From: Sulfuricurvum sp.
Lineage (GTDB): Bacteria; Campylobacterota; Campylobacteria; Campylobacterales; Sulfurimonadaceae
Reading direction: 5' to 3'
NCBI GenBank assembly: GCA_024637295.1
Contig: JAGXFL010000001.1
Location: 62,001-126,000, forward strand
DNA length: 64,000 bases
The notes beneath the pieces were generated by a model, which saw only the letters and a list, made by a program, of their open reading frames with translations, did not search any database and had not been told where the DNA came from. Below are positions 1 through 64,000 of this stretch, in pieces. Every line of letters begins with the position of its first letter. Position 1 is the stretch's first letter. The position numbers and the translations under genes are program-made.

Positions 1-289
1 ATTTTTCCTCTTTCGCGTCACTGTGATGAAAGGAGTCATTCAGATCGAGTTTCTCATAGGTGATTTGTACGGTATGCTCACAAACACTCTTTGGGGTCAG
101 CATACGGCAAAAAAGAATCTCGCCTAAATCGCTCCATGCTTTGTAACTGCGGTAGGTGTAGGCAGTTCCCTCTAGCGTAATCGCTTTTCCTGCATAGCTT
201 CCTCGACCGATATCGGGATTGAGTACTTCAAAGCTAAGGGTATTCGATTCTTTGAGTGTTGCATTTGCCCAGCTGAGAATTTCGTTCAT
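1..289 (-). CDS. Unknown protein, N-terminal 96 codons, runs off window
   Basis: Open reading frame with no stop between its ATG (CAT at 287-289) and the window edge. The protein starts MNEILSWANATLKESN and contains a VLNPDIGRGSYAGKAITLEG stretch and two cysteines (FCRML, SVCEH). I do not recognise the family. It begins 20 bp after the stop of the N-acetyltransferase gene on the same strand, so the two are probably co-transcribed. No signal peptide or membrane segment is visible in this part. The start is the first in-frame ATG; an ATG 8 bases upstream is in another frame and stops after three codons. The ribosome-binding site is weak. Confidence 0.55.
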   Translation of the reverse strand, partial: MNEILSWANATLKESNTLSFEVLNPDIGRGSYAGKAITLEGTAYTYRSYKAWSDLGEILFCRMLTPKSVCEHTVQITYEKLDLNDSFHHSDAKEEK

Positions 290-309
290 GGGTTCATTGG
301 TAAACAGTT

Positions 310-1062
310 TCAAAGGGGAAACAATCCAAAATGTTCGTGTGCGGCAGAGGTGTAATCGACGTCACTGATGGTCGTAATCCCTTTGTCGATGATCTTGAGG
401 TTATTATCCATGAGAATCTTACGTCCTGTAGCACTTTGCATGACGGCGAGTCTCTTTTGGGTGAAGATGGTATCGGGATGGGTAGCGTTGAAATAGTTGG
501 CGAGGCTAAACTCGATCCACTCCTGCGGTGTCAGGGCAAAACCGTATTGAGGTGTCCACTCATCGTTGACTAATGATGTGAGAACGTATTCGCCATCACG
601 AAGCTCAAGAGCAAAACGATCGCCGTTTTGGTCAGCATGTTGCTCATGTGTAACTAGCATCGGTTCGCGCAGACCGTACCCGCCAAATCCTGTATCACAC
701 AGATAGTTTTGTCCGTCGATAACTACGACCACAACCATATGAGTCTTGGGGCGGCGAGTAGGGTAGAACATCGGACGCGCCCCTGCAAAATACCACTCAA
801 ATCCTATAGCGGTAAGTGCCATAGCAAACAGTCCATTGACCTCGTAGCAGTATCCACCCCGTCCATCGGTGACGATTTTCGCGTAGATATCTTCGGGGAT
901 GAGAGAGGGGATATTCCCCGCATGAACGGTTGTGTTTTCAAACGGTACGCATTGCAGCTGTGCACTCATGAGTGCAGTCAGTGTTGTAAAATCGGGATGA
1001 ACATCGCCATGGTATCTGATACGATTGAGATAATCAGGGAGGGAGAAGTTGGATGCGGTCAT
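310..1062 (-). CDS. Arylamine N-acetyltransferase (NAT family)
   Basis: Cytoplasmic enzyme of the NAT family, which moves an acyl group from acyl-CoA to arylamines, hydrazines or related amines through a cysteine thioester. The Cys-His-Asp triad is visible: Cys72 in RGGYCYE, His108 in KTHMVV and Asp123 in LCDTGFGG. The 250-residue length is slightly shorter than the usual 260-280, the difference lying in the C-terminal domain. It is divergent from the gene at 1173 across a 110-bp promoter region and leads into the partial gene at 1-289. The physiological substrate cannot be told from sequence; in bacteria some NATs act in secondary metabolism or detoxification. Confidence 0.9.
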   Translation of the reverse strand: MTASNFSLPDYLNRIRYHGDVHPDFTTLTALMSAQLQCVPFENTTVHAGNIPSLIPEDIYAKIVTDGRGGYCYEVNGLFAMALTAIGFEWYFAGARPMFYPTRRPKTHMVVVVVIDGQNYLCDTGFGGYGLREPMLVTHEQHADQNGDRFALELRDGEYVLTSLVNDEWTPQYGFALTPQEWIEFSLANYFNATHPDTIFTQKRLAVMQSATGRKILMDNNLKIIDKGITTISDVDYTSAAHEHFGLFPL

Positions 1063-1172
1063 GGTCGAGCCTTTGGGATGACAATCGATGGGTATAGTTA
1101 GAATGCAATTTTATCATATACGAGAACGATTTTTGCTTGTCAACATTATAAGATCTGTTAAGGGAGTTTATT

Positions 1173-1709
1173 ATGAATGTAGCCTCTGTTTCCAATATTT
1201 CCACGAGTTCAGCTTATGCTGGTGTCAAAGACGAGAGTGTCGATCAAGATTATATGGCGCTGATTGGACAATTTTATCATGCCCAACCGTACAAAACGAG
1301 AGATGAGATCAATGCCGAAGATGGTGAATTGGCGCAATTTCGAAAAGACCTGAGCGTAAAAGGGGCAGCCGTTTTTTTAAAAGAACTGGATGAAGAGAAA
1401 ATCGAAGCATTGGTTGAAGAGTACCGCCAAAAACTCATCAAGGAAAAAGAAAAAAATCCCCAGATACCGATGGATATTAATCAGATGGTGAATGATTTTA
1501 GAAAACAGCTTCTCAAAGAGCTGATGGAAGCGCAAAAAGCACAGAAAGACAACAAGCCAACGGAGAGTACAGCATTGATGAGTAAAGACATTCTCGAGAA
1601 GATCAAAACTACTAAAGATGATGGAAAATCAGGGTTGCCGGAGATTGGATTTCTGGAACAGATACTTAGCTCTTCAAATAGCGAAGCTAAGAAAAAAGAG
1701 ATTGTGTAA
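1173..1709 (+). CDS. Conserved-looking hypothetical protein, helical, 178 aa
   Basis: Not recognised. The start is supported by an AAGGGAG ribosome-binding site about 7 bases before the ATG. The N-terminus (MNVASVSNISTSSAYAG) is Ser/Ala-rich and lacks a signal peptide; the middle and C-terminal parts are strongly charged, Lys/Glu-rich and predicted helical (KQLLKELMEAQKAQK). The general look - a flexible small-residue N-terminus followed by charged helices - is shared with the unknown gene at 5272-5709, and both resemble small accessory proteins seen near flagellar genes in this phylum, but that is only an impression. It is followed after 35 bp by the DMT transporter gene. Confidence 0.6.
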   Translation: MNVASVSNISTSSAYAGVKDESVDQDYMALIGQFYHAQPYKTRDEINAEDGELAQFRKDLSVKGAAVFLKELDEEKIEALVEEYRQKLIKEKEKNPQIPMDINQMVNDFRKQLLKELMEAQKAQKDNKPTESTALMSKDILEKIKTTKDDGKSGLPEIGFLEQILSSSNSEAKKKEIV

Positions 1710-1744
1710 GTTAGGTGATATTTATAAGAGAGACTAAATAAATT

Positions 1745-2629
1745 ATGGATGAGTCTAAAAACACGACCAAGTATATGATATGGATGATAATCGCGATGCT
1801 TTTTTGGGGCATTGCGTGGACAGCAGGTAAAGTGGCGGCACAACATTCTAATGCACAAGTCGCCGCTTTTTGGCGCTATGCCGTTTCATTTATAACGATT
1901 ATTCCAGTGATCTGGTATATGAAAATACCGCTTAAAACAGACCGTATAGGGGTTATGTATATGGTGTGGGCGGGGGCATTGACGTCGCTGTTTAACTATC
2001 TTTTTTTTGCAGGGCTATCCCATGGTCAAGCAGGCTATGGCGGTACGATGGTGACTTCATTGGCTCCTATTATCACCTATATCCTCTCAATCTCGTTTTT
2101 GGGGACGAAAGTTTCCTCTCGACAGATTGCGGCACTCTCTATCGGGATATTTGGTGCGTTGATACTATTGCGTGTACCGTTTGAGGGATTCGCGTTTTTA
2201 AATGTAGAGAGTTCGTACTTTCTCGAATGCGCTATTGTCTGGGCAGTGGTGACGATCATCGCCCAAAAAGCCGCCAAAAGAGTCCATCTGATGTTTCATA
2301 CGTTGGTCGTATTTGGAATTGCGGCTATCATCAATCTGCTGTTTGCACTGCCGCATCACCCGTTTGATTTTGCCGCATATGATGAAACATTTTGGGTGAC
2401 TATCGTATTTATAGGCTTAGTTCCCGGTACGTTTAGCACCGCGCTGTATTTTGTCTCAGCGGGCAAAGTGGGTGCGCATCGAACAGGGGTGTTTATGTTC
2501 ATCGTCCCTGTGGGAGCGATTATCTCGAGCTGGTTTGTGTATGGCGAGGCATTGGCACTTTCGACGCTTATCGGGTGTCTGTTGGCATTTGTGGCGGTGA
2601 TTTTGTTTAATATGAAGAAGTCATATTGA
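1745..2629 (+). CDS. DMT-superfamily (EamA) transporter
   Basis: Inner-membrane transporter of the drug/metabolite superfamily. The 294 residues show about ten hydrophobic segments arranged as two EamA repeats (roughly residues 10-145 and 155-290), with the typical first helix containing AMLFWGIAWTAGKVAA and the second-repeat ending GEALALSTLIGCLLAFVAVIL. Members export or import amino acids, purines or other small metabolites; the substrate cannot be inferred. It lies 35 bp after the hypothetical gene at 1173 and 38 bp before the tautomerase gene, all on the plus strand. Confidence 0.88.
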   Translation: MDESKNTTKYMIWMIIAMLFWGIAWTAGKVAAQHSNAQVAAFWRYAVSFITIIPVIWYMKIPLKTDRIGVMYMVWAGALTSLFNYLFFAGLSHGQAGYGGTMVTSLAPIITYILSISFLGTKVSSRQIAALSIGIFGALILLRVPFEGFAFLNVESSYFLECAIVWAVVTIIAQKAAKRVHLMFHTLVVFGIAAIINLLFALPHHPFDFAAYDETFWVTIVFIGLVPGTFSTALYFVSAGKVGAHRTGVFMFIVPVGAIISSWFVYGEALALSTLIGCLLAFVAVILFNMKKSY

Positions 2630-2667
2630 TTTACAAAATTTTGAGAAAAAAATGAAAAGGAAAGTCT

Positions 2668-2868
2668 ATGCCGTTTGTGAATGTAAAAATAACTAAAGAT
2701 GGAACAAGTAGAGAACAAAAAGCTCAGATAGTTGCTGAAATTACTGATACATTAGTGCGTGTCTTAGGCAAGAAGCCTGAACATACACATATCGTTATAG
2801 AAGAAATCGAATTAGAAAACTGGGGATTTGGCGGCATACTAACTGATGAATATAGAGCAAAAAACTGA
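2668..2868 (+). CDS. 4-oxalocrotonate tautomerase family protein
   Basis: Small tautomerase of 66 residues, the usual size for the family, which acts as a hexamer and uses the N-terminal proline (exposed after Met removal) as general base. The protein starts MPFVNVKIT, so Pro1 is present. The family pattern continues with SREQKAQIVAEIT and a VIIEE-like strand (HIVIEEIELENWGFGG). A good ribosome-binding site (AAAGGAAAG) precedes the start. The physiological substrate is unknown; many stand-alone members have no known pathway. Confidence 0.88.
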   Translation: MPFVNVKITKDGTSREQKAQIVAEITDTLVRVLGKKPEHTHIVIEEIELENWGFGGILTDEYRAKN

Positions 2869-3046
2869 ATATTCAACGATAACCTATGTCTCTCATCTTT
2901 TTTACAATTTTATTTACATATGGCTAATAAAATCCCGAAGGTATGGTTTGGGTATCACCTGACCCCTTTATTTTAATGCCTTTAAGAATGAAAGAGATAC
3001 TATTAAGCCAAAAAAATAGTAGTTAAATTAAAAGGAATTATGAACA
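2869..3046. other. 178-bp non-coding gap before the AT-rich orphan gene
   Basis: No credible gene or terminator was seen. A TACTATT / AATAGTA inverted repeat (2998-3004 and 3015-3021) lies just before the ribosome-binding site of the next gene and could be an operator or chance. Base composition becomes more AT-rich from about 2870 and stays so through 3690, unlike the flanking genes. Confidence 0.4.
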
Positions 3047-3685
3047 TTGGAAAATAAATACTTTATCATCGAACTTATAAAGAATGGTGCTTGGCCTGTT
3101 GTAGCTGGATTTACTTTATATTTTCTCAAAGACAAAATTGGGACTTTAATCGGTGGAGGAATTAAATCTGCGAAGCATGGAGAAACTGAAATCCAATTCT
3201 TTGAACCTAATCAATCAGTAAAACCGAGTATTGAAGAACAGCAAAGTCTTCAACATCTTATACCTATAGACCCTACTGGTATAAGAAACGAAGTGGAAAG
3301 TAGAATTAATGAACAGTTAGCTCAAATAACGGATGAGAATAATAAAATTGATATTTTAGTAAAGAATCTCGCACAACAACATATAAATAATGCATTTGAA
3401 AAAGTTTATTACAATATTTTTGGATCACAAATTAAGTTACTTGAATTTCTTGCCATCCAAACAGAAGGAAAAGCACGGATAAAAGCTATTTTACCTTTTT
3501 TTGAAAATACGAAAAATACTAATCCTGACACATTTGAATCTTGGGAATTTTCAGATTATATGAACTTTCTTCTAACATGGGATCTAGTTAAAAATGATGC
3601 AGATATTTGGCACATTACTAAGTATGGACGAGCATTTATAACCTATATTACTGCCATGGAATATACCAAAAATAAGATGCTGTAA
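3047..3685 (+). CDS. Orphan protein with N-terminal membrane helix, TTG start
   Basis: Not recognised. Residues 9-25 (LIKNGAWPVVAGFTLYF) form one membrane segment followed by a basic turn and a 170-residue cytoplasmic part with coiled-coil tendency near residues 60-110. Start choice: an ATG at 3040 is only 3 bases from the AAAGGA ribosome-binding site and stops after five codons, whereas TTG at 3047 is 10 bases away and opens the full frame, so TTG is the likely start. The gene is markedly more AT-rich than its neighbours, suggesting horizontal acquisition. The general plan (helix plus cytoplasmic domain) occurs in many accessory or defence-associated proteins, but nothing specific supports a function. 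Confidence 0.6.
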   Translation: MENKYFIIELIKNGAWPVVAGFTLYFLKDKIGTLIGGGIKSAKHGETEIQFFEPNQSVKPSIEEQQSLQHLIPIDPTGIRNEVESRINEQLAQITDENNKIDILVKNLAQQHINNAFEKVYYNIFGSQIKLLEFLAIQTEGKARIKAILPFFENTKNTNPDTFESWEFSDYMNFLLTWDLVKNDADIWHITKYGRAFITYITAMEYTKNKML

Positions 3686-3737
3686 GTAAAAACGAATGAC
3701 CCAGCAATATTGCTAAGTATTTTAAGAAGGTTTTAGA

Positions 3738-4343
3738 ATGATATCAGGGCAGATTACCGACAACATGGACGTTTTTGCAGAAACTTTTGAGGGGATCGAT
3801 TTGCATGGACAGAAAATCAGTAAATCGGAGTTTGAGGATTGTACGTTTATTTCGTGTGATTTCAGCGAGACTTTTTTTTCAGCCTGCAAGTTCATCGAAT
3901 GCCATTTTGTAAATTGCAATCTAAGTGTGATGAAACTGACCAGTAGCAAGATGAGTGATGTCGAATTTCAGTCATGCAAGATGATCGGAATAGATTGGAC
4001 TATGGCGGATTGGAAGAGCCTCCTTAATGCCGATCCCTTGCGTTTTCGTGAGTGTATCCTCAACGACAGCAACTTCTTGGGTCTGACATTAGAAGGGTTA
4101 TTGATGAGGGAATGCCGAGCTAAAGAGGTCGATTTTCGCAACGGGAGCTTTCCAAAAGCTGATTTTACGGGTACCGATTTCAAGGGGGCGCTGTTTGGCA
4201 ATACCCATCTCGAAGAGGCCAATTTCACTGACTCCAGTAACACGATGATCGATGTACGCGCTAACCACCTAAAAGGGGCAATCTTCAGTCGTTACGAAGC
4301 ACTGTTTTTACTCGAAACGATGGGAATTATACTGGTTGATTAG
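3738..4343 (+). CDS. Pentapeptide-repeat protein (Qnr-like fold)
   Basis: About 200 residues of A(D/N)LxX-type pentapeptide repeats, for example CTFISCDFSETFFSACKF, CHFVNCNLS and the C-terminal ADFTGTDFKGALF. Such repeats fold into a right-handed quadrilateral beta-helix. Length, interrupted repeats and a Cys-rich N-terminal half resemble chromosomal Qnr/McbG-type proteins that mimic DNA and bind gyrase or topoisomerase IV; this role is an inference. The gene ends tail-to-tail with the methyltransferase gene, the two stop codons overlapping at 4340-4343. Confidence 0.85.
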   Translation: MISGQITDNMDVFAETFEGIDLHGQKISKSEFEDCTFISCDFSETFFSACKFIECHFVNCNLSVMKLTSSKMSDVEFQSCKMIGIDWTMADWKSLLNADPLRFRECILNDSNFLGLTLEGLLMRECRAKEVDFRNGSFPKADFTGTDFKGALFGNTHLEEANFTDSSNTMIDVRANHLKGAIFSRYEALFLLETMGIILVD

Positions 4344-5272
4344 GAAGGATTCGTATCCGATTTTCTAAAAATAAGATTTTTGAGGCTGCGTTGCTCGTCT
4401 TCTTCAGGGAAACTTTCTAAACTCTCTAGCCTCTTAATATAGTTGAATTCAGGGGCATTCTCGCTAAAAAGGTTTTTGATAAATGTGGTATCCAGTTCAG
4501 GTGCATTAAGGGCTGATAATACGATGCATTCTTGTGCGGCGAACTCGTGAAGTCGTCGGATGATTTTCTCATAGTCTGAAGTTGCCGCAAAGGAGCCTTT
4601 TTGAAAGCTGGGAGGATCGATGATGATGAGGTCATACGGTCCCTCTTTGCGGATACGGCTCCAGGATTTGAGGATATTGTAGGGCATGAACTGTACTTTT
4701 TTCGTATCAAGTCCGTTGAGTCGGTGGTTCTCTCTCCCCGTTGTGAGGACGCTTTTACTCATATCAACATTGACAACTGATGTCGCACCGCCATCAATCG
4801 CTGAAACAGAAAATGCGCAGGTATAAGAAAAGAGGTTTAACACCTTTTTGCCCTTTGTATGGTCACGGATAAATTTTCTGCCGATCTTCATGTCGGGGAA
4901 GAATCCGATGTTTTGAGCATTTTGAAAATTGATATGGTATTTGAGCTCATTTTCTATGGCAAAGCACTGCTCTGGGAGTTTTCCCTCGACTACAGTAGAT
5001 GGTGCAGAGGGAAGATAACGCTGTTGTACAACAAGCGCTTCCCATTTTCCTTGCGCAAAATAAAAATCACGTAACATTGCAATAAGTGCCTCTTCTGAAT
5101 CATGTGCTTCAAACAATACGGCAAAAAGGACTGTATCAACACTGTCAACTGTTAGAAACCTATACCCCTCATAGGCATTTCCCCGCCCGTGAAAGAGGCG
5201 AGTGTACTCTTGGGTCAAGGGATAGGCATGAGAGAATAATAGCTCTCTCAAATCGCCTAAAGTCATTTTCAT
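4340..5272 (-). CDS. Class I SAM-dependent rRNA methyltransferase, RlmI/YwbD-like
   Basis: Cytoplasmic RNA methyltransferase of the RlmI-like group. The SAM-binding motif is KKVLNLFSYTCAFSVSAI (around residues 140-157), followed by VVNVDMSKSVL and the catalytic DLIIIDPPSFQKG motif near residue 215. At 310 residues it is shorter than RlmI (about 395) because it lacks the N-terminal PUA domain, like the shorter epsilonproteobacterial relatives. The exact RNA target cannot be read from sequence. Its start abuts the stop of the upstream hypothetical gene (5272), so the two are likely translated together. Confidence 0.8.
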   Translation of the reverse strand: MKMTLGDLRELLFSHAYPLTQEYTRLFHGRGNAYEGYRFLTVDSVDTVLFAVLFEAHDSEEALIAMLRDFYFAQGKWEALVVQQRYLPSAPSTVVEGKLPEQCFAIENELKYHINFQNAQNIGFFPDMKIGRKFIRDHTKGKKVLNLFSYTCAFSVSAIDGGATSVVNVDMSKSVLTTGRENHRLNGLDTKKVQFMPYNILKSWSRIRKEGPYDLIIIDPPSFQKGSFAATSDYEKIIRRLHEFAAQECIVLSALNAPELDTTFIKNLFSENAPEFNYIKRLESLESFPEEDEQRSLKNLIFRKSDTNPS

Positions 5273-5709
5273 TAGGCTGTTAGGTCGAGTAAATTGCCCC
5301 GTCGCTCTTGATTCAGAGCCATAGAAGAAGGATTGAGTGTAAGATAGTTTTGTAGAGACTTAAGGGCTTTTTGTTCTTCTTGTGAATTTGGCGGATACAA
5401 CTTTGTTAAATCCTGCGAAAGAGATTCCCCTGAGAGAGAATCTCCATTGTTGTCGTGATAAATACCTGACGCACGCATAAATCCGACGGTCACAATCCCT
5501 TTGGCAGCTTGATAATTTTGCTCATTTATCAGAGCATTGTAGAGCCGTCGTTCAGAGGGATTTAGCTCTTGGGAGATCATACTAAAATCGTCTTTGAGCT
5601 TGTCGAGTTCACCCGTTTGTGAGATCTCTTTGAATGATGGGGGAGGCGAATAGGCGGATGAAGCAAAAGGGTTTGAGAACGGATAAGAACTGTTCGTTGG
5701 AACCTGCAT
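5272..5709 (-). CDS. Hypothetical protein, 145 aa
   Basis: Not recognised. The frame is open further upstream, but the start is placed at the ATG whose CAT is 5707-5709 because an AAGGAG site lies just before it; the upstream part has an unlikely composition. The protein opens MQVPTNSSYPFSNPFASS (Ser/Pro/Phe-rich, disordered), followed by helical segments including LNPSERRLYNALINEQNYQAAKGI. No signal peptide or membrane helix. It lies 76 bp after the RND pump gene and just before the methyltransferase gene, and may be read from the efflux operon or its own promoter in the gap. Confidence 0.6.
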   Translation of the reverse strand: MQVPTNSSYPFSNPFASSAYSPPPSFKEISQTGELDKLKDDFSMISQELNPSERRLYNALINEQNYQAAKGIVTVGFMRASGIYHDNNGDSLSGESLSQDLTKLYPPNSQEEQKALKSLQNYLTLNPSSMALNQERRGNLLDLTA

Positions 5710-5785
5710 TTGTACTCCTTGTAATGTTATTACAAGGTTAATAGCAAAAATCAGTCCAAAATAGTTTTTTGTAGTCTTGGAGGGA

Positions 5786-8700
5786 CTATTTTTTAATCGT
5801 ATAGAGCTTACGAATTTTACTGTCCAACGGTGCCAAGATTTTGTAAAGTGCCGGAACAACAAGTAGGCTGGTCAGTGTTGAGAGGAGCAGTCCGCAGATG
5901 ACAGCAACCCCCATAGGTCCTTTAACCCCTGAACCTTCCCCGACGGAGAGAGCAAGAGGGAGCATCCCGAACGTCATCGCAGTCGTCGTCATCAAAATAG
6001 GGCGCAGACGTGAAACACCCGCTTCGATAATCGCTTCATCAAGCTCTGTGCCGCTATGGTAGAGGCGGTTTGCCGCATCAACGACGAGAGTGGAGTTTTT
6101 TCCCACCAGTCCAAGCAGGAGCATCAGCCCCATCATACTAAAGAGCGACATATTCATCCCTGCCGCCCATAGACCGATAAACGCCCCCGTAAAGCTCAGA
6201 GGCAACGCACTCATGATGATGAGTGGCTGAAGAGGTGATTCGTACAGTGCAGCAAGGATGAGATAGATCATCACGAGGGCCGCACCGATCGCGACACCGA
6301 ACGCTTCGTTACTCTCCTGCATGTGTTTGGCATCGCCGTCGAGTTCGTAAGCCACCCCTTTACCCAACCATTCGTTTTGACGCTCGTTAACGAGTTCAAC
6401 CAGTTTATCGAGCGGGAGGGCTTTGGTGATATCAGAACCGACGATCACTTTTTTGAGGCGGTCGAATCGTTTGATGGTTGTCGGCGCGAAGCTTTGGGTA
6501 ATGGATACGACCGCAGTGAGAGGCACAGTTATCCCTGAAGAGGTACGGACATTCAGGCTGTTGAGGGCTTCAATATTTTCACGTTTGGTGTCATCCAGAC
6601 GCATTACGACATCGTACTCTTTTCCCCGCTCTCGGATAAAGGTGATGGTCCCATCTCCCGAATAGGCACTGGCGATGGTACGGGCGATCTCATCGACGTT
6701 TACTCCAAGCCGTGTAGCATTTTGGGTGAGGACGGTGATGGTCAGCTGCGGTGCTTTGGACTGAATATTACTTTGCACATCGGTTGTCCCATCAATACCT
6801 TTGAGAAGTTTCATTAGTTTTACCGCTGAGGCTTCCGCATCGTCCATATTCTGCGCTTTTATGATCACCTGATACGGGGTGTTGATCTCGTAGCCTCCGA
6901 TATCGTTGACTTCGGTGACGCTGGTCATCGTAAACCCTTTGAGGCTGGCTAACATGGTACGGGTCTCTTTCATGACCTCTCCTTGGCTGCGGGTACGTTC
7001 TTTGATCGGTTTGAGTCGGACATACAGTGCCGCTTCATGGGCTTTTTGATCATTCCCTCGTCCGACGTAGAGGGTGCAGTATTCGACTTCACCCATTTTT
7101 CCGATGAGCCGTTGTGCATCGAGAGAGAGCTGTTTCATTCCACCGACACTGGTTCCGACAGGAGTTTTTAGGGTGATGTCAAACTGACTTTTGTCCTCTT
7201 TTGGCATAAACACCATTCCAAGTGTTCCAGAGAGGATGATAGAGACGATGAAAATACCGAGTGCACTGAAGAGGGTTACTTTTTTGTATTTGAGTACAGA
7301 GTGAATGAGAGAACGGTACCTCTCCTCCATACGGACAAAGAAAGGTTCCGTTTTGTGATAAAAACGGCTGTGCTCTCCTTTGGCGATTTGCGAAGCGATC
7401 ATCGGAATGAGAGTAATGGCGATGACAAACGATACTCCAATAGCGGCGATGATCGTCACCCCAAAACTCGTGAAGAAGCGCCCGACGATTCCGCTCATTT
7501 TAGCGACGGGGACAAAAACCGCCAAGAGCATTGCCGAGATAGCGACGATGGAAAATATAATCTCATTTACCCCTTCGATGGCGGCATTGATGCGGTCACG
7601 CCCCGCTTCGAGTCGTTTGAAGATATTTTCGATCACGACGATGGCATCGTCGATGATGATCCCGATAGCGAGGGTGAGGGCGGTGAGGGTGAGGAGGTTA
7701 AACGTTTGACCGCTCCATCCCATGATTGCGAATACTCCGAAAATCGATACCGGCAATGAGATGGCGGCAATGAGTGTCAGAGTAAAGTTGCGCAAGAACA
7801 AAAAGATAACAAGCGAGGCGAGAATGGAACCCAAAACAAGGTCGAATTGAACCCCTCTCAGGGTATCACGGATATATCCTGTCGTATCTTGCAGCGGCGT
7901 TAGGTTCATGGTGGGTTCTAAAGCTGAGAGGGCAGGGAGCTGGGTACGAACCGCATCTGCGATAGCGATATCATTGGCCCCTGTCATCTTTTTGATCATA
8001 AGGAGAACACCTGAACGTCCGTTCAAGGATGCGAAGCTGCGCTCTTCGGCCAACGTATCACTGACCGTCGCCACATCACCTAAACTGAGACCTTCTCGTA
8101 TCCGAAGTGCCGATAGAGCTTCTACTGTTTTGCTGTCGTTATCGATGAGTATTTGAGCCTCGTGTGCACTATCAACGGTTTTCCCTCCATCCATGCGGAT
8201 GTTCTGAGCGCGGATAATTCCGGTCAGATCACTCATAGTAAGAGAATATTTGGCGAGAAGAGCGGGGTCTGGAGTGATGAGGATCTGTTTTTTACGTAAA
8301 CCGGCGAGGTTTACACCGCCAACACCTTCGATGCGCTGAAGTCGAGGTTTTAGAATCTCATCGGCGTGTTTCATCACTTTTTTCGTGTCACTGCCCGCTA
8401 AAAAGAGGGTAATAACGGGAGAAGAGGTGATCGAGTATTTATCTACCGAGGGTTTATCCACTTCAGTGGGGAGTTGAATACTGGAGACTTTATCGCGGAC
8501 ATCATTGACCGCTTCATCGAGGTCTTTGGAGAGTTTGAACTGGGCGACGACGACGCTGATCCCTTTGGAACTGTCCGAACTTAGGGTATCGAGTCCGGAG
8601 ATTCCGCTGACGGCCTCTTCGATCTTGTCACTCACCTTGCTCTCGACGATGTCGGCATTGGCTCCCTTATAGGTCGTGGTGACGATGACGATCGGAAAAT

Positions 8701-8815
8701 CGACGTTGGGGTAGAGTGCAGATGGCATACCGCCGCGTTCGACCAGCCCAAAAAAGATGAGAGCGAGGGAAAACATGATGGTCGTGATAGGGCGAAGTAC
8801 GGCAATTTTATGCAT
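5786..8815 (-). CDS. RND-family efflux pump, inner-membrane subunit (HAE1/AcrB type)
   Basis: Proton-driven multidrug efflux transporter, 1009 residues with twelve membrane helices and two large periplasmic loops. It starts MHKIAVLRPITTIMFSLALI, typical of RND pumps, and has the proton-relay acidic pair in helix 4 (LAIGIIIDDAIVVIENI). The second half repeats the pattern (GLMLLLGLVGKNSTLVVDAA). It should work with the adaptor and TolC-like genes directly upstream as a tripartite pump; the gap to the adaptor gene is 8 bp. Expression is probably controlled by the divergent TetR regulator. Substrates are unknown; the sequence is of the multidrug rather than the heavy-metal (CusA) class, as the Met residues of CusA-like metal channels were not seen. 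Confidence 0.93.
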   Translation of the reverse strand: MHKIAVLRPITTIMFSLALIFFGLVERGGMPSALYPNVDFPIVIVTTTYKGANADIVESKVSDKIEEAVSGISGLDTLSSDSSKGISVVVAQFKLSKDLDEAVNDVRDKVSSIQLPTEVDKPSVDKYSITSSPVITLFLAGSDTKKVMKHADEILKPRLQRIEGVGGVNLAGLRKKQILITPDPALLAKYSLTMSDLTGIIRAQNIRMDGGKTVDSAHEAQILIDNDSKTVEALSALRIREGLSLGDVATVSDTLAEERSFASLNGRSGVLLMIKKMTGANDIAIADAVRTQLPALSALEPTMNLTPLQDTTGYIRDTLRGVQFDLVLGSILASLVIFLFLRNFTLTLIAAISLPVSIFGVFAIMGWSGQTFNLLTLTALTLAIGIIIDDAIVVIENIFKRLEAGRDRINAAIEGVNEIIFSIVAISAMLLAVFVPVAKMSGIVGRFFTSFGVTIIAAIGVSFVIAITLIPMIASQIAKGEHSRFYHKTEPFFVRMEERYRSLIHSVLKYKKVTLFSALGIFIVSIILSGTLGMVFMPKEDKSQFDITLKTPVGTSVGGMKQLSLDAQRLIGKMGEVEYCTLYVGRGNDQKAHEAALYVRLKPIKERTRSQGEVMKETRTMLASLKGFTMTSVTEVNDIGGYEINTPYQVIIKAQNMDDAEASAVKLMKLLKGIDGTTDVQSNIQSKAPQLTITVLTQNATRLGVNVDEIARTIASAYSGDGTITFIRERGKEYDVVMRLDDTKRENIEALNSLNVRTSSGITVPLTAVVSITQSFAPTTIKRFDRLKKVIVGSDITKALPLDKLVELVNERQNEWLGKGVAYELDGDAKHMQESNEAFGVAIGAALVMIYLILAALYESPLQPLIIMSALPLSFTGAFIGLWAAGMNMSLFSMMGLMLLLGLVGKNSTLVVDAANRLYHSGTELDEAIIEAGVSRLRPILMTTTAMTFGMLPLALSVGEGSGVKGPMGVAVICGLLLSTLTSLLVVPALYKILAPLDSKIRKLYTIKK

Positions 8816-8823
8816 AATAAGTC

Positions 8824-9561
8824 CTATTTCGCCATGATCATGCCATCGCCGAACGTACCGGGACGGAGGCCTGAACCGTCGGCTTCGGCGGTCATTTGAC
8901 GATTTTTGGTATTGATGGATGGGTAGATTTTAATGATTTTGGAACATTTTCCCGTCGATTTTCCATCGATAGAGCTGCAAAATCGATCCCCTACCTTCAC
9001 TTGTGAAGCGAATTTGGAATCGTACTGGATGAGGAGTTTGGTCTGATCGCTGATAAGTTTAAACAGCGGTGCACTACCCATCGAAGAGACCATATCCCCT
9101 ACCTCGATGTTCTTTTCAGAGATACTCCCTGCGAATGGGGCAACGAGGCGCATCTTGGAGAGTTTTTGTTCGGCATAGGCAACTGATAATCGGGTACGTT
9201 CTTTTTGGGCTAGTTTCGTCTCCAGTTCGGATTTGAGTTTATCGAGGGTGTTTTTATCGAACACCTGCGCACTTTTTTCATAACGTGCGTATTGATCGCT
9301 CAAGAACGTTGTCTCTTTGGTGAGTGCATTTAAATCGGCTTTTGCCATTTGCAGCGATAGATGTTCTTCAGCGCTGTCGAGTTCGAGCAGCAGCGAGCCC
9401 TTTTTGACATGATCGCCCATTTGGACGGAGAGATTTTTAACAATCCCTGAAGCGTTCATCCCCAGTGAGGCTTCACGGTAGGCTTGTGATTCAAAAGTGG
9501 CGTATACATCTGCCCACAATGATAATGCACACAGCGTTGATAGTAGGGCAATTTTTTTCAT
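8824..9561 (-). CDS. RND efflux periplasmic adaptor (membrane fusion protein)
   Basis: Periplasmic adaptor linking the RND pump to the outer-membrane channel. A Sec signal peptide (MKKIALLSTLCALSLWADVYA) is followed by the lipoyl-like half motif (GIVKNLSVQMGDHVKKGSLLLELD), an alpha-helical hairpin (about residues 70-130) and the second half motif (MRLVAPFAGSISEKNIEVGD). At 245 residues it is short for the family, lacking most of the membrane-proximal domain, which is common in this phylum. It overlaps the tolC-like stop codon by ATGA (9558-9561). Confidence 0.9.
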   Translation of the reverse strand: MKKIALLSTLCALSLWADVYATFESQAYREASLGMNASGIVKNLSVQMGDHVKKGSLLLELDSAEEHLSLQMAKADLNALTKETTFLSDQYARYEKSAQVFDKNTLDKLKSELETKLAQKERTRLSVAYAEQKLSKMRLVAPFAGSISEKNIEVGDMVSSMGSAPLFKLISDQTKLLIQYDSKFASQVKVGDRFCSSIDGKSTGKCSKIIKIYPSINTKNRQMTAEADGSGLRPGTFGDGMIMAK

Positions 9562-10793
9562 TTTTTATCCTCGATTAATGACATAAGATCGATTCCATAC
9601 GCATAGGCGGCACTGGCTTTTGCCACTTGGAGTGTATTGAGAGCATTGCGGGCTTTGGCACGCGAGTAGGTAAGGTTGGTGAGTTCACTAAGATAGGTCG
9701 TTGTGTTGACCAATCCCGCTTCAAAACGCTTTTTGATAAAACCGAAGGCTTCGCTTCTCGCTTCTTCTTCTGCCTTGGCCGCTTCATAGGCATTTTGGGA
9801 GGTTTTGATCGACATAAGGGCTATTTGGGCATCATTGCTGAGACTTTGGGTTTTGTAATCAAGAAGATTTTTGGCTTTGAGGGTATCGAGACGAGCTTGT
9901 TCGCGCTCTTTTGCAATTCGCCCCATATCAAATAGCGTCATGGTAAGTGCGGCAGTTATTTCGTTTTGGTTAAGGGGCTGAAGATTAGTCCCCCCCATCG
10001 CATCGTAACCGCTGTACTCCATGTATTTGTGTTTTGCTTCGAGCGTGATAGAGGGGAGATAGGTATATTGATCTTCTGTTTTACGTAAAATATCGATTTT
10101 TGAGCGATCGCTTTGCAGGTCATGGCGTTCTAGCGTCGTAAATATCGGGAGAGCAAGCTCTTGGTACATGAGTGGTTCATGAATAGGCATTGCGCTGAGG
10201 AGTTCAAGATGTTTACGATGTTTTTCAAGGAGCATGTTGAGATTTTGTTCGTCATAATCAGTTTCCAATTTCGATGCAATCAGCGATTTGAGGATATCGG
10301 TCGTGGCAAGCTCATTTTTAACAAGTATCTCGTAGCGTTGGACTTCAGAGAGAAGTTCTTTCTTTTTTTCCTTATTGACATTGAGGCGGTCTTGGGTGTC
10401 AAGATAGTCATAGAAAGCCGCGATGGTTTCCATAAGGACATTTTGTTCTTCTTGTGCCAGAGAGTGTGTCGCTGAATTCATGGACGCATGAAGTGCATCG
10501 AGAAGTGCTTCACGTCGGAATCCGTCAAAAATACTGATTTTTGCTCCTATTTCGGCACCTTGGATTTTATTGGGTTCGAATGCAGGTGTTTTATCTTTTT
10601 TCTTATAAAGTGCAGTAGCCGTAACTGTCGGAAAATAGGCTGTTTTAGCCTCATCGAGTTGGGCTTGCGATTTTTGAATTTCCAAACGTTCGGATGCAAC
10701 CCGTAAATTTGTTTTAGCACTCGGCAATAAAGATGTTAGATCAGCACATATAAGCGATTGTGCTGTGAGGAGCAAGAGAACCGTATGTCTCAT
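9558..10793 (-). CDS. TolC-family outer-membrane efflux protein
   Basis: Outer-membrane channel of the tripartite efflux system. A signal peptide (MRHTVLLLLTAQSLICA) is followed by two outer-membrane-efflux repeats rich in long helices with regular Leu/Ala spacing; the second repeat includes FGFIKKRFEAGLVNTTTYL, typical of TolC relatives. 411 residues matches the family. First gene of the efflux operon: its start lies 33-50 bp downstream of a palindromic operator that covers the promoter -10 box. Confidence 0.9.
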   Translation of the reverse strand: MRHTVLLLLTAQSLICADLTSLLPSAKTNLRVASERLEIQKSQAQLDEAKTAYFPTVTATALYKKKDKTPAFEPNKIQGAEIGAKISIFDGFRREALLDALHASMNSATHSLAQEEQNVLMETIAAFYDYLDTQDRLNVNKEKKKELLSEVQRYEILVKNELATTDILKSLIASKLETDYDEQNLNMLLEKHRKHLELLSAMPIHEPLMYQELALPIFTTLERHDLQSDRSKIDILRKTEDQYTYLPSITLEAKHKYMEYSGYDAMGGTNLQPLNQNEITAALTMTLFDMGRIAKEREQARLDTLKAKNLLDYKTQSLSNDAQIALMSIKTSQNAYEAAKAEEEARSEAFGFIKKRFEAGLVNTTTYLSELTNLTYSRAKARNALNTLQVAKASAAYAYGIDLMSLIEDKK

Positions 10794-10825
10794 AAAATGT
10801 CCCTTTTTTATTCGTTTGAGGTTTT

Positions 10826-10866
10826 ATGTTGACAATGGTAACATTATATGTAAACAATGTCAACAT
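10826..10866. promoter_or_regulatory. 41-bp palindromic operator between efflux operon and tetR
   Basis: Two 18-bp arms (10826-10843 and 10849-10866) are inverted copies matching at 15 of 18 positions around a 5-bp spacer. The arms contain TGTTGACA and TGTCAACA. On the minus strand a TATAAT box (10843-10848) sits at the exact centre, about 50 bp before the tolC-like start, so a bound repressor would block that promoter. Size and symmetry fit a TetR-family dimer or dimer-of-dimers site, and the tetR gene is immediately adjacent. Confidence 0.7.
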
Positions 10867-10901
10867 TGCATTATTATTTATCTAACCCATGCTACAATAC
10901 C

Positions 10902-11525
10902 ATGATGAAAAATAATGAGTCCACTAAAAAAACATTGCCCTATCATCATGGAAATCTCAAAGAAGCATTATTGCAAACGGCGTTGGAAATAATTGACAGT
11001 GAGGGGCTTGATACAATTACCTTGCGTGACTTAACTCAGCGACTAGGGACGTCACGAAGTGCAGTATATCGCCATTTTACAAGTAAAGAAGTATTAATAC
11101 TTGGGGTGATCGAAAAGGGATATGAACAGCTTAATTTGCTTTTTACCCCTATTTTTCAAGATCGTACTCATACGGTTGTAGAGCGTTTTGATGCTATGGG
11201 AAGAGCATATCTTAACTTTGCAATAGAGCATCCGAATTTGTATCGTCTCCTTTTTGGCGAGATGTATCGTAAAGAGCGTGAAGAGATATGCGATTATAAA
11301 GATGAAACATTGGCAACAGGACTATATGCCCTCATTGGGCTTCTCATTGAAGCTCAGGAAGAAGGGATTATTGTATGTGAAAACCCTATTGTACAAGCGG
11401 CAACGGTATGGGCATCGATTCACGGGTTGGCTTCGCTATTAATAGATGGGCATTTATTGATGAGCGATAATCTCGAAGAGATATACCGTTACAGCCAAAA
11501 CGTATTGTTAAAAGGGCTTTGCTAA
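10902..11525 (+). CDS. TetR-family transcriptional regulator
   Basis: Probable repressor of the divergent RND operon and of itself. The N-terminal helix-turn-helix domain is clear (PYHHGNLKEALLQTALEII, then TLRDLTQRLGTSRSAVYRHF) and resembles the YcdC/AcrR-type group; the C-terminal domain (residues 80-207) binds an unknown ligand and includes FAIEHPNLYRLLFGE, typical of the WHG-type C-terminal domain. The start is set at ATG 10902 (a second ATG follows at 10905). An upstream in-frame ATG at 10857 lies inside the operator and would add an atypical N-terminus. No good ribosome-binding site is present; a TACAAT box at 10893-10898 would make the transcript nearly leaderless if used. Confidence 0.85.
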   Translation: MMKNNESTKKTLPYHHGNLKEALLQTALEIIDSEGLDTITLRDLTQRLGTSRSAVYRHFTSKEVLILGVIEKGYEQLNLLFTPIFQDRTHTVVERFDAMGRAYLNFAIEHPNLYRLLFGEMYRKEREEICDYKDETLATGLYALIGLLIEAQEEGIIVCENPIVQAATVWASIHGLASLLIDGHLLMSDNLEEIYRYSQNVLLKGLC

Positions 11526-12184
11526 AACAGTTCCCAAGGTTTATTCCATGTTTCTAACTGTACTTTACACTCTTCACTGATAAATCGTTCTCCCTCAACG
11601 GGGGGTGAAATAAATTCAAATGATTCACCATATAGGCTAAAACGTAGTGCATAAGCGTGCAGATAGCCACGATCTTCTTTGCGTGCTTCGTCGGAAGCCG
11701 CATACCGTTCATCTCCGGCACAGGGGGAACCCAAACTTTTGAGGGCGACACGGATCTGATGGGTCTTACCGGTGTGTGGTTTGACGAGAAAAAAGCGTTC
11801 ATGGGTGCGTAATGCACAGCTGATGAACTGGGTGATGGCTGGATTATCCATGGTAGGCAGGAGTTTATAGTCACCGCGCCTTGCGCTTCCCATATCGGCT
11901 TTTACCCATCCCTGCTTCTTTTTAGGTTTACGTAAAGAGATAGCGAGATAGTACTTCTCCACTTCACGATTTTCAAACATCTTGCCAAATTGTGCGGCGA
12001 CTTCGGAGGTTTTGGCGAAGATGACCAGTCCTGATGTCATTTTATCGAGTCGATGGACGGGGAAGAGGGGGATACCCAGTTGCTGTGACATCTGCACGAC
12101 AAACCCCGCTTCTTCTTCGGAGTGAAAGTTACTCCCTGCAGGTTTTACAGTGATGATGAAATCACTGTTTTCATACACGATCAC
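11522..12184 (-). CDS. RluA-family RNA pseudouridine synthase
   Basis: Converts specific uridines in rRNA or tRNA to pseudouridine. The catalytic-Asp motif is HRLDKMTSGLVIFAKT (around residues 43-58), followed by the family's YLAISLRKPKKK and the C-terminal GKTHQIRVALKSLG. At 220 residues and without an S4 domain it belongs to the short RluA/TruC-like group; the target base is unknown. It overlaps tetR tail-to-tail (11522-11525) and its start overlaps the stop of the yedF gene by ATGA-type coupling (12181-12184). Confidence 0.85.
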   Translation of the reverse strand: MIVYENSDFIITVKPAGSNFHSEEEAGFVVQMSQQLGIPLFPVHRLDKMTSGLVIFAKTSEVAAQFGKMFENREVEKYYLAISLRKPKKKQGWVKADMGSARRGDYKLLPTMDNPAITQFISCALRTHERFFLVKPHTGKTHQIRVALKSLGSPCAGDERYAASDEARKEDRGYLHAYALRFSLYGESFEFISPPVEGERFISEECKVQLETWNKPWELF

Positions 12185-12771
12185 AGCGATACCACATCCG
12201 TTGAAAGTAAAATACGCATCGTATCATAGGCATTGCCTATCTCACCCACTTGCACAGAGGCAGGATCGATACCAAAATCACCAAGACATAATCCACAGGT
12301 ATAGATTGTGACACCGCGTACACTAAGGGATTGCAATGACTCAATGACCCCAGCATTTTCGGGTTGCGTTGTGAGCAATACCCCTTCGTTGACGAAGATG
12401 ATGTATTTTGGAAGTGCTTCAAATTCCAATGTCGTTTTTAAAAAACCGTTTATCAGTTTTTTCCCCAATTCGCCATTGCCGATACGATCGGTTTTGATAA
12501 AAAGGGTTCGGTTTAAAAGAGCCTCATTTTTCTCTTCAGGCACGACATCACACCCGAATCCCTTGACGATTTTCATCAGGGTGCTCCCATCGCTCAGAAG
12601 TTTTGATTCTTCGGTACATCCTTGTGAAAGGGCAAAACGTCGGCAGTTTTCTACCGATGAGACACTGTTGAGTTCGAGATCGATAATACCATCCGATGGG
12701 AGCGCTTCGAGAGCTTTTTTGAGTTCCAGTACGGGTTTTGGGCAGTCTAAGTCTTTGCAGTTGAGTTTCAT
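12181..12771 (-). CDS. yedF: YedF-type protein: TusA domain plus DsrE-like domain
   Basis: Two-domain protein of the sulfurtransferase-like YedF family. Residues 1-70 are a TusA/SirA domain with the CPKP motif (DLDCPKPVLELKKAL), whose Cys carries a persulfide in homologues. Residues 90-196 are a DsrE-like domain with the C-terminal CGLCLGDFG motif. The family has been linked to selenium or sulfur transfer; the exact reaction is not established. It overlaps the pseudouridine synthase gene downstream. Upstream lies the BrnT/BrnA promoter region, read in the opposite direction. Confidence 0.82.
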   Translation of the reverse strand: MKLNCKDLDCPKPVLELKKALEALPSDGIIDLELNSVSSVENCRRFALSQGCTEESKLLSDGSTLMKIVKGFGCDVVPEEKNEALLNRTLFIKTDRIGNGELGKKLINGFLKTTLEFEALPKYIIFVNEGVLLTTQPENAGVIESLQSLSVRGVTIYTCGLCLGDFGIDPASVQVGEIGNAYDTMRILLSTDVVSL

Positions 12772-12831
12772 TGGGTTTTTCCGTATTTGTTGAGTATGTC
12801 ATGATTATAGCGAATTAGTATGGTCATTGTA

Positions 12832-12860
12832 TTGACATGACAGTTTCAAATGTATATAAT
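12832..12860 (+). promoter_or_regulatory. Consensus sigma-70 promoter of brnT-brnA
   Basis: TTGACA at 12832-12837 and TATAAT at 12855-12860 separated by exactly 17 bp, a perfect consensus promoter that is rare in this AT-rich phylum. It lies about 30 bp before the brnT start. Confidence 0.8.
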
Positions 12861-12874
12861 CATTACATACATTT
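12848..12874. promoter_or_regulatory. 27-bp palindromic operator over the brnTA promoter
   Basis: The site runs from AAATGTAT (12848-12855) to ATACATTT (12867-12874). The whole 27 bp is self-complementary except for the central base and one symmetric pair, and it covers the -10 box. BrnT-BrnA modules are known to be autoregulated by the antitoxin BrnA, which has a ribbon-helix-helix-like DNA-binding domain, so this is the likely BrnA site. Confidence 0.72.
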
Positions 12875-12889
12875 AGCAAAAGGTGAGTG

Positions 12890-13195
12890 ATGTTTGATTG
12901 TCTGAATGTCGAACGATTACGTGGGTTTGATTGGAATGATGGCAATATACAAAAGAACAAACTCAAACACGGCCTCGATTTCTGGTTGATCGAAGAGATA
13001 TTTTTCAACGAACCGTTACTCATCTACGAAGATAATGCCCACTCAGAACAAGAGTGCCGATGCAATGCACTGGGTAAAACCGATGATGGGCAATTGCTCT
13101 TTATCGCTTTTACAGTGCGAGGAGAAAAAATACGGGTTATTTCAGCACGCCCTATGAGCAAAAAGGAGAGAAGTTATTATGAAAAAAATGCCTGA
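12890..13195 (+). CDS. brnT: BrnT-family toxin (RelE-like ribonuclease)
   Basis: Toxin of a type II toxin-antitoxin system; BrnT has a RelE-like fold and cleaves RNA to stop translation. Family signature FDWNDGNIQKNKLKHGLDF is present (residues 12-30), followed by ALGKTDDGQLLFIAFTVRGEKIRVISARPMSKKER, whose Arg and Lys residues match the catalytic region. The ATG at 12890 is chosen over a GTG at 12887 because of spacing to AAAGGTGAG. 101 residues is the usual size. Overlaps the antitoxin gene by 17 bp, in the normal toxin-first order of this family. Confidence 0.9.
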   Translation: MFDCLNVERLRGFDWNDGNIQKNKLKHGLDFWLIEEIFFNEPLLIYEDNAHSEQECRCNALGKTDDGQLLFIAFTVRGEKIRVISARPMSKKERSYYEKNA

Positions 13196-13436
13196 ACTAA
13201 AAACCGAAGAAGAGATTGCGACATTTTGGGATGAACACGATTCGACTGAGTATATCGATTGGGACAAAGCCAAGCCGATGCGCCTCACAAAGTTACAAAA
13301 GAGTGCAAAAACGATCTCGATCCGAATGCCAGTTGATATGATCGAAACGCTAAAAATTCAAGCCAATAAGAGCGACATACCCTATCAATCGTATCTAAAG
13401 ATGTTGATTGCGGATGGGTTAAAGGCGCATGGGTGA
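13179..13436 (+). CDS. brnA: BrnA-family antitoxin
   Basis: Antitoxin of the BrnT/BrnA pair. The N-terminal part carries the family pattern EEIATFWDEHDSTEYIDW and the C-terminal part is a ribbon-helix-helix-like DNA-binding domain (KTISIRMPVDMIETLKIQA, then IPYQSYLKMLIADGL). It should bind and neutralise BrnT and repress the operon through the palindrome at 12848-12874. Ribosome-binding site AGGAGAG lies inside the toxin gene. Ends head-on against the rsuA stop with no gap. Confidence 0.9.
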   Translation: MKKMPELKTEEEIATFWDEHDSTEYIDWDKAKPMRLTKLQKSAKTISIRMPVDMIETLKIQANKSDIPYQSYLKMLIADGLKAHG

Positions 13437-14153
13437 TTAGTTAGGTATCTCTTCTTGAGCTAATATCCGATATTCACCGCTTTGTAAGTCCCCAAGCGTT
13501 AAATCACCGATACGAGAACGGTGCAGTGCGGTCACATGATTGCCAAGGGCGGCAAACATACGGCGAACTTGATGGTAGCGCCCCTCGGTGATCTCTAGGG
13601 TGACATGAGTGTTATCAATAATCTCTAATTTAGCAGGGAGACACGCCGTTTTTTCACCGTTGAGTATGAGGGTTCCTGAGGCAAAAATTGAGCCTTCATC
13701 CCCTTTTAACGGTCGATCCAGTGTCACTTCATAGAGTTTAGAAACATGATATTTGGGAGAGGTCAGACGATGAAGTAACTGTCCGTCGTCGGTGAGTAAT
13801 AACAGCCCGCTAGTCTCTTTATCCAGACGTCCTATTGTGGAAATTTTTGGATCACGATTACGCCATCTGACAGGTAGCAGATCATAGACGAGCTGACCCT
13901 CGCCATCATCATGAGAACACACCAAACCCACGGGCTTGTGCATCAAGATGACCATCCCTTGCGGTGGATCAAGAGGAATGCCCTCAAAGAGTACTTCGTG
14001 ATGAAAGGCTTTAAAATCACTTTTGGTGATCTGTTTTCCATCCACCGTGACAAGCCCTGAAGCGATGAGTTTTTTGGACTCACTGCGGCTTGCGTATCCC
14101 AGACTGGTGAGGAGTTGGTCGAGCCGCTGTTTAGAGAGCTTCAAGTTTTTCAT
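13437..14153 (-). CDS. RsuA/RluB-family rRNA pseudouridine synthase
   Basis: Modifies a uridine in ribosomal RNA. An N-terminal S4 RNA-binding domain (QRLDQLLTSLGYASRSESKKLI, residues 8-55) precedes the catalytic domain with GRLDKETSGLLLLTDDG (catalytic Asp) and the C-terminal TEGRYHQVRRMFAALGNHV. The start at 14153 begins MKNLKLSKQRLDQL, overlapping the end of the ABC-F gene by 23 bp; a longer frame reading back into that gene is less likely. Which rRNA position is modified (516-type RsuA or 23S type) is not decided by sequence. Confidence 0.87.
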   Translation of the reverse strand: MKNLKLSKQRLDQLLTSLGYASRSESKKLIASGLVTVDGKQITKSDFKAFHHEVLFEGIPLDPPQGMVILMHKPVGLVCSHDDGEGQLVYDLLPVRWRNRDPKISTIGRLDKETSGLLLLTDDGQLLHRLTSPKYHVSKLYEVTLDRPLKGDEGSIFASGTLILNGEKTACLPAKLEIIDNTHVTLEITEGRYHQVRRMFAALGNHVTALHRSRIGDLTLGDLQSGEYRILAQEEIPN

Positions 14154-15963
14154 CGGTGGCTTTGGTGATGCGTTCAAACTCATTGCTGGCAATCTCAAGA
14201 CGTTCAAACAGCTCTTCGATCATCTTTTCATCCGCAGCGACGCTTTTGGAGAGTTCCATCAGTTTGCTACTATCGCCATTGTTGGAATAGACGATGAGTT
14301 GTTCATGTGAAGTCTTGAGTTTTTCTTCGAGTTCCATGATCGTGTTCTCACAAAAATCGATCTCTTTTTTCAGAGGGTTCAATAAACGAGAACGCTCTTG
14401 AATGATCTCGGAACGCTGCTGCTTTTGCTCTTTTTTACTACCTTGCTGAACCGGTTTTTGAATTTTTGGTGCATCGCTGATGTCATCTTCCCAGCCGATT
14501 TTTTCTAAAAACTCATCGTAGGTGCCGTTAAAAAACTCCGCACCCCCCTCACGAAAGATGATAAGCTGATCAGCAAGGGAGCGCAACAGCATCTCTGAGT
14601 GGGTGACGATGACAGTAGAGCCCTCAAAACGTTTGACTGCATCCGTCAGCGAATCGATGGATTGCATGTCGAGGTGATTGGTCGGTTCATCCAAAAACAG
14701 CAAATTGGCAGGGGTAGCAATGATCTTGCCTAACATAACACGACTGCGCTCTCCCCCTGAGAGGATGCTGATCTTTTTCTCGCCGTCATCACCGCTGAAC
14801 ATCATGGTTCCGCAGATACCCCGCACTTTGACATTAGGCAGTGTATTGTCAGCACTTTGGATCTCATCGATGATGGTGCTGTTCATGTTTAATCGTTCGA
14901 TATTCGTCTGACCAAAATGGGCGATTTTTGTTGAGGGGTGCATAATGATCTCACCTTGTGGCGTCAGTACCCCTGCGAGAGTATTGAGCAGAGTGGATTT
15001 CCCTTTACCGTTTTTCCCGATGATGGCGAGGCATTTGTTTTTTTCCAAGTTAAAGGAGAGGTTTTGGAAGAGCAGTTCATTAGGATTGTATCCAAAGGAG
15101 AGATCCTTGACACTCATGATCACTTTGGCAGGAATCACAGAATAAGAGAATGAAAACGACAGATCGCTGTCGGACTCAAGATTCTCCATTATCCCCATCT
15201 TATCCAGCTCTTTTTGTTTGGACTGTGCCATGACCGCTGTAGAAGCACGAGCTTTGTTACGGGCGATGAAGTCGATGAGTTCGGCACGCTTCTTGTCATG
15301 ATTGATCTTGCTTTTTTCGTACAGTTCGTCTTCTTGTGCAATATGCGCGTAGTATTTGACACTGTTGCCTTTGATGATCGAAACGTTTTTACGGCGCAGA
15401 CCCATCGTATGAGTGCTCACAGAGTCCATAAAATCACGATCGTGGGTGATGAGGATCACTTCACCTTCAAATGAACGTATAAAGGCTCCTAGCCATCGCA
15501 AAGAGACGATGTCGAGGTAGTTGGTCGGTTCGTCCAAGAGCAGGAGATTGGGTTCGGTAACGAGAAGTTTAACGAGGTTCATACGAATCTGATACCCTCC
15601 TGAAAAACTCAAAGGGTCTTTGTCCAAATCCTCTTGGGTAAACCCTAGACCAAATAATATCTTTTCGACTTTGTAGACGTCGTGTACCGCATCACCCTCC
15701 AAAACAGAAGCACATTCATCACGTACGGTTTTGTGGGTGAAGTGGAGATGTTGGCGCAATGTGCCGATACGGTAGTTTTTAGGGATGATGATCTCACCGC
15801 TATCATAAGGTTCTTCGCCAAGGATGATTTTAAACAGGGTCGATTTTCCGCTTCCGTTACGTCCGACAAACCCAAGTTTATTACCGGAAAAGAGTTTGAG
15901 GTCTAAATCCTGGAAAAGGACTCGTCCTCCGTAGCTTTTGGTGAGGTTGTTGATTTGGATCAT
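14131..15963 (-). CDS. ABC-F family ATPase (Uup/EttA/YheS type)
   Basis: Soluble protein with two ABC domains and no membrane segments; ABC-F proteins act on the ribosome to relieve stalling or set translation state. Domain 1 has Walker A GRNGSGKST and signature LSFSGGYQIRM; domain 2 has Walker A GKNGKGKST and signature ILSGGERSRVMLGK, with the interdomain linker near residues 240-290. The C-terminal 100 residues are a charged coiled coil (LKKEIDFCENTIMELEEKL) as in Uup-type members. Overlaps the DHH gene by one base at 15963, so it is part of a minus-strand run with flhA. Confidence 0.88.
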   Translation of the reverse strand: MIQINNLTKSYGGRVLFQDLDLKLFSGNKLGFVGRNGSGKSTLFKIILGEEPYDSGEIIIPKNYRIGTLRQHLHFTHKTVRDECASVLEGDAVHDVYKVEKILFGLGFTQEDLDKDPLSFSGGYQIRMNLVKLLVTEPNLLLLDEPTNYLDIVSLRWLGAFIRSFEGEVILITHDRDFMDSVSTHTMGLRRKNVSIIKGNSVKYYAHIAQEDELYEKSKINHDKKRAELIDFIARNKARASTAVMAQSKQKELDKMGIMENLESDSDLSFSFSYSVIPAKVIMSVKDLSFGYNPNELLFQNLSFNLEKNKCLAIIGKNGKGKSTLLNTLAGVLTPQGEIIMHPSTKIAHFGQTNIERLNMNSTIIDEIQSADNTLPNVKVRGICGTMMFSGDDGEKKISILSGGERSRVMLGKIIATPANLLFLDEPTNHLDMQSIDSLTDAVKRFEGSTVIVTHSEMLLRSLADQLIIFREGGAEFFNGTYDEFLEKIGWEDDISDAPKIQKPVQQGSKKEQKQQRSEIIQERSRLLNPLKKEIDFCENTIMELEEKLKTSHEQLIVYSNNGDSSKLMELSKSVAADEKMIEELFERLEIASNEFERITKATDEKLEAL

Positions 15964-17039
15964 TATTCTTCTATTTTATGAGGAAGTTTGCCCGGCATCG
16001 CTTCTTTGGTAGAGAGCATATTTTCGATTTGAAGTTTGACTTTGTCGTATCGAAACTGCTCTTTGAACCCTTGGATTCGTCCCCCTGCCGCATTGGGGTG
16101 TCCGCCGCCGCCGACCCATTCGCCGGACATCATGGCGACATCCACACGGTTGTGTCCGCGAAGACTCATCGTGCCGCGTGTACCTACATCGAGGAAGAAA
16201 TCAAACTCGCCGTAACTGGTGAGAAAACCGTTTCCGATAATGGAGGTATTGCCCAATCCGTAGCTTAAAAATCCGCGCCATCCTTTGTAATAGATGGTCA
16301 TCATTGAGCGTTTTGTCCCCAGCAGTGCGACAATATGTTTGGTTGAGAGATTGTCGAGGGTATCATCGACACCGTCTTTAAAGAACTCTTTTTTGATCTT
16401 GTGTAGTGCTTCGTCCAGTAGGATATTGGCATTAGGCTCAAATCGCATTTGTGCCGCTTGTTCCAACATAGCAAGCTTATAGGCTCTGTCTTCATCCGAG
16501 AACATGACGCGATTGATCTCTTTTGCATCACTGACCAGACGCATACACACTTTGCCGTATTCAAAATCCTCTACTTCGTCTTGGTGCCATAGATCGACTG
16601 CATTGACCACTTTGACAAACGCTTCGAGCCATCCTCCCCCTTGCAGTCCGTAATGCTCTTGCGCATATTCATAGACGATCTTGGTGGCACAACGCTCGGT
16701 GTCCAAAAAATACCATGGGTATTGAGCCGCAGTATCTTTTCCGCTGCCGTGGTGGTCGAGCAGGGTAATCGTGATCTTCCAGCCGCTATCGTTGAGCCGA
16801 TTGACTTCCAGATTGAGCCATTTAGCTTCTTCAGGGTAGAGATTGAGATCGCTGATCAATATAGTGGCTTCTTGCTTTTCTTTTTTAATAAGCTCGATAA
16901 TCTCAGTGAGTCGTTCCATCACTTCTGCGCCGTAGTTTGCATTGTAGCTGATCATAGTATTAGGAGTCTGTGCCATGACTAGCTGGCAACTGTAGCCGTC
17001 TAAATCGATGTGTGAAAGGTGGTAAATGGTTTTTGTCAT
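15963..17039 (-). CDS. DHH-superfamily phosphoesterase
   Basis: Cytoplasmic metal-dependent phosphoesterase. DHH motifs are visible: HIDLDGYSCQ at residues 10-19, ISDLNL, LLDHHGSGKD around residue 95, and the DHHA1-like C-terminal GGGHPNAAGGRIQG. Relatives (RecJ, NrnA/NrnB) hydrolyse short oligonucleotides, cyclic dinucleotide products or pAp; NrnB-like function is plausible for the 358-residue two-domain layout but not proven. It lies between flhA (9 bp upstream) and the ABC-F gene, an arrangement that suggests one operon. Confidence 0.83.
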   Translation of the reverse strand: MTKTIYHLSHIDLDGYSCQLVMAQTPNTMISYNANYGAEVMERLTEIIELIKKEKQEATILISDLNLYPEEAKWLNLEVNRLNDSGWKITITLLDHHGSGKDTAAQYPWYFLDTERCATKIVYEYAQEHYGLQGGGWLEAFVKVVNAVDLWHQDEVEDFEYGKVCMRLVSDAKEINRVMFSDEDRAYKLAMLEQAAQMRFEPNANILLDEALHKIKKEFFKDGVDDTLDNLSTKHIVALLGTKRSMMTIYYKGWRGFLSYGLGNTSIIGNGFLTSYGEFDFFLDVGTRGTMSLRGHNRVDVAMMSGEWVGGGGHPNAAGGRIQGFKEQFRYDKVKLQIENMLSTKEAMPGKLPHKIEE

Positions 17040-17048
17040 AAAAATTTC

Positions 17049-19244
17049 CTATTTGTCTAATGTGATAGAGCCAAGCACTTCAAACTTGGCACTGGAATCG
17101 ATTTCAGCGTGAGAGAGAACGATGATGTCGAGATTGAAACGCTCATAGATCTCTGCTAACGGTCGGCGTAGTTTTGGATCGACGATGATGATGATGGGTG
17201 ATACCCCTTTTTGTAGAAGTTCACTGGCTTTGGTACTGGTTGCTTGTATGAGACCGTTGATCTCTCCGACATTGAGCATGAGTTGTTTGACTCCGTCAAA
17301 TTCCTGCGATTTTTCAAGCAAACGCTGTTCGCTCATGGCGTCAAAGGTCAGCAGTTTGATAATTCCATCTGCACCGGTGTAGGCTTGCGTGATGATACGG
17401 GAGAGTTTTGCCCGTACGTGTTCGGTGATGACATCCACACTTTTGGTGTATTCGGCTACATCGGCGATCGTCTCGAGAATAGTAATCATGTCTTTGAGAG
17501 GGACACGTTCGTGTAAAAGTGCTTTGAAGACACGTTGGATCAGCCCGATATTGGCGACTTTGAGCAAGTCGTCAACCACCACCGGATAATCGTTTTTGAT
17601 CTTATCGATGAGGATTTGGGTCTCTTGACGGGTGAGCAGCTCTTCAGCGTGTTTCTTGATCAGTTCACTCATGTGTGTGGAGATGACCGTTGCAGGGTCA
17701 ACAACCGTATAGCCATTGATGATCGCATCTTCTTTCATCTCAGGGGCGATCCAAAATGCATCGAGTCCAAATGCTGGCTCTTTGGTAGGTTCTCCCCCCT
17801 CAAGCTCTCCGATGGCCATCCCACTGTCCATAGCGAGATAACGGTCGGGCTGGATGATACCATCACCTATGGAGACCCCTTTGAGTAGAATCGAGTATTG
17901 ATTGGGTTTAAGATGCAGATTGTCCCGAATACGCACTTGCGGCATCAAAAATCCGAAATCAGAGGCGATCTTACGGCGCATCGAGCGGATACGTTCTAAC
18001 AGGTCTCCCCCTTGTGAGCCGTCTGCAAGACGGATGAGCTGATATCCAAGAGTCAGCTCAAGCATCTCGATTTTGAGGATGTCTTCGAGGGCCGCTTCCT
18101 CTTCTTTGGCAACTTCTTCACTGGATTTTTTGCGAGGAGCTGATGACGTTGCAGATCCAGGAACTTCTGAGTCAGCATTTCCGACACCTGATGAACCCGA
18201 TTCCCCTATGGATTTGGACGCTGTGAGGACAAAATCCCCGATCTCAAATTTATAAAGTGCGTATCCAAGACCCAAAAAGACCAAACCGACAAACCCCATA
18301 GACAGCGTAGGCAGACCGGGAACGGCGGCAAACATCATCATGATGACCCCTACGATGATCATGACCTTGGCATTTCCCATGAGCTGTTTGATACTGCCCT
18401 CAGCAAAGTTGCCTTCATCGTTGGAAGCACGGGTGATCATAATACCCGTTGCTGTGGAGATGATCAAAGCGGGGATTTGAGAAACCAGACCATCCCCGAT
18501 GGTGAGGATGGTGAAGGTTTCCGCACTGGCCGTCGCGGTGAGATCAAATTGAAAAATACCGATGAGAAAACCGCCGATGATGTTGATTGTGGTGATGATG
18601 ATCCCCGCAATCGCATCCCCTTTGATAAACTTGCCCGATCCGTCCATAGCACCGTAAAAGTTGGCATCTTGCAAGATCTCGGCACGGCGGCGTTTGGCTT
18701 CCGCTTCTTCGATAAGACCGCTATTAAGGTCGGCATCGATCGCCATTTGCTTACCCGGCATCGCATCGAGGGTGAAACGTGCTGCAACTTCTGCTACGCG
18801 GTTCGAACCCTTCGTGATAACCATGAAGTTGATCAAGACGATGATGCTGAAGATAATGACCCCGATGACAAGATTGCCCTCGGCGACGAACTTTCCAAAA
18901 CTCGTGACGATGTCACTGACAGCCTCGGGTCCCTCATACCCGTGAGAGAGAATCATCCTGGTGGTCGCAATGTTCAAAGAGAGACGGAACAAGGTGATAA
19001 TCAACAAGAGAGTAGGAAACGTTGTCAGATCGGTAGGACGTGGAATGTATAGAGATATGAGTAGGATAAGAATCGAAACCGCGATGACGACAGCCAGAAG
19101 CATATCCAGTATCGCACTTGGAAGCGGGACGATAATGATCGCTAAAATAGCCATAACAAAAACGACCATACTGAGGTCGCGTGATGCAAATATGGCCGAT
19201 AGGATGGTGCTGGCGGTAGGGGCGTTTCTTTTTGCTTTTGCCAA
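17049..19244 (-). CDS. flhA: Flagellar export-gate protein FlhA
   Basis: Inner-membrane component of the flagellar type III export apparatus. Residues 20-340 contain about eight membrane helices, with DLTTFPTLLLIITLFRLSLNIATTR and the conserved FHIPEP-type cytoplasmic loop (FTLDAMPGKQMAIDADLNSG). Residues 380-731 form the cytoplasmic ring domain that docks substrate-chaperone complexes. 731 residues is close to the Campylobacter size. A Gly/Ser-rich linker of about 30 residues (GSSGVGNADSEVPGSATSSA) separates the halves. Next to an Rrf2 gene and rpsO, a gene order seen in related genera. Confidence 0.96.
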   Translation of the reverse strand: MAKAKRNAPTASTILSAIFASRDLSMVVFVMAILAIIIVPLPSAILDMLLAVVIAVSILILLISLYIPRPTDLTTFPTLLLIITLFRLSLNIATTRMILSHGYEGPEAVSDIVTSFGKFVAEGNLVIGVIIFSIIVLINFMVITKGSNRVAEVAARFTLDAMPGKQMAIDADLNSGLIEEAEAKRRRAEILQDANFYGAMDGSGKFIKGDAIAGIIITTINIIGGFLIGIFQFDLTATASAETFTILTIGDGLVSQIPALIISTATGIMITRASNDEGNFAEGSIKQLMGNAKVMIIVGVIMMMFAAVPGLPTLSMGFVGLVFLGLGYALYKFEIGDFVLTASKSIGESGSSGVGNADSEVPGSATSSAPRKKSSEEVAKEEEAALEDILKIEMLELTLGYQLIRLADGSQGGDLLERIRSMRRKIASDFGFLMPQVRIRDNLHLKPNQYSILLKGVSIGDGIIQPDRYLAMDSGMAIGELEGGEPTKEPAFGLDAFWIAPEMKEDAIINGYTVVDPATVISTHMSELIKKHAEELLTRQETQILIDKIKNDYPVVVDDLLKVANIGLIQRVFKALLHERVPLKDMITILETIADVAEYTKSVDVITEHVRAKLSRIITQAYTGADGIIKLLTFDAMSEQRLLEKSQEFDGVKQLMLNVGEINGLIQATSTKASELLQKGVSPIIIIVDPKLRRPLAEIYERFNLDIIVLSHAEIDSSAKFEVLGSITLDK

Positions 19245-19247
19245 GCG

Positions 19248-19652
19248 TTACTCTTCTAAAATGGCTTCAAGGGTGAGGATACCTAAAAAAGCATCCACTT
19301 TTCCCTGTAATCGGTTCAAAAAAGGCCACAATCCGCATGTCATTGCTTGATTGGAGGGGCAACTCTCTTTGGATGGAGCACAGTTAAACACGGCGGGCAT
19401 TTTGCCTTCGGCAGCTTCCATCACATCGAGCATAGTGATCTCGCTGGTCTTGCGTGCCAGTTCAAACCCGCCGTTGACCCCTTTGAACGATTTCAAAATC
19501 CCTTTTCGAGCCAACGATTGGAGGATCTTTGCCAAAAAACTTTTGGAGATATCGAGTTCACGCGATAAGGTATCTACATCCAGTGGTTTTTGCGCTCTGG
19601 CTAAAGCGATCAGTGACAACAAAGCATATTCGCTGGCTTTTGTCATCAACAT
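19248..19652 (-). CDS. Rrf2-family regulator with candidate Fe-S cysteines
   Basis: Winged-helix DNA-binding regulator. Residues 1-80 show the Rrf2 helix-turn-helix (YALLSLIALA...LSRELDISKSFLAKILQSLARKGIL) and the wing GVNGGFELAR. Three cysteines at 91, 98 and 106 (spacing CX6CX7C) match the cluster-binding loop of IscR/NsrR-type sensors, so it probably senses Fe-S status, NO or redox state. ATG 19652 is preceded by AGGAGG at good distance. A TATAAT box on the minus strand (19686-19691) is its likely promoter. The flhA start follows 3 bp after its stop. Confidence 0.87.
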   Translation of the reverse strand: MLMTKASEYALLSLIALARAQKPLDVDTLSRELDISKSFLAKILQSLARKGILKSFKGVNGGFELARKTSEITMLDVMEAAEGKMPAVFNCAPSKESCPSNQAMTCGLWPFLNRLQGKVDAFLGILTLEAILEE

Positions 19653-19685
19653 CGCTTAACCTCCTGAACTTCTTTTATAAAGGCT

Positions 19686-19691
19686 ATTATA
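19686..19691 (-). promoter_or_regulatory. -10 box of the Rrf2-flhA transcript
   Basis: TATAAT read on the minus strand, 34 bp before the Rrf2 start. No clear -35, as usual in this phylum. Because Rrf2 regulators commonly bind their own promoter, flhA downstream could come under the same control. Confidence 0.5.
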
Positions 19692-19751
19692 GCTAAAAAC
19701 TATTAGAGGTTACTGTCTGAGGTATTTATAGTAATTCAAGAGTTTTTTGGC

Positions 19752-19757
19752 TATAAT
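19752..19757 (+). promoter_or_regulatory. -10 box of rpsO
   Basis: TATAAT at 19752-19757, 60 bp before the rpsO ATG, in the divergent region between the Rrf2 gene and rpsO. The roughly 55-nt leader leaves room for autogenous control by S15, which is known in other bacteria, but I see no specific pseudoknot. Confidence 0.55.
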
Positions 19758-19817
19758 TCCGACCTGCTTTGAGAAAATTATTTTTCAAGTAAATTTACTA
19801 CCCATCAGGAGGCTATT

Positions 19818-20093
19818 ATGGCTTTAGATACGGCTAAAAAAATGGAAATCATTAAACAGTACCAACGTACTGAAGGTGACACTGGTTCAAGTGAAGTACA
19901 AATCGCACTTCTTTCAACTCGTATTGCTGAATTGACTGAGCACCTTAAAACATTCAAAAAAGATCACTCTTCACGTTTGGGTCTTTTGAAATTGGTTGGA
20001 CAGCGTCGTCGTTTGATGCGTTATTTGAAGCGTACAAACCGTGCGAGCTACAACAAGCTAATTGCTGAGCTTAACATCCGCGACAACATCTAA
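19818..20093 (+). CDS. rpsO: 30S ribosomal protein S15
   Basis: Primary-binding protein of the 30S platform that contacts helices 20-22 of 16S rRNA. The 91-residue sequence carries the family pattern [22 protein letters not shown], the [19 protein letters not shown] motif and the [10 protein letters not shown] ending. A strong AGGAGG ribosome-binding site precedes the ATG. Followed by a Rho-independent terminator. Confidence 0.97.
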
Positions 20094-20108
20094 TTTTCTT
20101 TCGCAGTC

Positions 20109-20135
20109 ACTGCCTCTTTTGGGGCAGTTTTCTTT
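20109..20135 (+). terminator. Rho-independent terminator after rpsO
   Basis: Stem ACTGCCTC (20109-20116), loop TTTT, stem GGGGCAGT (20121-20128) with one T-G pair, followed by TTTCTTT. It lies 16 bp after the rpsO stop codon. Confidence 0.85.
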
Positions 20136-20233
20136 ACTCAATTCTTTCTGTACATTCCTATCATCATCTTTATGTATTTTTTACGTAATCACTGTAAAAT
20201 CTATTCTAATATCAAAATTAGGCAGGACAATCG

Positions 20234-20719
20234 ATGAAAACATTTTGGATAACACTTTTTTTATCACTTTCACTTTTCGCAGGAGATATTGTCACCTATA
20301 AACAAATGTCTTTGGAACTTGCCACCCGCATTGCTCAAGATGCGTTAACGACATGCCGTGACCGAGGTTATCAGGTCAGTGCTGTTGTGGTTGATCGCAG
20401 CGGTAATATGCAAGTTGCCCTGCGTGATGTGTATGCCAGCCGTTTTACGACAGAAATCGCACAGCGAAAAGCCAATGCTGTTATCATGTCTGGCACAGAC
20501 AGCGGAAGCCTTCGTAAAAATCGTGAAGACATTCGTCAAGAACTTAACCATATTAATGGCCTGATTGTGATGGAGGGAGCACTTCCGGTTCTTTCAAACG
20601 GCATATTACTGGGAGCCATAGGTGTCAGCGGAGCACCAGGAGGGGACAAAGATGCAGCATGTGCAGCCGTTGCTCTCAAGGGAGTCGAAGAGCGGCTTAT
20701 TTTTGCAAGCGACGAATAA
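20234..20719 (+). CDS. Secreted GlcG/HbpS-family (DUF336) haem-binding-like protein
   Basis: Periplasmic protein. Signal peptide MKTFWITLFLSLSLFAGD is followed by a single GlcG/HbpS domain: MSLELATRIAQDALTTCRDRGYQVSAV, then VVDRSGNMQVALRDVYAS and the C-terminal LGAIGVSGAPGGDKDAACA. Homologues bind haem or cobalamin-like ligands or act as accessory domains in small-molecule sensing; the ligand here is unknown. It stands alone between rpsO and the convergent EAL/HDOD gene. Confidence 0.82.
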   Translation: MKTFWITLFLSLSLFAGDIVTYKQMSLELATRIAQDALTTCRDRGYQVSAVVVDRSGNMQVALRDVYASRFTTEIAQRKANAVIMSGTDSGSLRKNREDIRQELNHINGLIVMEGALPVLSNGILLGAIGVSGAPGGDKDAACAAVALKGVEERLIFASDE

Positions 20720-20731
20720 TCGCGATAACGC

Positions 20732-21946
20732 TTATATCTTATTTTTATCGATCTCTATTCCGCCGCACTCAAGCGTATTGACCAGATCGGTCGTGTAGAG
20801 TTTGTCGAAATTGGCGATCATGATTTTTCTCAGGTACTCTTTTTCCGCTTGCTCCGCTCTCATCAAACTTCCCGCAAAGATCCCTTTTTTCTCTAAAATC
20901 AAAGCAGTGATATCACTGTCCATCTGGATGTGGGTCATAAGCTCTTTGACATTGGTCTCAAAGATGGAGCCAAGCAGAGAGAACATCCCTGCCAAATAGG
21001 CTTTGTCTTTGTTTTTAGGTGCTGCTTCAGCTTCCATCCTTTCGGCTCTTTTGATCGCAAGTTCGAGCAGTGTTTTAGACGCAGGATTACGTGAAAGTTC
21101 CGAATACAAATAGACCATTAGCCATCGCAACAGCTTTTGTCGCCCCATGAGGTTAATGACTTGTGTCAATGATTCGACTTTTGTATTGAGCTTTTCAGTG
21201 TTATTGAAAAACTGGATAAGTTTGAAGGAAAGATCAGCTTGTTGCTTCAAAAAAAGTTCGAGATGCTCATTGGCGGTGTTGTCCTCTTTGATGATCTTTA
21301 TGAGTTGAAGAATGATAAATTGGGCAGCTTCTTTGGGTCCGACGATCTCGATGACAGAAGGACGGTCAAGATAGTATCCTTGAAAGAGCTGAAATCCAAG
21401 TTCTTGATATTTTTTATAATCTTCTTTGGTCTCAATATTTTGAGCCAGCAGTTGGATACGTGTCCCTTCAAGTTTTTTCATCACTTTTTCGAGATTTTCA
21501 GGTTCAGAGAGAGCCACATCCATTTTGATGATATCGATAAAATTGAACAACCGCACAAATTTGTTAATCATCTCGGCACTGGAATCAAAACGTTCTAACG
21601 AGAGCATAAACCCTCTTTTTTTGTACTGTATGATCTTATTGATGATGTTGTCATTGAGTTTGATGTCTTCGTGGATATTGAGGACAAACCGATCTTTATC
21701 CAGAATATCCAAAATCCCTTTGGTGAGGACATGCTCGTCAATATTGATAAATCCAAGACTGCGTTTACCCAGCAGCTTATCGAGTTCGGGACTGGTAATG
21801 GAACTCATGATAAGTTGGGATGTCCCTTTGACGCTGTCTGAGAGACTTGTATCCCTGTTGGAACTGTCTTTAAAAAGGAGTTCGTAGGCAAAAACTTCGT
21901 TTTTCCTATTGAAAATTTTTTGTATTGAGAGACGTATAATATTCAT
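20732..21946 (-). CDS. EAL (degenerate) plus HDOD signalling protein, YuxH type
   Basis: Cytoplasmic signalling protein with an N-terminal EAL-like domain (residues 1-200) and a C-terminal HDOD domain (about 205-400). The EAL motif reads YELLFKD, and the catalytic Glu/Asp sets of active c-di-GMP phosphodiesterases are mostly missing, so it probably binds rather than cleaves its ligand. The HDOD part shows LMGRQKLLRWLMVYLYSEL, typical of the family. 404 residues and this layout match YuxH-like proteins found next to chemotaxis or flagellar genes. AAGGATGAG precedes the start. Confidence 0.83.
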   Translation of the reverse strand: MNIIRLSIQKIFNRKNEVFAYELLFKDSSNRDTSLSDSVKGTSQLIMSSITSPELDKLLGKRSLGFINIDEHVLTKGILDILDKDRFVLNIHEDIKLNDNIINKIIQYKKRGFMLSLERFDSSAEMINKFVRLFNFIDIIKMDVALSEPENLEKVMKKLEGTRIQLLAQNIETKEDYKKYQELGFQLFQGYYLDRPSVIEIVGPKEAAQFIILQLIKIIKEDNTANEHLELFLKQQADLSFKLIQFFNNTEKLNTKVESLTQVINLMGRQKLLRWLMVYLYSELSRNPASKTLLELAIKRAERMEAEAAPKNKDKAYLAGMFSLLGSIFETNVKELMTHIQMDSDITALILEKKGIFAGSLMRAEQAEKEYLRKIMIANFDKLYTTDLVNTLECGGIEIDKNKI

Positions 21947-22015
21947 AACTCATCCTTCATAATAGGGATTATGGCATAAGTTATGATGATATTACTTGAA
22001 AAATTTGACTTTTAT

Positions 22016-22357
22016 TCACGCATTGTGATGATAATGGTCCAATACCCGTGTGTACTCTGCATGTATATCCCTAGGAGAGAGTGAACCTGTATACATTTTG
22101 AGTATTTGGTGAACAAACTCAAGCGGATATTCGATGGTCAATCCGGAGTTGCGTATATAGATCGCGTTTAATGTTGCGTACATCGCTTCGTACACTTCCG
22201 GTTCTTCGTTTTTTAGACGGTCGAGATTTTCTTGGGCTTGGATTAATTTAGCATCATTAAACTCTCCACGCTCCTTTGTTGTCTTTCGGTATTGCACATA
22301 GTCTTTGAGGCTTTTTTTGTTCAAGACATAGTCCGTAAACGTTTCGATGAGTGTCAT
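22016..22357 (-). CDS. Hypothetical protein, 113 aa
   Basis: Not recognised. Good ribosome-binding site (AAGGAGCG). The protein is hydrophilic and helical, with YRKTTKERGEFNDAKLIQAQENLDRL and a hydrophobic C-terminal half (YPLEFVHQILKMYTGSLSP); no signal peptide. A TACAAT box read on the minus strand (22391-22396) would give a short leader. It is separated from kdsB upstream by 72 bp and may have its own promoter. Confidence 0.6.
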   Translation of the reverse strand: MTLIETFTDYVLNKKSLKDYVQYRKTTKERGEFNDAKLIQAQENLDRLKNEEPEVYEAMYATLNAIYIRNSGLTIEYPLEFVHQILKMYTGSLSPRDIHAEYTRVLDHYHHNA

Positions 22358-22429
22358 AATCGCTCCTTACAAAAAAATAGTAATGCAATTATTGTACATC
22401 TCATGTGTAGCATGAGTGTAGCAAAACGT

Positions 22430-23149
22430 TTAAATCCCGAAAATCTTTTTTGCTCTTTCTAAATCTTCCACCGTATCGATCCCAAATCCTGCGCTGGCTA
22501 CTTTGACCATCGAGATCTTTTTACCGTGATACAGCGCGCGGAGCTGTTCAAGTTTTTCGATGTCTTCGAGTGGTGCTTCACCAAGGGCACAAAAATCATG
22601 CAAGCTTTTTTTCGTAAATCCATAAATACCGATATGTCCGAAATACGATGCTTCACCACTGCGATTGTAGGGAATCGCGGAGCGTGAGAAATAGATGGCG
22701 TTGTGCTCATCATCGGTAATCACTTTGACCATATTAGGGTCGTTTGCCGATTCGGTGTTGATCGCGTTGTAACAGCTTGCCATCACAAATGGGACATTTT
22801 TGGCTTTGAGAAGATTGAGTCGTTCTAGGAGTTGGGTGAGGACTTCAGTCTCAATAAACGGTTCGTCGGCTTGGACGTTGATGATGAGTTCATCGTCAGG
22901 AATATCGAGAAGTTGTGCGCACTCATTGATACGATCAGTTCCGCTTTTATGGGTGGTAGAGGTAAGGCGCGCTTCGACACCGTGAGCGGCACAGATGTCG
23001 AGGATTTTTTCATCGTCACACGCGACCACGACACGGTCGATGGATTCAACTCTCTTGGCAGTACGGATCACCATCGGTAAACCGCCGATGTCAGCGAGAA
23101 CTTTTTGAGGAAAACGAGTGGAAGCAAGACGGGCTGGTATGATAATCAT
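22430..23149 (-). CDS. kdsB: 3-deoxy-manno-octulosonate cytidylyltransferase
   Basis: Activates Kdo as CMP-Kdo for lipid A / lipopolysaccharide assembly. The start at 23149 gives MIIIPARLASTRFPQKVLADI, the usual KdsB N-terminus; an upstream in-frame Met adds eleven unlikely residues. Further family motifs are THKSGTDRINECAQLL, NVQADEPFIE and GIYGFTKKSLHDFCAL. 239 residues is close to the family's size. It faces the MntA/HepT pair across 177 bp with no visible operator. Confidence 0.95.
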   Translation of the reverse strand: MIIIPARLASTRFPQKVLADIGGLPMVIRTAKRVESIDRVVVACDDEKILDICAAHGVEARLTSTTHKSGTDRINECAQLLDIPDDELIINVQADEPFIETEVLTQLLERLNLLKAKNVPFVMASCYNAINTESANDPNMVKVITDDEHNAIYFSRSAIPYNRSGEASYFGHIGIYGFTKKSLHDFCALGEAPLEDIEKLEQLRALYHGKKISMVKVASAGFGIDTVEDLERAKKIFGI

Positions 23150-23326
23150 GGTTTGACCTAATATAGTGATATAATTAAACAATTATATCCCAAAGGCTGA
23201 AAAATTGGGTGTTTAAGCATTGTAGGATAATTTATATCTGCTTTAGAATTTGGCAGACAGTGTCTGCACAATTGAGTTGGAATCATTGGAAAATGGAAAA
23301 ACTAGATAAGCTTGCAAAGGGTAAAA

Positions 23327-23614
23327 ATGAATAAAAGTTTGATTATCAATTTTTTGAAACAAAATAAAGAGATGATAGAAACCAAATATCATGTAAAACA
23401 AATTGGGCTTTTTGGCAGTTATGTTAAGGGATTGGAAACCGATGAGAGCGATATTGATATTTTGGTAGATATGCCCTCAAGTTTTGATAACTACTATGAT
23501 CTCAAAGAGTTTTTAGAGACAAGTTTACAAAAAAAGGTAGATTTGGGATTGATTGGGACGGTAAGAGAACATCTGAAAGAGAAGATTTTTGGTGAGGTTG
23601 AATATGTCCGATAG
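23327..23614 (+). CDS. mntA: MntA-type minimal nucleotidyltransferase (antitoxin)
   Basis: Antitoxin of the HepT/MntA (HEPN-MNT) system, which in studied cases transfers AMP onto a tyrosine of HepT and thereby silences it. The nucleotidyltransferase signature GSX10DXD is present: Gly30-Ser31 and Asp42, Asp44 in GLFGSYVKGLETDESDIDIL. ATG 23327 is chosen over an upstream TTG because AAAGGG is well placed. 95 residues, typical. Its stop overlaps the HepT gene by 11 bp. Confidence 0.88.
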   Translation: MNKSLIINFLKQNKEMIETKYHVKQIGLFGSYVKGLETDESDIDILVDMPSSFDNYYDLKEFLETSLQKKVDLGLIGTVREHLKEKIFGEVEYVR

Positions 23615-24038
23615 AGATCATTCGTTCTATGTTGTCGATATTTTTATCGCTATGAACAAAATAGAGAGATATACCCATAAGTTTGAGAATACGCAAGATT
23701 TCCTCGATAGTGAGTTGGAGTGGGACGGTGCTATTCGAGAGTTGGAAATAATCGGTGAAGCGACAAATTATCTTCTAAAAGCCAATCAGATTGATCCAAC
23801 ATACAGACGAATCGTCGATTTTAGAAATCAAATTATCCATGGCTATTTCGGGATCGATGAAGATATCGTTTTCGATGTGATAAAGAATAAACTGCCACTT
23901 TATTATGACGATCTTTTAGAACTTTCAAAAGTGCAAAATAGTGATATTTTAGAAGCGATTAATGCATCAAAAAAAGAAAATCTCGGCAATAAAAATGTAC
24001 TTAATTTTTTAAATCAGTTAGTTTTGAAAATACAATGA
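23604..24038 (+). CDS. hepT: HepT-type HEPN ribonuclease toxin
   Basis: Toxin of the HEPN family. The RX4HXY motif is complete: Arg74, His79, Tyr81 in RNQIIHGY; the Tyr is the residue AMPylated by MntA in studied homologues. The body is all-helical (DGAIRELEIIGEATNYLLK). Start at ATG 23604 is preceded by GGTGAGG. The stop codon overlaps the ATG of the following tRNA methyltransferase gene (24035-24038), which is unusual because that gene is a housekeeping type. HEPN toxins cut tRNA or mRNA. Confidence 0.9.
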   Translation: MSDRDHSFYVVDIFIAMNKIERYTHKFENTQDFLDSELEWDGAIRELEIIGEATNYLLKANQIDPTYRRIVDFRNQIIHGYFGIDEDIVFDVIKNKLPLYYDDLLELSKVQNSDILEAINASKKENLGNKNVLNFLNQLVLKIQ

Positions 24039-24730
24039 TCCTTTATCAGCCCGATGGCGGCTACTGTTACAACAGCGATTCGATACTGCTGTACGGATTT
24101 ATCACACAGTTCAATCCCAAAGGACGCATGCTCGATGTGGGTGCTGGATGCGGTATTGTCGGGTTGTTGATAGGGCGTGATTGTGAAGTGCAGCTCGAAG
24201 CGGTTGAAAAACAAAGTATCTATGCCGAATTTTCCAGACGTAATGCGCAGGTAAATGGTATTGATTATGTTTTACATGAGTGTGATTTTTTGGAATATTC
24301 GGACCAAGAGGGATATGACTGGATCGTCTCTAACCCTCCGTTTTATCATGAGGGTTCCGCACGTTCAGAAAATCCGATGATCCATCAAGCCCGTTACAAT
24401 GTTCATTTGCCAATCGATGCATATGCCCAAAAAATAGCGAAACTTTTACGACCGCAGGGTTCTGCGGTCATCTGTTACGATGCACGACAATTTGCGCAAC
24501 TGTGCAGTGCGTTTGAGGCTGTCAAATTAAGAGTGTGTGATGTACAATTCGTCCATTCTAAAAATGATCGTCCCAGTACGTTGGTGATGTTTCGGGTGAA
24601 GAAAAACAGTAAGTCGGCGATGAATGTATGGCCGCCACTTATTACGTTTGAAAACGATGTATACACACCCGCTGTTCAGGCGATCTATGACAAAGCAAAG
24701 GCGCACAGTATCAAATGTCCGATTACATGA
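24035..24730 (+). CDS. tRNA1(Val) adenine-37 N6-methyltransferase-like (TrmN6/YfiC)
   Basis: SAM-dependent N6-adenine methyltransferase. It starts MILYQPDGGYCYNSDSILL, the substrate-side motif of TrmN6, and has the SAM motif MLDVGAGCGIVGLLIG and the catalytic SNPPFYHEG. 231 residues matches the family. In Escherichia coli the enzyme acts on A37 of tRNA1(Val); the target here is inferred only. It overlaps the HepT gene by 4 bp and the YkgJ gene by 16 bp. Confidence 0.87.
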   Translation: MILYQPDGGYCYNSDSILLYGFITQFNPKGRMLDVGAGCGIVGLLIGRDCEVQLEAVEKQSIYAEFSRRNAQVNGIDYVLHECDFLEYSDQEGYDWIVSNPPFYHEGSARSENPMIHQARYNVHLPIDAYAQKIAKLLRPQGSAVICYDARQFAQLCSAFEAVKLRVCDVQFVHSKNDRPSTLVMFRVKKNSKSAMNVWPPLITFENDVYTPAVQAIYDKAKAHSIKCPIT

Positions 24731-25092
24731 CACAAGAAGGTTTTAGCTACGCATTTGATCCATCCGCGTGTGCCTCGTGCGGAGGGAATTGCTGTACGGG
24801 TGAGAGTGGTTATATCTTTGTCTCCGTAACGGAAATAGCCGGTATTGCCAAATTACTGGAGATGGATGAGAGTGAGTTCCGACGTACCTATCTGCGTAAA
24901 GAGGGATTTCGGTTTTCGCTCAAAGAAAAAATAGTAAACGGTTCCCATGACTGCGTCTTTTTTGACCGTAAAGCCAATGGGTGCAGTATCTACCAAGCGC
25001 GACCGCTTCAGTGCCGAACGTTCCCGTTTTGGGATTATTTTCGTCACCGAGTCGATGAACTAAAGCAGGAATGCCCAGGGATAATCGGATGA
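24715..25092 (+). CDS. YkgJ-family cysteine-cluster protein
   Basis: Small protein of the YkgJ family (zinc- or iron-chelating). Eight cysteines in pairs are the visible feature: CASCGGNCC near residue 19, then DCVFFD, GCSIY and LQCRTFPFW, and a last ECPG. The family binds metal and is often linked to redox or metal-homeostasis genes, but its biochemical role is unclear. Overlaps both neighbours, being part of a four-gene overlapping operon with the TPR protein and trpC. Confidence 0.87.
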   Translation: MSDYMTQEGFSYAFDPSACASCGGNCCTGESGYIFVSVTEIAGIAKLLEMDESEFRRTYLRKEGFRFSLKEKIVNGSHDCVFFDRKANGCSIYQARPLQCRTFPFWDYFRHRVDELKQECPGIIG

Positions 25093-26345
25093 ATAAATAT
25101 CTATTGATTTTAGCAACGTTTACACTGATGGCGTACGGGGGTGCTCGGGCTAAATTGCCGATTGAAATAAGCGATGAGACCTATATTCTAGCGGCAATGG
25201 ATGCACAGGTGCGTCAAAAGCATGAAGTGGCATCCAATTATTTCAAACACCTGTATAAAAAAACAGGACAAAAAGAGTTTTTATACGATTCAATACGTAT
25301 GTATGAATCCCACAAAGATAGTACCGTATTCGCTAATGCCGTACAAGAAGCGCTGAACAATAATCCTGAGGATACGATATTGCAGCGTTTTCATCTGATT
25401 GCACTGCTCAAAGCAGGGAAGTATTCAGAAGCTTCGCTGGAAGCATCCAAGCTCTCTGCACAGACAAAAGAGAGCTCAGACTATTTGTTACATGCGGAAG
25501 CATTATTAAAACTTGGTAACTATGAAGGCGGTTGCCTAGAACTGAACAAAGCGTATGCGATTACTTTTGATGAAGAAACAGCGGAACGAATAGCACTCTT
25601 CATGTATACAAAACTGGGCAAAAAAGCAGAAGCAATCCATTTTTTAAAAGACCATATTAGTGCTCACGGTAATTCGAAACGTATTGGAAAACGGTTGGGG
25701 AGTTTGTATGCGGATAGCGGTTCTTTGGAAGATGCTGCGCAAATTTACGAGTCTACGTATGAACTTGCAAACGATCCTGACGATGCCAAAGAAGCTGTAC
25801 GGATTTATGTGTATCAGCAAAACCTGCCAAAACTAAGTGCCATACTTGAAAAATCAGGGGTGAATGACCCGTTGCTTATAGAGTTGTATGTACGTAATAA
25901 AGAGTTTAAAAAGGCATCCATATTGGCGCGTACGATGTACAAACGTGAAGCCAATCCCCTGTATTTAGCACAAAGCTCTGTATTTACGTATGAAGCAGCC
26001 ACTGATCATAATGACACTCAACTCTTAAAAGAGGTGATTGATGGTTTAACGCAGGCCAATAAAGAGATAGAGGATCCTGTCTATCTCAATTATTTGGGAT
26101 ATTTGATGATCGACCATGATCTGGATGTCAATGAGGGGATGATGTATGTCCAAAAAGCACTGACAAAACAGCCCGAATCGGCATTTTACCTTGATTCTCT
26201 TGCCTGGGGGAATTATAAATTGGGTAAATGTGCTGAAGCAAAACGTTTGATCAAGCAAGTAGAATCGATGATCGGTGCCGAGGAACAGGAAGTCAAAGAC
26301 CATCTTAAAGCAATACAACAGTGTAAAAGTAAGGAAAACAAATGA
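25089..26345 (+). CDS. Periplasmic TPR-repeat protein
   Basis: Starts with a signal peptide ([21 protein letters not shown]) at ATG 25089, which overlaps the YkgJ stop as ATGA. The 418 residues contain tetratricopeptide-like repeats throughout, for instance [32 protein letters not shown] and the C-terminal [21 protein letters not shown] proteins act as scaffolds for protein assembly; no partner is indicated. Its stop overlaps the trpC start (26342-26345). The C-terminal repeats ([19 protein letters not shown]) are the best-preserved. Confidence 0.85.
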
Positions 26346-27127
26346 TATTAGACGACATATTGGTAAAGACGAGAGAAGATGTAAAAGAGCGTGAAGCGAA
26401 GTTCAGTATGGATTGGCTTGGTCGTTCATTGGCATTTAACTCAAGAGCACCGCGTGATGTGCATTCCTTTTTGACATCGACTGTGGACGAACCGTACCGT
26501 ATTATCGCTGAGGTCAAAAAAGCAAGCCCTTCTCGAGGGGTGATCCGTGAAGATTTTGATCCCGTAGCCATTGCGCAAGGGTATGAGCGTGGTGGTGCAA
26601 ATGCTATCTCTATTTTGACGGAACCCCACTTTTTTCAAGGCAGTCTTGATTATCTCGCGGAGATTCGCCGTTATGTAGGTATCCCGTTGTTGCGAAAAGA
26701 TTTTATTGTTTCTAAATATCAATTACTTGAAGCATTGGTATACGGGGCAGATTTTGTCCTCCTTATCGCGGCGGCACTTTCCAAAAATGAGCTCAAAGAG
26801 CTTTTGAATTATACGCGTCATCTTGGGATGGAAGCATTGGTAGAAATACACGATAAATCGGAGCTTACCAAAGCGATCTATGCGGGTGCAGACATCATCG
26901 GGATCAATCATCGTAATTTGCAAACGTTTGATATGAACATGAATCTAAGCTACGAGCTTATCCCTCTAATACCAAATGGGAAGATCATCGTGGCAGAGAG
27001 TGGTATCTATGAACATGGACAACTGGATGATTTAAACAAAGCCGGAGTGGATGCTTTTTTAGTCGGAGAGTCATTAATGCGTCAGGAGAATGTGGAAGAA
27101 GCACTGCAAAAACTCAAAAAAGGGTAA
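26342..27127 (+). CDS. trpC: Indole-3-glycerol-phosphate synthase
   Basis: Fourth step of tryptophan synthesis, closing the indole ring of CdRP. The beta/alpha-barrel motifs are present: [15 protein letters not shown] near residue 50, then [14 protein letters not shown] (catalytic Lys), and the C-terminal [12 protein letters not shown] and AFLVGESLM. 261 residues, normal. Located away from other trp genes, at the end of an overlapping run with a TPR protein, YkgJ and a tRNA methyltransferase. Confidence 0.96.
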
Positions 27128-27188
27128 TGATTACACATTTGTTACCGTTTGATGAATTTTTAAGCAATACGTAATGCTCATTTAGGAT

Positions 27189-27206
27189 ACCATTAATGGT
27201 TACTAT
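27189..27206 (+). promoter_or_regulatory. 12-bp palindrome and -10-like box before the ATP-grasp operon
   Basis: ACCATTAATGGT (27189-27200) is a perfect palindrome immediately followed by TACTAT (27201-27206), which could act as -10. The ribosome-binding site GAAGGGAAAG follows. Candidate operator only. Confidence 0.4.
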
Positions 27207-27226
27207 TTAGTTTCCGAAGGGAAAGC

Positions 27227-28591
27227 ATGACTGAGCCAATTACACCAGAGTTACAAAAATTTTACGACATCTTTGATGGTGTCGATCAGAGCAAGGTTTC
27301 TGATTTTAAAGATTTTCTAGAGACCAATGCGGTAAATTTCAACCTTTTTAAAGAGGGGAATTTTATTGAACGTTCCTTCCCTTTTGATATGATCCCCCGT
27401 ATCATTCCTAAAAAAGAATTTGACCGTTTAGAAGCTGGGATTGTTCAGCGTGTTCGTGCACTTAACGCTTTTTTGAATGATATCTATACTGATCAAAAGA
27501 TTATTGCCGATGGTATCGTTCCTAAGGAATATATTGATTCGGCTACGGGGTATTTACCCAGTTTTCAAGGTGTCATTCCTCCAAAGGGGATACGTACGCA
27601 TATCAGCGGTATTGATCTGGTCAAAGATACCGTTAGCGGTGAATGGGTCATTCTTGAAGATAACCTTCGTGTACCCAGCGGTGTAAGTTATCCCCTTACA
27701 GTTCGCCGTGCTTTTCGTCATACCTATCCGGAATTTTTTGAGAAAATGAACATCTCTAAAATTCGTCAATACGGTACACAGCTTAAAGAGGCGATGGATC
27801 ATGTCAACACGGGCGGATTGAACGTTGTCTTGACACCGGGGCGATATAACTCCGCTTTTTATGAACACAGTTATTTGGCGAAGATAACGGGTGCTACATT
27901 GGTAAGCGGTGATGATTTGGTCGTAGAGGAGAAGGTGGTCTATCTACGTAGTTATGATGGTGAACTGTTGCGTGTAGGGGCTATATATCGACGTTTGGAT
28001 GATGACTTCTTGGATCCGACAGAATTTGATGAAGAGAGTCTTATCGGAGTTCCCTATTTGATGAGTGCTTATCGTGCCGGAAATGTTGCGGTTATGAACG
28101 GAATCGGTAATGGTGTAGCAGACGATAAAGGGATCTATTACTTTGTCCCTGAAATGGTTCGCTATTATCTCAAAGAAGAACCGATTCTTTCCAATGCACC
28201 GACGTATTTGCCTTATTATGAAAAAGATCGCGAGTATGTATTGGCGAATATTGATAAACTGGTTATCAAAGACGTTGCGGAAGCGGGTGGTTACGGTGTC
28301 TTATTCGGTAATCGTCTAAGTGCTCAGGAACGGGAAGATATTACAGCCCAGATCCTTGCGAATCCACGTCGCTTTATTGCTCAAGAAGTGATTGAGTTTT
28401 ACGATCTTCCGTGTATGATCGATGGGGGAATCGAGCCTCGAAAGGCAGATTTACGTGCTTATGTCATCTATGGGGAAGAGATTACGGTGAGTATGGGCGG
28501 ATTAACCCGTTATGCTATGGAAGAGGGCAATTATTTGGTCAACTCTTCTCAAGGGGGAGGCTTTAAAGATACGTGGGTGGTAGAATTATGA
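27227..28591 (+). CDS. Circularly permuted ATP-grasp protein (DUF404/DUF407 type)
   Basis: ATP-grasp ligase of the circularly permuted type-2 group, predicted to form amide or peptide bonds from carboxylate and amine substrates. Recognisable parts are GVIPPKGIRTHISGIDLVKD, the LEDNLRVPSGVSYPL motif, and the nucleotide-binding end VIKDVAEAGGYGVLFG with SSQGGGFKDTWV at the C-terminus. 454 residues is typical. In comparative work this family sits with alpha-E proteins and a protease or transglutaminase-like partner. Here it starts a four-gene operon with ATGA overlap to the alpha-E gene. Product unknown. Confidence 0.85.
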   Translation: MTEPITPELQKFYDIFDGVDQSKVSDFKDFLETNAVNFNLFKEGNFIERSFPFDMIPRIIPKKEFDRLEAGIVQRVRALNAFLNDIYTDQKIIADGIVPKEYIDSATGYLPSFQGVIPPKGIRTHISGIDLVKDTVSGEWVILEDNLRVPSGVSYPLTVRRAFRHTYPEFFEKMNISKIRQYGTQLKEAMDHVNTGGLNVVLTPGRYNSAFYEHSYLAKITGATLVSGDDLVVEEKVVYLRSYDGELLRVGAIYRRLDDDFLDPTEFDEESLIGVPYLMSAYRAGNVAVMNGIGNGVADDKGIYYFVPEMVRYYLKEEPILSNAPTYLPYYEKDREYVLANIDKLVIKDVAEAGGYGVLFGNRLSAQEREDITAQILANPRRFIAQEVIEFYDLPCMIDGGIEPRKADLRAYVIYGEEITVSMGGLTRYAMEEGNYLVNSSQGGGFKDTWVVEL

Positions 28592-29283
28592 TGGATGCAG
28601 CAATTACGATCAATACGGCTCAGCGCCTTTATTGGAAAGGGCGCTATTTACAGCGTGCACAAACGATGCTTAAAGAGTTATTGATAGGCTATGACAATGT
28701 TCTTGACCGTGATATTGACTACGGTCGGCACCATTATGCAAAATTGGATATAGATATTGATTACAGTGACGTACATGATTTTTTACGTCAAGGTATTTAT
28801 GGGAATCATGGAAGCTCCATTGCCGCTATGATCGTGATGGCAAGAGAAAATGCGATAGAGACGCGTAATCTTTTGGATGAACGTGGATTTGCCCGTTTGA
28901 ATTTGATTCACAGTCGTATATTAAGTCAATGCGGAAGTTTAGTCACTCCAAGTATGTTGGAAGATTTTATTGATGATATCGCTTTTATTTTGGGTATTTT
29001 CTCTTCCGAACTTGGACGTACTAAAGCGTATAATTTTGTACGTCTGGGGCAATATGTTGAACGATTTGATCTTATTTTGAGACTTTATGCCGGATTTGAT
29101 CTGGTAAATGATGAATTGGATGCGATGAACACCATTGCAAAAAGACTTAACCCTCATTATCAATCGAGTAAATTATTTACATCCGATATGGATAAGGCGT
29201 TGAACATTATCAACAACGTAATCGATAAGGTGATTGTAGATAAAACGGAAGTTTCACAAAAAGATGCGCAAAGACAGGGATAA
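28588..29283 (+). CDS. Alpha-E domain protein (DUF403)
   Basis: All-helical alpha-E domain protein, companion of circularly permuted ATP-grasp enzymes. The N-terminus after ATG 28588 contains INTAQRLYWKGRYLQRAQTM, the family's conserved start; further on LGRTKAYNFVRLGQYVERFDLI matches the typical helix. Its biochemical role is unknown; it may hold the ligase substrate. The start overlaps the ATP-grasp stop (ATGA) and the next gene begins 2 bp after its stop. Confidence 0.85.
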   Translation: MMDAAITINTAQRLYWKGRYLQRAQTMLKELLIGYDNVLDRDIDYGRHHYAKLDIDIDYSDVHDFLRQGIYGNHGSSIAAMIVMARENAIETRNLLDERGFARLNLIHSRILSQCGSLVTPSMLEDFIDDIAFILGIFSSELGRTKAYNFVRLGQYVERFDLILRLYAGFDLVNDELDAMNTIAKRLNPHYQSSKLFTSDMDKALNIINNVIDKVIVDKTEVSQKDAQRQG

Positions 29284-29285
29284 TA

Positions 29286-30233
29286 ATGGGACTAATAGAA
29301 GAGGTATTGACGATTGAACTGCCTGTAGGGGAGAACTTTCGTATACAAAGATGCCGTTATGTACCTAAAAAAGGGGAGCCAACCAAGCGAATTTCGGTTG
29401 TCAGCGGTATTCACGGAGATGAGCTTGAAGGTCAATACGTCTGTTTTTTATTGGGTCAATGGTTGCGGGAACATCCCGAAGCCATCAAAGGTACAATCGA
29501 TATCTATCCGGCCATTAACAGTTTGGGAATCGACAGTATCACCCGTTCGGTCCCTTTTTACGATGTTGACTTAAATCGTACTTTTCCGGGAAGTAAAAAT
29601 GACTTCCTTCCGGCACAGATTGCCGATGGGGTCGTTGACGTGATGCGAGGCAGTGATTTTGCTATTGACATACACTCCAGTAATGTCTTTTTGCGTGAGA
29701 TCCCTCAAGTGCGTATTGCAAAATCTCAAGAAGAGATTCTTGTTCCATTGGCGAATTTGCTTAATATTGATTTTGTCTGGGTTCATGATGCGGTTACCGT
29801 CTTAGAGTCAACATTTGCCCATGCGATGAATACCATCGGAACAAAAACTTTGGTTGTTGAAATGGGTGTCGGGATGCGTTTGGGTGAAGCTTATGGGCAT
29901 CAACTTCTTGATGGGTTGCTTAATTTGATGGCACATGAGGGGATATTGGATATTGCCCCGTTGGATGTCCGTTTTCCCATTCAATCCCATGTCGGAGAAG
30001 TGGCCTATCTCAATGCGGCATGTCCCGGATTGTTTGTTCCCGCTATTGACCATTGCCAGATTATTAAACAAGGTTCGGTTGTCGGTCATATTGTGAGTGC
30101 ATTAAGCGGTGAAGTCTTGGATGAAGTGATCGCTCCTATAGGGGGAATACTTTTTACCATAAGAGCATACCCGATTGTGTATGAAGGTTCATTATTGGGA
30201 CGGATTTTTGGAGAAAACAATGAAGCGATTTGA
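29286..30233 (+). CDS. M14/AstE-type zinc carboxypeptidase-like protein, intact site
   Basis: Member of the succinylglutamate desuccinylase / aspartoacylase group of M14 metallo-hydrolases. Zinc ligands are present: His43 and Glu46 in GIHGDELEG and His130 in AIDIHSSN; Arg98 in DVDLNRTFPG is the usual substrate-carboxylate contact. A C-terminal beta-barrel-like part (LNAACPGLFVP...) fits the family. It probably removes an amide-linked group from the product of the ATP-grasp ligase, or trims its substrate; this is inference from context. Confidence 0.85.
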   Translation: MGLIEEVLTIELPVGENFRIQRCRYVPKKGEPTKRISVVSGIHGDELEGQYVCFLLGQWLREHPEAIKGTIDIYPAINSLGIDSITRSVPFYDVDLNRTFPGSKNDFLPAQIADGVVDVMRGSDFAIDIHSSNVFLREIPQVRIAKSQEEILVPLANLLNIDFVWVHDAVTVLESTFAHAMNTIGTKTLVVEMGVGMRLGEAYGHQLLDGLLNLMAHEGILDIAPLDVRFPIQSHVGEVAYLNAACPGLFVPAIDHCQIIKQGSVVGHIVSALSGEVLDEVIAPIGGILFTIRAYPIVYEGSLLGRIFGENNEAI

Positions 30234-31191
30234 TATAGTTACTCTGGAATCCCCTAATCGTGCCGCTTTTCGTATCGAAGGTTTTTTATTTGGTGATGAA
30301 AATAGTAAGGGACCGTCAGTCGCTATTGTCGGTGCTATGAGCGGAGATCATATCAATCAGCTTTATGTGGCTTCAGGACTGGTGGAATATCTGCGTATCA
30401 AAGAAGAAGAGGGGAACATTATCGGGCGAATCCTCGTTATTCCTGCGGTTAATGCATATGCCATCAATATGGGAGAGAAAAACTGGCCGTTGGACAAAAC
30501 GGATCTTAATATGATGTTTCCAGGATACGCTTTGGGTGAAACGACTCAACGTATTACTTCGCGCCTTTTTGAGACACTCAAAGGGTATGACTACGGGATT
30601 ATTTTAGAAGGGCGCCGTGATCAGGGGATGTGTCTTCCGTATGTGAAATTGATCCAAAGCGGTTATGAAGATCTCGAATGTGTTAAGGACCTTGGATTGG
30701 GCTTTATCCATTATCGGCCGCATGACCCTATCGAGACGGCTATGCTTCAGTATAATTGGCAACTTTGGGAAACGAAAGCATTTTCCATTGTTTTTGGAAA
30801 AAATGGGGCGATAGATCAGAGTACCAGCAATGAAGTACATACGGCAATTGTCCGATTTCTTTCCAAACGTGAAATGCTTGACACGCCAGTTTTTGAGGGA
30901 CGAAAGAGCAATATAGTGGATCCAAACCGCATCACTATTCTCAAAGCGTCACGTGCGGGTATCCTTATCTCTAAAGTCCAGTGTGGAGCTCACGTCCAAA
31001 AGGGAGAAACGCTTGGTAAAATAATAGATGCACTCAGCGGTCAAAAACTTGAAAAGATAGTTTCACCCTGTGAGGGGATTGTGACCTGTCAATACGCACA
31101 TCCTCTAATCTTTCAAAACTCGATTATCTTTAGGATTGCATCCGTTGAGCATTGCTGTCATATAGATTCGGCTAAAAGCACTTCTGATTAA
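30220..31191 (+). CDS. M14/AstE-type paralogue lacking the zinc ligands
   Basis: Paralogue of the preceding gene (323 residues), with the same fold landmarks but a degraded active site: the HXXE motif region reads VGAMSGDHIN, the third-His region reads IILEGRRDQ, and DLNRTFPG becomes DLNMMFPG, so all metal ligands and the Arg appear lost. The C-terminal domain is kept (LKASRAGILISKVQCGAHVQKG). Probably a non-catalytic partner forming a heterodimer with the intact copy, or a binding protein. ATG 30220 overlaps the preceding gene by 14 bp. Ends convergent with yqeY (4-bp overlap). Confidence 0.78.
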   Translation: MKRFDIVTLESPNRAAFRIEGFLFGDENSKGPSVAIVGAMSGDHINQLYVASGLVEYLRIKEEEGNIIGRILVIPAVNAYAINMGEKNWPLDKTDLNMMFPGYALGETTQRITSRLFETLKGYDYGIILEGRRDQGMCLPYVKLIQSGYEDLECVKDLGLGFIHYRPHDPIETAMLQYNWQLWETKAFSIVFGKNGAIDQSTSNEVHTAIVRFLSKREMLDTPVFEGRKSNIVDPNRITILKASRAGILISKVQCGAHVQKGETLGKIIDALSGQKLEKIVSPCEGIVTCQYAHPLIFQNSIIFRIASVEHCCHIDSAKSTSD

Positions 31192-31631
31192 CTCAAGAGT
31201 TTTTTAGCACACTCATTGATCCGTTTTCCATCTGCCAACGCTCCGATACTTTTTGACGCTGCTCCCATGATCTTCCCGATATCTTTGAGTGATGCAGCGC
31301 CAACTTCAGCGATGATACTACGTATGGCAGTTTCAAGCTCTTCATCGTTAAGCTGTTTTGGAAGATAGGTCTCGAAGATCGCAGCTTCTGCGGCTTCTAC
31401 TTCATACAGATCGTCACGTCCGGCTTCTTTGTACTGTGTCATTGAATCATTACGCTGTTTGACTTGCTTTTGAATGATTTTGATGATGTCATCATCACTC
31501 AACTCTTTACGCTCATCCACTTCGATTTGCTTCATTGCGCTGGACAGAAGCCGCAATGCATCACGCTTGACGACCTCTTTTTCTTTCATAGCGGTTTTAA
31601 TATCGTTATTTATTTGTTCTTTCAAGCTCAT
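31188..31631 (-). CDS. GatB/YqeY-domain protein
   Basis: Small helical protein of the YqeY family, similar to the tail of GatB from the tRNA-dependent amidotransferase. Motifs: LKEQINNDIKTAMKEKE at the start, KRDALRLLSSAMKQIEVD, and the C-terminal GKIMGAASKSIGALADG. Start at 31631 preceded by AAGGAAATAG; an in-frame upstream extension of 21 residues is unlikely. Function unproven; perhaps an amidotransferase or tRNA-handling accessory. Confidence 0.9.
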   Translation of the reverse strand: MSLKEQINNDIKTAMKEKEVVKRDALRLLSSAMKQIEVDERKELSDDDIIKIIQKQVKQRNDSMTQYKEAGRDDLYEVEAAEAAIFETYLPKQLNDEELETAIRSIIAEVGAASLKDIGKIMGAASKSIGALADGKRINECAKKLLS

Positions 31632-31696
31632 CACTATTTCCTTGGAACTATTTTTGCTTATTATAGCTAAATAACCTTCTTGAATGGACGACAATA

Positions 31697-32410
31697 GTGA
31701 CTAAAACCTACCTTTCCTTCGTTGCCGTATCGTTGCTTATCAGTGGGTGTTCTGCCAGACTTACGGAACCTGATATTACGTTCACCCCCCCTAAATATGT
31801 CGAAGAGATGCCGGCACGTGAAGAAGAGAACAATTTTGCTGCACGCGGTAGTCTATTTGGACAAGGAGACAGCCCTTTGTTCTCAGATCACAAAGCGATG
31901 CATGTGAACGATATCGTTACAGTTGTGATTTCGGAAACCGCAACCAGTTCCAATAAAGCGGTCAAAGCGTTGAGTGAAGCGGATACGGTTGGGCTTAATG
32001 GCGGTGCCTTTACCAGTGGAGGAACAAATTCTGCGGTAAATTCTGCGGAAGCTAAACTTAATGGGCTTGCAAATATCGGTTTTAGTGCAGGATCAAACTC
32101 CAATTATGCAGGTGCAGGATCGGCGAGTAAAAATGCATCGTTTACCACTACAGTCTCTGCTCGTATTGTCAAAGTGATGGTCAACGGTAACTATTTCATC
32201 GTAGGACGTCGAGAGATCATGGTGGATGATCAAAAGCAGATTATGCAGTTAAGCGGTGTGATACGTCCTTATGACATTGATCAAAAAAATCAAATTAGTT
32301 CTGCAAAAATCTCAGATGCAAAGATCATGTACGCGAATGAAGGGGACATTGACCGTTCAGTCAATCAAGGATGGGGAAGTAAGATCGTGCAGGCTATTTG
32401 GCCGTTTTAA
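31697..32410 (+). CDS. flgH: Flagellar L-ring protein FlgH
   Basis: Outer-membrane lipoprotein forming the L-ring around the flagellar rod. GTG start at 31697; signal peptide with lipobox LLISGC (Cys18), then the family's SLFGQGDSPLFSDHKAMHVNDIVTV start and C-terminal NYFIVGRREIMVDDQKQIM and SGVIRPYDI. 237 residues. Separated from other flagellar genes in this window. Its stop is 10 bp from the convergent EnvC-like gene. Confidence 0.93.
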   Translation: MTKTYLSFVAVSLLISGCSARLTEPDITFTPPKYVEEMPAREEENNFAARGSLFGQGDSPLFSDHKAMHVNDIVTVVISETATSSNKAVKALSEADTVGLNGGAFTSGGTNSAVNSAEAKLNGLANIGFSAGSNSNYAGAGSASKNASFTTTVSARIVKVMVNGNYFIVGRREIMVDDQKQIMQLSGVIRPYDIDQKNQISSAKISDAKIMYANEGDIDRSVNQGWGSKIVQAIWPF

Positions 32411-32420
32411 TGATTGGAAA

Positions 32421-33638
32421 TTAGCGGATAACTTGCAGAGGATCTATGTGAGCATTACGCTGGGTGACTTGAAACATGAGTTCGCGAGTGATACGGCCGA
32501 TAATGGCACCTTGTTTTAATCGCTGTCCGACAGAAATCGTAGGGGCAATTTTATCCATATGGGCATAAATAGTGTGTAAGCCGTTATCGTGTTCAATAAT
32601 GACAACATTCTCAAGCATAGCCGTTGATTTGGCAAAAATCACTTTACCGTTAAGAATGGCTTTGACTTTGGCATCAGATTCTGTTGGACGCATTGAAATC
32701 GATTCATTGTAGATTTTGATACCATAAACTGGATCAGTATAGGGGCCAAAATGTTTGGTGACGGTATAGCCATCCAGCGGAGCAATTGTGTGATCACCGC
32801 TGTAATTGGCTGTTTTAGATGGCTGATATGCAGAGATGGCTTCCCTCGCTCCTTCTGGAAGCGGTTTCGAACCAGGTTTGACCGAGACCAGAGAAGGTGG
32901 AGCCTTCTTGGGCTTCATTGCTTCTTGTTTAATGATATTGAGGCTGGCAAGTGTATCTTGAAGTGATTTTTGTTGGTTTAGAATACGACCAAGAGAGCGT
33001 TTGTATTCTTGCTTCTCTTTTTCGAGTGCTTTAATGGCTTTTTCATTTAGCTGTTTTGTTGCCAATACATTTTGTTTTTGTTTATCGATAATGGCAATGG
33101 ACTGTTTTAAGACATGGGTCTGGTTGGCCAGTGCCGCAATTTTTACAGTATTTTCTTCAAAAACGATATTGAGCTCTTTAATCTCTTGGTTGATTTGTTT
33201 GAGATGCAGTTTCAATGCTTCTTCGGTGATAATAGCATTGGCTTCTTTGGCGCGATCATCGTTGATGAGAAGTGAGATGGAGGTATTACGAGCCAACGCA
33301 AATACGAGCCGCTGTTCAATATCATTTTGAGTTTTGATCAGATGGTTTTGTTGGACTTCTAGACCGTTTAAGGTCGTTTTATTACTTTGATAGACACTCT
33401 CTTTGGAATTGAGTTCACTTACGAGCGTCTTTATTTTCTCTTGTTGAATCCCTACAACCTCTTTTTGCTGAAGGATTTTTGTGGCAGTTGCCTCTAATTT
33501 GCTGTTTAGAGAGCTATAGGTTTGTTTTGTCTCATTGAGTTTAGATTTAGTCGATTCTATACGGGCATCAATTTTAGCAGCAAAGAGCGGACCGCTTAGT
33601 AGGATCGCAGCTATTAGAGAACCGTGAAAAACGTTCAT
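32421..33638 (-). CDS. EnvC-like murein hydrolase activator (degenerate LytM)
   Basis: Periplasmic activator of cell-wall amidases, working with FtsEX at division. Signal peptide (MNVFHGSLIAAILLSGPLFA), a long coiled coil (residues 20-250) as in EnvC, then a C-terminal LytM/M23 domain. The domain lacks the usual zinc ligands: the first His-Asp region reads YGIKIYNESISMRP, so it is probably an activator, not an enzyme. It follows ftsX directly (1 bp apart), supporting the pairing. It is the last gene of the rluD-flpA-trmB-ftsEX operon. Confidence 0.85.
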   Translation of the reverse strand: MNVFHGSLIAAILLSGPLFAAKIDARIESTKSKLNETKQTYSSLNSKLEATATKILQQKEVVGIQQEKIKTLVSELNSKESVYQSNKTTLNGLEVQQNHLIKTQNDIEQRLVFALARNTSISLLINDDRAKEANAIITEEALKLHLKQINQEIKELNIVFEENTVKIAALANQTHVLKQSIAIIDKQKQNVLATKQLNEKAIKALEKEKQEYKRSLGRILNQQKSLQDTLASLNIIKQEAMKPKKAPPSLVSVKPGSKPLPEGAREAISAYQPSKTANYSGDHTIAPLDGYTVTKHFGPYTDPVYGIKIYNESISMRPTESDAKVKAILNGKVIFAKSTAMLENVVIIEHDNGLHTIYAHMDKIAPTISVGQRLKQGAIIGRITRELMFQVTQRNAHIDPLQVIR

Positions 33639-34451
33639 TTAGTCCTCTTCGTTAGGAAAAATAACGATCATAAATGTCAGTGCAATCGAAATTCCCAAAG
33701 CGATTCCAAGAGATCGAAGCGCGTCATTCACAAAATTAAAAAGCTCTACGCTAATACCAATAGCTTTTAATTGGGTAATTAAGAATCCGTAGTAATCAAT
33801 CACAAAAAAAGCTAAACATAAAATAATCGTTGCAATAATCGCGTCTACAATAGCCAAACGAAATAAGACTGCTGAACGAAGCCAAACCGGCGCACCAAAC
33901 AGTGCCATAATGCTCATACGCTCTGCATGCTGAAATTGCCATAAGCGCATCTCTTTGAGGATAAGTAATGACGTAACGGCAGCAATGGCAACAGAGAAGA
34001 CTTGAACTACATTTTTGAAAAGAAGCATAAGTTTATAAATAGTGTCGTGTGTCTGTGCAAATCCTTCAACACGCTCAATCGCAGGATTGCGCTGTAAAAG
34101 ATGCTGAAGCTTGTTAATCTCATTGGGCGATGGGTAGCGATTGAGATAAATTCGGTAAAACTTCGGCAAGGTCAATCGCAGAAGATCAAGGTTTTTTTGG
34201 CTCATTTCACCTTTAAGACGTTCGAGTACTTGCGTGGTACTGATGGGTTCACTTCGTTCAACCATCGAACTCATGGATTTGAATTCGGCGGGAATGAATG
34301 CTTTGTTAGCAACGACGATGACAGAATAGTCATCTTTTAGACGTGTTTCATACGCCGCAATGGTACGATCTACCGCAACATAGATTTGCACCGATGCCAA
34401 AACGGTAAAGAGGGCGATAATGAGGGAGATGTGATTTTTAAGCGATTTCAT
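33639..34451 (-). CDS. ftsX: Cell-division ABC transporter permease-like protein FtsX
   Basis: Inner-membrane protein with four predicted helices, a large periplasmic loop after the first (residues 50-170) and the FtsX-typical C-terminal half (LLILKEMRLWQFQHAERMSIMALFGAP). It transmits ATP-driven changes from FtsE to the periplasmic amidase activator. ATG 34451 overlaps ftsE by 14 bp; the longer reading frame upstream is inside ftsE. Confidence 0.88.
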   Translation of the reverse strand: MKSLKNHISLIIALFTVLASVQIYVAVDRTIAAYETRLKDDYSVIVVANKAFIPAEFKSMSSMVERSEPISTTQVLERLKGEMSQKNLDLLRLTLPKFYRIYLNRYPSPNEINKLQHLLQRNPAIERVEGFAQTHDTIYKLMLLFKNVVQVFSVAIAAVTSLLILKEMRLWQFQHAERMSIMALFGAPVWLRSAVLFRLAIVDAIIATIILCLAFFVIDYYGFLITQLKAIGISVELFNFVNDALRSLGIALGISIALTFMIVIFPNEED

Positions 34452-35109
34452 TGATGTTACCCGCGTCAATATGAAAGTGTTTGTAAGGGACATTAAGTCC
34501 TAGGGGAATATGGTGTGTAACAACCACAACGGTTGTTTTTAGCTGGGAATTCGCCCCCTCTAGCAAGTTCCAAATCACCGAAGAAGAATATTCATCCAAA
34601 TTTCCCGTAGGTTCATCCGCAAGGATCAAAATAGGGTTGTGTGCCAATGCACGTGCCATTGCGACACGCTGCTGCTCTCCACCACTAAGCTCAAGAGGGT
34701 ATTTGCCCGCTTGATGGATCAGTTTGACATGTCCCAGCAGTTTTTGCACTTGTGTACCGCTGACATCGCTGGTGTATCCTGAGATGATAAGAGGAAGCAT
34801 GACATTTTTTTCTATAGTCCACTCTTTGATCAGTTTATAGTCTTGAAAGACAATCCCGATATGACGGCGCAAGAAGTTAAGTTTAGAGGTGCTAATTCGG
34901 TTCATTTTAACCCCTCCAACACTTAGTTGTCCTTGTTTAGGTTCGATCGCACCGTAAAAAGATTTGAGAAGCGTTGATTTTCCGCTTCCGCTTGCCCCGG
35001 TGATGAATACAAAGCTTCCTGCATCAATAGAGAAGGTTGCTTTGGAGATAATGGTTTCGAACTCTTTGTACGAAAGAGAGAGGTTTTGCGCAATAATGAC
35101 TTTATCCAT
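34438..35109 (-). CDS. ftsE: Cell-division ATPase FtsE
   Basis: ABC ATPase partner of FtsX at the divisome. Walker [10 protein letters not shown], signature [15 protein letters not shown], Walker [14 protein letters not shown]. 223 residues, typical. Overlaps trmB (by 8 bp) and ftsX. Confidence 0.93.
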
Positions 35110-36277
35110 GAAGCAACTCGTTTAATAAGATATGGGCTTGTATGTTGGCACTTGAGCGGACAGGCTGGGTTGGAAAATAACGAGCCTTTCCATTTTCAAC
35201 GATCAAATAAAGATGTTCAGGACGATCAAAACTTCCCATAGCAAGGCGAAGCATCCAACCTCCACCGTGTATGTCAAAACTGGCCTCAGTGTTTAAAAAG
35301 CCCCACTCACGTCGGAAAGTCTGACGCTCCAGCTTTGGGAGAATCTCATCAGAGATGGGTGTTGGTGAAAAAATAAACTCCCCTTCCAAAATTTTTGCGG
35401 GACTTTCAAACTCATTGATGAGTGTTACGTCATAGATATTTTTTTCGAGGCGTTTCCATCGGTCTTCGTATTTACTGACGATCGCGATCTCTTGATTTTT
35501 TCGTACTTCGAATCGTGCGTATGGGGGATGCGAGTAGGTTTCCAGGGCAAATCGATAGTAGTTTTCACTGTCGGTACGTAGTTCAAGCCTTCCTTGCGGT
35601 GCAAGGGTGCGAAGCGCTTCTTCCACAAAGGAGTCACCGATGACACGTCTGTGGGGTTTTTTATCCCAAGGCACGGGAAAATGGACATAGATACGGCTGA
35701 GGGTATTGGAAGGGATAAGCTCTAAAAACAAACGGGCATCATAATCCAGTACCATAATATTCGTGAGGTTTTGAATCGTGATCTGTTTGAGCGCCTGTTC
35801 GATTGATGGTTTATGAATCTCCAGTCCGATAAACAATACCTCGGGATTCATAGCTGCTTGATGCAGCAGATGTCGAGCTGATCCAAATCCTACTTCAACA
35901 CGGACTTCACGATCCGCTGGGAAAGTGTCTGCAAAAAAATCGACTGATTTAAGCGCATCATGTGTTTTTAGATGGACGTTTTCACCGGCAGTGTCAACAT
36001 TGGAATCCAATATCGTTATCTGGGCATGGCGTGCATAGGCAAGGAGTGCTTGTTTGATCAAATAGTTGGGTGAGGGACGGGTGATCTTGTCACTTTTAAG
36101 CAGGTCTTTGTCGCCGCTTTTTTTATGTAATACGAAAAATTCACGATCTCGAAAGCGCGTAGCAATAAGTGATTCTTTTCCTTCACCACGTGATGTAGCG
36201 ATAAAATCAAAAGAAACATCCCCTTCGATAACCGGAAGCACGATAGAATGAAACGATTCTAGATGTAAATGAGGCAT
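35102..36277 (-). CDS. trmB: tRNA (guanine-46-N7)-methyltransferase, long form
   Basis: Methylates G46 of tRNA using SAM. The catalytic domain holds VEVGFGSARHLLHQA, HFPVPWDKKPHRRVI and LELRTDSENYYRFALE. At 391 residues it is longer than standard TrmB (about 210-240) because it carries an N-terminal extension and a C-terminal domain, the long form typical of Campylobacterales and relatives. It lies between the fibronectin-III lipoprotein and ftsE, an order conserved in Campylobacter. Confidence 0.9.
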   Translation of the reverse strand: MPHLHLESFHSIVLPVIEGDVSFDFIATSRGEGKESLIATRFRDREFFVLHKKSGDKDLLKSDKITRPSPNYLIKQALLAYARHAQITILDSNVDTAGENVHLKTHDALKSVDFFADTFPADREVRVEVGFGSARHLLHQAAMNPEVLFIGLEIHKPSIEQALKQITIQNLTNIMVLDYDARLFLELIPSNTLSRIYVHFPVPWDKKPHRRVIGDSFVEEALRTLAPQGRLELRTDSENYYRFALETYSHPPYARFEVRKNQEIAIVSKYEDRWKRLEKNIYDVTLINEFESPAKILEGEFIFSPTPISDEILPKLERQTFRREWGFLNTEASFDIHGGGWMLRLAMGSFDRPEHLYLIVENGKARYFPTQPVRSSANIQAHILLNELLHG

Positions 36278-36280
36278 ACG

Positions 36281-37534
36281 TTATTTAGTCTCATAATGAA
36301 GGTTGATTCCAGCCGCAGGGAGAGAACGAATACCGTCTTTATCAACACTTAAGACTTCGTACATGTACTCGATGTTGGGTTGGATGTCTCCATCATGAAA
36401 TTTTGTGTCAGTGATACTGTTGATTTCAATACTTTCCCGATCAACCCAGCTGCGCTTAGTCGTTTTGATAACGGTGTACGATACCGTTCTTGGATCCGCA
36501 TTTACCCAAGACAAATCAGTGCCGTTAGGCCCTGTTTTCCCATCAAAAGAGACAGGAGTTTTGGGTTTGATCAAACTCGACCCTTGAACAATAGGAGTAC
36601 TTTGTAGACTTTCTAAATCGTCCTTGTCAACTGCCGTGAGTTTGTAAAAATAAATTTCGCCGTCTTCTTTGGTGATATCCGTATATTTGGTATCGTTGAG
36701 CTTGACATGGTAGCTATATTTTCCGTCTGATGTTTTTGATCGGTAAATATTATAATGATCCAAATCATTGATTGGAGTTGGTTCCCATGTTAATGCGATT
36801 GCTTTTGGAAGATTACTAGTAGAAGTGATATTTTTGATTTCAGGAGGCAATGGTTTGGTGACTACTTTGCTTGTTTCACTAGGCTCAGTAACAAGCTTAT
36901 CATACGTTACGGCACGCACTCTATAGTAATAAATTTGACCGTCTTTGAGGTCATGATCAATAAACTCTGCATTTAAACGTCCGGTAATAGTCGCTATTTC
37001 ACTCCACTTTTGATCATTGACATTTAATCGGTCAATAATATAGCCATTGATTTTAGCATTGGGATGCGGACGCCACAAGAGCTTTGCACTGCGCGGCATA
37101 TTTCCTACAGATTGAAAAAAACTGACAGGAACAATCATCGGTAACGTGCTTACACTAATCGTTTCACTGGCATTAGACTCTGTATTTTCTTTGCCTTTAG
37201 ATGCAAATCGGTATTGGTATTGAGTATTAGGAACGAGATGGTCATCAACAAAATGGGTGGCAAAGCGACTTTCGATCGTAGCAATACGTTCAAGTTTTTT
37301 ATCTTCGGCACTTTGGGACGATCGATAGACATAAAACCCGCTTACTCTAGGGTCTTCCATCGCCTTCCATTCAAATGCGGTAGCGGTGATATCAGATAAA
37401 GAACCATTTAACGAAGGAGCAGTCAATGTAGGATCAATAGTAACGGCTTTTTCAGGAATAGGCAGTTTACTACAGCCTGTAAAAAGATTAAGCGCTAAAG
37501 AGATGCTCAAAGCGTATCGAATCGATGTTCGCAT
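36281..37534 (-). CDS. flpA: FlpA-like lipoprotein with fibronectin type III repeats
   Basis: Exported lipoprotein (signal peptide with lipobox LFTGC, Cys20) carrying three to four fibronectin-III domains of about 90 residues, with recurrent motifs such as YYYRVRAVT, YFYKLTAVD and YMYEVLSVD. It is in the same gene order as Campylobacter jejuni FlpA (Cj1279c), a fibronectin-binding adhesin, between rluD and trmB-ftsE-ftsX-envC. In an environmental species a host-adhesion role is unlikely, so a cell-envelope or divisome role is inferred. ATG 37534 overlaps rluD by 47 bp and is preceded by AAGGA. Confidence 0.82.
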   Translation of the reverse strand: MRTSIRYALSISLALNLFTGCSKLPIPEKAVTIDPTLTAPSLNGSLSDITATAFEWKAMEDPRVSGFYVYRSSQSAEDKKLERIATIESRFATHFVDDHLVPNTQYQYRFASKGKENTESNASETISVSTLPMIVPVSFFQSVGNMPRSAKLLWRPHPNAKINGYIIDRLNVNDQKWSEIATITGRLNAEFIDHDLKDGQIYYYRVRAVTYDKLVTEPSETSKVVTKPLPPEIKNITSTSNLPKAIALTWEPTPINDLDHYNIYRSKTSDGKYSYHVKLNDTKYTDITKEDGEIYFYKLTAVDKDDLESLQSTPIVQGSSLIKPKTPVSFDGKTGPNGTDLSWVNADPRTVSYTVIKTTKRSWVDRESIEINSITDTKFHDGDIQPNIEYMYEVLSVDKDGIRSLPAAGINLHYETK

Positions 37535-38456
37535 GAAGTTCCTTCAAGTTAAAATGTTTGTTTAAATAAGTATCCATGACAGAATCCAGCGGAGCCTTGA
37601 AATGGAGTGATTCACCCGTGGTTGGATGAACCAAATACAGCATATATGCATGGAGCAAAATATGTTCCACCTTGATGTCTTTTGTTTGCCCGCCATAGAG
37701 GTGATCACCGTGGATATGACGGCTTATAGATTCAAGATGAACGCGGATTTGATGGGTTCGTCCGGAGAAGAGTTTGCAGACGATGAGTTCGCTGTTTCCA
37801 TCGTGAGAAGTAAGCAGTTTGCGAAACATAGTCTTGGCACTTTTACCTGCTTCGTTGATGGCCATCTTGAGACGGTTTTGGGCACTTCGACCTATTGGTC
37901 TGTCGATGGTTGTCTCTTCGTCTTTGAGGGGAGGGGTACAGACGGCTAGATAGTAGCGTCCCATGCTTTTGTCTTGCAGTTGCTGTGAAAGTGCCTCATG
38001 CGCCGTATTGTTTTTTGCTACGACCATGACGCCGCTTGTCCCGCGGTCAAGGCGATGGACAATACCATGACGCTCTTCGCCGCTGAGGGTTGAGAGGCTG
38101 ATCCCTTTATGTTTGAGCCAATCCACGAGAGTCGGTTCTTTGACGCTTGGTGCAGGGTGAACGGTGAGGGAACTTGGTTTGTTGATAACTAGGATGTCAT
38201 CATCTTCGAATAAAATCTCGACATCAAAATCGATCACCATAGCAGGTGTTGATTTGATTTCTGGGAAAAGTATCTGGACGTATTGCCCCTCTTTGAGTTT
38301 TTGTCCGGGTTTTGCACATCGCTTACCATTGATCTCAATGGCATTTTGCTCGATAAGTTGAGCGATCTGGTTACGTGTCTGAGCCAATTTCTCGACCAAA
38401 AACAGGTCAAGGCGCATGGCCTCTTCAACCTTAAAAGTTATATTCTCACGTTCCAT
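37488..38456 (-). CDS. rluD: RluD-type 23S rRNA pseudouridine synthase
   Basis: RluA-family enzyme with an N-terminal S4 domain (residues 13-70, NQIAQLIEQNAIEINGKRCAKPGQ) and catalytic motif HGIVHRLDRGTSGVMVVAKN. RluD modifies helix 69 of 23S rRNA in other bacteria. 322 residues. First gene of the division operon; its end overlaps flpA by 47 bp. Confidence 0.88.
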   Translation of the reverse strand: MERENITFKVEEAMRLDLFLVEKLAQTRNQIAQLIEQNAIEINGKRCAKPGQKLKEGQYVQILFPEIKSTPAMVIDFDVEILFEDDDILVINKPSSLTVHPAPSVKEPTLVDWLKHKGISLSTLSGEERHGIVHRLDRGTSGVMVVAKNNTAHEALSQQLQDKSMGRYYLAVCTPPLKDEETTIDRPIGRSAQNRLKMAINEAGKSAKTMFRKLLTSHDGNSELIVCKLFSGRTHQIRVHLESISRHIHGDHLYGGQTKDIKVEHILLHAYMLYLVHPTTGESLHFKAPLDSVMDTYLNKHFNLKELHANIDSIRFEHLFSA

Positions 38457-38543
38457 TCATTTCCTTGCAATTGAGTCCTTTGGGGTTAAGTCCCCTTATG
38501 CTACAATTCACTCAAAATTATTTAATTTAAAGATGAGATTGCA

Positions 38544-39653
38544 GTGCTCAATATTGATCGTAGAATTTTAGCACACTTTGACTTTGTGACTGTTGTGCTG
38601 CTGTTACCTATTATTTTTCTCTCCGGTTGGTTGATTACCGAGATACATCCGATGCTTGGACAAAAGCATTTGACCTATGTAGCAGTAGGTATTGGAGTGT
38701 TTATAGCTTTGTTTTTATTGCCGGTACGGCGTATGTTCTGGCTGATTCCCATTTTTTATTGGGTGAGCGTTTTACTGCTGCTTGCGGTTGAGTTTGTAGG
38801 TCATGCGAGGTTAGGCGCAAAACGATGGATTGAGATCCCCTTTGTCCATTTTACGTTGCAACCATCAGAACTTGTCAAACCCGCATTTGTGCTGATGTTG
38901 GCGTATCTAATCAGTCGTAATCCTCCGGAACGCGATGGATACCGCTTCAAAGAATTCATGAAACTCTCCTTTTTCATCATGCTTCCGTTTATCCTTATTG
39001 CCAAAGAACCTGATTTGGGCACTGCGGTCGTTCTGGCTTTGTTGGGATATGGGATTTTGTTTTTAGTTGGTGTGCATTGGAAAATATGGGTCGGATTGGG
39101 TGCACTCTTTTTGATCTCTTTGCCACTTGTCTATACACAATTGCATGATTATCAACGACAGCGTTTAGTTGATTTCGTGAGTGAAAAACCAAGTTATCAC
39201 GTCGAACAATCCATTATCGCAATAGGTTCGGGAGGATTTACGGGAAAAGAAAAAGAAGATGCGACTCAAACACAGATGAAGTTTCTTCCGATCGCTTCAA
39301 GTGATTTTATTTTTGCTTATGTCGTAGAACGCTTTGGATTTCTGGGTGCATTCATGCTGATTTCAGTCTATGCGGCGCTCATCGTCCATTTACTGATGCT
39401 CTCAACCTGGGCAACGGATTATTACACCAAAGTGATCTCCGGCGGATTGTCGCTGTTGATCTTCATTTATATGAGTATCAATATAGCGATGACGATGGGG
39501 CTTTTCCCTGTTGTCGGTGTCCCTTTGCCGATGTTTAGCTATGGAGGGAGCAGTTTTGTGAACTTTATGGTGCTATTTGCCGTGATGGAAAATCTAATTG
39601 CGTATAAATTTCGATATTTATACGATAATGTTGGTAAAAAAAGCTTCGTCTAA
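38544..39653 (+). CDS. rodA: RodA/MrdB-type peptidoglycan polymerase
   Basis: SEDS-family peptidoglycan glycosyltransferase that shapes rod cells with PBP2. About ten membrane helices; RWIEIPFVHFTLQPSELVKPAFVLML carries the catalytic-region PSE motif, followed by IAKEPDLGTAVVLAL and the C-terminal PLPMFSYGGSSFV. 369 residues, typical. GTG start at 38544 has only a weak ribosome-binding site. Followed by a tRNA promoter at 39666. Confidence 0.93.
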   Translation: MLNIDRRILAHFDFVTVVLLLPIIFLSGWLITEIHPMLGQKHLTYVAVGIGVFIALFLLPVRRMFWLIPIFYWVSVLLLLAVEFVGHARLGAKRWIEIPFVHFTLQPSELVKPAFVLMLAYLISRNPPERDGYRFKEFMKLSFFIMLPFILIAKEPDLGTAVVLALLGYGILFLVGVHWKIWVGLGALFLISLPLVYTQLHDYQRQRLVDFVSEKPSYHVEQSIIAIGSGGFTGKEKEDATQTQMKFLPIASSDFIFAYVVERFGFLGAFMLISVYAALIVHLLMLSTWATDYYTKVISGGLSLLIFIYMSINIAMTMGLFPVVGVPLPMFSYGGSSFVNFMVLFAVMENLIAYKFRYLYDNVGKKSFV

Positions 39654-39665
39654 TCAAAGAGCGTT

Positions 39666-39671
39666 TATAAT
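39666..39671 (+). promoter_or_regulatory. -10 box of the interrupted tRNA gene
   Basis: TATAAT ends 14 bp before the first base of the broken tRNA (39686). The transcript would now run from this point into the island. Confidence 0.6.
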
Positions 39672-39685
39672 TGCGCTCCACAAAC

Positions 39686-39726
39686 GGGTCAATAGTTCAG
39701 TGGTTAGAGCCCTCCGCTCATAACGG
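39686..39726 (+). pseudogene. 5' half of a CAU tRNA gene split by the island
   Basis: The 41 bases comprise the acceptor 5' strand GGGTCAA, D arm (AGTTCAGTGGTTAGAGC), 5' anticodon strand CTCCG, loop CTCATAA, and CGG, then end abruptly. The missing rest starts at 51327, where it overlaps by the 11-bp core. Joining gives a 76-nt tRNA with CTCCG/CGGAG pairing and GGGTCAA/TTGACCC pairing, so these are two parts of one gene. It still has its promoter (39666-39671), but cannot yield a working tRNA here. Confidence 0.88.
39716..39726 (+). repeat. attL core, 11 bp
   Basis: GCTCATAACGG, the anticodon loop and adjacent stem bases. The same 11 bp recurs exactly at 51327-51337. Outside them the flanks differ on both sides, which defines the crossover block of the integrase. 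It also occurs in the island-borne tRNA (39831-39841), a third copy. Confidence 0.85.
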
Positions 39727-39780
39727 GTTTGACTTGAAAGAAGAATTTGCCGATAGACAAGGCGTAAAACAGTCTAAAGA

Positions 39781-39786
39781 TATTAT
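39781..39786 (+). promoter_or_regulatory. -10 box of the island-borne tRNA
   Basis: TATTAT ending 14 bp before the first tRNA base (39801), exactly the spacing seen at the host tRNA (39666-39671). It suggests the island tRNA is transcribed from its own promoter inside the island. Confidence 0.5.
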
Positions 39787-39800
39787 CTTTTCTAATACAC

Positions 39801-39876
39801 GGGTCAATAGTTCAATGGTTAGAGCCCACCGCTCATAACGGTGTTGTTGCAGGTTCAAGTCCTGCTTGACCCACCA
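39801..39876 (+). tRNA. Complete tRNA with CAU anticodon, carried by the island
   Basis: 76 nt with encoded CCA. Acceptor GGGTCAA pairs with TTGACCC; D arm AGTTCAATGGTTAGAGC; anticodon stem CACCG/CGGTG with loop CTCATAA (anticodon CAT at 39834-39836); T arm GCAGG TTCAAGT CCTGC. It differs from the reconstituted host copy at five of 76 positions, two of them a compensatory pair in the anticodon stem (28:42). CAU tRNAs are initiator, elongator Met, or Ile2 (lysidine-modified); a short D loop and loop CTCATAA fit Ile2 or elongator Met, and the sequence does not decide. The initiator is excluded by the Watson-Crick first acceptor pair. Confidence 0.92.
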
Positions 39877-39947
39877 CTTTTATCACTCAAATCAAACTTT
39901 TATTTTATCTCTCAAAAATTGATCTAAAATACTTTAATTTTTAGATG

Positions 39948-39967
39948 GGTGACGGCTTAGGTGACGG
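39948..39967 (+). repeat. Left paired GGTGACGG repeats (candidate integrase arm sites)
   Basis: GGTGACGG at 39948-39955 and 39960-39967 with a 12-bp period. The same pair with 12-bp period occurs near the other island end at 51201-51220, in the same orientation. They sit 232 bp inside the left core and 107-126 bp inside the right core, the layout of integrase arm-type sites. Confidence 0.6.
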
Positions 39968-39968
39968 T

Positions 39969-40160
39969 TTATGATCGCTTTTTAGCTTTTTGAATTTTAT
40001 TTCTCTCCAAAAAATCCACAATGTCCAATACTTTATAGACAATCGAAGGTCCGAATTTTGTGTAGGGTAGTTTTCCTTCACTGCGATAATTGGCAAGTGT
40101 TCCTTTGGAAAATCCAAATTTCACCATGACTTCATTGTCTGTTATGTAATCTTCAAGCAT
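39969..40160 (-). CDS. AlpA-like excisionase / MerR-type HTH protein
   Basis: 63-residue DNA-binding protein of the HTH_17 (excisionase/AlpA) type: DNEVMVKFGFSKGTLANYRSEGKLPYTKFG spans the helix-turn-helix and the wing. Such proteins direct excision or regulate integrase. It overlaps the repA-like gene by ATGA-type coupling (40153-40160) and its stop is 2 bp from the left arm-site repeats, fitting a role in recombination directionality. Confidence 0.8.
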   Translation of the reverse strand: MLEDYITDNEVMVKFGFSKGTLANYRSEGKLPYTKFGPSIVYKVLDIVDFLERNKIQKAKKRS

Positions 40161-41388
40161 ATTTTTCTCCTGTATCTGAGTTATCTGATGTATTGGATGC
40201 AGTCGTCTGATTTTGAAAAGCCCTATTTATGGGGTTATCGGACTTATCTGAGCTATCTGATGGTTTATTAGAGGCAATCAAAGCAAAAACATTCTTATTG
40301 TTTTGCTCTTTAAGTATTTCAGCAATCCAGTATTTACCTTTTCCCTCTTGAATCGTTCGATTGATTCGATCCTTGGCAAATCCCATATCTGAGATATATT
40401 TCATTATCTCCGAGTAGTTGGGCTTACCCTCAAAATTTGCGATAAAATCGATGATTTCTATCCGCATCATTTCATCTTCGTTGGTTTCTTTTGCCCACGC
40501 CAAATCAACATTTGTGAGGATATGTGTTTGCGCCTGATATTGAAATGCCACTTCTTCAAGTTTGCCCACACGATTTTTTAGTGGTTTAAAAATAAATGCT
40601 TTTCGAAATTCGTTGTATTTTAATAATACGGCATTACTTGTATCCTCTTCAAAAGCACTTGACCCCGCATATTGCAATTCCTGAAAATCACGCTGTGGTT
40701 TATTAGTATGATGTAAAAAAATGACGGTAGCCCCTTGTTTTCGTAATCCCTTCCAAATATCCATAATTTCGGAAACATCTTTATTTTTATCACGATCACC
40801 TTTGCCCATAAAGTTTTTTATGGAGTCAATGATCACTAAAGTATCGTGTAAGTCGGTTGTTTTCATCATCTTGATGAGTTGCAACATTTGCATTTTTGTT
40901 GAGTTTGATTCATGAATGTAGCGGAATTTTTTTCCGTGTCGCTGTTTGATCTGTGGAATACCACGTTCATTGAGTGTTGCACTTCCATTGTCAGCATCCA
41001 TATAGACGACCTGATCAACCGTTTTATCCAAAAGTGCCATATTACATATAGCTGATGCCATCAAGCTTTTGCCTTGCCCTGGCTTTGCCGCAATCATCAA
41101 AATATCTGCTTTTACGACGACATTATCAAGGAGGTATTGAATGTTTGCCACTGCAATTTTTCCAATATCAAGGTCGAATTGATCGAGTACACCTTCCAGT
41201 TTTTTTTCATCTCTTTGAAGGCTCTGTAACGGGAGACGATCTTGTAGTTTTTGAATCTCATGATGAATTTGTTCAATCTCATCATAGGTTGTAAACTCGT
41301 TTTGCGTGAGTTCTTCGAGATTAGCTATCTGAAATTTGATCGCTTCGTGCTCTTTAACTCTCTGTTGAATTTTTGATATAATATCCAT
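40153..41388 (-). CDS. RepA-like AAA (RecA-type) ATPase/helicase
   Basis: Plasmid-type RepA helicase/ATPase or AAA_25 protein. Residues 1-70 are a coiled coil; Walker A is AKPGQGKS near residues 101-108 and Walker B is LVIIDS near 184-189. The protein then has IFLHHTNKP and a winged-helix-like region. The C-terminus is Ser/Asp-rich (KPSDSSDKSDNPIN), encoded by DNA containing TCAGATA repeats that also occur at 49124 and 50020. In RSF1010-like systems RepA is the replicative helicase. Start overlaps no gene; a possible antisense RNA covers its leader. Confidence 0.75.
   Translation of the reverse strand: MDIISKIQQRVKEHEAIKFQIANLEELTQNEFTTYDEIEQIHHEIQKLQDRLPLQSLQRDEKKLEGVLDQFDLDIGKIAVANIQYLLDNVVVKADILMIAAKPGQGKSLMASAICNMALLDKTVDQVVYMDADNGSATLNERGIPQIKQRHGKKFRYIHESNSTKMQMLQLIKMMKTTDLHDTLVIIDSIKNFMGKGDRDKNKDVSEIMDIWKGLRKQGATVIFLHHTNKPQRDFQELQYAGSSAFEEDTSNAVLLKYNEFRKAFIFKPLKNRVGKLEEVAFQYQAQTHILTNVDLAWAKETNEDEMMRIEIIDFIANFEGKPNYSEIMKYISDMGFAKDRINRTIQEGKGKYWIAEILKEQNNKNVFALIASNKPSDSSDKSDNPINRAFQNQTTASNTSDNSDTGEKYA
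40173..40260 (-). repeat. TCAGATA-type repeats in repA 3' end
   Basis: Two copies of TCAGATA-R-CTCAGATA lie on the minus strand at 40173-40188 and 40244-40260 within the repA coding end. The 17-bp version at 40244 is identical to the core of both 92-bp intergenic repeats at 49106 and 50001. They could be iterons or remnants of duplicated repA ends. Confidence 0.5.
41377..41382 (+). promoter_or_regulatory. -10 box of a candidate antisense RNA over repA
   Basis: TATAAT on the plus strand within the first codons of repA, which is on the minus strand. TTAACT (41354-41359) is 17 bp upstream and matches 4 of 6 bases of the -35 consensus. Confidence 0.45.
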
Positions 41389-41472
41389 ATTTGATATTTC
41401 CTTGTTTGCTTAACGGGGGTCAAATTAGGAATCAAGGAGTGCTCGAACACTGCTTGATTCAACTATTTTTTT
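41389..41472 (+). ncRNA. Candidate antisense RNA controlling repA
   Basis: From the predicted start (about 41389) to a T-run (41466-41472) is about 84 nt, antisense to the repA leader and covering its ribosome-binding site (41399-41403). It ends in a terminator-like hairpin: TAG-G-AATCAAG-G-AGTG, loop CTCGAA, CACT-G-CTTGATT-C-AA-CTA, then seven T. No gene on the plus strand precedes it, so the terminator would serve only this RNA. The loops on both strands contain YUNR motifs (CUCG, UUCG), as in known antisense/target pairs. Not tested experimentally. Confidence 0.5.
41426..41472 (+). terminator. Hairpin plus T-run ending the antisense RNA
   Basis: Stem with AATCAAG/CTTGATT and AGTG/CACT, a G-G mismatch and loop CTCGAA, extended by TAGG/CCTA-like pairing with two bulged A bases, followed by T7 at 41466-41472. 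Confidence 0.6.
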
Positions 41473-41542
41473 CTGCTAACTTTTGATACGTTTTCTCCTT
41501 ACATTGATTTTCTCAAATTTAGAAATATAAAATCTATACTAT

Positions 41543-41602
41543 TTATTCAAAATGCGGTATGATTTATACTGAATAAATAAATATATTTCTCATTTTGAAT
41601 AA
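41543..41602. promoter_or_regulatory. 12-bp inverted repeat, candidate operator of the CI-like regulator
   Basis: TTATTCAAAATG (41543-41554) and CATTTTGAATAA (41591-41602) are perfect inverted copies 36 bp apart, in the region between repA and the divergent regulator. They could be two half-sites or two binding sites for the regulator starting at 41660. Confidence 0.5.
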
Positions 41603-41659
41603 TTATTTGTCATTATGAGCAATTAAATCTTACAAAAGCTTTAAAGAAAAGAGTGTTCC

Positions 41660-42391
41660 ATGCAAATTGATACTAAATTGTTTTTATTACGTCTTAGAAT
41701 TGCCCTTAATATCAAAAATAATGTTGATCTTGCAAAAGTATTGGAAGTGCCTTATTCAACTCTGAATACATGGCTTACGCGTAATTCATTACCACTTGAA
41801 AATATTATTAGTAAGCCTATTTGTAAAAACTTATCCATAGATTGGCTTCTAGGCAAAGATGATAATGAGCCCATTAACTTTTCGAAATTACCGAGTTTTA
41901 TCGCTGCTATTGATATTGCAAGTGAAACAGAAGATGGCTTTTCAATTTTAAATTCACTATTTGATGGTTTCATAATTGAACAAATTATTCAAAAATTATT
42001 GGATGCGTATGTGAACAGCAAAAGAAATATGCCTAACAATATTATCACGAGGATGAAACGACTTCTTTTTAATGTGACAGAGGGAAGATTTTTGATGCTA
42101 CTGGATGAAATGCTTCATAAAATCGACTTCAAAAAGGGTGATGATGCACATGCTAAAATTCAAGAATTCATAAGTGGAGATTTTTTTCACCCATTTCTCT
42201 CAAAGCCAGCATTTAAAAAATCCGAAAAAGTTGCTTTTCAGGCTTGGGCAGAGGATTTGAGCAAAGAAGAAGCAGAATTTTTGCTTGAAAAATCAGAAGA
42301 AATACACGAAAAATTAAAGATACTAATCCCTAAAATATCCAAAAGGAATAGTGCGTTTGATGTTACCGTGATGAAAAAACTCACGTCATAA
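41660..42391 (+). CDS. CI-like helix-turn-helix regulator
   Basis: N-terminal helix-turn-helix of the phage CI-repressor type (VDLAKVLEVPYSTLNTWLTRNSLP, residues 19-42), followed by a helical C-terminal part without a visible protease (Ser-Lys) motif of LexA/CI-type repressors. 243 residues. It is divergent from repA and likely controls the excision/replication genes through the inverted repeat at 41543-41602. An alternative is a DUF-type regulator; the domain order is consistent with both. Confidence 0.72.
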   Translation: MQIDTKLFLLRLRIALNIKNNVDLAKVLEVPYSTLNTWLTRNSLPLENIISKPICKNLSIDWLLGKDDNEPINFSKLPSFIAAIDIASETEDGFSILNSLFDGFIIEQIIQKLLDAYVNSKRNMPNNIITRMKRLLFNVTEGRFLMLLDEMLHKIDFKKGDDAHAKIQEFISGDFFHPFLSKPAFKKSEKVAFQAWAEDLSKEEAEFLLEKSEEIHEKLKILIPKISKRNSAFDVTVMKKLTS

Positions 42392-42402
42392 TTCGAGTAA
42401 TA

Positions 42403-42492
42403 TTAAAAGAATTTCTCAATCGCTTTTCTAAACGACGGGATAAAGAGAGCAAAAACAACAAATAAAATCCCTACAAGCAAAAATTCTATCAT
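42403..42492 (-). CDS. 29-aa membrane peptide coupled to the relaxase gene
   Basis: Too short for most gene finders. Starts at ATG with CAT 42490-42492, overlapping the relaxase stop as ATGA. Sequence MIEFLLVGILFVVFALFIP is one hydrophobic helix followed by SFRKAIEKFF. Role unknown; small hydrophobic peptides next to mobilisation genes can affect transfer or membrane attachment. Confidence 0.55.
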   Translation of the reverse strand: MIEFLLVGILFVVFALFIPSFRKAIEKFF

Positions 42493-43991
42493 CGTTCAAA
42501 TCCTTTTCCTCGATTTTCTTGTTGGCGTTCTAACTTTTCCCGCTCTTTTTGAGCGTTTAAAAGCTCCTCACGCTCTTTTTGTACTTCGCCTATGGATTTC
42601 CCCGTAAATTTGTTAAAAATGCTTTTAACTGCCTCTTTCATTCGTTCTTTGCCGTATTCTAATGCCTTGATAAGCCCGTTTTTCTCTTTGTGGATTTTTT
42701 GGTGCTCATTTTCTCGCTCTCTGACCTTTTGAATGAACACGTCCTTATCGAACACCTGCTTCGTGGTCGTGTAGATCAAGCCTTTTTCCTCCACGGCTGT
42801 GTAGGAGGCTTTTAGCATCTCGTCGATAGGGTCGATTTCTTTCCCGTTCTCGTCTTTTTTGATAAGCTCTTTTTCGCCTAATGGGTAGCTTATCGGCTTC
42901 GTGATCTCCTCGATCTCCTCAAAAATCTTGATAGGGTCGATTTTCGGGGCGTTCCCCTCTTTGAGCTGTGCTTGAAGCTCTTTGTATTTCGCTTCCATTT
43001 GAGCGTAATCCGCTCTCGTGGCTCCCTGCTCTTTGAGTTGCGCCCGTTCCTCTTTCTGCGCCTCCTTGAGGGCTTGTATCTCCTCTTTGAGGCTCTTGTT
43101 TTCTTTCTCGGAGAGTTCGAGGCGTTTGTTGAGGGTGTCCGTTTCAACGCCATTCCCAATGATCGCTCTCATCTCTTGGCGCATTTCCAACCGTTCCGCT
43201 ATTGGTAGGCTATCGTATTTTTCGCATAGCGATTGCTCCGATTTTATCCCCTTAGCAAGGGCTTTAATCTTTTCATTGCGTACCGCTTTGTGCTGTGTCT
43301 TGATCTGTTCGACTGGTGTACGTTTTTTGCTTCCTTTTTCGGGGTTGTAGTCAAGCCCCAACACCTTTGAAGCCGTCTTGATACGGTCGTTTAATTCGTT
43401 GTGCTTCATTCGTCCCGTTTTACCCGTTTGTAGGTCGAACATTGAGAACTTAACGTGGGCGTGTATGTTGTGTATCGGCTTGAAATCGTTGATGTCCACT
43501 TTTTCGCTGAACTCATGCACTTTGGGCTTATAGCTCGGTTTCATTTCAAGGGATTGATCTAGGGGGACGATGTACCAACCGTCCTCTTTTTGGAGTATGT
43601 CTTTTGTCGGGTAATAGGTCACGCCGTTTTTGTCCTCGAAGTGTCCCTCGTCTTTGTGGATGGATAGCTCGGTGATGTAGTGACCGCCGTATTTTTCGTT
43701 TAGCTGATTGAATACCTTTTGAACGTCGGCTTTGGTATGGTGATCGTCGAGGGAGAGTACCGTTTCTTTGATGAGTGCATCGATCTGTTTTTGTTGCATT
43801 TTTTGACTCGTGACCTCTTGATATTTGACCTTAGCCAGTTCAAGAAAATCACTGTCGGAGTGACGGAGATCGTAAACATTTTCCTCTCCATTTTTGGCAC
43901 CGATTAGATAGTCGGGAATATCATCCCTAGAGTTATGCTCACTCGAATGTGCGCTCGCTTTGAGAACGGAAAACGTCGCTGATTTTGCCAT
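42489..43991 (-). CDS. Relaxase/mobilisation protein (MobV-like)
   Basis: 500-residue mobilisation protein. The N-terminal 200 residues carry relaxase-type His motifs: HKDEGH at residues 112-117 and HNIHAH at 174-179, resembling the SVHxDE and HxH metal-site motifs of MobV/Pre relaxases. The rest is a long, charged, coiled-coil region (KENKSLKEEIQALKEAQKEERAQ) as in Mob proteins. The ATG 43991 has an AAGGAAAAG site; the frame extends 26 codons farther upstream but that part crosses the nested palindromes. Expected role: nicking at oriT, which is likely just upstream. A conjugation pore is not encoded. Confidence 0.68.
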   Translation of the reverse strand: MAKSATFSVLKASAHSSEHNSRDDIPDYLIGAKNGEENVYDLRHSDSDFLELAKVKYQEVTSQKMQQKQIDALIKETVLSLDDHHTKADVQKVFNQLNEKYGGHYITELSIHKDEGHFEDKNGVTYYPTKDILQKEDGWYIVPLDQSLEMKPSYKPKVHEFSEKVDINDFKPIHNIHAHVKFSMFDLQTGKTGRMKHNELNDRIKTASKVLGLDYNPEKGSKKRTPVEQIKTQHKAVRNEKIKALAKGIKSEQSLCEKYDSLPIAERLEMRQEMRAIIGNGVETDTLNKRLELSEKENKSLKEEIQALKEAQKEERAQLKEQGATRADYAQMEAKYKELQAQLKEGNAPKIDPIKIFEEIEEITKPISYPLGEKELIKKDENGKEIDPIDEMLKASYTAVEEKGLIYTTTKQVFDKDVFIQKVRERENEHQKIHKEKNGLIKALEYGKERMKEAVKSIFNKFTGKSIGEVQKEREELLNAQKEREKLERQQENRGKGFER

Positions 43992-44010
43992 CTGCTTTTC
44001 CTTTTTTGAG

Positions 44011-44108
44011 TACCCTTGTGGTGCTTGAAAAACAACCGTACCATAAGGTGCGTAGTTGCAACTACGCACCTTAAAAGGTACTTGTTGCGAAATTATACCA
44101 CAAGGGTA
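44011..44108. other. Nested inverted repeats: candidate oriT
   Basis: A 30-bp perfect palindrome (44044-44073; TAAGGTGCGTAGTTG and its complement) is nested inside a 12-bp perfect inverted repeat (TACCCTTGTGGT at 44011-44022, ACCACAAGGGTA at 44097-44108). The pair flanks the mobilisation gene's upstream region, where oriT normally lies. No T-run follows, so a simple terminator is less likely. It could also be a regulatory structure of the relaxase transcript. Confidence 0.55.
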
Positions 44109-44139
44109 TTATTTCGGAAAGGCAGGGGGAGTGGGGAGG

Positions 44140-44262
44140 TTACTTTTTGAACTTATCGATAATCCAAAAAATCGGCATCAAAAGTGTCATTACGACTTTT
44201 AAAAGTAGGGGGTCGCCACCACCGATATGTATAGGTTCTTCATCTCTATTTTTGTTTATCAT
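44140..44262 (-). CDS. 40-aa small protein with one membrane segment
   Basis: Starts at CAT 44260-44262, overlapping the stop of the 90-residue gene by ATGA, and ends TAA at 44140. Sequence begins MINKNRDEEPIHIGGGDP, followed by a hydrophobic helix LLLKVVMTLLMPIFWII and a basic tail. Unknown function. Coupled translation supports that it is real. Confidence 0.55.
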   Translation of the reverse strand: MINKNRDEEPIHIGGGDPLLLKVVMTLLMPIFWIIDKFKK

Positions 44263-44531
44263 TTACTACCATCCAAAACAACAACCGTTTCCTTATCCTC
44301 TATTAGAATATAGGCGGTAACTGTCATTAGTATTTTGCCATATTTCTCTACTCGCTTAACTACAATATCATTCGGGTTGATACCACGTTTTTTGGCTTGT
44401 TTTTCTGTAATAAATTCAAAATTGATAAATTTTGGAGGAGTGATGTCGCCATCTTCGGTAATATAATGTACGTCTTTTATGAGTTCGGCACTTTTTCTAA
44501 TATCTGATACTTCTTTTAACCATGCTCTCAT
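44259..44531 (-). CDS. Hypothetical protein, 90 aa
   Basis: Soluble, with no recognised domain. The middle part reads FITEKQAKKRGINPNDIVVKRV and the end VTAYILIEDKETVVVL. The ribosome-binding site is weak. It ends with coupling to the 40-aa peptide gene at 44259-44262. Its neighbours suggest a mobilisation-accessory role, which is speculative. Confidence 0.55.
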   Translation of the reverse strand: MRAWLKEVSDIRKSAELIKDVHYITEDGDITPPKFINFEFITEKQAKKRGINPNDIVVKRVEKYGKILMTVTAYILIEDKETVVVLDGSK

Positions 44532-44604
44532 GTTGATTCAACCTTGTATTTAAATAGCTTTACACCTCAATTATACTTTTATGTCTGATTTTAAACTCGA
44601 TAGT

Positions 44605-44787
44605 CTATTTTTTAGGTTTTGTAATCCAAGTGTAGAGATCAAGCATACCTGCGACTGCAAATGCTATGATCCATAAAGAAGCTATAAAAATTGTGCTTAC
44701 TGCAAAATATGCAAATAAGCCACCACCTAAAAAAGCTAACATTTTTGATCCTATATTTTTGTTACCACGTTTTGAGGACTTTTTCAT
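44605..44787 (-). CDS. 60-aa membrane protein
   Basis: Two hydrophobic stretches (MLAFLGGGLFAYFAVSTIFIA and LWIIAFAVAGMLDLYTW) after a basic start MKKSSKRGNK. Overlaps the EexN-like gene by 26 bp. Unknown function; small membrane protein of a mobile element. Confidence 0.55.
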   Translation of the reverse strand: MKKSSKRGNKNIGSKMLAFLGGGLFAYFAVSTIFIASLWIIAFAVAGMLDLYTWITKPKK

Positions 44788-45037
44788 CGCCCTTGATCGG
44801 TTTTAAACCGCCACTACGAAATAGAGCCGATGAAGCGTTCATACAATTTTGATATTCAGGTGACGGGCTAAGTTGTGTCCCCTCTAATGAGCCGTTATCT
44901 TTTTTGATTTTGCATTCATCTTTAACGGCTTTCGCTTCGTCAAGGTGTGCTTTGTAATAATCTACACTCTGAACGTCTTGCCCGCACCCCGTTAAAAGAA
45001 ATAAAATACCCGTGAAATAAATACATGACGCTTTCAT
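44762..45037 (-). CDS. EexN-like entry-exclusion lipoprotein
   Basis: Signal peptide with lipobox (MKASCIYFTGILFLLTGC, Cys18), then the EexN pattern: VDYYKAHLDEAKAVKDECK followed by a second conserved Cys block (QNCMNASS). EexN/TrbK proteins sit in the envelope of cells holding a conjugative element and block entry of the same type. 91 residues. The ATG at 45035-45037 is chosen because AGGA is well placed and the upstream extension lacks a signal peptide. Confidence 0.72.
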   Translation of the reverse strand: MKASCIYFTGILFLLTGCGQDVQSVDYYKAHLDEAKAVKDECKIKKDNGSLEGTQLSPSPEYQNCMNASSALFRSGGLKPIKGDEKVLKTW

Positions 45038-45119
45038 TGCAAGTCCTATGGGAAGTTGATTGATGATGGTAACTGCTATAAACTTAGAACAATCTAAAGT
45101 CCAGTGGGAAGTTACTTGT

Positions 45120-45365
45120 ATGTCGTCTCGAAAAACACTCCCTATCGAAGAATTGCATTTCAAAATTGGGCAGAATGTTAAGAAATATCGAGAAGAAAAA
45201 GGGTTCACACAGTTGGACTTATCGCACGAGATAGGACATAGTACCACCACGATCATATCCCTTGCCGAAATCGGCAAACGCAAGCACTTCAATATCCAAC
45301 AACTCTATCAAATTTCCATCGCTCTTGATGTTAATATCTGTCAATTTTTTGAGCTTGATGCCTAA
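45120..45365 (+). CDS. XRE-family helix-turn-helix regulator
   Basis: 81-residue protein whose core is a classic HTH_3 domain: IGQNVKKYREEKGFTQLDLSHEIGHSTTTI and the end FNIQQLYQISIALDVNICQFFEL. Divergent from the EexN-like gene; probable repressor of the mobilisation or cargo genes. ATG 45120 has GGAAG before it; an in-frame ATG at 45060 would add 20 residues of unlikely sequence. Confidence 0.8.
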   Translation: MSSRKTLPIEELHFKIGQNVKKYREEKGFTQLDLSHEIGHSTTTIISLAEIGKRKHFNIQQLYQISIALDVNICQFFELDA

Positions 45366-45583
45366 GAATCGTGAGTAATAAATACGAAAAACAGTCTCAA
45401 ATTAGACTCATGCGCTATAATAACCTCTATTTAGCGGCACAAAAATTGTCACTTTTTCAAAAATCCGTTTTAAATGTCATAAAACAGAATAAAAGTCTCT
45501 TTTTTTAAATATAATTAATGTCATGTTGTACACGCTTTATGGATTAAGTGCGGATTTTATAGTGATTGTGGAGGGGTGAGAAT
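45366..45583. promoter_or_regulatory. 218-bp AT-rich upstream region with two -10 boxes
   Basis: No gene. TATAAT occurs at 45416-45421 and 45510-45515; the second is best placed for the leader peptide and protease. A weak hairpin (AGTCT/AGACT, 45393-45408) follows the XRE gene but has no T-run. Confidence 0.5.
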
Positions 45584-45643
45584 ATGGTTCAAATTAGAAA
45601 TTTCAAAATACAGTCATCTAAAAATTTTGGAATGTGTTTATGA
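45584..45643 (+). CDS. 19-aa leader peptide coupled to the protease gene
   Basis: Very strong ribosome-binding site (GGAGGGG) before ATG 45584; the peptide MVQIRNFKIQSSKNFGMCL ends at TGA 45641-45643, which overlaps the protease ATG at 45640 as ATGA. The gene itself has a poor ribosome-binding site, so its translation probably depends on the leader. Confidence 0.55.
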   Translation: MVQIRNFKIQSSKNFGMCL

Positions 45644-46758
45644 TTCAACCATCTGAAACAGTTGTTCATTTAACTATTTGCAGGGATGAAATAGAACTTG
45701 CTGTAGGTAGTGGTGTTTTTTACAAAAGAAATGGGAAAAGTTATATTGTTACTGCTTGGCATAATGTAGCAGGTAGACATACTGATACACTCCAAAGTCT
45801 TAGTAGCACTTTAGCTGTGCCCAATAAAGTGATTGCAAGTTTTTCACATCAAATTTTTCAGGGAGAATTTAAAGGATCTGTTAATAGAAGTATAACTTTG
45901 TCTTTGGAAGAAAATGGTCAAAAAACTTATTATGTGCATCCTCAAGGCTGGCCAAAAGTAGATGTTGTAACCATACCAATAGATTTAGATAAACAATATT
46001 TATCTGAAGGTTCGCTGCTTGATGGGGAAAAAATTAATATTCCAACTATTTTGAAAAATAATTCTACTATGGGTTTAAGCACAGATATTATCCATGTACA
46101 AGATATAGAATTTCAGTACAACGGTATTCAAGATTATTCTGATTATTTGTATGCAAGTGAAGATATATTTATTATCGGTTATCCAAAGGGCATAACTGAT
46201 CAAACAGGTCAACCTATTTGGAAACGAGCTACAGTGGCAACAAGCCCTCATCTTGGATGGGAAAAACAAGAACAATTTTTAGTTGATTGTGCTTCAAAAC
46301 AGGGAATGTCAGGTGCCCCCGCATTTTTCTATAATCTTAAAGGGCATATTAATTTAGGTCACACAAATGTAATTACCAGTTCACCAATAACGATTTTTCA
46401 TGGAATCTATGTAGGAAGAATAGGTGGTACATCTGAATTTGAAGCACAAATAGGAAGAATCTGGAAAAGAAAAGTTATTGATGAAATTATTGATAATGCT
46501 CAATTTGATTTTTTATCGGATGAATTGATTCTTCCAGATTCTGAAATATTAGAGATCATTCAGAAACAATGGCCTGATGAAAAAGAAAAATATGCAGAAA
46601 GTATATTAAAAGAAAATAGTATGTTGTCTAAAGTTCTCCTATATACTGTAATGAAGGAAATTAATGGCAGAGCTGATTATCAAGATGTGGAAAAGCAGAT
46701 AATACAATTTGCTAAAAATTTAAACTTTGGGACAGAAAACAAAACGAGAATAGGCTGA
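45640..46758 (+). CDS. Trypsin-like serine protease
   Basis: 372-residue protease with a trypsin-like domain and triad His41 (TAWHN), Asp108 (KVDVV) and Ser224 (QGMSGAPAF). The oxyanion-type GMSGAP is typical of stress or defence-linked trypsin-like proteins. The C-terminal 90 residues are helical and unassigned (WPDEKEKYAESILKEN). No signal peptide, so it is cytosolic. In defence islands such proteases work with sensor partners; here the neighbours are the CoiA-like and unknown genes. ATG 45640 is used, supported by the leader overlap and codon pattern; a GTG at 45634 is an alternative. Confidence 0.82.
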   Translation: MIQPSETVVHLTICRDEIELAVGSGVFYKRNGKSYIVTAWHNVAGRHTDTLQSLSSTLAVPNKVIASFSHQIFQGEFKGSVNRSITLSLEENGQKTYYVHPQGWPKVDVVTIPIDLDKQYLSEGSLLDGEKINIPTILKNNSTMGLSTDIIHVQDIEFQYNGIQDYSDYLYASEDIFIIGYPKGITDQTGQPIWKRATVATSPHLGWEKQEQFLVDCASKQGMSGAPAFFYNLKGHINLGHTNVITSSPITIFHGIYVGRIGGTSEFEAQIGRIWKRKVIDEIIDNAQFDFLSDELILPDSEILEIIQKQWPDEKEKYAESILKENSMLSKVLLYTVMKEINGRADYQDVEKQIIQFAKNLNFGTENKTRIG

Positions 46759-46806
46759 GTTGATAGTTAGCACATTTGAAAATTTTGTTGCATAAAGAAA
46801 AATATT

Positions 46807-47163
46807 ATGAAGTATCACTTCACGAATCATGCCAAACAACGACGGGTGAATCATACACCAAAAAGTGATGAAGAACTTCTAGCAATTATGAAAATGCTTG
46901 ATGATTACTTTGACTTTAAAACGCTTGATGATGGTAAATATAAAATTTATAAGGGCGGTGCAACCGCTATTTTCAACAAAAAAAACAATTCTATTGTGCT
47001 GATTACCATTAGGGGCTTTAAAAAAATAAGCCTTACGGAGGGTAAGCCAATCATCATCCGTCCGATTACCGCAGAAGAAGAAGCGATAAAAATGGAGAAG
47101 AAAGCCAAAAAGGAGCAAGCCAAACGCATTGCCTCCTTATCCAACATGAAAGTTTTTTTATGA
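46807..47163 (+). CDS. Hypothetical protein, DUF4258/toxin-like, 118 aa
   Basis: The N-terminal part (YHFTNHAKQRRVNHTPKSDEELLAIM) has a pattern of His/Arg seen in small toxin-like proteins that bind RNA, but no assignment is certain. The C-terminus is Lys/Glu-rich. The stop overlaps the CoiA-like gene as ATGA-type (47160-47163), so the two are co-translated. I infer only that they belong to one operon. Confidence 0.5.
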   Translation: MKYHFTNHAKQRRVNHTPKSDEELLAIMKMLDDYFDFKTLDDGKYKIYKGGATAIFNKKNNSIVLITIRGFKKISLTEGKPIIIRPITAEEEAIKMEKKAKKEQAKRIASLSNMKVFL

Positions 47164-48194
47164 CTATTCCTTTTGGATACAAAAAAGAGACGGATGAGTA
47201 TGTTGATATTGATGAAGTAGAAAATGGGTTAGCGTGTAATTGTATTTGTCCCTCTTGTGGTATGAGACTCGAAGCTAGACATGGTAATGAACGGGAACAT
47301 CATTTTAAACACCATGAAAAAGCCGAGACAGAATGTAGTTATTCATTTTGGGTGGCTGTGCGATCAATGGCTAAACAAATCCTCGAACGAAGTGTTTCTC
47401 TAAATGTAGATACTATGCCATTTTTTACAAAAATCCCATTTAAAAATCAATGGGTTACACTCGATATTTTTGCAAAAAATCTAAGACAAAAAAATCACGG
47501 GTTCGATTTTGAACTGCTTACACCGATAGGGTTCATTTATATCTATTTCGTAACTCTTGAAGATGCAAGTGCAGGAAGGTATCGATCTCATTTTAAGAAT
47601 AAGCCAAAATATTTTACATCGCAACTGATCCTAGAAATCGATTTAACGAGCCTAATATCAGTCAAAAATAATACTAAAAGCCGTTTAGAAAAACTGATTT
47701 TAGAGGAGCTTGATTCAAAAGAGTGGGTCACAGTATCTCATTCTTACGTCTTAAAAAAGAAAGCAAAAATTGATAATCACCGACTGAGTAAAAATATAGT
47801 TACCAATAATTCTCAAGATGAAGATGATGAATTATCGGATTATGATAAGCCTTATGTTGTAAATAAATCATTACTTGGTGTTTTTGGGCTAGATGAAACT
47901 AATCTAAATAGGATGAGTCTTGGAGTAGTAAACAGAATGATTCAGTTTTATCAGTATCATATTAAAAGACATCAGAGAAAAAAAAGTTCAAGATGGTTTT
48001 ATGTACTTGAAAAAGGTTTGAACCTTTACTTCATTAATTATGAGTATGAATTTTACGGTGTTGCGAAGTTGGATCAATTCTACATATATCAAGTGATTAA
48101 TGATGTTCCTATTTTTATCAGTAAAGTTGAGAATTTTGAAGAGCTGAGAAATGAGATAGATAAATATTTTTGTGAGCGGGAGAATATTTTTTAA
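47160..48194 (+). CDS. CoiA-like protein with Cys/His N-terminal domain
   Basis: N-terminal Cys-Cys/His motif (CNCICPSCGMRLEARHGNER followed by HHFKHH, residues 24-55) resembles the zinc-finger-like start of competence protein CoiA and related nuclease-associated proteins. The middle segment (VTLDIFAKNLRQKNHGFDFEL) may be a restriction-endonuclease-like fold, as in CoiA. The C-terminal 150 residues are unassigned. Co-translated with the preceding gene. Defence or DNA-processing role is inferred. Confidence 0.6.
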   Translation: MTIPFGYKKETDEYVDIDEVENGLACNCICPSCGMRLEARHGNEREHHFKHHEKAETECSYSFWVAVRSMAKQILERSVSLNVDTMPFFTKIPFKNQWVTLDIFAKNLRQKNHGFDFELLTPIGFIYIYFVTLEDASAGRYRSHFKNKPKYFTSQLILEIDLTSLISVKNNTKSRLEKLILEELDSKEWVTVSHSYVLKKKAKIDNHRLSKNIVTNNSQDEDDELSDYDKPYVVNKSLLGVFGLDETNLNRMSLGVVNRMIQFYQYHIKRHQRKKSSRWFYVLEKGLNLYFINYEYEFYGVAKLDQFYIYQVINDVPIFISKVENFEELRNEIDKYFCERENIF

Positions 48195-48255
48195 TCACGC
48201 ATTTATAGATTTTGGTGTATACTACTTTTCAGAATTGATCACTGCGTAGCGGGGG

Positions 48256-48996
48256 TCAATTATCCTTCGGTAATACTACTAATCCATGTCCCCCAACTTT
48301 TCCATTTTTATCTTTACGAAATTTTTGTTCAATAATTTCAAAATCTTTATTGGTTTTTTTACCTATGATGTGCCGACCGATGGGAGAAACCACCAAATCT
48401 GCGAGTTGGAGACCGTTTAGATTTTCTTTTTTATCTTTTAGGATTAACCCACCCGAAATACGATCTTCGATCTCAGCACCTTTTAGAAAACGGGTTCCTT
48501 TGATTTTGAGCTGTAACCATGAAAGTTCAAGTTCATGGTCAAGGGTTCTATCCCGCTTTTCAGCGATAACAAGCCCTTTTTTCTCATCTGATTTAATCTC
48601 CATATAAAATCGTTCGACAAGAACATTTAGTCCAAGCATATAGGGATCAATAGCGGCATAATCGTATTTGGCAATATGTTCTTTTTTCTTAATCACGCAC
48701 GCAACAACTTTAAAATCAAGAGTAGCGATGAGATGATTCAATTTCTCATAGAAATTCTCACGAAACTCTTTTTCTTTTAGCCGTTCAAAGCCATTTTTAT
48801 TGCGTGTGATGTCAGCAGTATGGAGAATAATATCCGTTGTACCGAATATCTCTTTTTTGAACTGATCTATCCGTTCATTGAGATTTTCGAGATTATCACG
48901 ATCAACAATTACCCCACCTAAAACGAATACGGGGTATTGATCATCAATTTTGGTAAGGTTATGATCACCAGACTCATCCAAAAAGAGTATTTTCAT
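48256..48996 (-). CDS. DUF3800 protein (RNase H-fold)
   Basis: Starts MKILFLDESGDHNL, the family signature with catalytic-looking Asp/Glu, and continues VFVLGGVIVDRDNLENL. 246 residues. DUF3800 proteins are common in mobile and defence-linked loci and are predicted to have an RNase H-like fold; the activity is not known. It faces the CoiA-like gene tail to tail with a 61-bp gap. Confidence 0.8.
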   Translation of the reverse strand: MKILFLDESGDHNLTKIDDQYPVFVLGGVIVDRDNLENLNERIDQFKKEIFGTTDIILHTADITRNKNGFERLKEKEFRENFYEKLNHLIATLDFKVVACVIKKKEHIAKYDYAAIDPYMLGLNVLVERFYMEIKSDEKKGLVIAEKRDRTLDHELELSWLQLKIKGTRFLKGAEIEDRISGGLILKDKKENLNGLQLADLVVSPIGRHIIGKKTNKDFEIIEQKFRKDKNGKVGGHGLVVLPKDN

Positions 48997-49105
48997 ATTG
49001 GCAAGCCCTTTATTGATATTTATTAAGATGATTATATCTACTGGAACTTGTAGTCACGGTAAATTAGAGAGAAATGTAATGTATAAATAGATTTGATACT
49101 TTTTT

Positions 49106-49197
49106 AAAAAACATCAAGATAAGTCAGATAGCTCAGATAACCCCTATTTTGCGTGATAGTTTTTCTTTTTGGTGTTTGCATTTGATCAGATAGGTGG
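49106..49197 (+). repeat. 92-bp direct repeat, copy 1
   Basis: Matches 50001-50093 with about four substitutions and one indel. Contains three TCAGATA heptamers. One reading frame encodes SDSSDNPYFA followed by a stop, resembling the repA C-terminus. It lies 23 bp after the 3' end of the unknown gene at 49221, which is flanked by the two copies. Confidence 0.75.
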
Positions 49198-49220
49198 TGG
49201 AGTGTTGTTCAAGATTGGCA

Positions 49221-49898
49221 TTATTGAAACTTTTTTTCGTATTCTTTTTGCCATTTGGTATAAGTTGCTTTGGTCGTTTTTTCGTATTTACTCCAATATC
49301 TACAGAACCCTATTTTATCCGTAATTTGTAAAGTTGGTTTTTCTTGATACTTGTAATATATGCCGTCCCGATAAGCAAATTTCCATAATTTTCCGTAGCC
49401 AGCAACTACCTCAAAATCAAAATCATTTAGAAACATAGCACCTAAAATTTTATTGCTATGAAAGGTATCTTTTTCAATTTTAATAAATAATCCGTCATAA
49501 ATTAAATAGTCTTTTTCTGCTCGATCAGGTTCATTTATTTTTTCAAAAACCTCTCTTGGGTTATTTTTCCATTCAGCCATTTTTTGCTGTTTCTCTTTTT
49601 TCTTTTCAATGCTATATTCGAACACCGATAAATTTTTTGGTTGCTTTGATTTTTCAAGGCTATCAGATAGCTCGCTTTGATGCTTTCTAATATCTCTTAA
49701 TATTGCAGTTGAATGATTGAGGATTGTATCTTGATGCGACATATTGTTTAAGCCAACAAGAATATAGCAATTTTTCCATGTAGATGCACGTCTTAGACTA
49801 ACGTACTGGATGCTCCGAATCGTTTCTTCATCAAGATGATTTTCGAATATGTGTTCATAATCAACAAACTTATTAACCTTTTCAGTCCATGAAGCCAT
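49221..49898 (-). CDS. Hypothetical protein between direct repeats, 225 aa
   Basis: Not recognised. Soluble and helical N-terminal half (YEHIFENHLDEETIRSIQYV), a basic coiled-coil region (YSIEKKKEKQQKMAEWKN) and a beta-rich, aromatic C-terminus (FEVVAGYGKLWKFAYRDGIYYKY). AT-rich. The 92-bp direct repeats on both sides suggest it entered as a unit, or that the repeats duplicated around it. No toxin or enzyme signature seen. Confidence 0.6.
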   Translation of the reverse strand: MASWTEKVNKFVDYEHIFENHLDEETIRSIQYVSLRRASTWKNCYILVGLNNMSHQDTILNHSTAILRDIRKHQSELSDSLEKSKQPKNLSVFEYSIEKKKEKQQKMAEWKNNPREVFEKINEPDRAEKDYLIYDGLFIKIEKDTFHSNKILGAMFLNDFDFEVVAGYGKLWKFAYRDGIYYKYQEKPTLQITDKIGFCRYWSKYEKTTKATYTKWQKEYEKKFQ

Positions 49899-50000
49899 AT
49901 TTACCCCCTCAAGTATTTGAGAATCTATAATTTATTTTACTGACAATACCTATAATTTTATACCTAACTTTATGTCATATCAGCAGAATATTATTTTCAT

Positions 50001-50093
50001 AAAAAACAGCAAGATAAGGCAGATAGCTCAGATAACCCCTATTTTGCGTGATAGGTTTTCTTTTTTGGTGTTTGCATTTAATCAGATAGGTGG
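50001..50093 (+). repeat. 92-bp direct repeat, copy 2
   Basis: Second copy of the repeat at 49106-49197, in direct orientation, between the unknown gene (start 49898) and the integrase stop (50120). Contains TCAGATA-type heptamers in the same places. Confidence 0.75.
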
Positions 50094-50119
50094 GTGTATA
50101 TGCTGTTTGATTCACTGAA

Positions 50120-51187
50120 TTATCGTTTTGTAGTTGCGATAGTATCAATCATTTCGGAAGCTATCTTGCTTCCGATAGTGTAATTCAATGAAAGGTACTT
50201 AGTTATCGTGTTGGGATCGTTGTGTCCTAGCGCACCGCTCAGGTGGATCGATTCAACCCCTCGCTCTGCCATCGCCGATACAATTAAATTTCTTGTGTAA
50301 TGAAGTGTAAAGTGATAGCCAGTTTTTTCCCTGATTTTCAAAGTTTGTTTATAGATAGAGTTCATCCGCTTTCCAGTTCTTTTTGACGGAAATAATAACC
50401 CCTCAGATGGCATAAATTCCATTATTGCGGCTTTTACTTCATGATCTAGGTACATCTTTTGATCTTCTTGGTTCTTTGTATCTCGTAAAATATAATAGTT
50501 TTGATCCAATATGACATCTTCGACCCTCAAATCAAATATCTCACCACGTCGTCGCCCTTGGAGAGCAAGTAAAAAAAATGCACGATAGAAGGGGTTATTA
50601 GCGTAAAGCTCAATAATCGCGTCATGGACTATTTTTACTTGCTTTGAAGCATCAGAAACTATTTTTTTTGTTTTTGGAACTTTAATATGAACATCTTCAC
50701 ATGGATTGTAAAACATAACACGATTGGCTCTTGCTATACGGAATGCAGGCGATAAAATTTCTACAACTTGTTTTGCTGTTTTTGGAGCCGCACCATTTTT
50801 GATGAGATTGTCTACTATTTTTTGGATTTGATCGGGAATAATGGTTGCAATTTTTTTGTTTCCGAGTTCTCTTTGGACATTACGCTTGTAATATGATTTT
50901 CGATTTTTTTTATAGTCACCTTCGTCTAAAGTTTCAAAATATTTTTCCACCATGTCATCTACTGTAGCATCAACACTAATGCCGGCTTCAACTTTATTTT
51001 TTATTTCTAGGAATTCTCTTTGAGCTATTGATATGAGATCACGTTTGCCTAAATCTTTTTCTGATAGGTCTATAATGCCACGGTATTGCTTTTTCTCAAA
51101 CTCAAATCGATACCAAAAACGGGTGAAATTATGATTGGCTTTTAAGTTTTTCATTACTACATTGTCAAACTGCTCTTTTGGAGGCAT
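50120..51187 (-). CDS. int: Tyrosine-recombinase integrase of the island
   Basis: Site-specific recombinase that inserts and excises the island. Catalytic residues are visible in the 355-residue form: Arg214 in GRRRGEIF, His296 and Arg299 in LHYTRN, His322 in ALGHND and Tyr331 in ITKYLS. The N-terminal 180 residues hold the arm-binding and core-binding parts. ATG 51187 is preceded by AAAGGATT; a longer frame starts at 51241 and passes through the right arm repeats. The gene points away from the adjacent right end. Confidence 0.92.
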   Translation of the reverse strand: MPPKEQFDNVVMKNLKANHNFTRFWYRFEFEKKQYRGIIDLSEKDLGKRDLISIAQREFLEIKNKVEAGISVDATVDDMVEKYFETLDEGDYKKNRKSYYKRNVQRELGNKKIATIIPDQIQKIVDNLIKNGAAPKTAKQVVEILSPAFRIARANRVMFYNPCEDVHIKVPKTKKIVSDASKQVKIVHDAIIELYANNPFYRAFFLLALQGRRRGEIFDLRVEDVILDQNYYILRDTKNQEDQKMYLDHEVKAAIMEFMPSEGLLFPSKRTGKRMNSIYKQTLKIREKTGYHFTLHYTRNLIVSAMAERGVESIHLSGALGHNDPNTITKYLSLNYTIGSKIASEMIDTIATTKR

Positions 51188-51200
51188 AGGAATCCTTTTT

Positions 51201-51220
51201 GGTGACGGGTAAGGTGACGG
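51201..51220 (+). repeat. Right paired GGTGACGG repeats (candidate integrase arm sites)
   Basis: GGTGACGG at 51201-51208 and 51213-51220, 12-bp period, just upstream of the integrase start and 107 bp inside the right core. Same sequence, spacing and orientation as the left pair (39948-39967). Confidence 0.6.
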
Positions 51221-51326
51221 CTTAGTAATGAATGATAGCATATTTTAATTAACTAGTATGAGATTGTACGCCCTTTTTATGGACTATACTGAGGGGATTA
51301 AATTGAGAATTATAATAGTAAAATTA

Positions 51327-51337
51327 GCTCATAACGG
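51327..51337 (+). repeat. attR core, 11 bp
   Basis: GCTCATAACGG identical to the left core 39716-39726; start of the 3' part of the split tRNA. Confidence 0.85.
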
Positions 51338-51372
51338 AGTTGTCGCAGGTTCAAATCCTGCTTGACCCACCA
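51327..51372 (+). pseudogene. 3' half of the CAU tRNA gene split by the island
   Basis: Begins with the 11-bp core and continues with AGTTGTCGCAGG, T arm GCAGG TTCAAAT CCTGC, acceptor 3' strand TTGACCC and ACCA. Its anticodon 3' strand is CGGAG, complementary to the CTCCG of the 5' half (39711-39715) and not to the CACCG of the island tRNA. Promoterless here. Confidence 0.88.
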
Positions 51373-51417
51373 CAATCTTCTTCTCCAATTATTAACTCAA
51401 TGTTATTCATTACACTA

Positions 51418-53355
51418 TTATTTTGAAGTATATAGATAATAATGTTCATGTGTACTGTGTTTGGCATAATACATAGCTTCATCGGCACATTTTAATAGTT
51501 CAGATCTCTTGGTTCCATGGTCGGGGTACATTGATATACCAATACTCAGAGAAGGACTAATTGTGTGTTCACCTATTTGAATAACTTGTTGCGCTTTTTC
51601 TATCAGGTGGCGGGCAATTTGAATCGCTTCATTAGTATTGGAAATTGTTGTAAGAATAACCACAAATTCATCTCCACCTAATCGAGCAACTACATCATCA
51701 GATCTTACTCCTTCTTTTAAGGCATTAGCTACCGTTTTCAGTAAAACATCACCAGCATCATGTCCCATCGTATCATTGACTTCTTTGAATCGATTGAGGT
51801 CTATAAAAAATAAGGCGAATTGCTGATTCGTGTATTTTGCTCGAAGAAGTACTTGGTCGAATTTTTGTTCAAAATAAAGGCGATTTGGTAATTTTGTCAA
51901 TGTATCGGTATGCGCATGGTCATAAAGTTGTTGCTCATATGCTTTTTGCATACTTATATCAGTAAGAATAGACACATAGCGAATTAATTTTTGATTCTCC
52001 TCATACACAGCAAAAATACTTTGCAATGAAGGGTATATTGTACCGTCCTTACGCTTGTTCCATATTTCTCCACGCCATGTTCCTGTTGCCTCGATCTCCT
52101 GAAACATTTTGTCATAAAACAATTTATCATGACGCCCTGATTTTAGGAAGCTTGGAGTATTGCCTATCGCTTCTTCTGTTGAAAAACCTGTGACAGTCGT
52201 AAATGCTTGATTTAATTTAATAATCTTTTTTTGTTTATCGGTTATAAAAATAGCTTCTTGTGAATTTTCAAAAACGATGGATGAGAGTAAAAGTTCAGCT
52301 TCTCGCGTTTTAAAATCACTTATATCCTCTATACTTAGCCACAAATAGGGAGTACTTTTCATTTTAACAAGTTCGCCTGTAATTTTAACGGGTATGTGTT
52401 CATCTTTGCTGTTGACAAAACAACTTTCACATGGATCAAGAGTGCCGGTTTGTATAAGTTTTTTGATCTTTTCTTTTTCTTCATCAACGTATTTCGCAGC
52501 TATAAAATCAAAATAGTTGATCGTCTTGACTTCATCTAGCGTTTGGCCAATAATCTTTAGAAAGGATTGGTTTGCATCGAGTATATCTCCATCAATGTTA
52601 CATAATAGTAATCCAGTAGGTGATTTTGATATAAGTAGACGATTGAATTGGCGGGAGTCATCAATCGCATTGATCAAGGGGTTGAGAAATAACCAGAAGA
52701 TAATACTTCCAAATACGGCAAGGATAATGGTAAAAAGCAATGCATATTGTGTAGCTTCAATGTAAGGGGCGCGTATTTCATCAATATCTATTTTTGCTAC
52801 AAGGCCCCATTCAAGCTCAGGAATAGGTATATAGGCTGCAAGCACTTTTACCCCACGATAATCCAACATTATATCGACACCTGTTTGTCCTTTTAGTGCA
52901 CGTCGCATAGGTTCGGCTAGAGTGGATTCCCACGGTACTAATAGCTGGTTTTTTTCATTAAAATAGCGCTGTTTTAAAATAAAGCCGATACTTGCATCAT
53001 TTCGCTGACCCAAAACGAATTCTCCAGTTCTTCCAATCGTTCCGTAAGAGGGATATGTGGAGTTAATTTTTCGGATAAAATTTGTTGAAGTTGCTCGCAT
53101 GGCTTTGTATGTAGCAGAATTATTAGAATTTACGAGAGCTTGGTGTGCAATAATATTTATCATAACACTTTGCGTTTCGACAAGGTCTATTAGTCGGTTC
53201 TTTTGCCGTTCAAAACCAATATTATAAAGTAAGCTAATCGATACAATTGCAACAATTAACATATTAATACTGAGTAGTGCAATGAGGTAGTAAGGTGTAT
53301 GTTTGATTTTATTACTTGCAAAAGTTTCGAGAATACATAACTTAAGAGGTTTCAT
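51418..53355 (-). CDS. Membrane sensor diguanylate cyclase (PAS-PAS-GGDEF)
   Basis: 645 residues. Two membrane helices (near 20-45 and 205-230) surround a periplasmic domain that may be a single Cache type. Then PAS domains (about 245-350 and 370-480) and a GGDEF domain. The active motif is RLGGDEF near 557-563, preceded by the I-site RSDD. The product would be c-di-GMP. ATG 53355 is preceded by AGGA; a longer frame has no membrane logic. First chromosomal gene after the right island end. Confidence 0.87.
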   Translation of the reverse strand: MKPLKLCILETFASNKIKHTPYYLIALLSINMLIVAIVSISLLYNIGFERQKNRLIDLVETQSVMINIIAHQALVNSNNSATYKAMRATSTNFIRKINSTYPSYGTIGRTGEFVLGQRNDASIGFILKQRYFNEKNQLLVPWESTLAEPMRRALKGQTGVDIMLDYRGVKVLAAYIPIPELEWGLVAKIDIDEIRAPYIEATQYALLFTIILAVFGSIIFWLFLNPLINAIDDSRQFNRLLISKSPTGLLLCNIDGDILDANQSFLKIIGQTLDEVKTINYFDFIAAKYVDEEKEKIKKLIQTGTLDPCESCFVNSKDEHIPVKITGELVKMKSTPYLWLSIEDISDFKTREAELLLSSIVFENSQEAIFITDKQKKIIKLNQAFTTVTGFSTEEAIGNTPSFLKSGRHDKLFYDKMFQEIEATGTWRGEIWNKRKDGTIYPSLQSIFAVYEENQKLIRYVSILTDISMQKAYEQQLYDHAHTDTLTKLPNRLYFEQKFDQVLLRAKYTNQQFALFFIDLNRFKEVNDTMGHDAGDVLLKTVANALKEGVRSDDVVARLGGDEFVVILTTISNTNEAIQIARHLIEKAQQVIQIGEHTISPSLSIGISMYPDHGTKRSELLKCADEAMYYAKHSTHEHYYLYTSK

Positions 53356-53562
53356 ATGAAATCCTACGTTTCTTGAGTGGTTTACTTTACTGCAAGTATT
53401 GTAAAGATTAATAATCACAAAAGAATCATAAAAACTAATTAAATCTAATGCTAAAAATTACTTTTATTCTGAAGATATTATAATCATTTGAAATATTTTT
53501 AAAAATAAAATTATCTTTTGTGATTTTTTTGAGATTTTTTGTAAATATGATATGTTTATGCG

Positions 53563-53577
53563 TGAAATTATATTTCA
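53563..53577. promoter_or_regulatory. 15-bp palindrome upstream of the chemotaxis operon
   Basis: TGAAAT-TAT-ATTTCA is symmetric, 73 bp before the cheW ATG in an AT-rich 294-bp gap (53356-53649). TATAAT is at 53479-53484. Function uncertain. Confidence 0.3.
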
Positions 53578-53649
53578 TAGTGTTCCATGACTGAAATGAA
53601 TGGTTTTAAATTTAGTTAAATCACTAAAAATGGTATTGGGGGTATAAGG

Positions 53650-54147
53650 ATGGAATCAAACACGGCTCAAAGCAGAAAGGAGCGGTATCTCACTTTTTTC
53701 CTTGGCGACGAGCAATACGGTATTGCAATCGACCGTATCAAAGAGATTATTGCGATGATGAAAGTTACGTATGTTCCTAAAACTCCTGCGTACATGCGTG
53801 GGGTGATTAACTTACGTGGATCGATCATTCCGGTAGTGGATACACGTCTTCGTTTTGGAATGGATCCAAGAGAGGCAGATATGCATACGACGGTCATCAT
53901 TGTTGAAGTGGAAAAAGTCAATATCGGCTTTATCGTGGATCGTGTAGAAGAGGTTGCATCGATAGATGCTGCTCATATGGGTGAAGCACCGAAGTTTGGT
54001 AGTAATGTGGATACTGATTTTATCTGCGCGATGGCACAGATCGAAGAGAACGTGGTGATGATACTCGATGTACTCAAGCTTTTCGAAGCCGATGAGCTGG
54101 TAAGTTTAGAGCAGATACAAAAAACACAAACAATAGAGGGAGAATAA
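53650..54147 (+). CDS. cheW: Chemotaxis coupling protein CheW
   Basis: Links receptors to CheA. The CheW beta-barrel motifs are [42 protein letters not shown] and [12 protein letters not shown]. 165 residues, typical. First gene of the chemotaxis operon, start GATGG after GGTATAAGG. Confidence 0.92.
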
Positions 54148-54148
54148 T

Positions 54149-55795
54149 ATGAATTGGTTAGAAAACATGGTTTTACAAAGTAAGCTGATCTTGTTGACAG
54201 CGGTAATGATGATAGCTCTTGGTGCACTTGGGTTTTTAGGGTATAACACAACGCAAAAGTGGGAAAGCGGTATTACTGAAGTTGGAGTTGTCAAGCTTCC
54301 TTCTATCGTCGGTCTTATGGAGATGCGTACAGGGATGAATCAAATTGTTATTCAGCAAAACCGTGTGCGATCACTTAAAGATGATCCTCAAATGAAAGAG
54401 AAGCTTGAAGATGCCCGCGAAAAGCTTGTCAAAGGATTTGAGCGTTATGAGAAAGGTTTTGCTATTTACGCTCCGCTTCCTCAAACTCCTGAAGAGGCAA
54501 TCGAATGGAAAAAATTTGAAGAAAACTTTGGAAAATGGAAAGAACAGAGTTTAGCATTTCGTGCCAATACCCTCGTCCCTTTGATCAATAATACCAATCC
54601 GGCAATGGTAGACACTTATTTCCAGCAAATGAAAGAGTTTATTGAAAACAGCCGTGTTCCACGACAAGCGGCGTTGGAGAGTATGGAGAAAATTGCCCAA
54701 ATCAATATTGACGGTGCAGATGCAGCGGTTAATATGGCTAAAAAGGATTCAAGCAGTGCGGTACAGATGACGATAATGATTGTACTGATCGCTTTTGCTA
54801 TCTCAATCATCTTGGCAATCTTGATTATCCGCTCTATCACCCGCTCAATCACCGCAAGTGTTAACTCCATTCGTGACGGTGCGATGCAGATCACGTCGGC
54901 ATCGGATCAAGTAGCCTCTTCTTCTTCATCTTTGGCACAAGGGGCAAGTCAGCAAGCCTCCAGTGTTGAAGAAGTCAGTGCGACTCTCGAAGAGTCCACT
55001 GCGATCAACACCCAAAACACCGATAACGCACGTCAAGCCGATATCTTGGCAAAAAATGCAAACGATTCAGCACGCGCAGGATATGAAAAGGGAGAACAGC
55101 TCTCTCACTCTATGCACGCGATTACCGAATCAGCAGCAAAAATATCAGGGATCATTAAAACCATCGACCAAATCGCTTTCCAAACCAATCTCCTTGCTCT
55201 CAATGCGGCAGTTGAAGCGGCTCGTGCCGGTGAACATGGTCTAGGATTTGCCGTTGTTGCGGATGAAGTACGAAATCTTGCCCAACGTGCAGCCTCTGCT
55301 GCCAAAGAGACATCTGATATCATCGAAGAGGTCGTAGGCCAGATCAAAGAGGGGAACCAAATCGCTCTTGCGACACACACCTCATTCCAAGAGATCGTTG
55401 AACAGTCTAAAAAAGTATCTGATCTGATCGGTGAAATCTCCATTGCCGGTAAAGAGCAATCTGAAGGTATGACCCAAATCAATCAGGCGATGGGACAAGT
55501 CGATCAAGTAACCCAACAAGTTGCCGCAAACTCTGAAGAAGCAGCAGCTGCCGCTGAAGAGCTCAATGCACAAGCAACCTCTATGATGGAAACCGTCGGT
55601 ATCCTCGCTGCTATGGTTGGGATGCAAACCGATGCTGCTGTTGTGGTATCCAAGAAAAAGAAGCCACTGCAACAATTAGAAATGAGAAGCACTATCGCTC
55701 CTCGTAGAAGTGTTACTATGCCTCAGAATAGAGGAGCTTCTGCGAAAGCAGAAGATATCTTTCCTCTAAATGAGGACGACTTGAGAGAGTTCTAA
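54149..55795 (+). CDS. Methyl-accepting chemotaxis protein
   Basis: Receptor of 548 residues with helices at about 13-33 and 207-227, a four-helix periplasmic domain in between, a HAMP-like linker and a cytoplasmic signalling domain. The tip is [26 protein letters not shown]. No CheR-tethering pentapeptide at the C-terminus (DDLREF). It follows cheW by 1 bp. Ligand unknown. Confidence 0.92.
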
Positions 55796-55796
55796 A

Positions 55797-56060
55797 ATGT
55801 TATTGGACGGTGATGAGCTCACCATAGCTTTGGATATGCCAATGGAGGAGATTCGGGAGTTCGAACAGTTTGTTCGTCCCCGTTTGGAATACATTGAAAT
55901 GATAAAGATTGAAGAGGGAACATGCTTGCGCAGTAGTGCCATTTTGTCTTTACTGGTCAGTCTTAAGCGAACACGTCCTGAGGTTAAGATACCTTTTTTA
56001 GAGAAGGGCATGACTACCTCAGGCTCTTATGGAACACTGCATTGGATGGGACATGACTAA
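55797..56060 (+). CDS. Small STAS-like protein in the chemotaxis operon
   Basis: 87-residue protein, not firmly assigned; the sequence LTIALDMPMEEIREFEQFV and CLRSSAILSLLVSLKRTRPEVKIPFL has the length and spacing of STAS-type proteins. Possibly an anti-sigma-antagonist-like module. Start 1 bp after the receptor gene and overlaps cheA by 8 bp. Confidence 0.55.
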   Translation: MLLDGDELTIALDMPMEEIREFEQFVRPRLEYIEMIKIEEGTCLRSSAILSLLVSLKRTRPEVKIPFLEKGMTTSGSYGTLHWMGHD

Positions 56061-58137
56061 ACAAGAACAAGTCAAAGCAATTTTTATTGAAGAAGCCGGA
56101 GAGATCATCGAGAAACTCGATATTGATATTCTTCGTTTTGAAGAAGATTCGAGTGATTTCGATCTGCTCAACGGAATATTTCGTGGGGTTCATACGCTAA
56201 AGGGCAATGCTAATGCATTTGGGTTTACTCGTTTAGGTGAATTTGTTCACCATTTTGAAGATGTGTTGGATCATTATCGCAGTAGTAAAGAGGATGTTGA
56301 AGAACATCTTCTTGGGTTATTTGTGGACAGTGTTGATATCATAAAAGAGGTGATGAACTGCGAACTTGATGCCGTTGCCGAACTGCCTGAAGGTTATGCG
56401 GATTGCTTACATAGTATTAAGAGTTTGATAGCTTCGAAAAAAAATGCACCCATTTTACCTCCAATAGAAGAAGCTACAGAGACCTTTAGTGATCTGGCTT
56501 CAGAATTTGCGTTTGAGTCTGTGAGTGGAACGGAAGAAGCGGTAGAAAAAAGTATTCAGTTTCACCGTGCGCTTCAAGAAGAGGGGCTGAATCTCTATCG
56601 CATTGAGTTAACACTGGATGTGGATTGCTATAAACGGGGCTTTGACCATATCCTCTTTCTTAATCTTTTGGGTGAAAAAGCAAAATCATTAGAGAGCTTT
56701 TTCGGTATGGAAGAAGTTTCAGCCCTTGAAACATTTTCAAGCGATGTAAACGGGATTAAAAAAGTTCATGTGGTTGTACTGACTCCACAAACCAAAGAAG
56801 AGGTCGCAGAGAACTTTGAGTATTTATTCGATAATGAATACCACATTAGCCTGATTGATCCTGTAGTAGCTCAGAGTGTCATTGAAAAAGCAGAAGTGAT
56901 TGAAGAAATCAAAAAACCAAAAGCAGAAGAGCGAAGAGGTGCGGAGAGAGTGACGACAGGTTCTACTATCCGTATCGACACCTTCAAACTCGATGAACTG
57001 TTTGACTCAGTGGGTGAATTGGTCATTGCTCAAAACTTTATCGCCCAGAATGATCAAATTCGCGCAATCGAGGACGAATCGATTAGTCGAGCGATTGAAA
57101 CCCTCTCCAAGATCACCAAGCGGATTCAGGATCGGGTTATGAGCCTGCGGATGGTCGCGATACGCGATACGTTTGACAAGATGAAGCGGGTTGTCCGTGA
57201 TACCTCCAAGAAGACAGGTAAAGAACTTCATCTCAATGTTCAAGGGGAAGAGACCGAAATTGATAAAACCATGATCGATAGTCTCTCGGATCCGTTGATC
57301 CATATTATCCGAAATGCGATAGACCATGGTCTGGAAGCCGATGCCAATGAGAGACTTGCTGCGGGTAAAAAAGTAGAGGGGAATATCACTTTGCGTGCCT
57401 ATCACAAAAGTGGTAGCATTGTGATCAGTGTAAGTGATGACGGACGAGGAATCAACAAAGAAAAAGTGTTGCAAAAAGCGATTGAACGGGGTGTGATTAC
57501 TGGGGATGAAAATCTAACCGACAGTCAAATATTCGGTCTTATCATGCAACCAGGGTTCTCAACGGCCGATACGATCAGTGATCTCTCAGGTCGTGGTGTC
57601 GGATTGGATGTGGTGAAAACTTCGATTGAGAAACTGCGCGGAAAGATAGAGATCGATTCGGCTGAGGGAGTTGGAACAACCCTATCGATGGTCCTGCCTC
57701 TCACGTTGGCGATTATCGACGGTATGCTCGTTCAAACGGCGGGAGAGATTTATATTATTCCGACTTTGAGTGTTGTTGAATCCTTCCGGCCTGAGCGTGA
57801 GATCGTTCATGTTATCAAAGGGCAGGGTGAATTTGTAAGTATGCGCGGACAGCACATACCGGTTATTCGACTAAGCGATGTGTTTAATCTTTCCACACAG
57901 CGTATTGAGCCATGGGAAGGGATACTCGTTTGCGTAGAAACGGAAGCAGGACGTATTGCCATTATGGTAGATGAACTCGTAGGACGACAACAAGTGGTTA
58001 TTAAGCCATTGGGCAAATCCTTGGCGAAACTCAAAGAGATAAGCGGAGGAGCGATTCTTGGCAGCGGTGATATTGCTTTGATTCTAAATGTTGATGAATT
58101 GCGCCCGCTCATTGAGGGTACTCATGGTACAGCTTGA
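56053..58137 (+). CDS. cheA: Chemotaxis histidine kinase CheA
   Basis: 694 residues: Hpt domain (His in FRGVHTLKGNANAFGF, about residue 47), P2-like middle, dimerisation, HATPase with IHIIRNAIDHGLEADANE (N box), SVSDDGRGINKEKV (G1) and SDLSGRGVGLDVVKTSIEKL (G2), and a C-terminal CheW-like domain. No receiver domain at the C-terminus. ATG 56053 overlaps the STAS gene and is preceded by GGATGGG. It passes phosphate to CheB and response regulators. Confidence 0.93.
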   Translation: MTKQEQVKAIFIEEAGEIIEKLDIDILRFEEDSSDFDLLNGIFRGVHTLKGNANAFGFTRLGEFVHHFEDVLDHYRSSKEDVEEHLLGLFVDSVDIIKEVMNCELDAVAELPEGYADCLHSIKSLIASKKNAPILPPIEEATETFSDLASEFAFESVSGTEEAVEKSIQFHRALQEEGLNLYRIELTLDVDCYKRGFDHILFLNLLGEKAKSLESFFGMEEVSALETFSSDVNGIKKVHVVVLTPQTKEEVAENFEYLFDNEYHISLIDPVVAQSVIEKAEVIEEIKKPKAEERRGAERVTTGSTIRIDTFKLDELFDSVGELVIAQNFIAQNDQIRAIEDESISRAIETLSKITKRIQDRVMSLRMVAIRDTFDKMKRVVRDTSKKTGKELHLNVQGEETEIDKTMIDSLSDPLIHIIRNAIDHGLEADANERLAAGKKVEGNITLRAYHKSGSIVISVSDDGRGINKEKVLQKAIERGVITGDENLTDSQIFGLIMQPGFSTADTISDLSGRGVGLDVVKTSIEKLRGKIEIDSAEGVGTTLSMVLPLTLAIIDGMLVQTAGEIYIIPTLSVVESFRPEREIVHVIKGQGEFVSMRGQHIPVIRLSDVFNLSTQRIEPWEGILVCVETEAGRIAIMVDELVGRQQVVIKPLGKSLAKLKEISGGAILGSGDIALILNVDELRPLIEGTHGTA

Positions 58138-58948
58138 ACTAAGTCCGAAGGAGTTTGATCTTTTCCGCCGTTACATCTATGAAAAAGTAGGGATTTCCCT
58201 CTCGGATCAAAAAAGTACACTCGTCCAAGGACGGCTGAACAAACGGATCAATCAATTGGGACTCAACTCATTTAGAGAGTATTATGATCATTTGGTCACG
58301 GATACCTCAGGAGATGAACTCACATTTTTTATCAGCGCTATTTCTACCAATGTTACCTCCTTTTTTCGAGAAGTGGCACAGTGGAAGTGGTTGGAGAATT
58401 ATTTGCCGGCACTTGTCGCTTCCAAGCGAGAGAAAAAAATCCGTATTTGGTCGGCAGGGTGTTCCAGCGGTGAGGAACCGTATACGATTTTGATGTTTCT
58501 ACAGCATCATTTGAGTGATTTTGATCAATGGGACATCAAGATTTTGGCAACCGATATCTCGGCCAAAGTCCTTTCCAAAGCCATTGCAGGAGAGTATGAA
58601 GCCAAACAGGTTGAAGCACTCCCAAAAGAGATTTCACTGCGTTCATTTGAAAAAGTACGCGGTGATACACAAATAAGCTATCAAGTCCTTCCCCATTTAC
58701 GGGAAAAAGTATTGTTTCGTCTATATAATTTAGTGACCGATCCGTTTTTTTTCAAAAACAAATTTGATATGGTCTTTTGCCGAAATGTGATGATCTATTT
58801 TGATGATACAACCCGTCATGATCTAATAGGTCGCTTTAGCACACTACTACCTAAAGGCGCTCCGCTCTTTTTAGGAAGTTCAGAATCGTTAACGACTCAT
58901 CGAGAGACGTTGAAACTTTTAGGTTCTTCTATTTATCAACGATTATAA
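58124..58948 (+). CDS. cheR: Chemotaxis receptor methyltransferase CheR
   Basis: SAM-dependent methylation of receptor glutamates. N-terminal helices (FDLFRRYIYEKVGISLSDQK), SAM motif RIWSAGCSSGEEPYTILM, and FDMVFCRNVMIYFD. 274 residues. ATG 58124 lies inside the cheA end (14-bp overlap); a longer frame is unlikely. Confidence 0.92.
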   Translation: MVQLELSPKEFDLFRRYIYEKVGISLSDQKSTLVQGRLNKRINQLGLNSFREYYDHLVTDTSGDELTFFISAISTNVTSFFREVAQWKWLENYLPALVASKREKKIRIWSAGCSSGEEPYTILMFLQHHLSDFDQWDIKILATDISAKVLSKAIAGEYEAKQVEALPKEISLRSFEKVRGDTQISYQVLPHLREKVLFRLYNLVTDPFFFKNKFDMVFCRNVMIYFDDTTRHDLIGRFSTLLPKGAPLFLGSSESLTTHRETLKLLGSSIYQRL

Positions 58949-58960
58949 AAGGGTAATATA

Positions 58961-60343
58961 GTGCAGTTAGCCAATCAGGCATTAGCCACAAATAAAGAAG
59001 CTAAATTCGAATTTAATGAAATATTCTTTTCAATAACCGATTTTGACAGTAAAATAATCACAGGAAACGATGTTTTTATCCGAATCAGCGGTTATACGAA
59101 ACAAGAACTAATTGGAAGTTTTCATAACATTGTTCGTCATCCCGATATGCCTCGTATTATATTTAGAACTTTATGGGATTATTTAAAAGCCGATAAACCG
59201 ATTGTCACCTATGTGAAGAATAGGGTAAAAAATGGAGAGTATTATTGGGTTCTCGCGGCGGTTTTTCCACTAAATGATCGCTATGTATCGATCCGAATTA
59301 AACCCAATACAAAGATTTTTACTGCAGTCAAAGAACTTTATTTTAAACTACTTATGATTGAGAGTATGGATGATATTGAAGCTAGCGGGGACATGATCTC
59401 TTCACTTTTAGCTGACTTAGGTTATTGCGATTACGATCATTTTATGAGTGATGCTCTTCTTCAAGAGCTTCAAAGCCGTCAAGCGCTTCTTTCTGATACA
59501 TATCATCGTGAGGATGATTTGGATTCTTTACCGCCAGTTATGAAAAATCTTAAATCTGTCCATAGCTATAGTAAAGCACTGATGAATGAATACGATCACT
59601 GGTTTGAGAAAATAGAGATGTTTAGCAGTATTAAGTCGATCTTCGAAGAAAAAGGGACATCTCTACGCTATCTTGCCCGAGATATTGTACTTTTATCGCT
59701 TAATGCTTCAGTATCGTCCTATAAGATTGCACATGGAGGAGAAACTTTCGGTGTTCTGGCTCGGGATATCCGTAATAATGCAAAAGACAATGACACGCTC
59801 ATCAGCAATATTCATGAGTTGGTCAATAAGGTGTCAGACTCATTAAGCAGTATGGTATTTTCCATTGCTTCAATGCGTTTACAAATCGAAATGGTAACGA
59901 ATTTTATTGAAGAAATTTCATGTAAAAACAGCGATATGCAAATGAATGAAATGAATGAAAATGTATGTGATCTTATTGTATTAATTACAGAATATGCAAG
60001 TAAAATGAAGATATTGCAAAATGGGCTTGATACGCAAATTAGTGAGAGCCTTACACATTTTGATCAGTTAGAACAGCAAATGATGTATTTGGGATACATA
60101 CAGGTTTATGGTTTTATTGAAGCTGCTGCAAGCCAGGGGGAATCTGTACGATTTAAAGTAATTTTTTCTCAGCTAAAAACGCTTGTTGCGCAAATTTCAC
60201 AAGAGATCGATGAGATGCAAAAAAGCGGAAAACGTTTTTACAGTGAAAACCGTCAACTTATGGAAAAATCAAAAGGGATTGATATGTTACTTAATTCTTT
60301 AAAAGCAGAGATGATGATGATTAAGACAATGGAGATAGAATAA
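58961..60343 (+). CDS. PAS domain with a degenerate receptor-like signalling domain
   Basis: 460 residues, no membrane helix. Residues 15-120 are a PAS domain of the Aer-like type (FIRISGYTKQELIGSFHNIVRHPDMP). Later, LLSLNASVSSYKIAHGGETFGVLARDIRN resembles the tip of chemoreceptors but with many substitutions, e.g. SSYK where EAAR is usual. The helices after this form coiled coils. A soluble redox or energy receptor is plausible. GTG start; overlaps the kinase-like gene by one base. Confidence 0.75.
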   Translation: MQLANQALATNKEAKFEFNEIFFSITDFDSKIITGNDVFIRISGYTKQELIGSFHNIVRHPDMPRIIFRTLWDYLKADKPIVTYVKNRVKNGEYYWVLAAVFPLNDRYVSIRIKPNTKIFTAVKELYFKLLMIESMDDIEASGDMISSLLADLGYCDYDHFMSDALLQELQSRQALLSDTYHREDDLDSLPPVMKNLKSVHSYSKALMNEYDHWFEKIEMFSSIKSIFEEKGTSLRYLARDIVLLSLNASVSSYKIAHGGETFGVLARDIRNNAKDNDTLISNIHELVNKVSDSLSSMVFSIASMRLQIEMVTNFIEEISCKNSDMQMNEMNENVCDLIVLITEYASKMKILQNGLDTQISESLTHFDQLEQQMMYLGYIQVYGFIEAAASQGESVRFKVIFSQLKTLVAQISQEIDEMQKSGKRFYSENRQLMEKSKGIDMLLNSLKAEMMMIKTMEIE

Positions 60344-61182
60344 TGGACAAGTCACATATTGATGAAGAAAACAAATATGAAGATACGAGTGAAGAGGTTG
60401 CCTTTTTAAGTCGTAAAATATTAGATCTCAATAAGCAGCTAATAGAGAGTGAAAAAGCAAAATCACATTTTTTATCGCTTGTAGCGAGTGAGCTAAATAA
60501 TCCAATGACTGGCCTGTTGGGAATGATCCCTCATTTGAAACTGCAGGGTAATGAGCGGCTGGAAGCTATCTTCGAATTAGTACAAGAAGAGATGCTACTT
60601 TTAAATTCACGTATTCAAAATCTCGTAGTCACTGCTGAGATAGAAAGCGGAGAGATGGATATTACCTACGCATTGGTTGATCCAAAAGTACTTATTGAAG
60701 AGGCGATAGAAGGCTTCAAATGTAAGCTGATAAATAAAAAGATTACGCTGATTGTTGAGAGCACCTTGAGAGATAAGATTGTTTCGGATCCTAGAAAACT
60801 GTATCTAATCCTTAAAAACCTTTTAGCCAATGCATGCGATTATGGGGACTCAGGTACAGTGGTCTATGTAAATATTGAAAAAAAGGATTCTACTCTCACG
60901 ATTGCGATTCAAAATCAAGGAGCTGGTCCTAATGTGGAACATAAACCACAAGTATTTACCCGCTTTTCTCATTGCATGGAAGGATCTCATGGCTTAGGAT
61001 TGGGATTAAGTATTTCTCGTGAGTTGTGTGAGCGTCTCGGTGGAGAGATTGATTATGTTGTCAATGACAGAACGGTTATATTTACTGTGACTTTGCCATT
61101 GGAAACAGCACTTCCTGACTCTCAAGCTTGTGGTTCAGACGAATTTTTATTTGAATCATTTGATGATGCGATTGAGATCTAA
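60343..61182 (+). CDS. Histidine-kinase-like ATPase lacking the phospho-acceptor His
   Basis: 279 residues: short coiled coil, HisKA-like helix and HATPase domain. In the H-box LSLVASELNNPMTGLLG the His of the usual SHEL is replaced by Ser49. The N box is present (LILKNLLANACDYG), but the G1 box reads IQNQGAGP, without the usual Asp. G2 is HGLGLGLSISRELCERLGG. Probably a pseudokinase or regulator in this operon. Stop overlaps cheD. Confidence 0.75.
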   Translation: MDKSHIDEENKYEDTSEEVAFLSRKILDLNKQLIESEKAKSHFLSLVASELNNPMTGLLGMIPHLKLQGNERLEAIFELVQEEMLLLNSRIQNLVVTAEIESGEMDITYALVDPKVLIEEAIEGFKCKLINKKITLIVESTLRDKIVSDPRKLYLILKNLLANACDYGDSGTVVYVNIEKKDSTLTIAIQNQGAGPNVEHKPQVFTRFSHCMEGSHGLGLGLSISRELCERLGGEIDYVVNDRTVIFTVTLPLETALPDSQACGSDEFLFESFDDAIEI

Positions 61183-61661
61183 TGATTCAAGGATGTTCCA
61201 CTTTTATCCATGTTGGGCAGATCCACGTTGATATAGCCCCCACCGCGATTTCTACGGTTTTAGGCTCATGCGTCGCTGTATGCTTGTATGATAGTGATCT
61301 TGGGATTGGAGGGATGAATCACTACTTACTCCCTTTTTGGAATGGTAATGGTTTACAATCACCAAAGTTTGGGAATATCTCTATACCAAAATTAATTGAA
61401 CTTATGATGTCAAAAGGGTCGACTTCCAAGACTATGGAAGCTAAAATTTTTGGTGGAGCATCCATGAACATAGGGGTAAATGACTCGATGATGATTGGAC
61501 AAAAAAATATTTTAGTTGCTAAAGAAATTTTAAATGAGTATAAAATTGCTATCGTTGCCCAGGATGTTGGTGGAGAAAATGGGCGGAAGATACAGTTTGA
61601 TTTACAACGTGGCAAAGTGTTACTGAAGTATGCTTCTAGCAACAAAGATACAGGGAGATAA
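61182..61661 (+). CDS. cheD: Chemoreceptor glutamine deamidase CheD
   Basis: Deamidates receptor glutamines and is a CheC partner in other bacteria. The Cys-His motif is visible: TVLGSCVAVCLYD (catalytic Cys) and GGMNHYLLPFW (His). Then KIFGGASMN. 159 residues. Start overlaps the stop of the kinase-like gene. Confidence 0.92.
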   Translation: MIQGCSTFIHVGQIHVDIAPTAISTVLGSCVAVCLYDSDLGIGGMNHYLLPFWNGNGLQSPKFGNISIPKLIELMMSKGSTSKTMEAKIFGGASMNIGVNDSMMIGQKNILVAKEILNEYKIAIVAQDVGGENGRKIQFDLQRGKVLLKYASSNKDTGR

Positions 61662-61664
61662 GCA

Positions 61665-62687
61665 ATGGCAATACGAGTATTGATTGTTGATGACAGCGCA
61701 ACAGCAAGGGCCGTTTTGACGGATATTCTTGGATCTGACCCCATGATTGAAGTAGTAGGAACGGCTTCAGATGCGTATATTGCGCGGGATAAAATAGTTG
61801 AATTGAAACCGGATGTTATCTGCTTGGACGTAGAGATGCCTCGGATGGATGGGATCACTTTTTTAAAGCGGCTGATGCACTATATGCCTTTGCCGGTCAT
61901 CATGGTGTCATCCCTGACTCAAGCGGGAGCTAAGACAACTCTTGATGCACTTGAATCAGGAGCGGTTGATTTTGTACCCAAACCTCATTCTCATATTTAT
62001 GACGGTAAAGATGAGATGCGGGATGAACTTATTGCCAAAATAAAAATTGCCGCCAAGGTGAGAGTAAAACAACATGTCTTGAGTAATACACAGCAGGCTA
62101 ATACCACTTCACTGGCAGAAACAACTCATAAAATTTTAGCCATTGGAGCATCCACGGGAGGAACAGAAGCACTCAAAGAGGTCTTGATGGGACTTCCTCG
62201 TAATGCTCCCGGGACTGTGATTGTTCAGCATATGCCGGCCAATTTTACGGGACCATTTGCGGAGAGGCTTAATTCAATATGTGCGATGGAGGTGCGTGAA
62301 GCTCGCAATGGAGATTCAATTCTACCAGGGTTAGTGTTGATAGCTCCCGGTGATTATCACATGGTTGTACGTCGTTCGGGTGCTCGTTATTACGTTGAGA
62401 TCGGTAGTGGTGATAAAGTCTGCGGTCACCGTCCCTCGGTTGACGTACTGCTTAATTCGGTTGCTAAAATTGCAGGAGGTAATTCTATTGGGGTTATCCT
62501 TACCGGAATGGGTGGTGATGGAGCACGAGGGCTGCTTGCCATGCGTAATGCAGGTGCAAGGACAATTGGTCAAGATGAAGCCAGCTGTGTCGTTTATGGA
62601 ATGCCAAAAGTAGCCTATGAGCTAGGTGCAGTAGAGATACAAATGTCTTTGCAAAAAATTTCTTCCGGTATATTAGAATCTTTATAA
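61665..62687 (+). CDS. cheB: Chemotaxis response regulator / methylesterase CheB
   Basis: Receiver domain (IRVLIVDDSATARAV, CLDVEMPRMDG with the phospho-acceptor Asp, PVIMVSSLT) and the methylesterase domain with Ser in AIGASTGGTEAL, His in VQHMPANFTGPFAERL and Asp in LTGMGGDGARG. 340 residues. Removes methyl groups added by CheR. Confidence 0.94.
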   Translation: MAIRVLIVDDSATARAVLTDILGSDPMIEVVGTASDAYIARDKIVELKPDVICLDVEMPRMDGITFLKRLMHYMPLPVIMVSSLTQAGAKTTLDALESGAVDFVPKPHSHIYDGKDEMRDELIAKIKIAAKVRVKQHVLSNTQQANTTSLAETTHKILAIGASTGGTEALKEVLMGLPRNAPGTVIVQHMPANFTGPFAERLNSICAMEVREARNGDSILPGLVLIAPGDYHMVVRRSGARYYVEIGSGDKVCGHRPSVDVLLNSVAKIAGGNSIGVILTGMGGDGARGLLAMRNAGARTIGQDEASCVVYGMPKVAYELGAVEIQMSLQKISSGILESL

Positions 62688-62763
62688 ATATACAAACCTA
62701 TTGAGATTGTTTTATGATTTGAGATAGGTATGATTACTTAATAAATTACTGTTTAAGGATCAG

Positions 62764-63822
62764 ATGATGATTTTTATGAAAGAACTGCAAAAATTTTCAC
62801 TTCGATTGAATCTATTGTATGTTGAAGATAATAAGTCTGTACGAGAAGAAACTTTAAAAGTTTTTGAATCTTTATTTGCACGTGTTGATGTTGCCGAAAA
62901 TGGTAAAGAGGGATTGGATAAATACAATCAAAATCATTATGATATTGTCATTACTGACATCAATATGCCCGTAATCAATGGGATCGAAATGATAAAATAT
63001 ATTCATGAAATCAATCCTGAACAAAAAATAATTGCTATTTCTGCACACGATGAGAGTGATATATTATTGGATGTCCTGTTAAATGGAGTGAGCAGTTTTA
63101 TCCTAAAGCCGATCGATTTAGATAAACTCTTTAGAATACTTCTACCTGTCTGTAGAGATGCGGATGCGCAAAATGTTAATATTGAACTTTTTAATGCTCT
63201 ACAAGAAGAGCGTAAAAAGCTCAAACAAACAGTAGAAGTTTTGACTTCTCATATGAATACGGTCAGTATTAAAAATGAACAGCTCGGAGAGTTCTATTCT
63301 CACACTGAACCAGAAAGTAAATCAGAGCTTTTGGAAGAATATTTTGCAAAAGATGAAGATGAAGGCTATGAAAAAGTTGTATTTTTGTTGGATGATTGTG
63401 AGGAAATGATAGACTTACTCAGTGCGATTCCAGATGAACTTTCACATTTTACTGATGGTAATGATCAAAAGTATATTGATTTAGTAGGTGATGACGTTTC
63501 TAAAATAGCTAATATTTTGTACCGTTATACCCCATTTTTAGATCCTTTGGCTCAAAAGTTGGAAGAGCTTTCTCGCATGATTGCAGATGATCGTGATTTT
63601 ATCACGATATTTACAGCTAAGCCTGATCATATTTTGAAATTATTTGATGCTATATGTATTGATCTGAGTCTCTACATGAAACGTTTTTCCGTTGAGAGTA
63701 TGGCGATGAAAAACATCCATCATATTCATCAGCCAACGACGCTGAGTATTCAACAGATCATCACCATGATTCATCCTCCAGAAACTGTTGATGACGATGA
63801 AGGTGATATGGAGTTTTTTTAA
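62764..63822 (+). CDS. Response regulator with unassigned C-terminal domain
   Basis: Receiver domain (LLYVEDNKSVREE, IVITDINMPVINGIEM with phospho-acceptor Asp, FILKPIDLDKL). Residues 150-352 are helical and unassigned (ECF LLDDCEEMIDLLS type sequence). No DNA-binding or enzymatic domain seen. It ends the chemotaxis operon; gap of 76 bp after cheB with no clear terminator. Confidence 0.78.
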   Translation: MMIFMKELQKFSLRLNLLYVEDNKSVREETLKVFESLFARVDVAENGKEGLDKYNQNHYDIVITDINMPVINGIEMIKYIHEINPEQKIIAISAHDESDILLDVLLNGVSSFILKPIDLDKLFRILLPVCRDADAQNVNIELFNALQEERKKLKQTVEVLTSHMNTVSIKNEQLGEFYSHTEPESKSELLEEYFAKDEDEGYEKVVFLLDDCEEMIDLLSAIPDELSHFTDGNDQKYIDLVGDDVSKIANILYRYTPFLDPLAQKLEELSRMIADDRDFITIFTAKPDHILKLFDAICIDLSLYMKRFSVESMAMKNIHHIHQPTTLSIQQIITMIHPPETVDDDEGDMEFF

Positions 63823-63863
63823 AATGCATTATATAAATATCGTTAATCTCTGGAGCGTATTCT

Positions 63864-64000
63864 ATGATTAAAATTTTTAAAAAAATCATACGTTATGATT
63901 TAAACGGTCTTATTTTACCGGTTATTTTAATTGTACTTTTAATTGCTATTCGATTCTATTATGATTATTTATTGTTTCATGTATTAGTAGAACTTTTTGC
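63864..64000 (+). CDS. Start of a membrane protein, probably MASE3-like sensor (partial)
   Basis: Open from ATG 63864 to the window edge, preceded by TGGAGCG. The 45 visible codons give MIKIFKKIIRYDLNGL followed by a hydrophobic helix and YYDYLLFHVLVELF. The FHVLVELF pattern recalls the start of MASE3 membrane domains of diguanylate cyclases or kinases, which would suit the neighbourhood. Too short to be sure. Confidence 0.5.
   Translation, partial: MIKIFKKIIRYDLNGLILPVILIVLLIAIRFYYDYLLFHVLVELF

Follow-up and report, generated by a model that had tools for sequence, protein, structure and literature searches.

Organization of the locus

The window is a 64,000-nt stretch of Sulfuricurvum sp. 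(GCA_024637295.1, contig JAGXFL010000001.1, positions 62,001 to 126,000, forward strand), and all coordinates are given within it. The features are listed by coordinates, strand, identity and basis of assignment.

39831-39877, unstranded: attachment repeat at the 3' end of tRNA-Met (39801-39876); 47-bp near-repeat
39969-40160, minus: small HTH protein, probable excisionase; PF12728
40153-41388, minus: RepA-like AAA_25 ATPase/helicase; PF13481, 1.6e-14
41660-42391, plus: CI-type repressor; PF07022
42489-43991, minus: divergent MOBV-type relaxase, 500 aa, coiled-coil C terminus; profile-profile comparison, predicted fold, alignment
44011-44022, unstranded: outer arm on the relaxase side, ACCACAAGGGTA (coding strand), core CRCAAG; perfect 12-bp inverted repeat
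44033-44042, plus: middle layer, mirror half-site copy, CAACCGTACC (plus strand); imperfect copy, folding
44044-44073, unstranded: central 30-bp zero-loop palindrome, TAAGGTGCGTAGTTG/CAACTACGCACCTTA, two 15-nt arms; repeat search, symmetric substitutions in relatives
44077-44087, minus: middle layer, 5' half-site copy, CAACAAGTACC (coding strand); imperfect copy, folding
44092-44100, minus: extended -10, TGGTATAAT, which overlaps the outer arm and probably belongs to the relaxase promoter; sequence, family motif count
44097-44108, unstranded: outer arm on the promoter side, TACCCTTGTGGT (coding strand), core CTTGYG; perfect 12-bp inverted repeat
50120-51241, minus: tyrosine integrase; PF00589, 4.3e-12
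51327-51373, unstranded: attachment repeat at the far end of the element; 47-bp near-repeat

The two copies of the 47-bp near-repeat differ at 3 positions by eye, and the last 17 bp of tRNA-Met recur identically at 51356-51372. Judged from its genes and repeats, the element is an integrative mobilizable element of ~11.5 kb in tRNA-Met, with an integrase, attachment repeats, a relaxase and a candidate origin of transfer (oriT) and with no mating pore of its own. The first-pass annotation had described it as free of mating-pore genes, which holds as far as tested: VirB4 (PF03135), AAA_10 (PF12846) and VirD4 (PF02534) have no match in the whole 2.17-Mb assembly, and a helper would therefore have to come from elsewhere. 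The cargo at 45634-48996 includes a trypsin-like protein with similarity to PDC-S45, a candidate defence protein of PADLOC (E 1e-20), together with a CoiA-N-like protein and a DUF3800 protein, and is possibly a defence module. Small unknown ORFs are placed behind the candidate oriT at 44259-44787 (e.g. 44259-44531, minus strand), one of which is perhaps a relaxosome accessory protein. A metagenome-assembled genome of Sulfurimonas sp. STA_8, from another genus of the same family, carries a relaxase 94% identical to that of the window within ~5 kb of DNA that is 86-92% identical, consistent with recent horizontal movement of the element.

The nested repeats, reported in the first pass as a 30-bp palindrome inside a perfect 12-bp inverted repeat, are recovered by a repeat search exactly as claimed, and a third, imperfect layer lies between the two. 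The palindrome lies 52 bp from the relaxase start codon, an ATG at 43991. No further palindrome with arms of at least 11 and a spacer of at most 12 occurs elsewhere in the 64-kb window, and BLAST finds no second copy of the site in its own genome, the extra matches being the palindrome against itself. Folding of the ~100-nt region as single-stranded DNA gives z = -8.3 and -7.9 for the two strands, with none of 200 shuffles equally stable. The half-site copy at 44077-44087 can pair with the palindrome's 5' half and so form a hairpin resembling IR1/IR3 of pMV158, with a 4-nt loop and a 7-nt tail to the dyad. Since the array is mirrored, an identical hairpin and tail would be possible on the opposite strand, through the copy at 44033-44042. 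In the window taken alone the evidence for the half-site copies is weak, with p values of 0.07 and 0.34 (the latter for 44033-44042); the case for them rests on the family.

The relaxase beside the site

The predicted fold of the neighboring gene product matches that of MobM, although this is not apparent from standard searches. Pfam and NCBIfam profile searches with the product of 42489-43991 match no relaxase family, and a sequence-only search of the PDB gives no relaxase match, the weak matches being coiled coils of the C-terminal part. Recognition by a curated relaxase profile is a criterion of detection rather than of mechanism. Comparison of the family profile with a profile built from MobM and five plasmid relatives, mostly from Bacteroidetes, gives a probability of 100 and an E-value of 5.5e-40 with all catalytic positions in register. 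By this alignment the predicted catalytic residues H19 and R22 correspond to H22 and R25 of MobM, H112/D114/E115 to H126/D128/E129 and H177/H179 to H133/H135. Motif I of MOBV, HNxR, is present as H19-N-S-R22, aligning H19 with the MobM nucleophile H22, and the HxDE...HxH metal-binding pattern of MOBV is likewise present. Among 27 relatives R22, D89, H112, D114, E115, G116, H177 and H179 are invariant, and H19 is found in at least 90%.

The AlphaFold model of residues 1-270 has a pLDDT of 87. Its six best structural matches in the PDB are all MobM (Z 10.9-11.7, 3.0-3.7 Å over 147-170 residues), followed by MobA of R1162 (Z 9.2) and the TraI/TrwC relaxases (6-7); the Foldseek E-values for MobM are only ~1e-3, though the fold match is clear. 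The protein has an insertion of ~60 residues between HxDEG and HxH. The relaxase-like gene of the first-pass annotation is thus borne out as MOBV-type by profile-profile comparison, predicted fold and aligned catalytic residues, and its assignment as a divergent MOBV relaxase is well supported as a match at the level of the fold.

Relatives of the relaxase are present in 27 of 397 Campylobacterota genomes and also on small Aliarcobacter and Campylobacter plasmids. The Campylobacterota plasmids examined that carry a relative are mostly typed as non-mobilizable by MOB-suite, and most of them also carry a candidate oriT. Two intermediates used as tblastn queries lead to Bacteroidetes proteins named mobilization or "NBU/pMV158-type" proteins, among them one on a plasmid typed MOBV and two scoring above the Pfam Relaxase cut-off. 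A phage collection contains no relative, and a search of IMG/VR returns one remote relative.

Conservation of the nested repeats

The loci of relatives were collected with the window relaxase as query, and one rule was applied to all 47, requiring arms of at least 10 within 1.3 kb on either side of the HxDEG codon. Zero-loop palindromes are found upstream of the relaxase gene in 27 of the 47 and downstream in none. The first-pass annotation had proposed looking for similar structures beside related Mob proteins and had named their absence from relatives as evidence against an oriT; nested repeats do recur upstream of the relatives, with symmetric substitutions. The palindromes on unrelated replicons often differ in sequence (for example GGTGCTATGTTG|CAACATAGCACC, GGTATGTAGTTTG|CAAACTACATACC and TAATAAAGGATAGTGC|GCACTATCCTTTATTA), and they include a 38-mer and a 44-mer. 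The family contains 17 distinct arms, every one perfectly symmetric. In an alignment of the closest eight loci built without regard to structure, three of the 12 pairs vary, each of them on both sides, and 100% of the cells pair. Change on both sides occurs in 12 cells compared with 5.6 in shuffled alignments, and the observed pairing and covariation score are reached in none of 500 shuffles. This covariation across relatives shows the symmetry of the palindrome to be under selection.

The zero-loop palindrome is not universal, since 20 of the 47 loci are without one, including about eight Aliarcobacter-type chromosomal genes. Some of these loci are contig ends and others (L014-L021) seem truly different. 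The latter form a chromosomal clade within one genus, with proteins of ~340 aa having HTQR/HINR in place of HNxR, and two of them share a spaced 13-bp repeat ~150 bp upstream. In the more distant relatives L028 and L040 a palindrome with one base at its center, CGGTATCCATAATGGATACCG, is located ~95 bp upstream. Two relaxase relatives look broken beside an intact palindrome, one with a split frame (L008, 2075-2925, AB-1166-LD) and one a chromosomal remnant with an in-frame stop (L038, 1498-1764); their palindromes could be served in trans. In four loci on Campylobacter and Helicobacter plasmids (L047, L048, L059 and L060) a YafQ/RelE-type toxin gene and a small preceding gene are placed between palindrome and relaxase, and the oriT, the toxin-antitoxin genes and mob seemingly make up a single unit there.

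The outer layers are conserved as well. Among 30 loci chosen for their palindrome, many of them related, CTTGYG lies to the left of it in 28 and CRCAAG to the right in 23, compared with 0.6 and 0.7 in shuffles, and the cores are found in reverse orientation in none of the 30. The palindrome also has half-site copies on either flank, with a Fisher combined p of ~1e-15 per side that is uncorrected for relatedness; these copies are often one middle base short, which would leave a one-base bulge. The pattern GGTGCNNNGTTGCAACNNNGCACC occurs in four of the 397 Campylobacterota genomes, always 5' of a relaxase relative, and a DNA search of a plasmid collection for copies of the candidate oriT returns only pABRW13, which itself carries a relaxase relative. 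Extended -10 motifs (TGnTATAAT) that overlap or adjoin the site are present in 13 of the 30 loci, compared with 0.2 in shuffles, and they lie to the left of the palindrome in seven and to the right in six. At the window locus a -35/-10 scan calls no promoter at 44092-44100.

Candidate origin of transfer and comparison with known systems

In pMV158 the IR1/IR3 hairpin is bound by MobM, and 8 nt separate its 3' side from the nick at G|T, which lies within a further repeat, IR2; oriT and the mob promoter overlap, and MobM is a repressor of its own gene (PMC5863519). For each locus the 45-nt segment ending at the dyad was folded with its last seven nucleotides held unpaired, so that a tail of at least 7 nt is imposed. 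In most loci the result is a short stem with a loop of 3-5 nt and a tail of 7-10 nt that reaches the dyad, on the coding and the opposite strand alike, and pMV158 folded by the same procedure as a control gives an 8-nt tail. Folds of single loci are mostly not significant, and it is the repeated geometry, among related loci, that carries the argument. The half-sites end at the dyad in TAGTTTG|, TAGTGAG|, TAGTTG| or TAATTTG|, compared with TAGTGTG|T in pMV158. On this comparison the palindrome would be the equivalent of IR2 with the nick likeliest at the dyad; nic probably lies between 44058 and 44059, 5'-GTAGTTG|CAACTAC-3' on either strand. Relative to this predicted nic the geometry is that of a pMV158-type oriT, a hairpin ~8 nt 5' of nic and a repeat spanning it.

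The site is very probably the oriT of the integrative mobilizable element in tRNA-Met, recognized by the adjacent MOBV-type relaxase. The first-pass proposal of a candidate oriT is supported by this neighbor and by the recurrence of the nested repeats upstream of its relatives on unrelated replicons. Under negative supercoiling the nested repeats would extrude a hairpin of the pMV158 kind, in which the 5' half-site copy pairs with the 5' half of the palindrome, leaving a 4-nt loop and a 7-8-nt tail. The relaxase would bind this hairpin, His19 would cut the coding strand at the center of the palindrome (TTG|CAA), and the relaxase would then pilot the cut strand into the mating pore of a helper element. 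As a duplex the palindrome may double as an operator, since the site and the probable relaxase promoter would overlap.

Asymmetry is the rule in transfer origins and is taken to determine which strand is nicked and in which direction transfer proceeds. The symmetric site offers no obvious choice of strand, something that a transfer origin would ordinarily require, and this counts against the oriT reading. Nicking of either strand is conceivable because both strands show the same hairpin, tail and nick sequence at a single dyad. It is a tentative possibility that the relaxase of such two-fold symmetric origins could nick either strand, the element leaving in either direction or being resolved or recombined at the site, with the choice of strand set by the asymmetric promoter or the outer arms.

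That the palindrome is mainly an operator, through which a dimeric autorepressor (the relaxase or an accessory protein) controls the mob operon while the true nick lies elsewhere, appears unlikely. Extended -10 motifs that overlap or adjoin the site would suit an operator, as would the position of the palindrome before the first gene of the operon where toxin-antitoxin genes precede mob. There are also precedents in MobM, a dimer that acts at oriT as a repressor of its own gene (PMC5863519), and in MobC of RA3, whose binding site in the mobC promoter is an imperfect palindrome (PMC4175270). However, the occurrence of the -10 on the left in seven loci and on the right in six is odd for an operator, no shared accessory regulator is seen beside the relaxases, and the flanking half-site copies, the hairpin-plus-tail geometry and the conserved outer arms are left unexplained. 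An operator role is probably true in part, as in pMV158.

That the hairpin acts as RNA, as a terminator or attenuator within the relaxase mRNA leader, is very improbable. Here and in the Aliarcobacter plasmids the palindrome does separate the -10 from the gene, and the middle stem is followed by a short run of T (GTTGTTTTT), but many relatives are without a T run, and in six the -10 is downstream of the palindrome, which is therefore probably not transcribed with the gene. The palindrome would be part of the mRNA leader in some relatives but precede the probable transcript in others, which argues for a function as DNA over RNA, and an RNA hairpin would need neither exact zero-loop symmetry nor symmetric flanks. 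A terminator, which the first pass had named as the reading that would displace oriT, is not supported: no terminator is called in the region, and the reading was rejected with the T run and transcript position varying among relatives. Least probable of all is a site for another DNA-processing enzyme, since although nested palindromes are known at sites of dimer resolution, single-strand replication origins and sites of the telomere-resolvase type, the partner that stays constant among plasmids and chromosomal islands is the relaxase rather than a resolvase or a replication protein, and the close pattern is found only next to relaxase relatives.

With the oriT reading preferred, origins across the phylum with an exactly palindromic nick region, as predicted here, would make strand choice directly testable. 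A candidate relaxase/oriT family overlooked by plasmid-typing software is exposed in Campylobacter, Helicobacter, Aliarcobacter and Sulfurimonas relatives, and a zero-loop palindrome between CTTGYG and CRCAAG may serve as a search key for mobilizable elements in Campylobacterota. No paper on a palindromic oriT in Campylobacterota was found among the open-licence papers searched, which is weak evidence of novelty.

Helicobacter pylori tfs4 VirD2 resembles the present system in being a relaxase with an adjacent oriT in a Campylobacterota genomic island. Its nick sequence, ATCCTG, is of the MOBP type and has an ordinary spaced inverted repeat next to it, and the enzyme is described as having a tyrosine in motif I (PMC3772185); the differences in nick sequence and motif I rule it out as the nearest model. 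The nearest annotated relatives, reached by tblastn from the Campylobacterota intermediates, are the Bacteroidetes "NBU/pMV158-type" mobilization proteins (e.g. pBFO17_2), which have the HNxR, HxDEG and HxH motifs in common with the family. The five Bacteroidetes loci examined (L054-L058) differ in having no zero-loop palindrome near mob.

The closest likeness is to the pMV158 oriT and MobM (MOBV1), with overlapping inverted repeats, a hairpin 5' of the predicted nic and a second repeat across it. The 4-nt loop, bulged right arm and 8-nt tail of pMV158 IR1/IR3 have a counterpart here, the one-base bulge of the family's flanking copies being reminiscent of the three-base bulge in IR3-R, and in both systems the left arm is directly repeated in the right arm of IR2 or its equivalent. 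The pMV158 site overlaps the mob promoter, as the present site may do as well, and the nick sequence TAGTGTG|T compares with a predicted TAGTTG|C here. The catalytic histidine and metal ligands can be aligned with those of MobM, from which the relaxase differs in its insertion between HxDEG and HxH and in being unmatched by the Pfam and NCBIfam relaxase models. The center of pMV158 IR2 is unpaired, whereas the center here is itself palindromic and the site is therefore without a loop; it has, in addition, a mirror copy of the half-site and an outer repeat that is conserved (CTTGYG...CRCAAG). At the level of sequence, it is this palindromic center of the IR2 equivalent, together with the mirrored half-site copy and the outer arm, that is new compared with pMV158, and the three-layer symmetry recurring before relaxase relatives across the phylum marks a putative family of transfer start sites.
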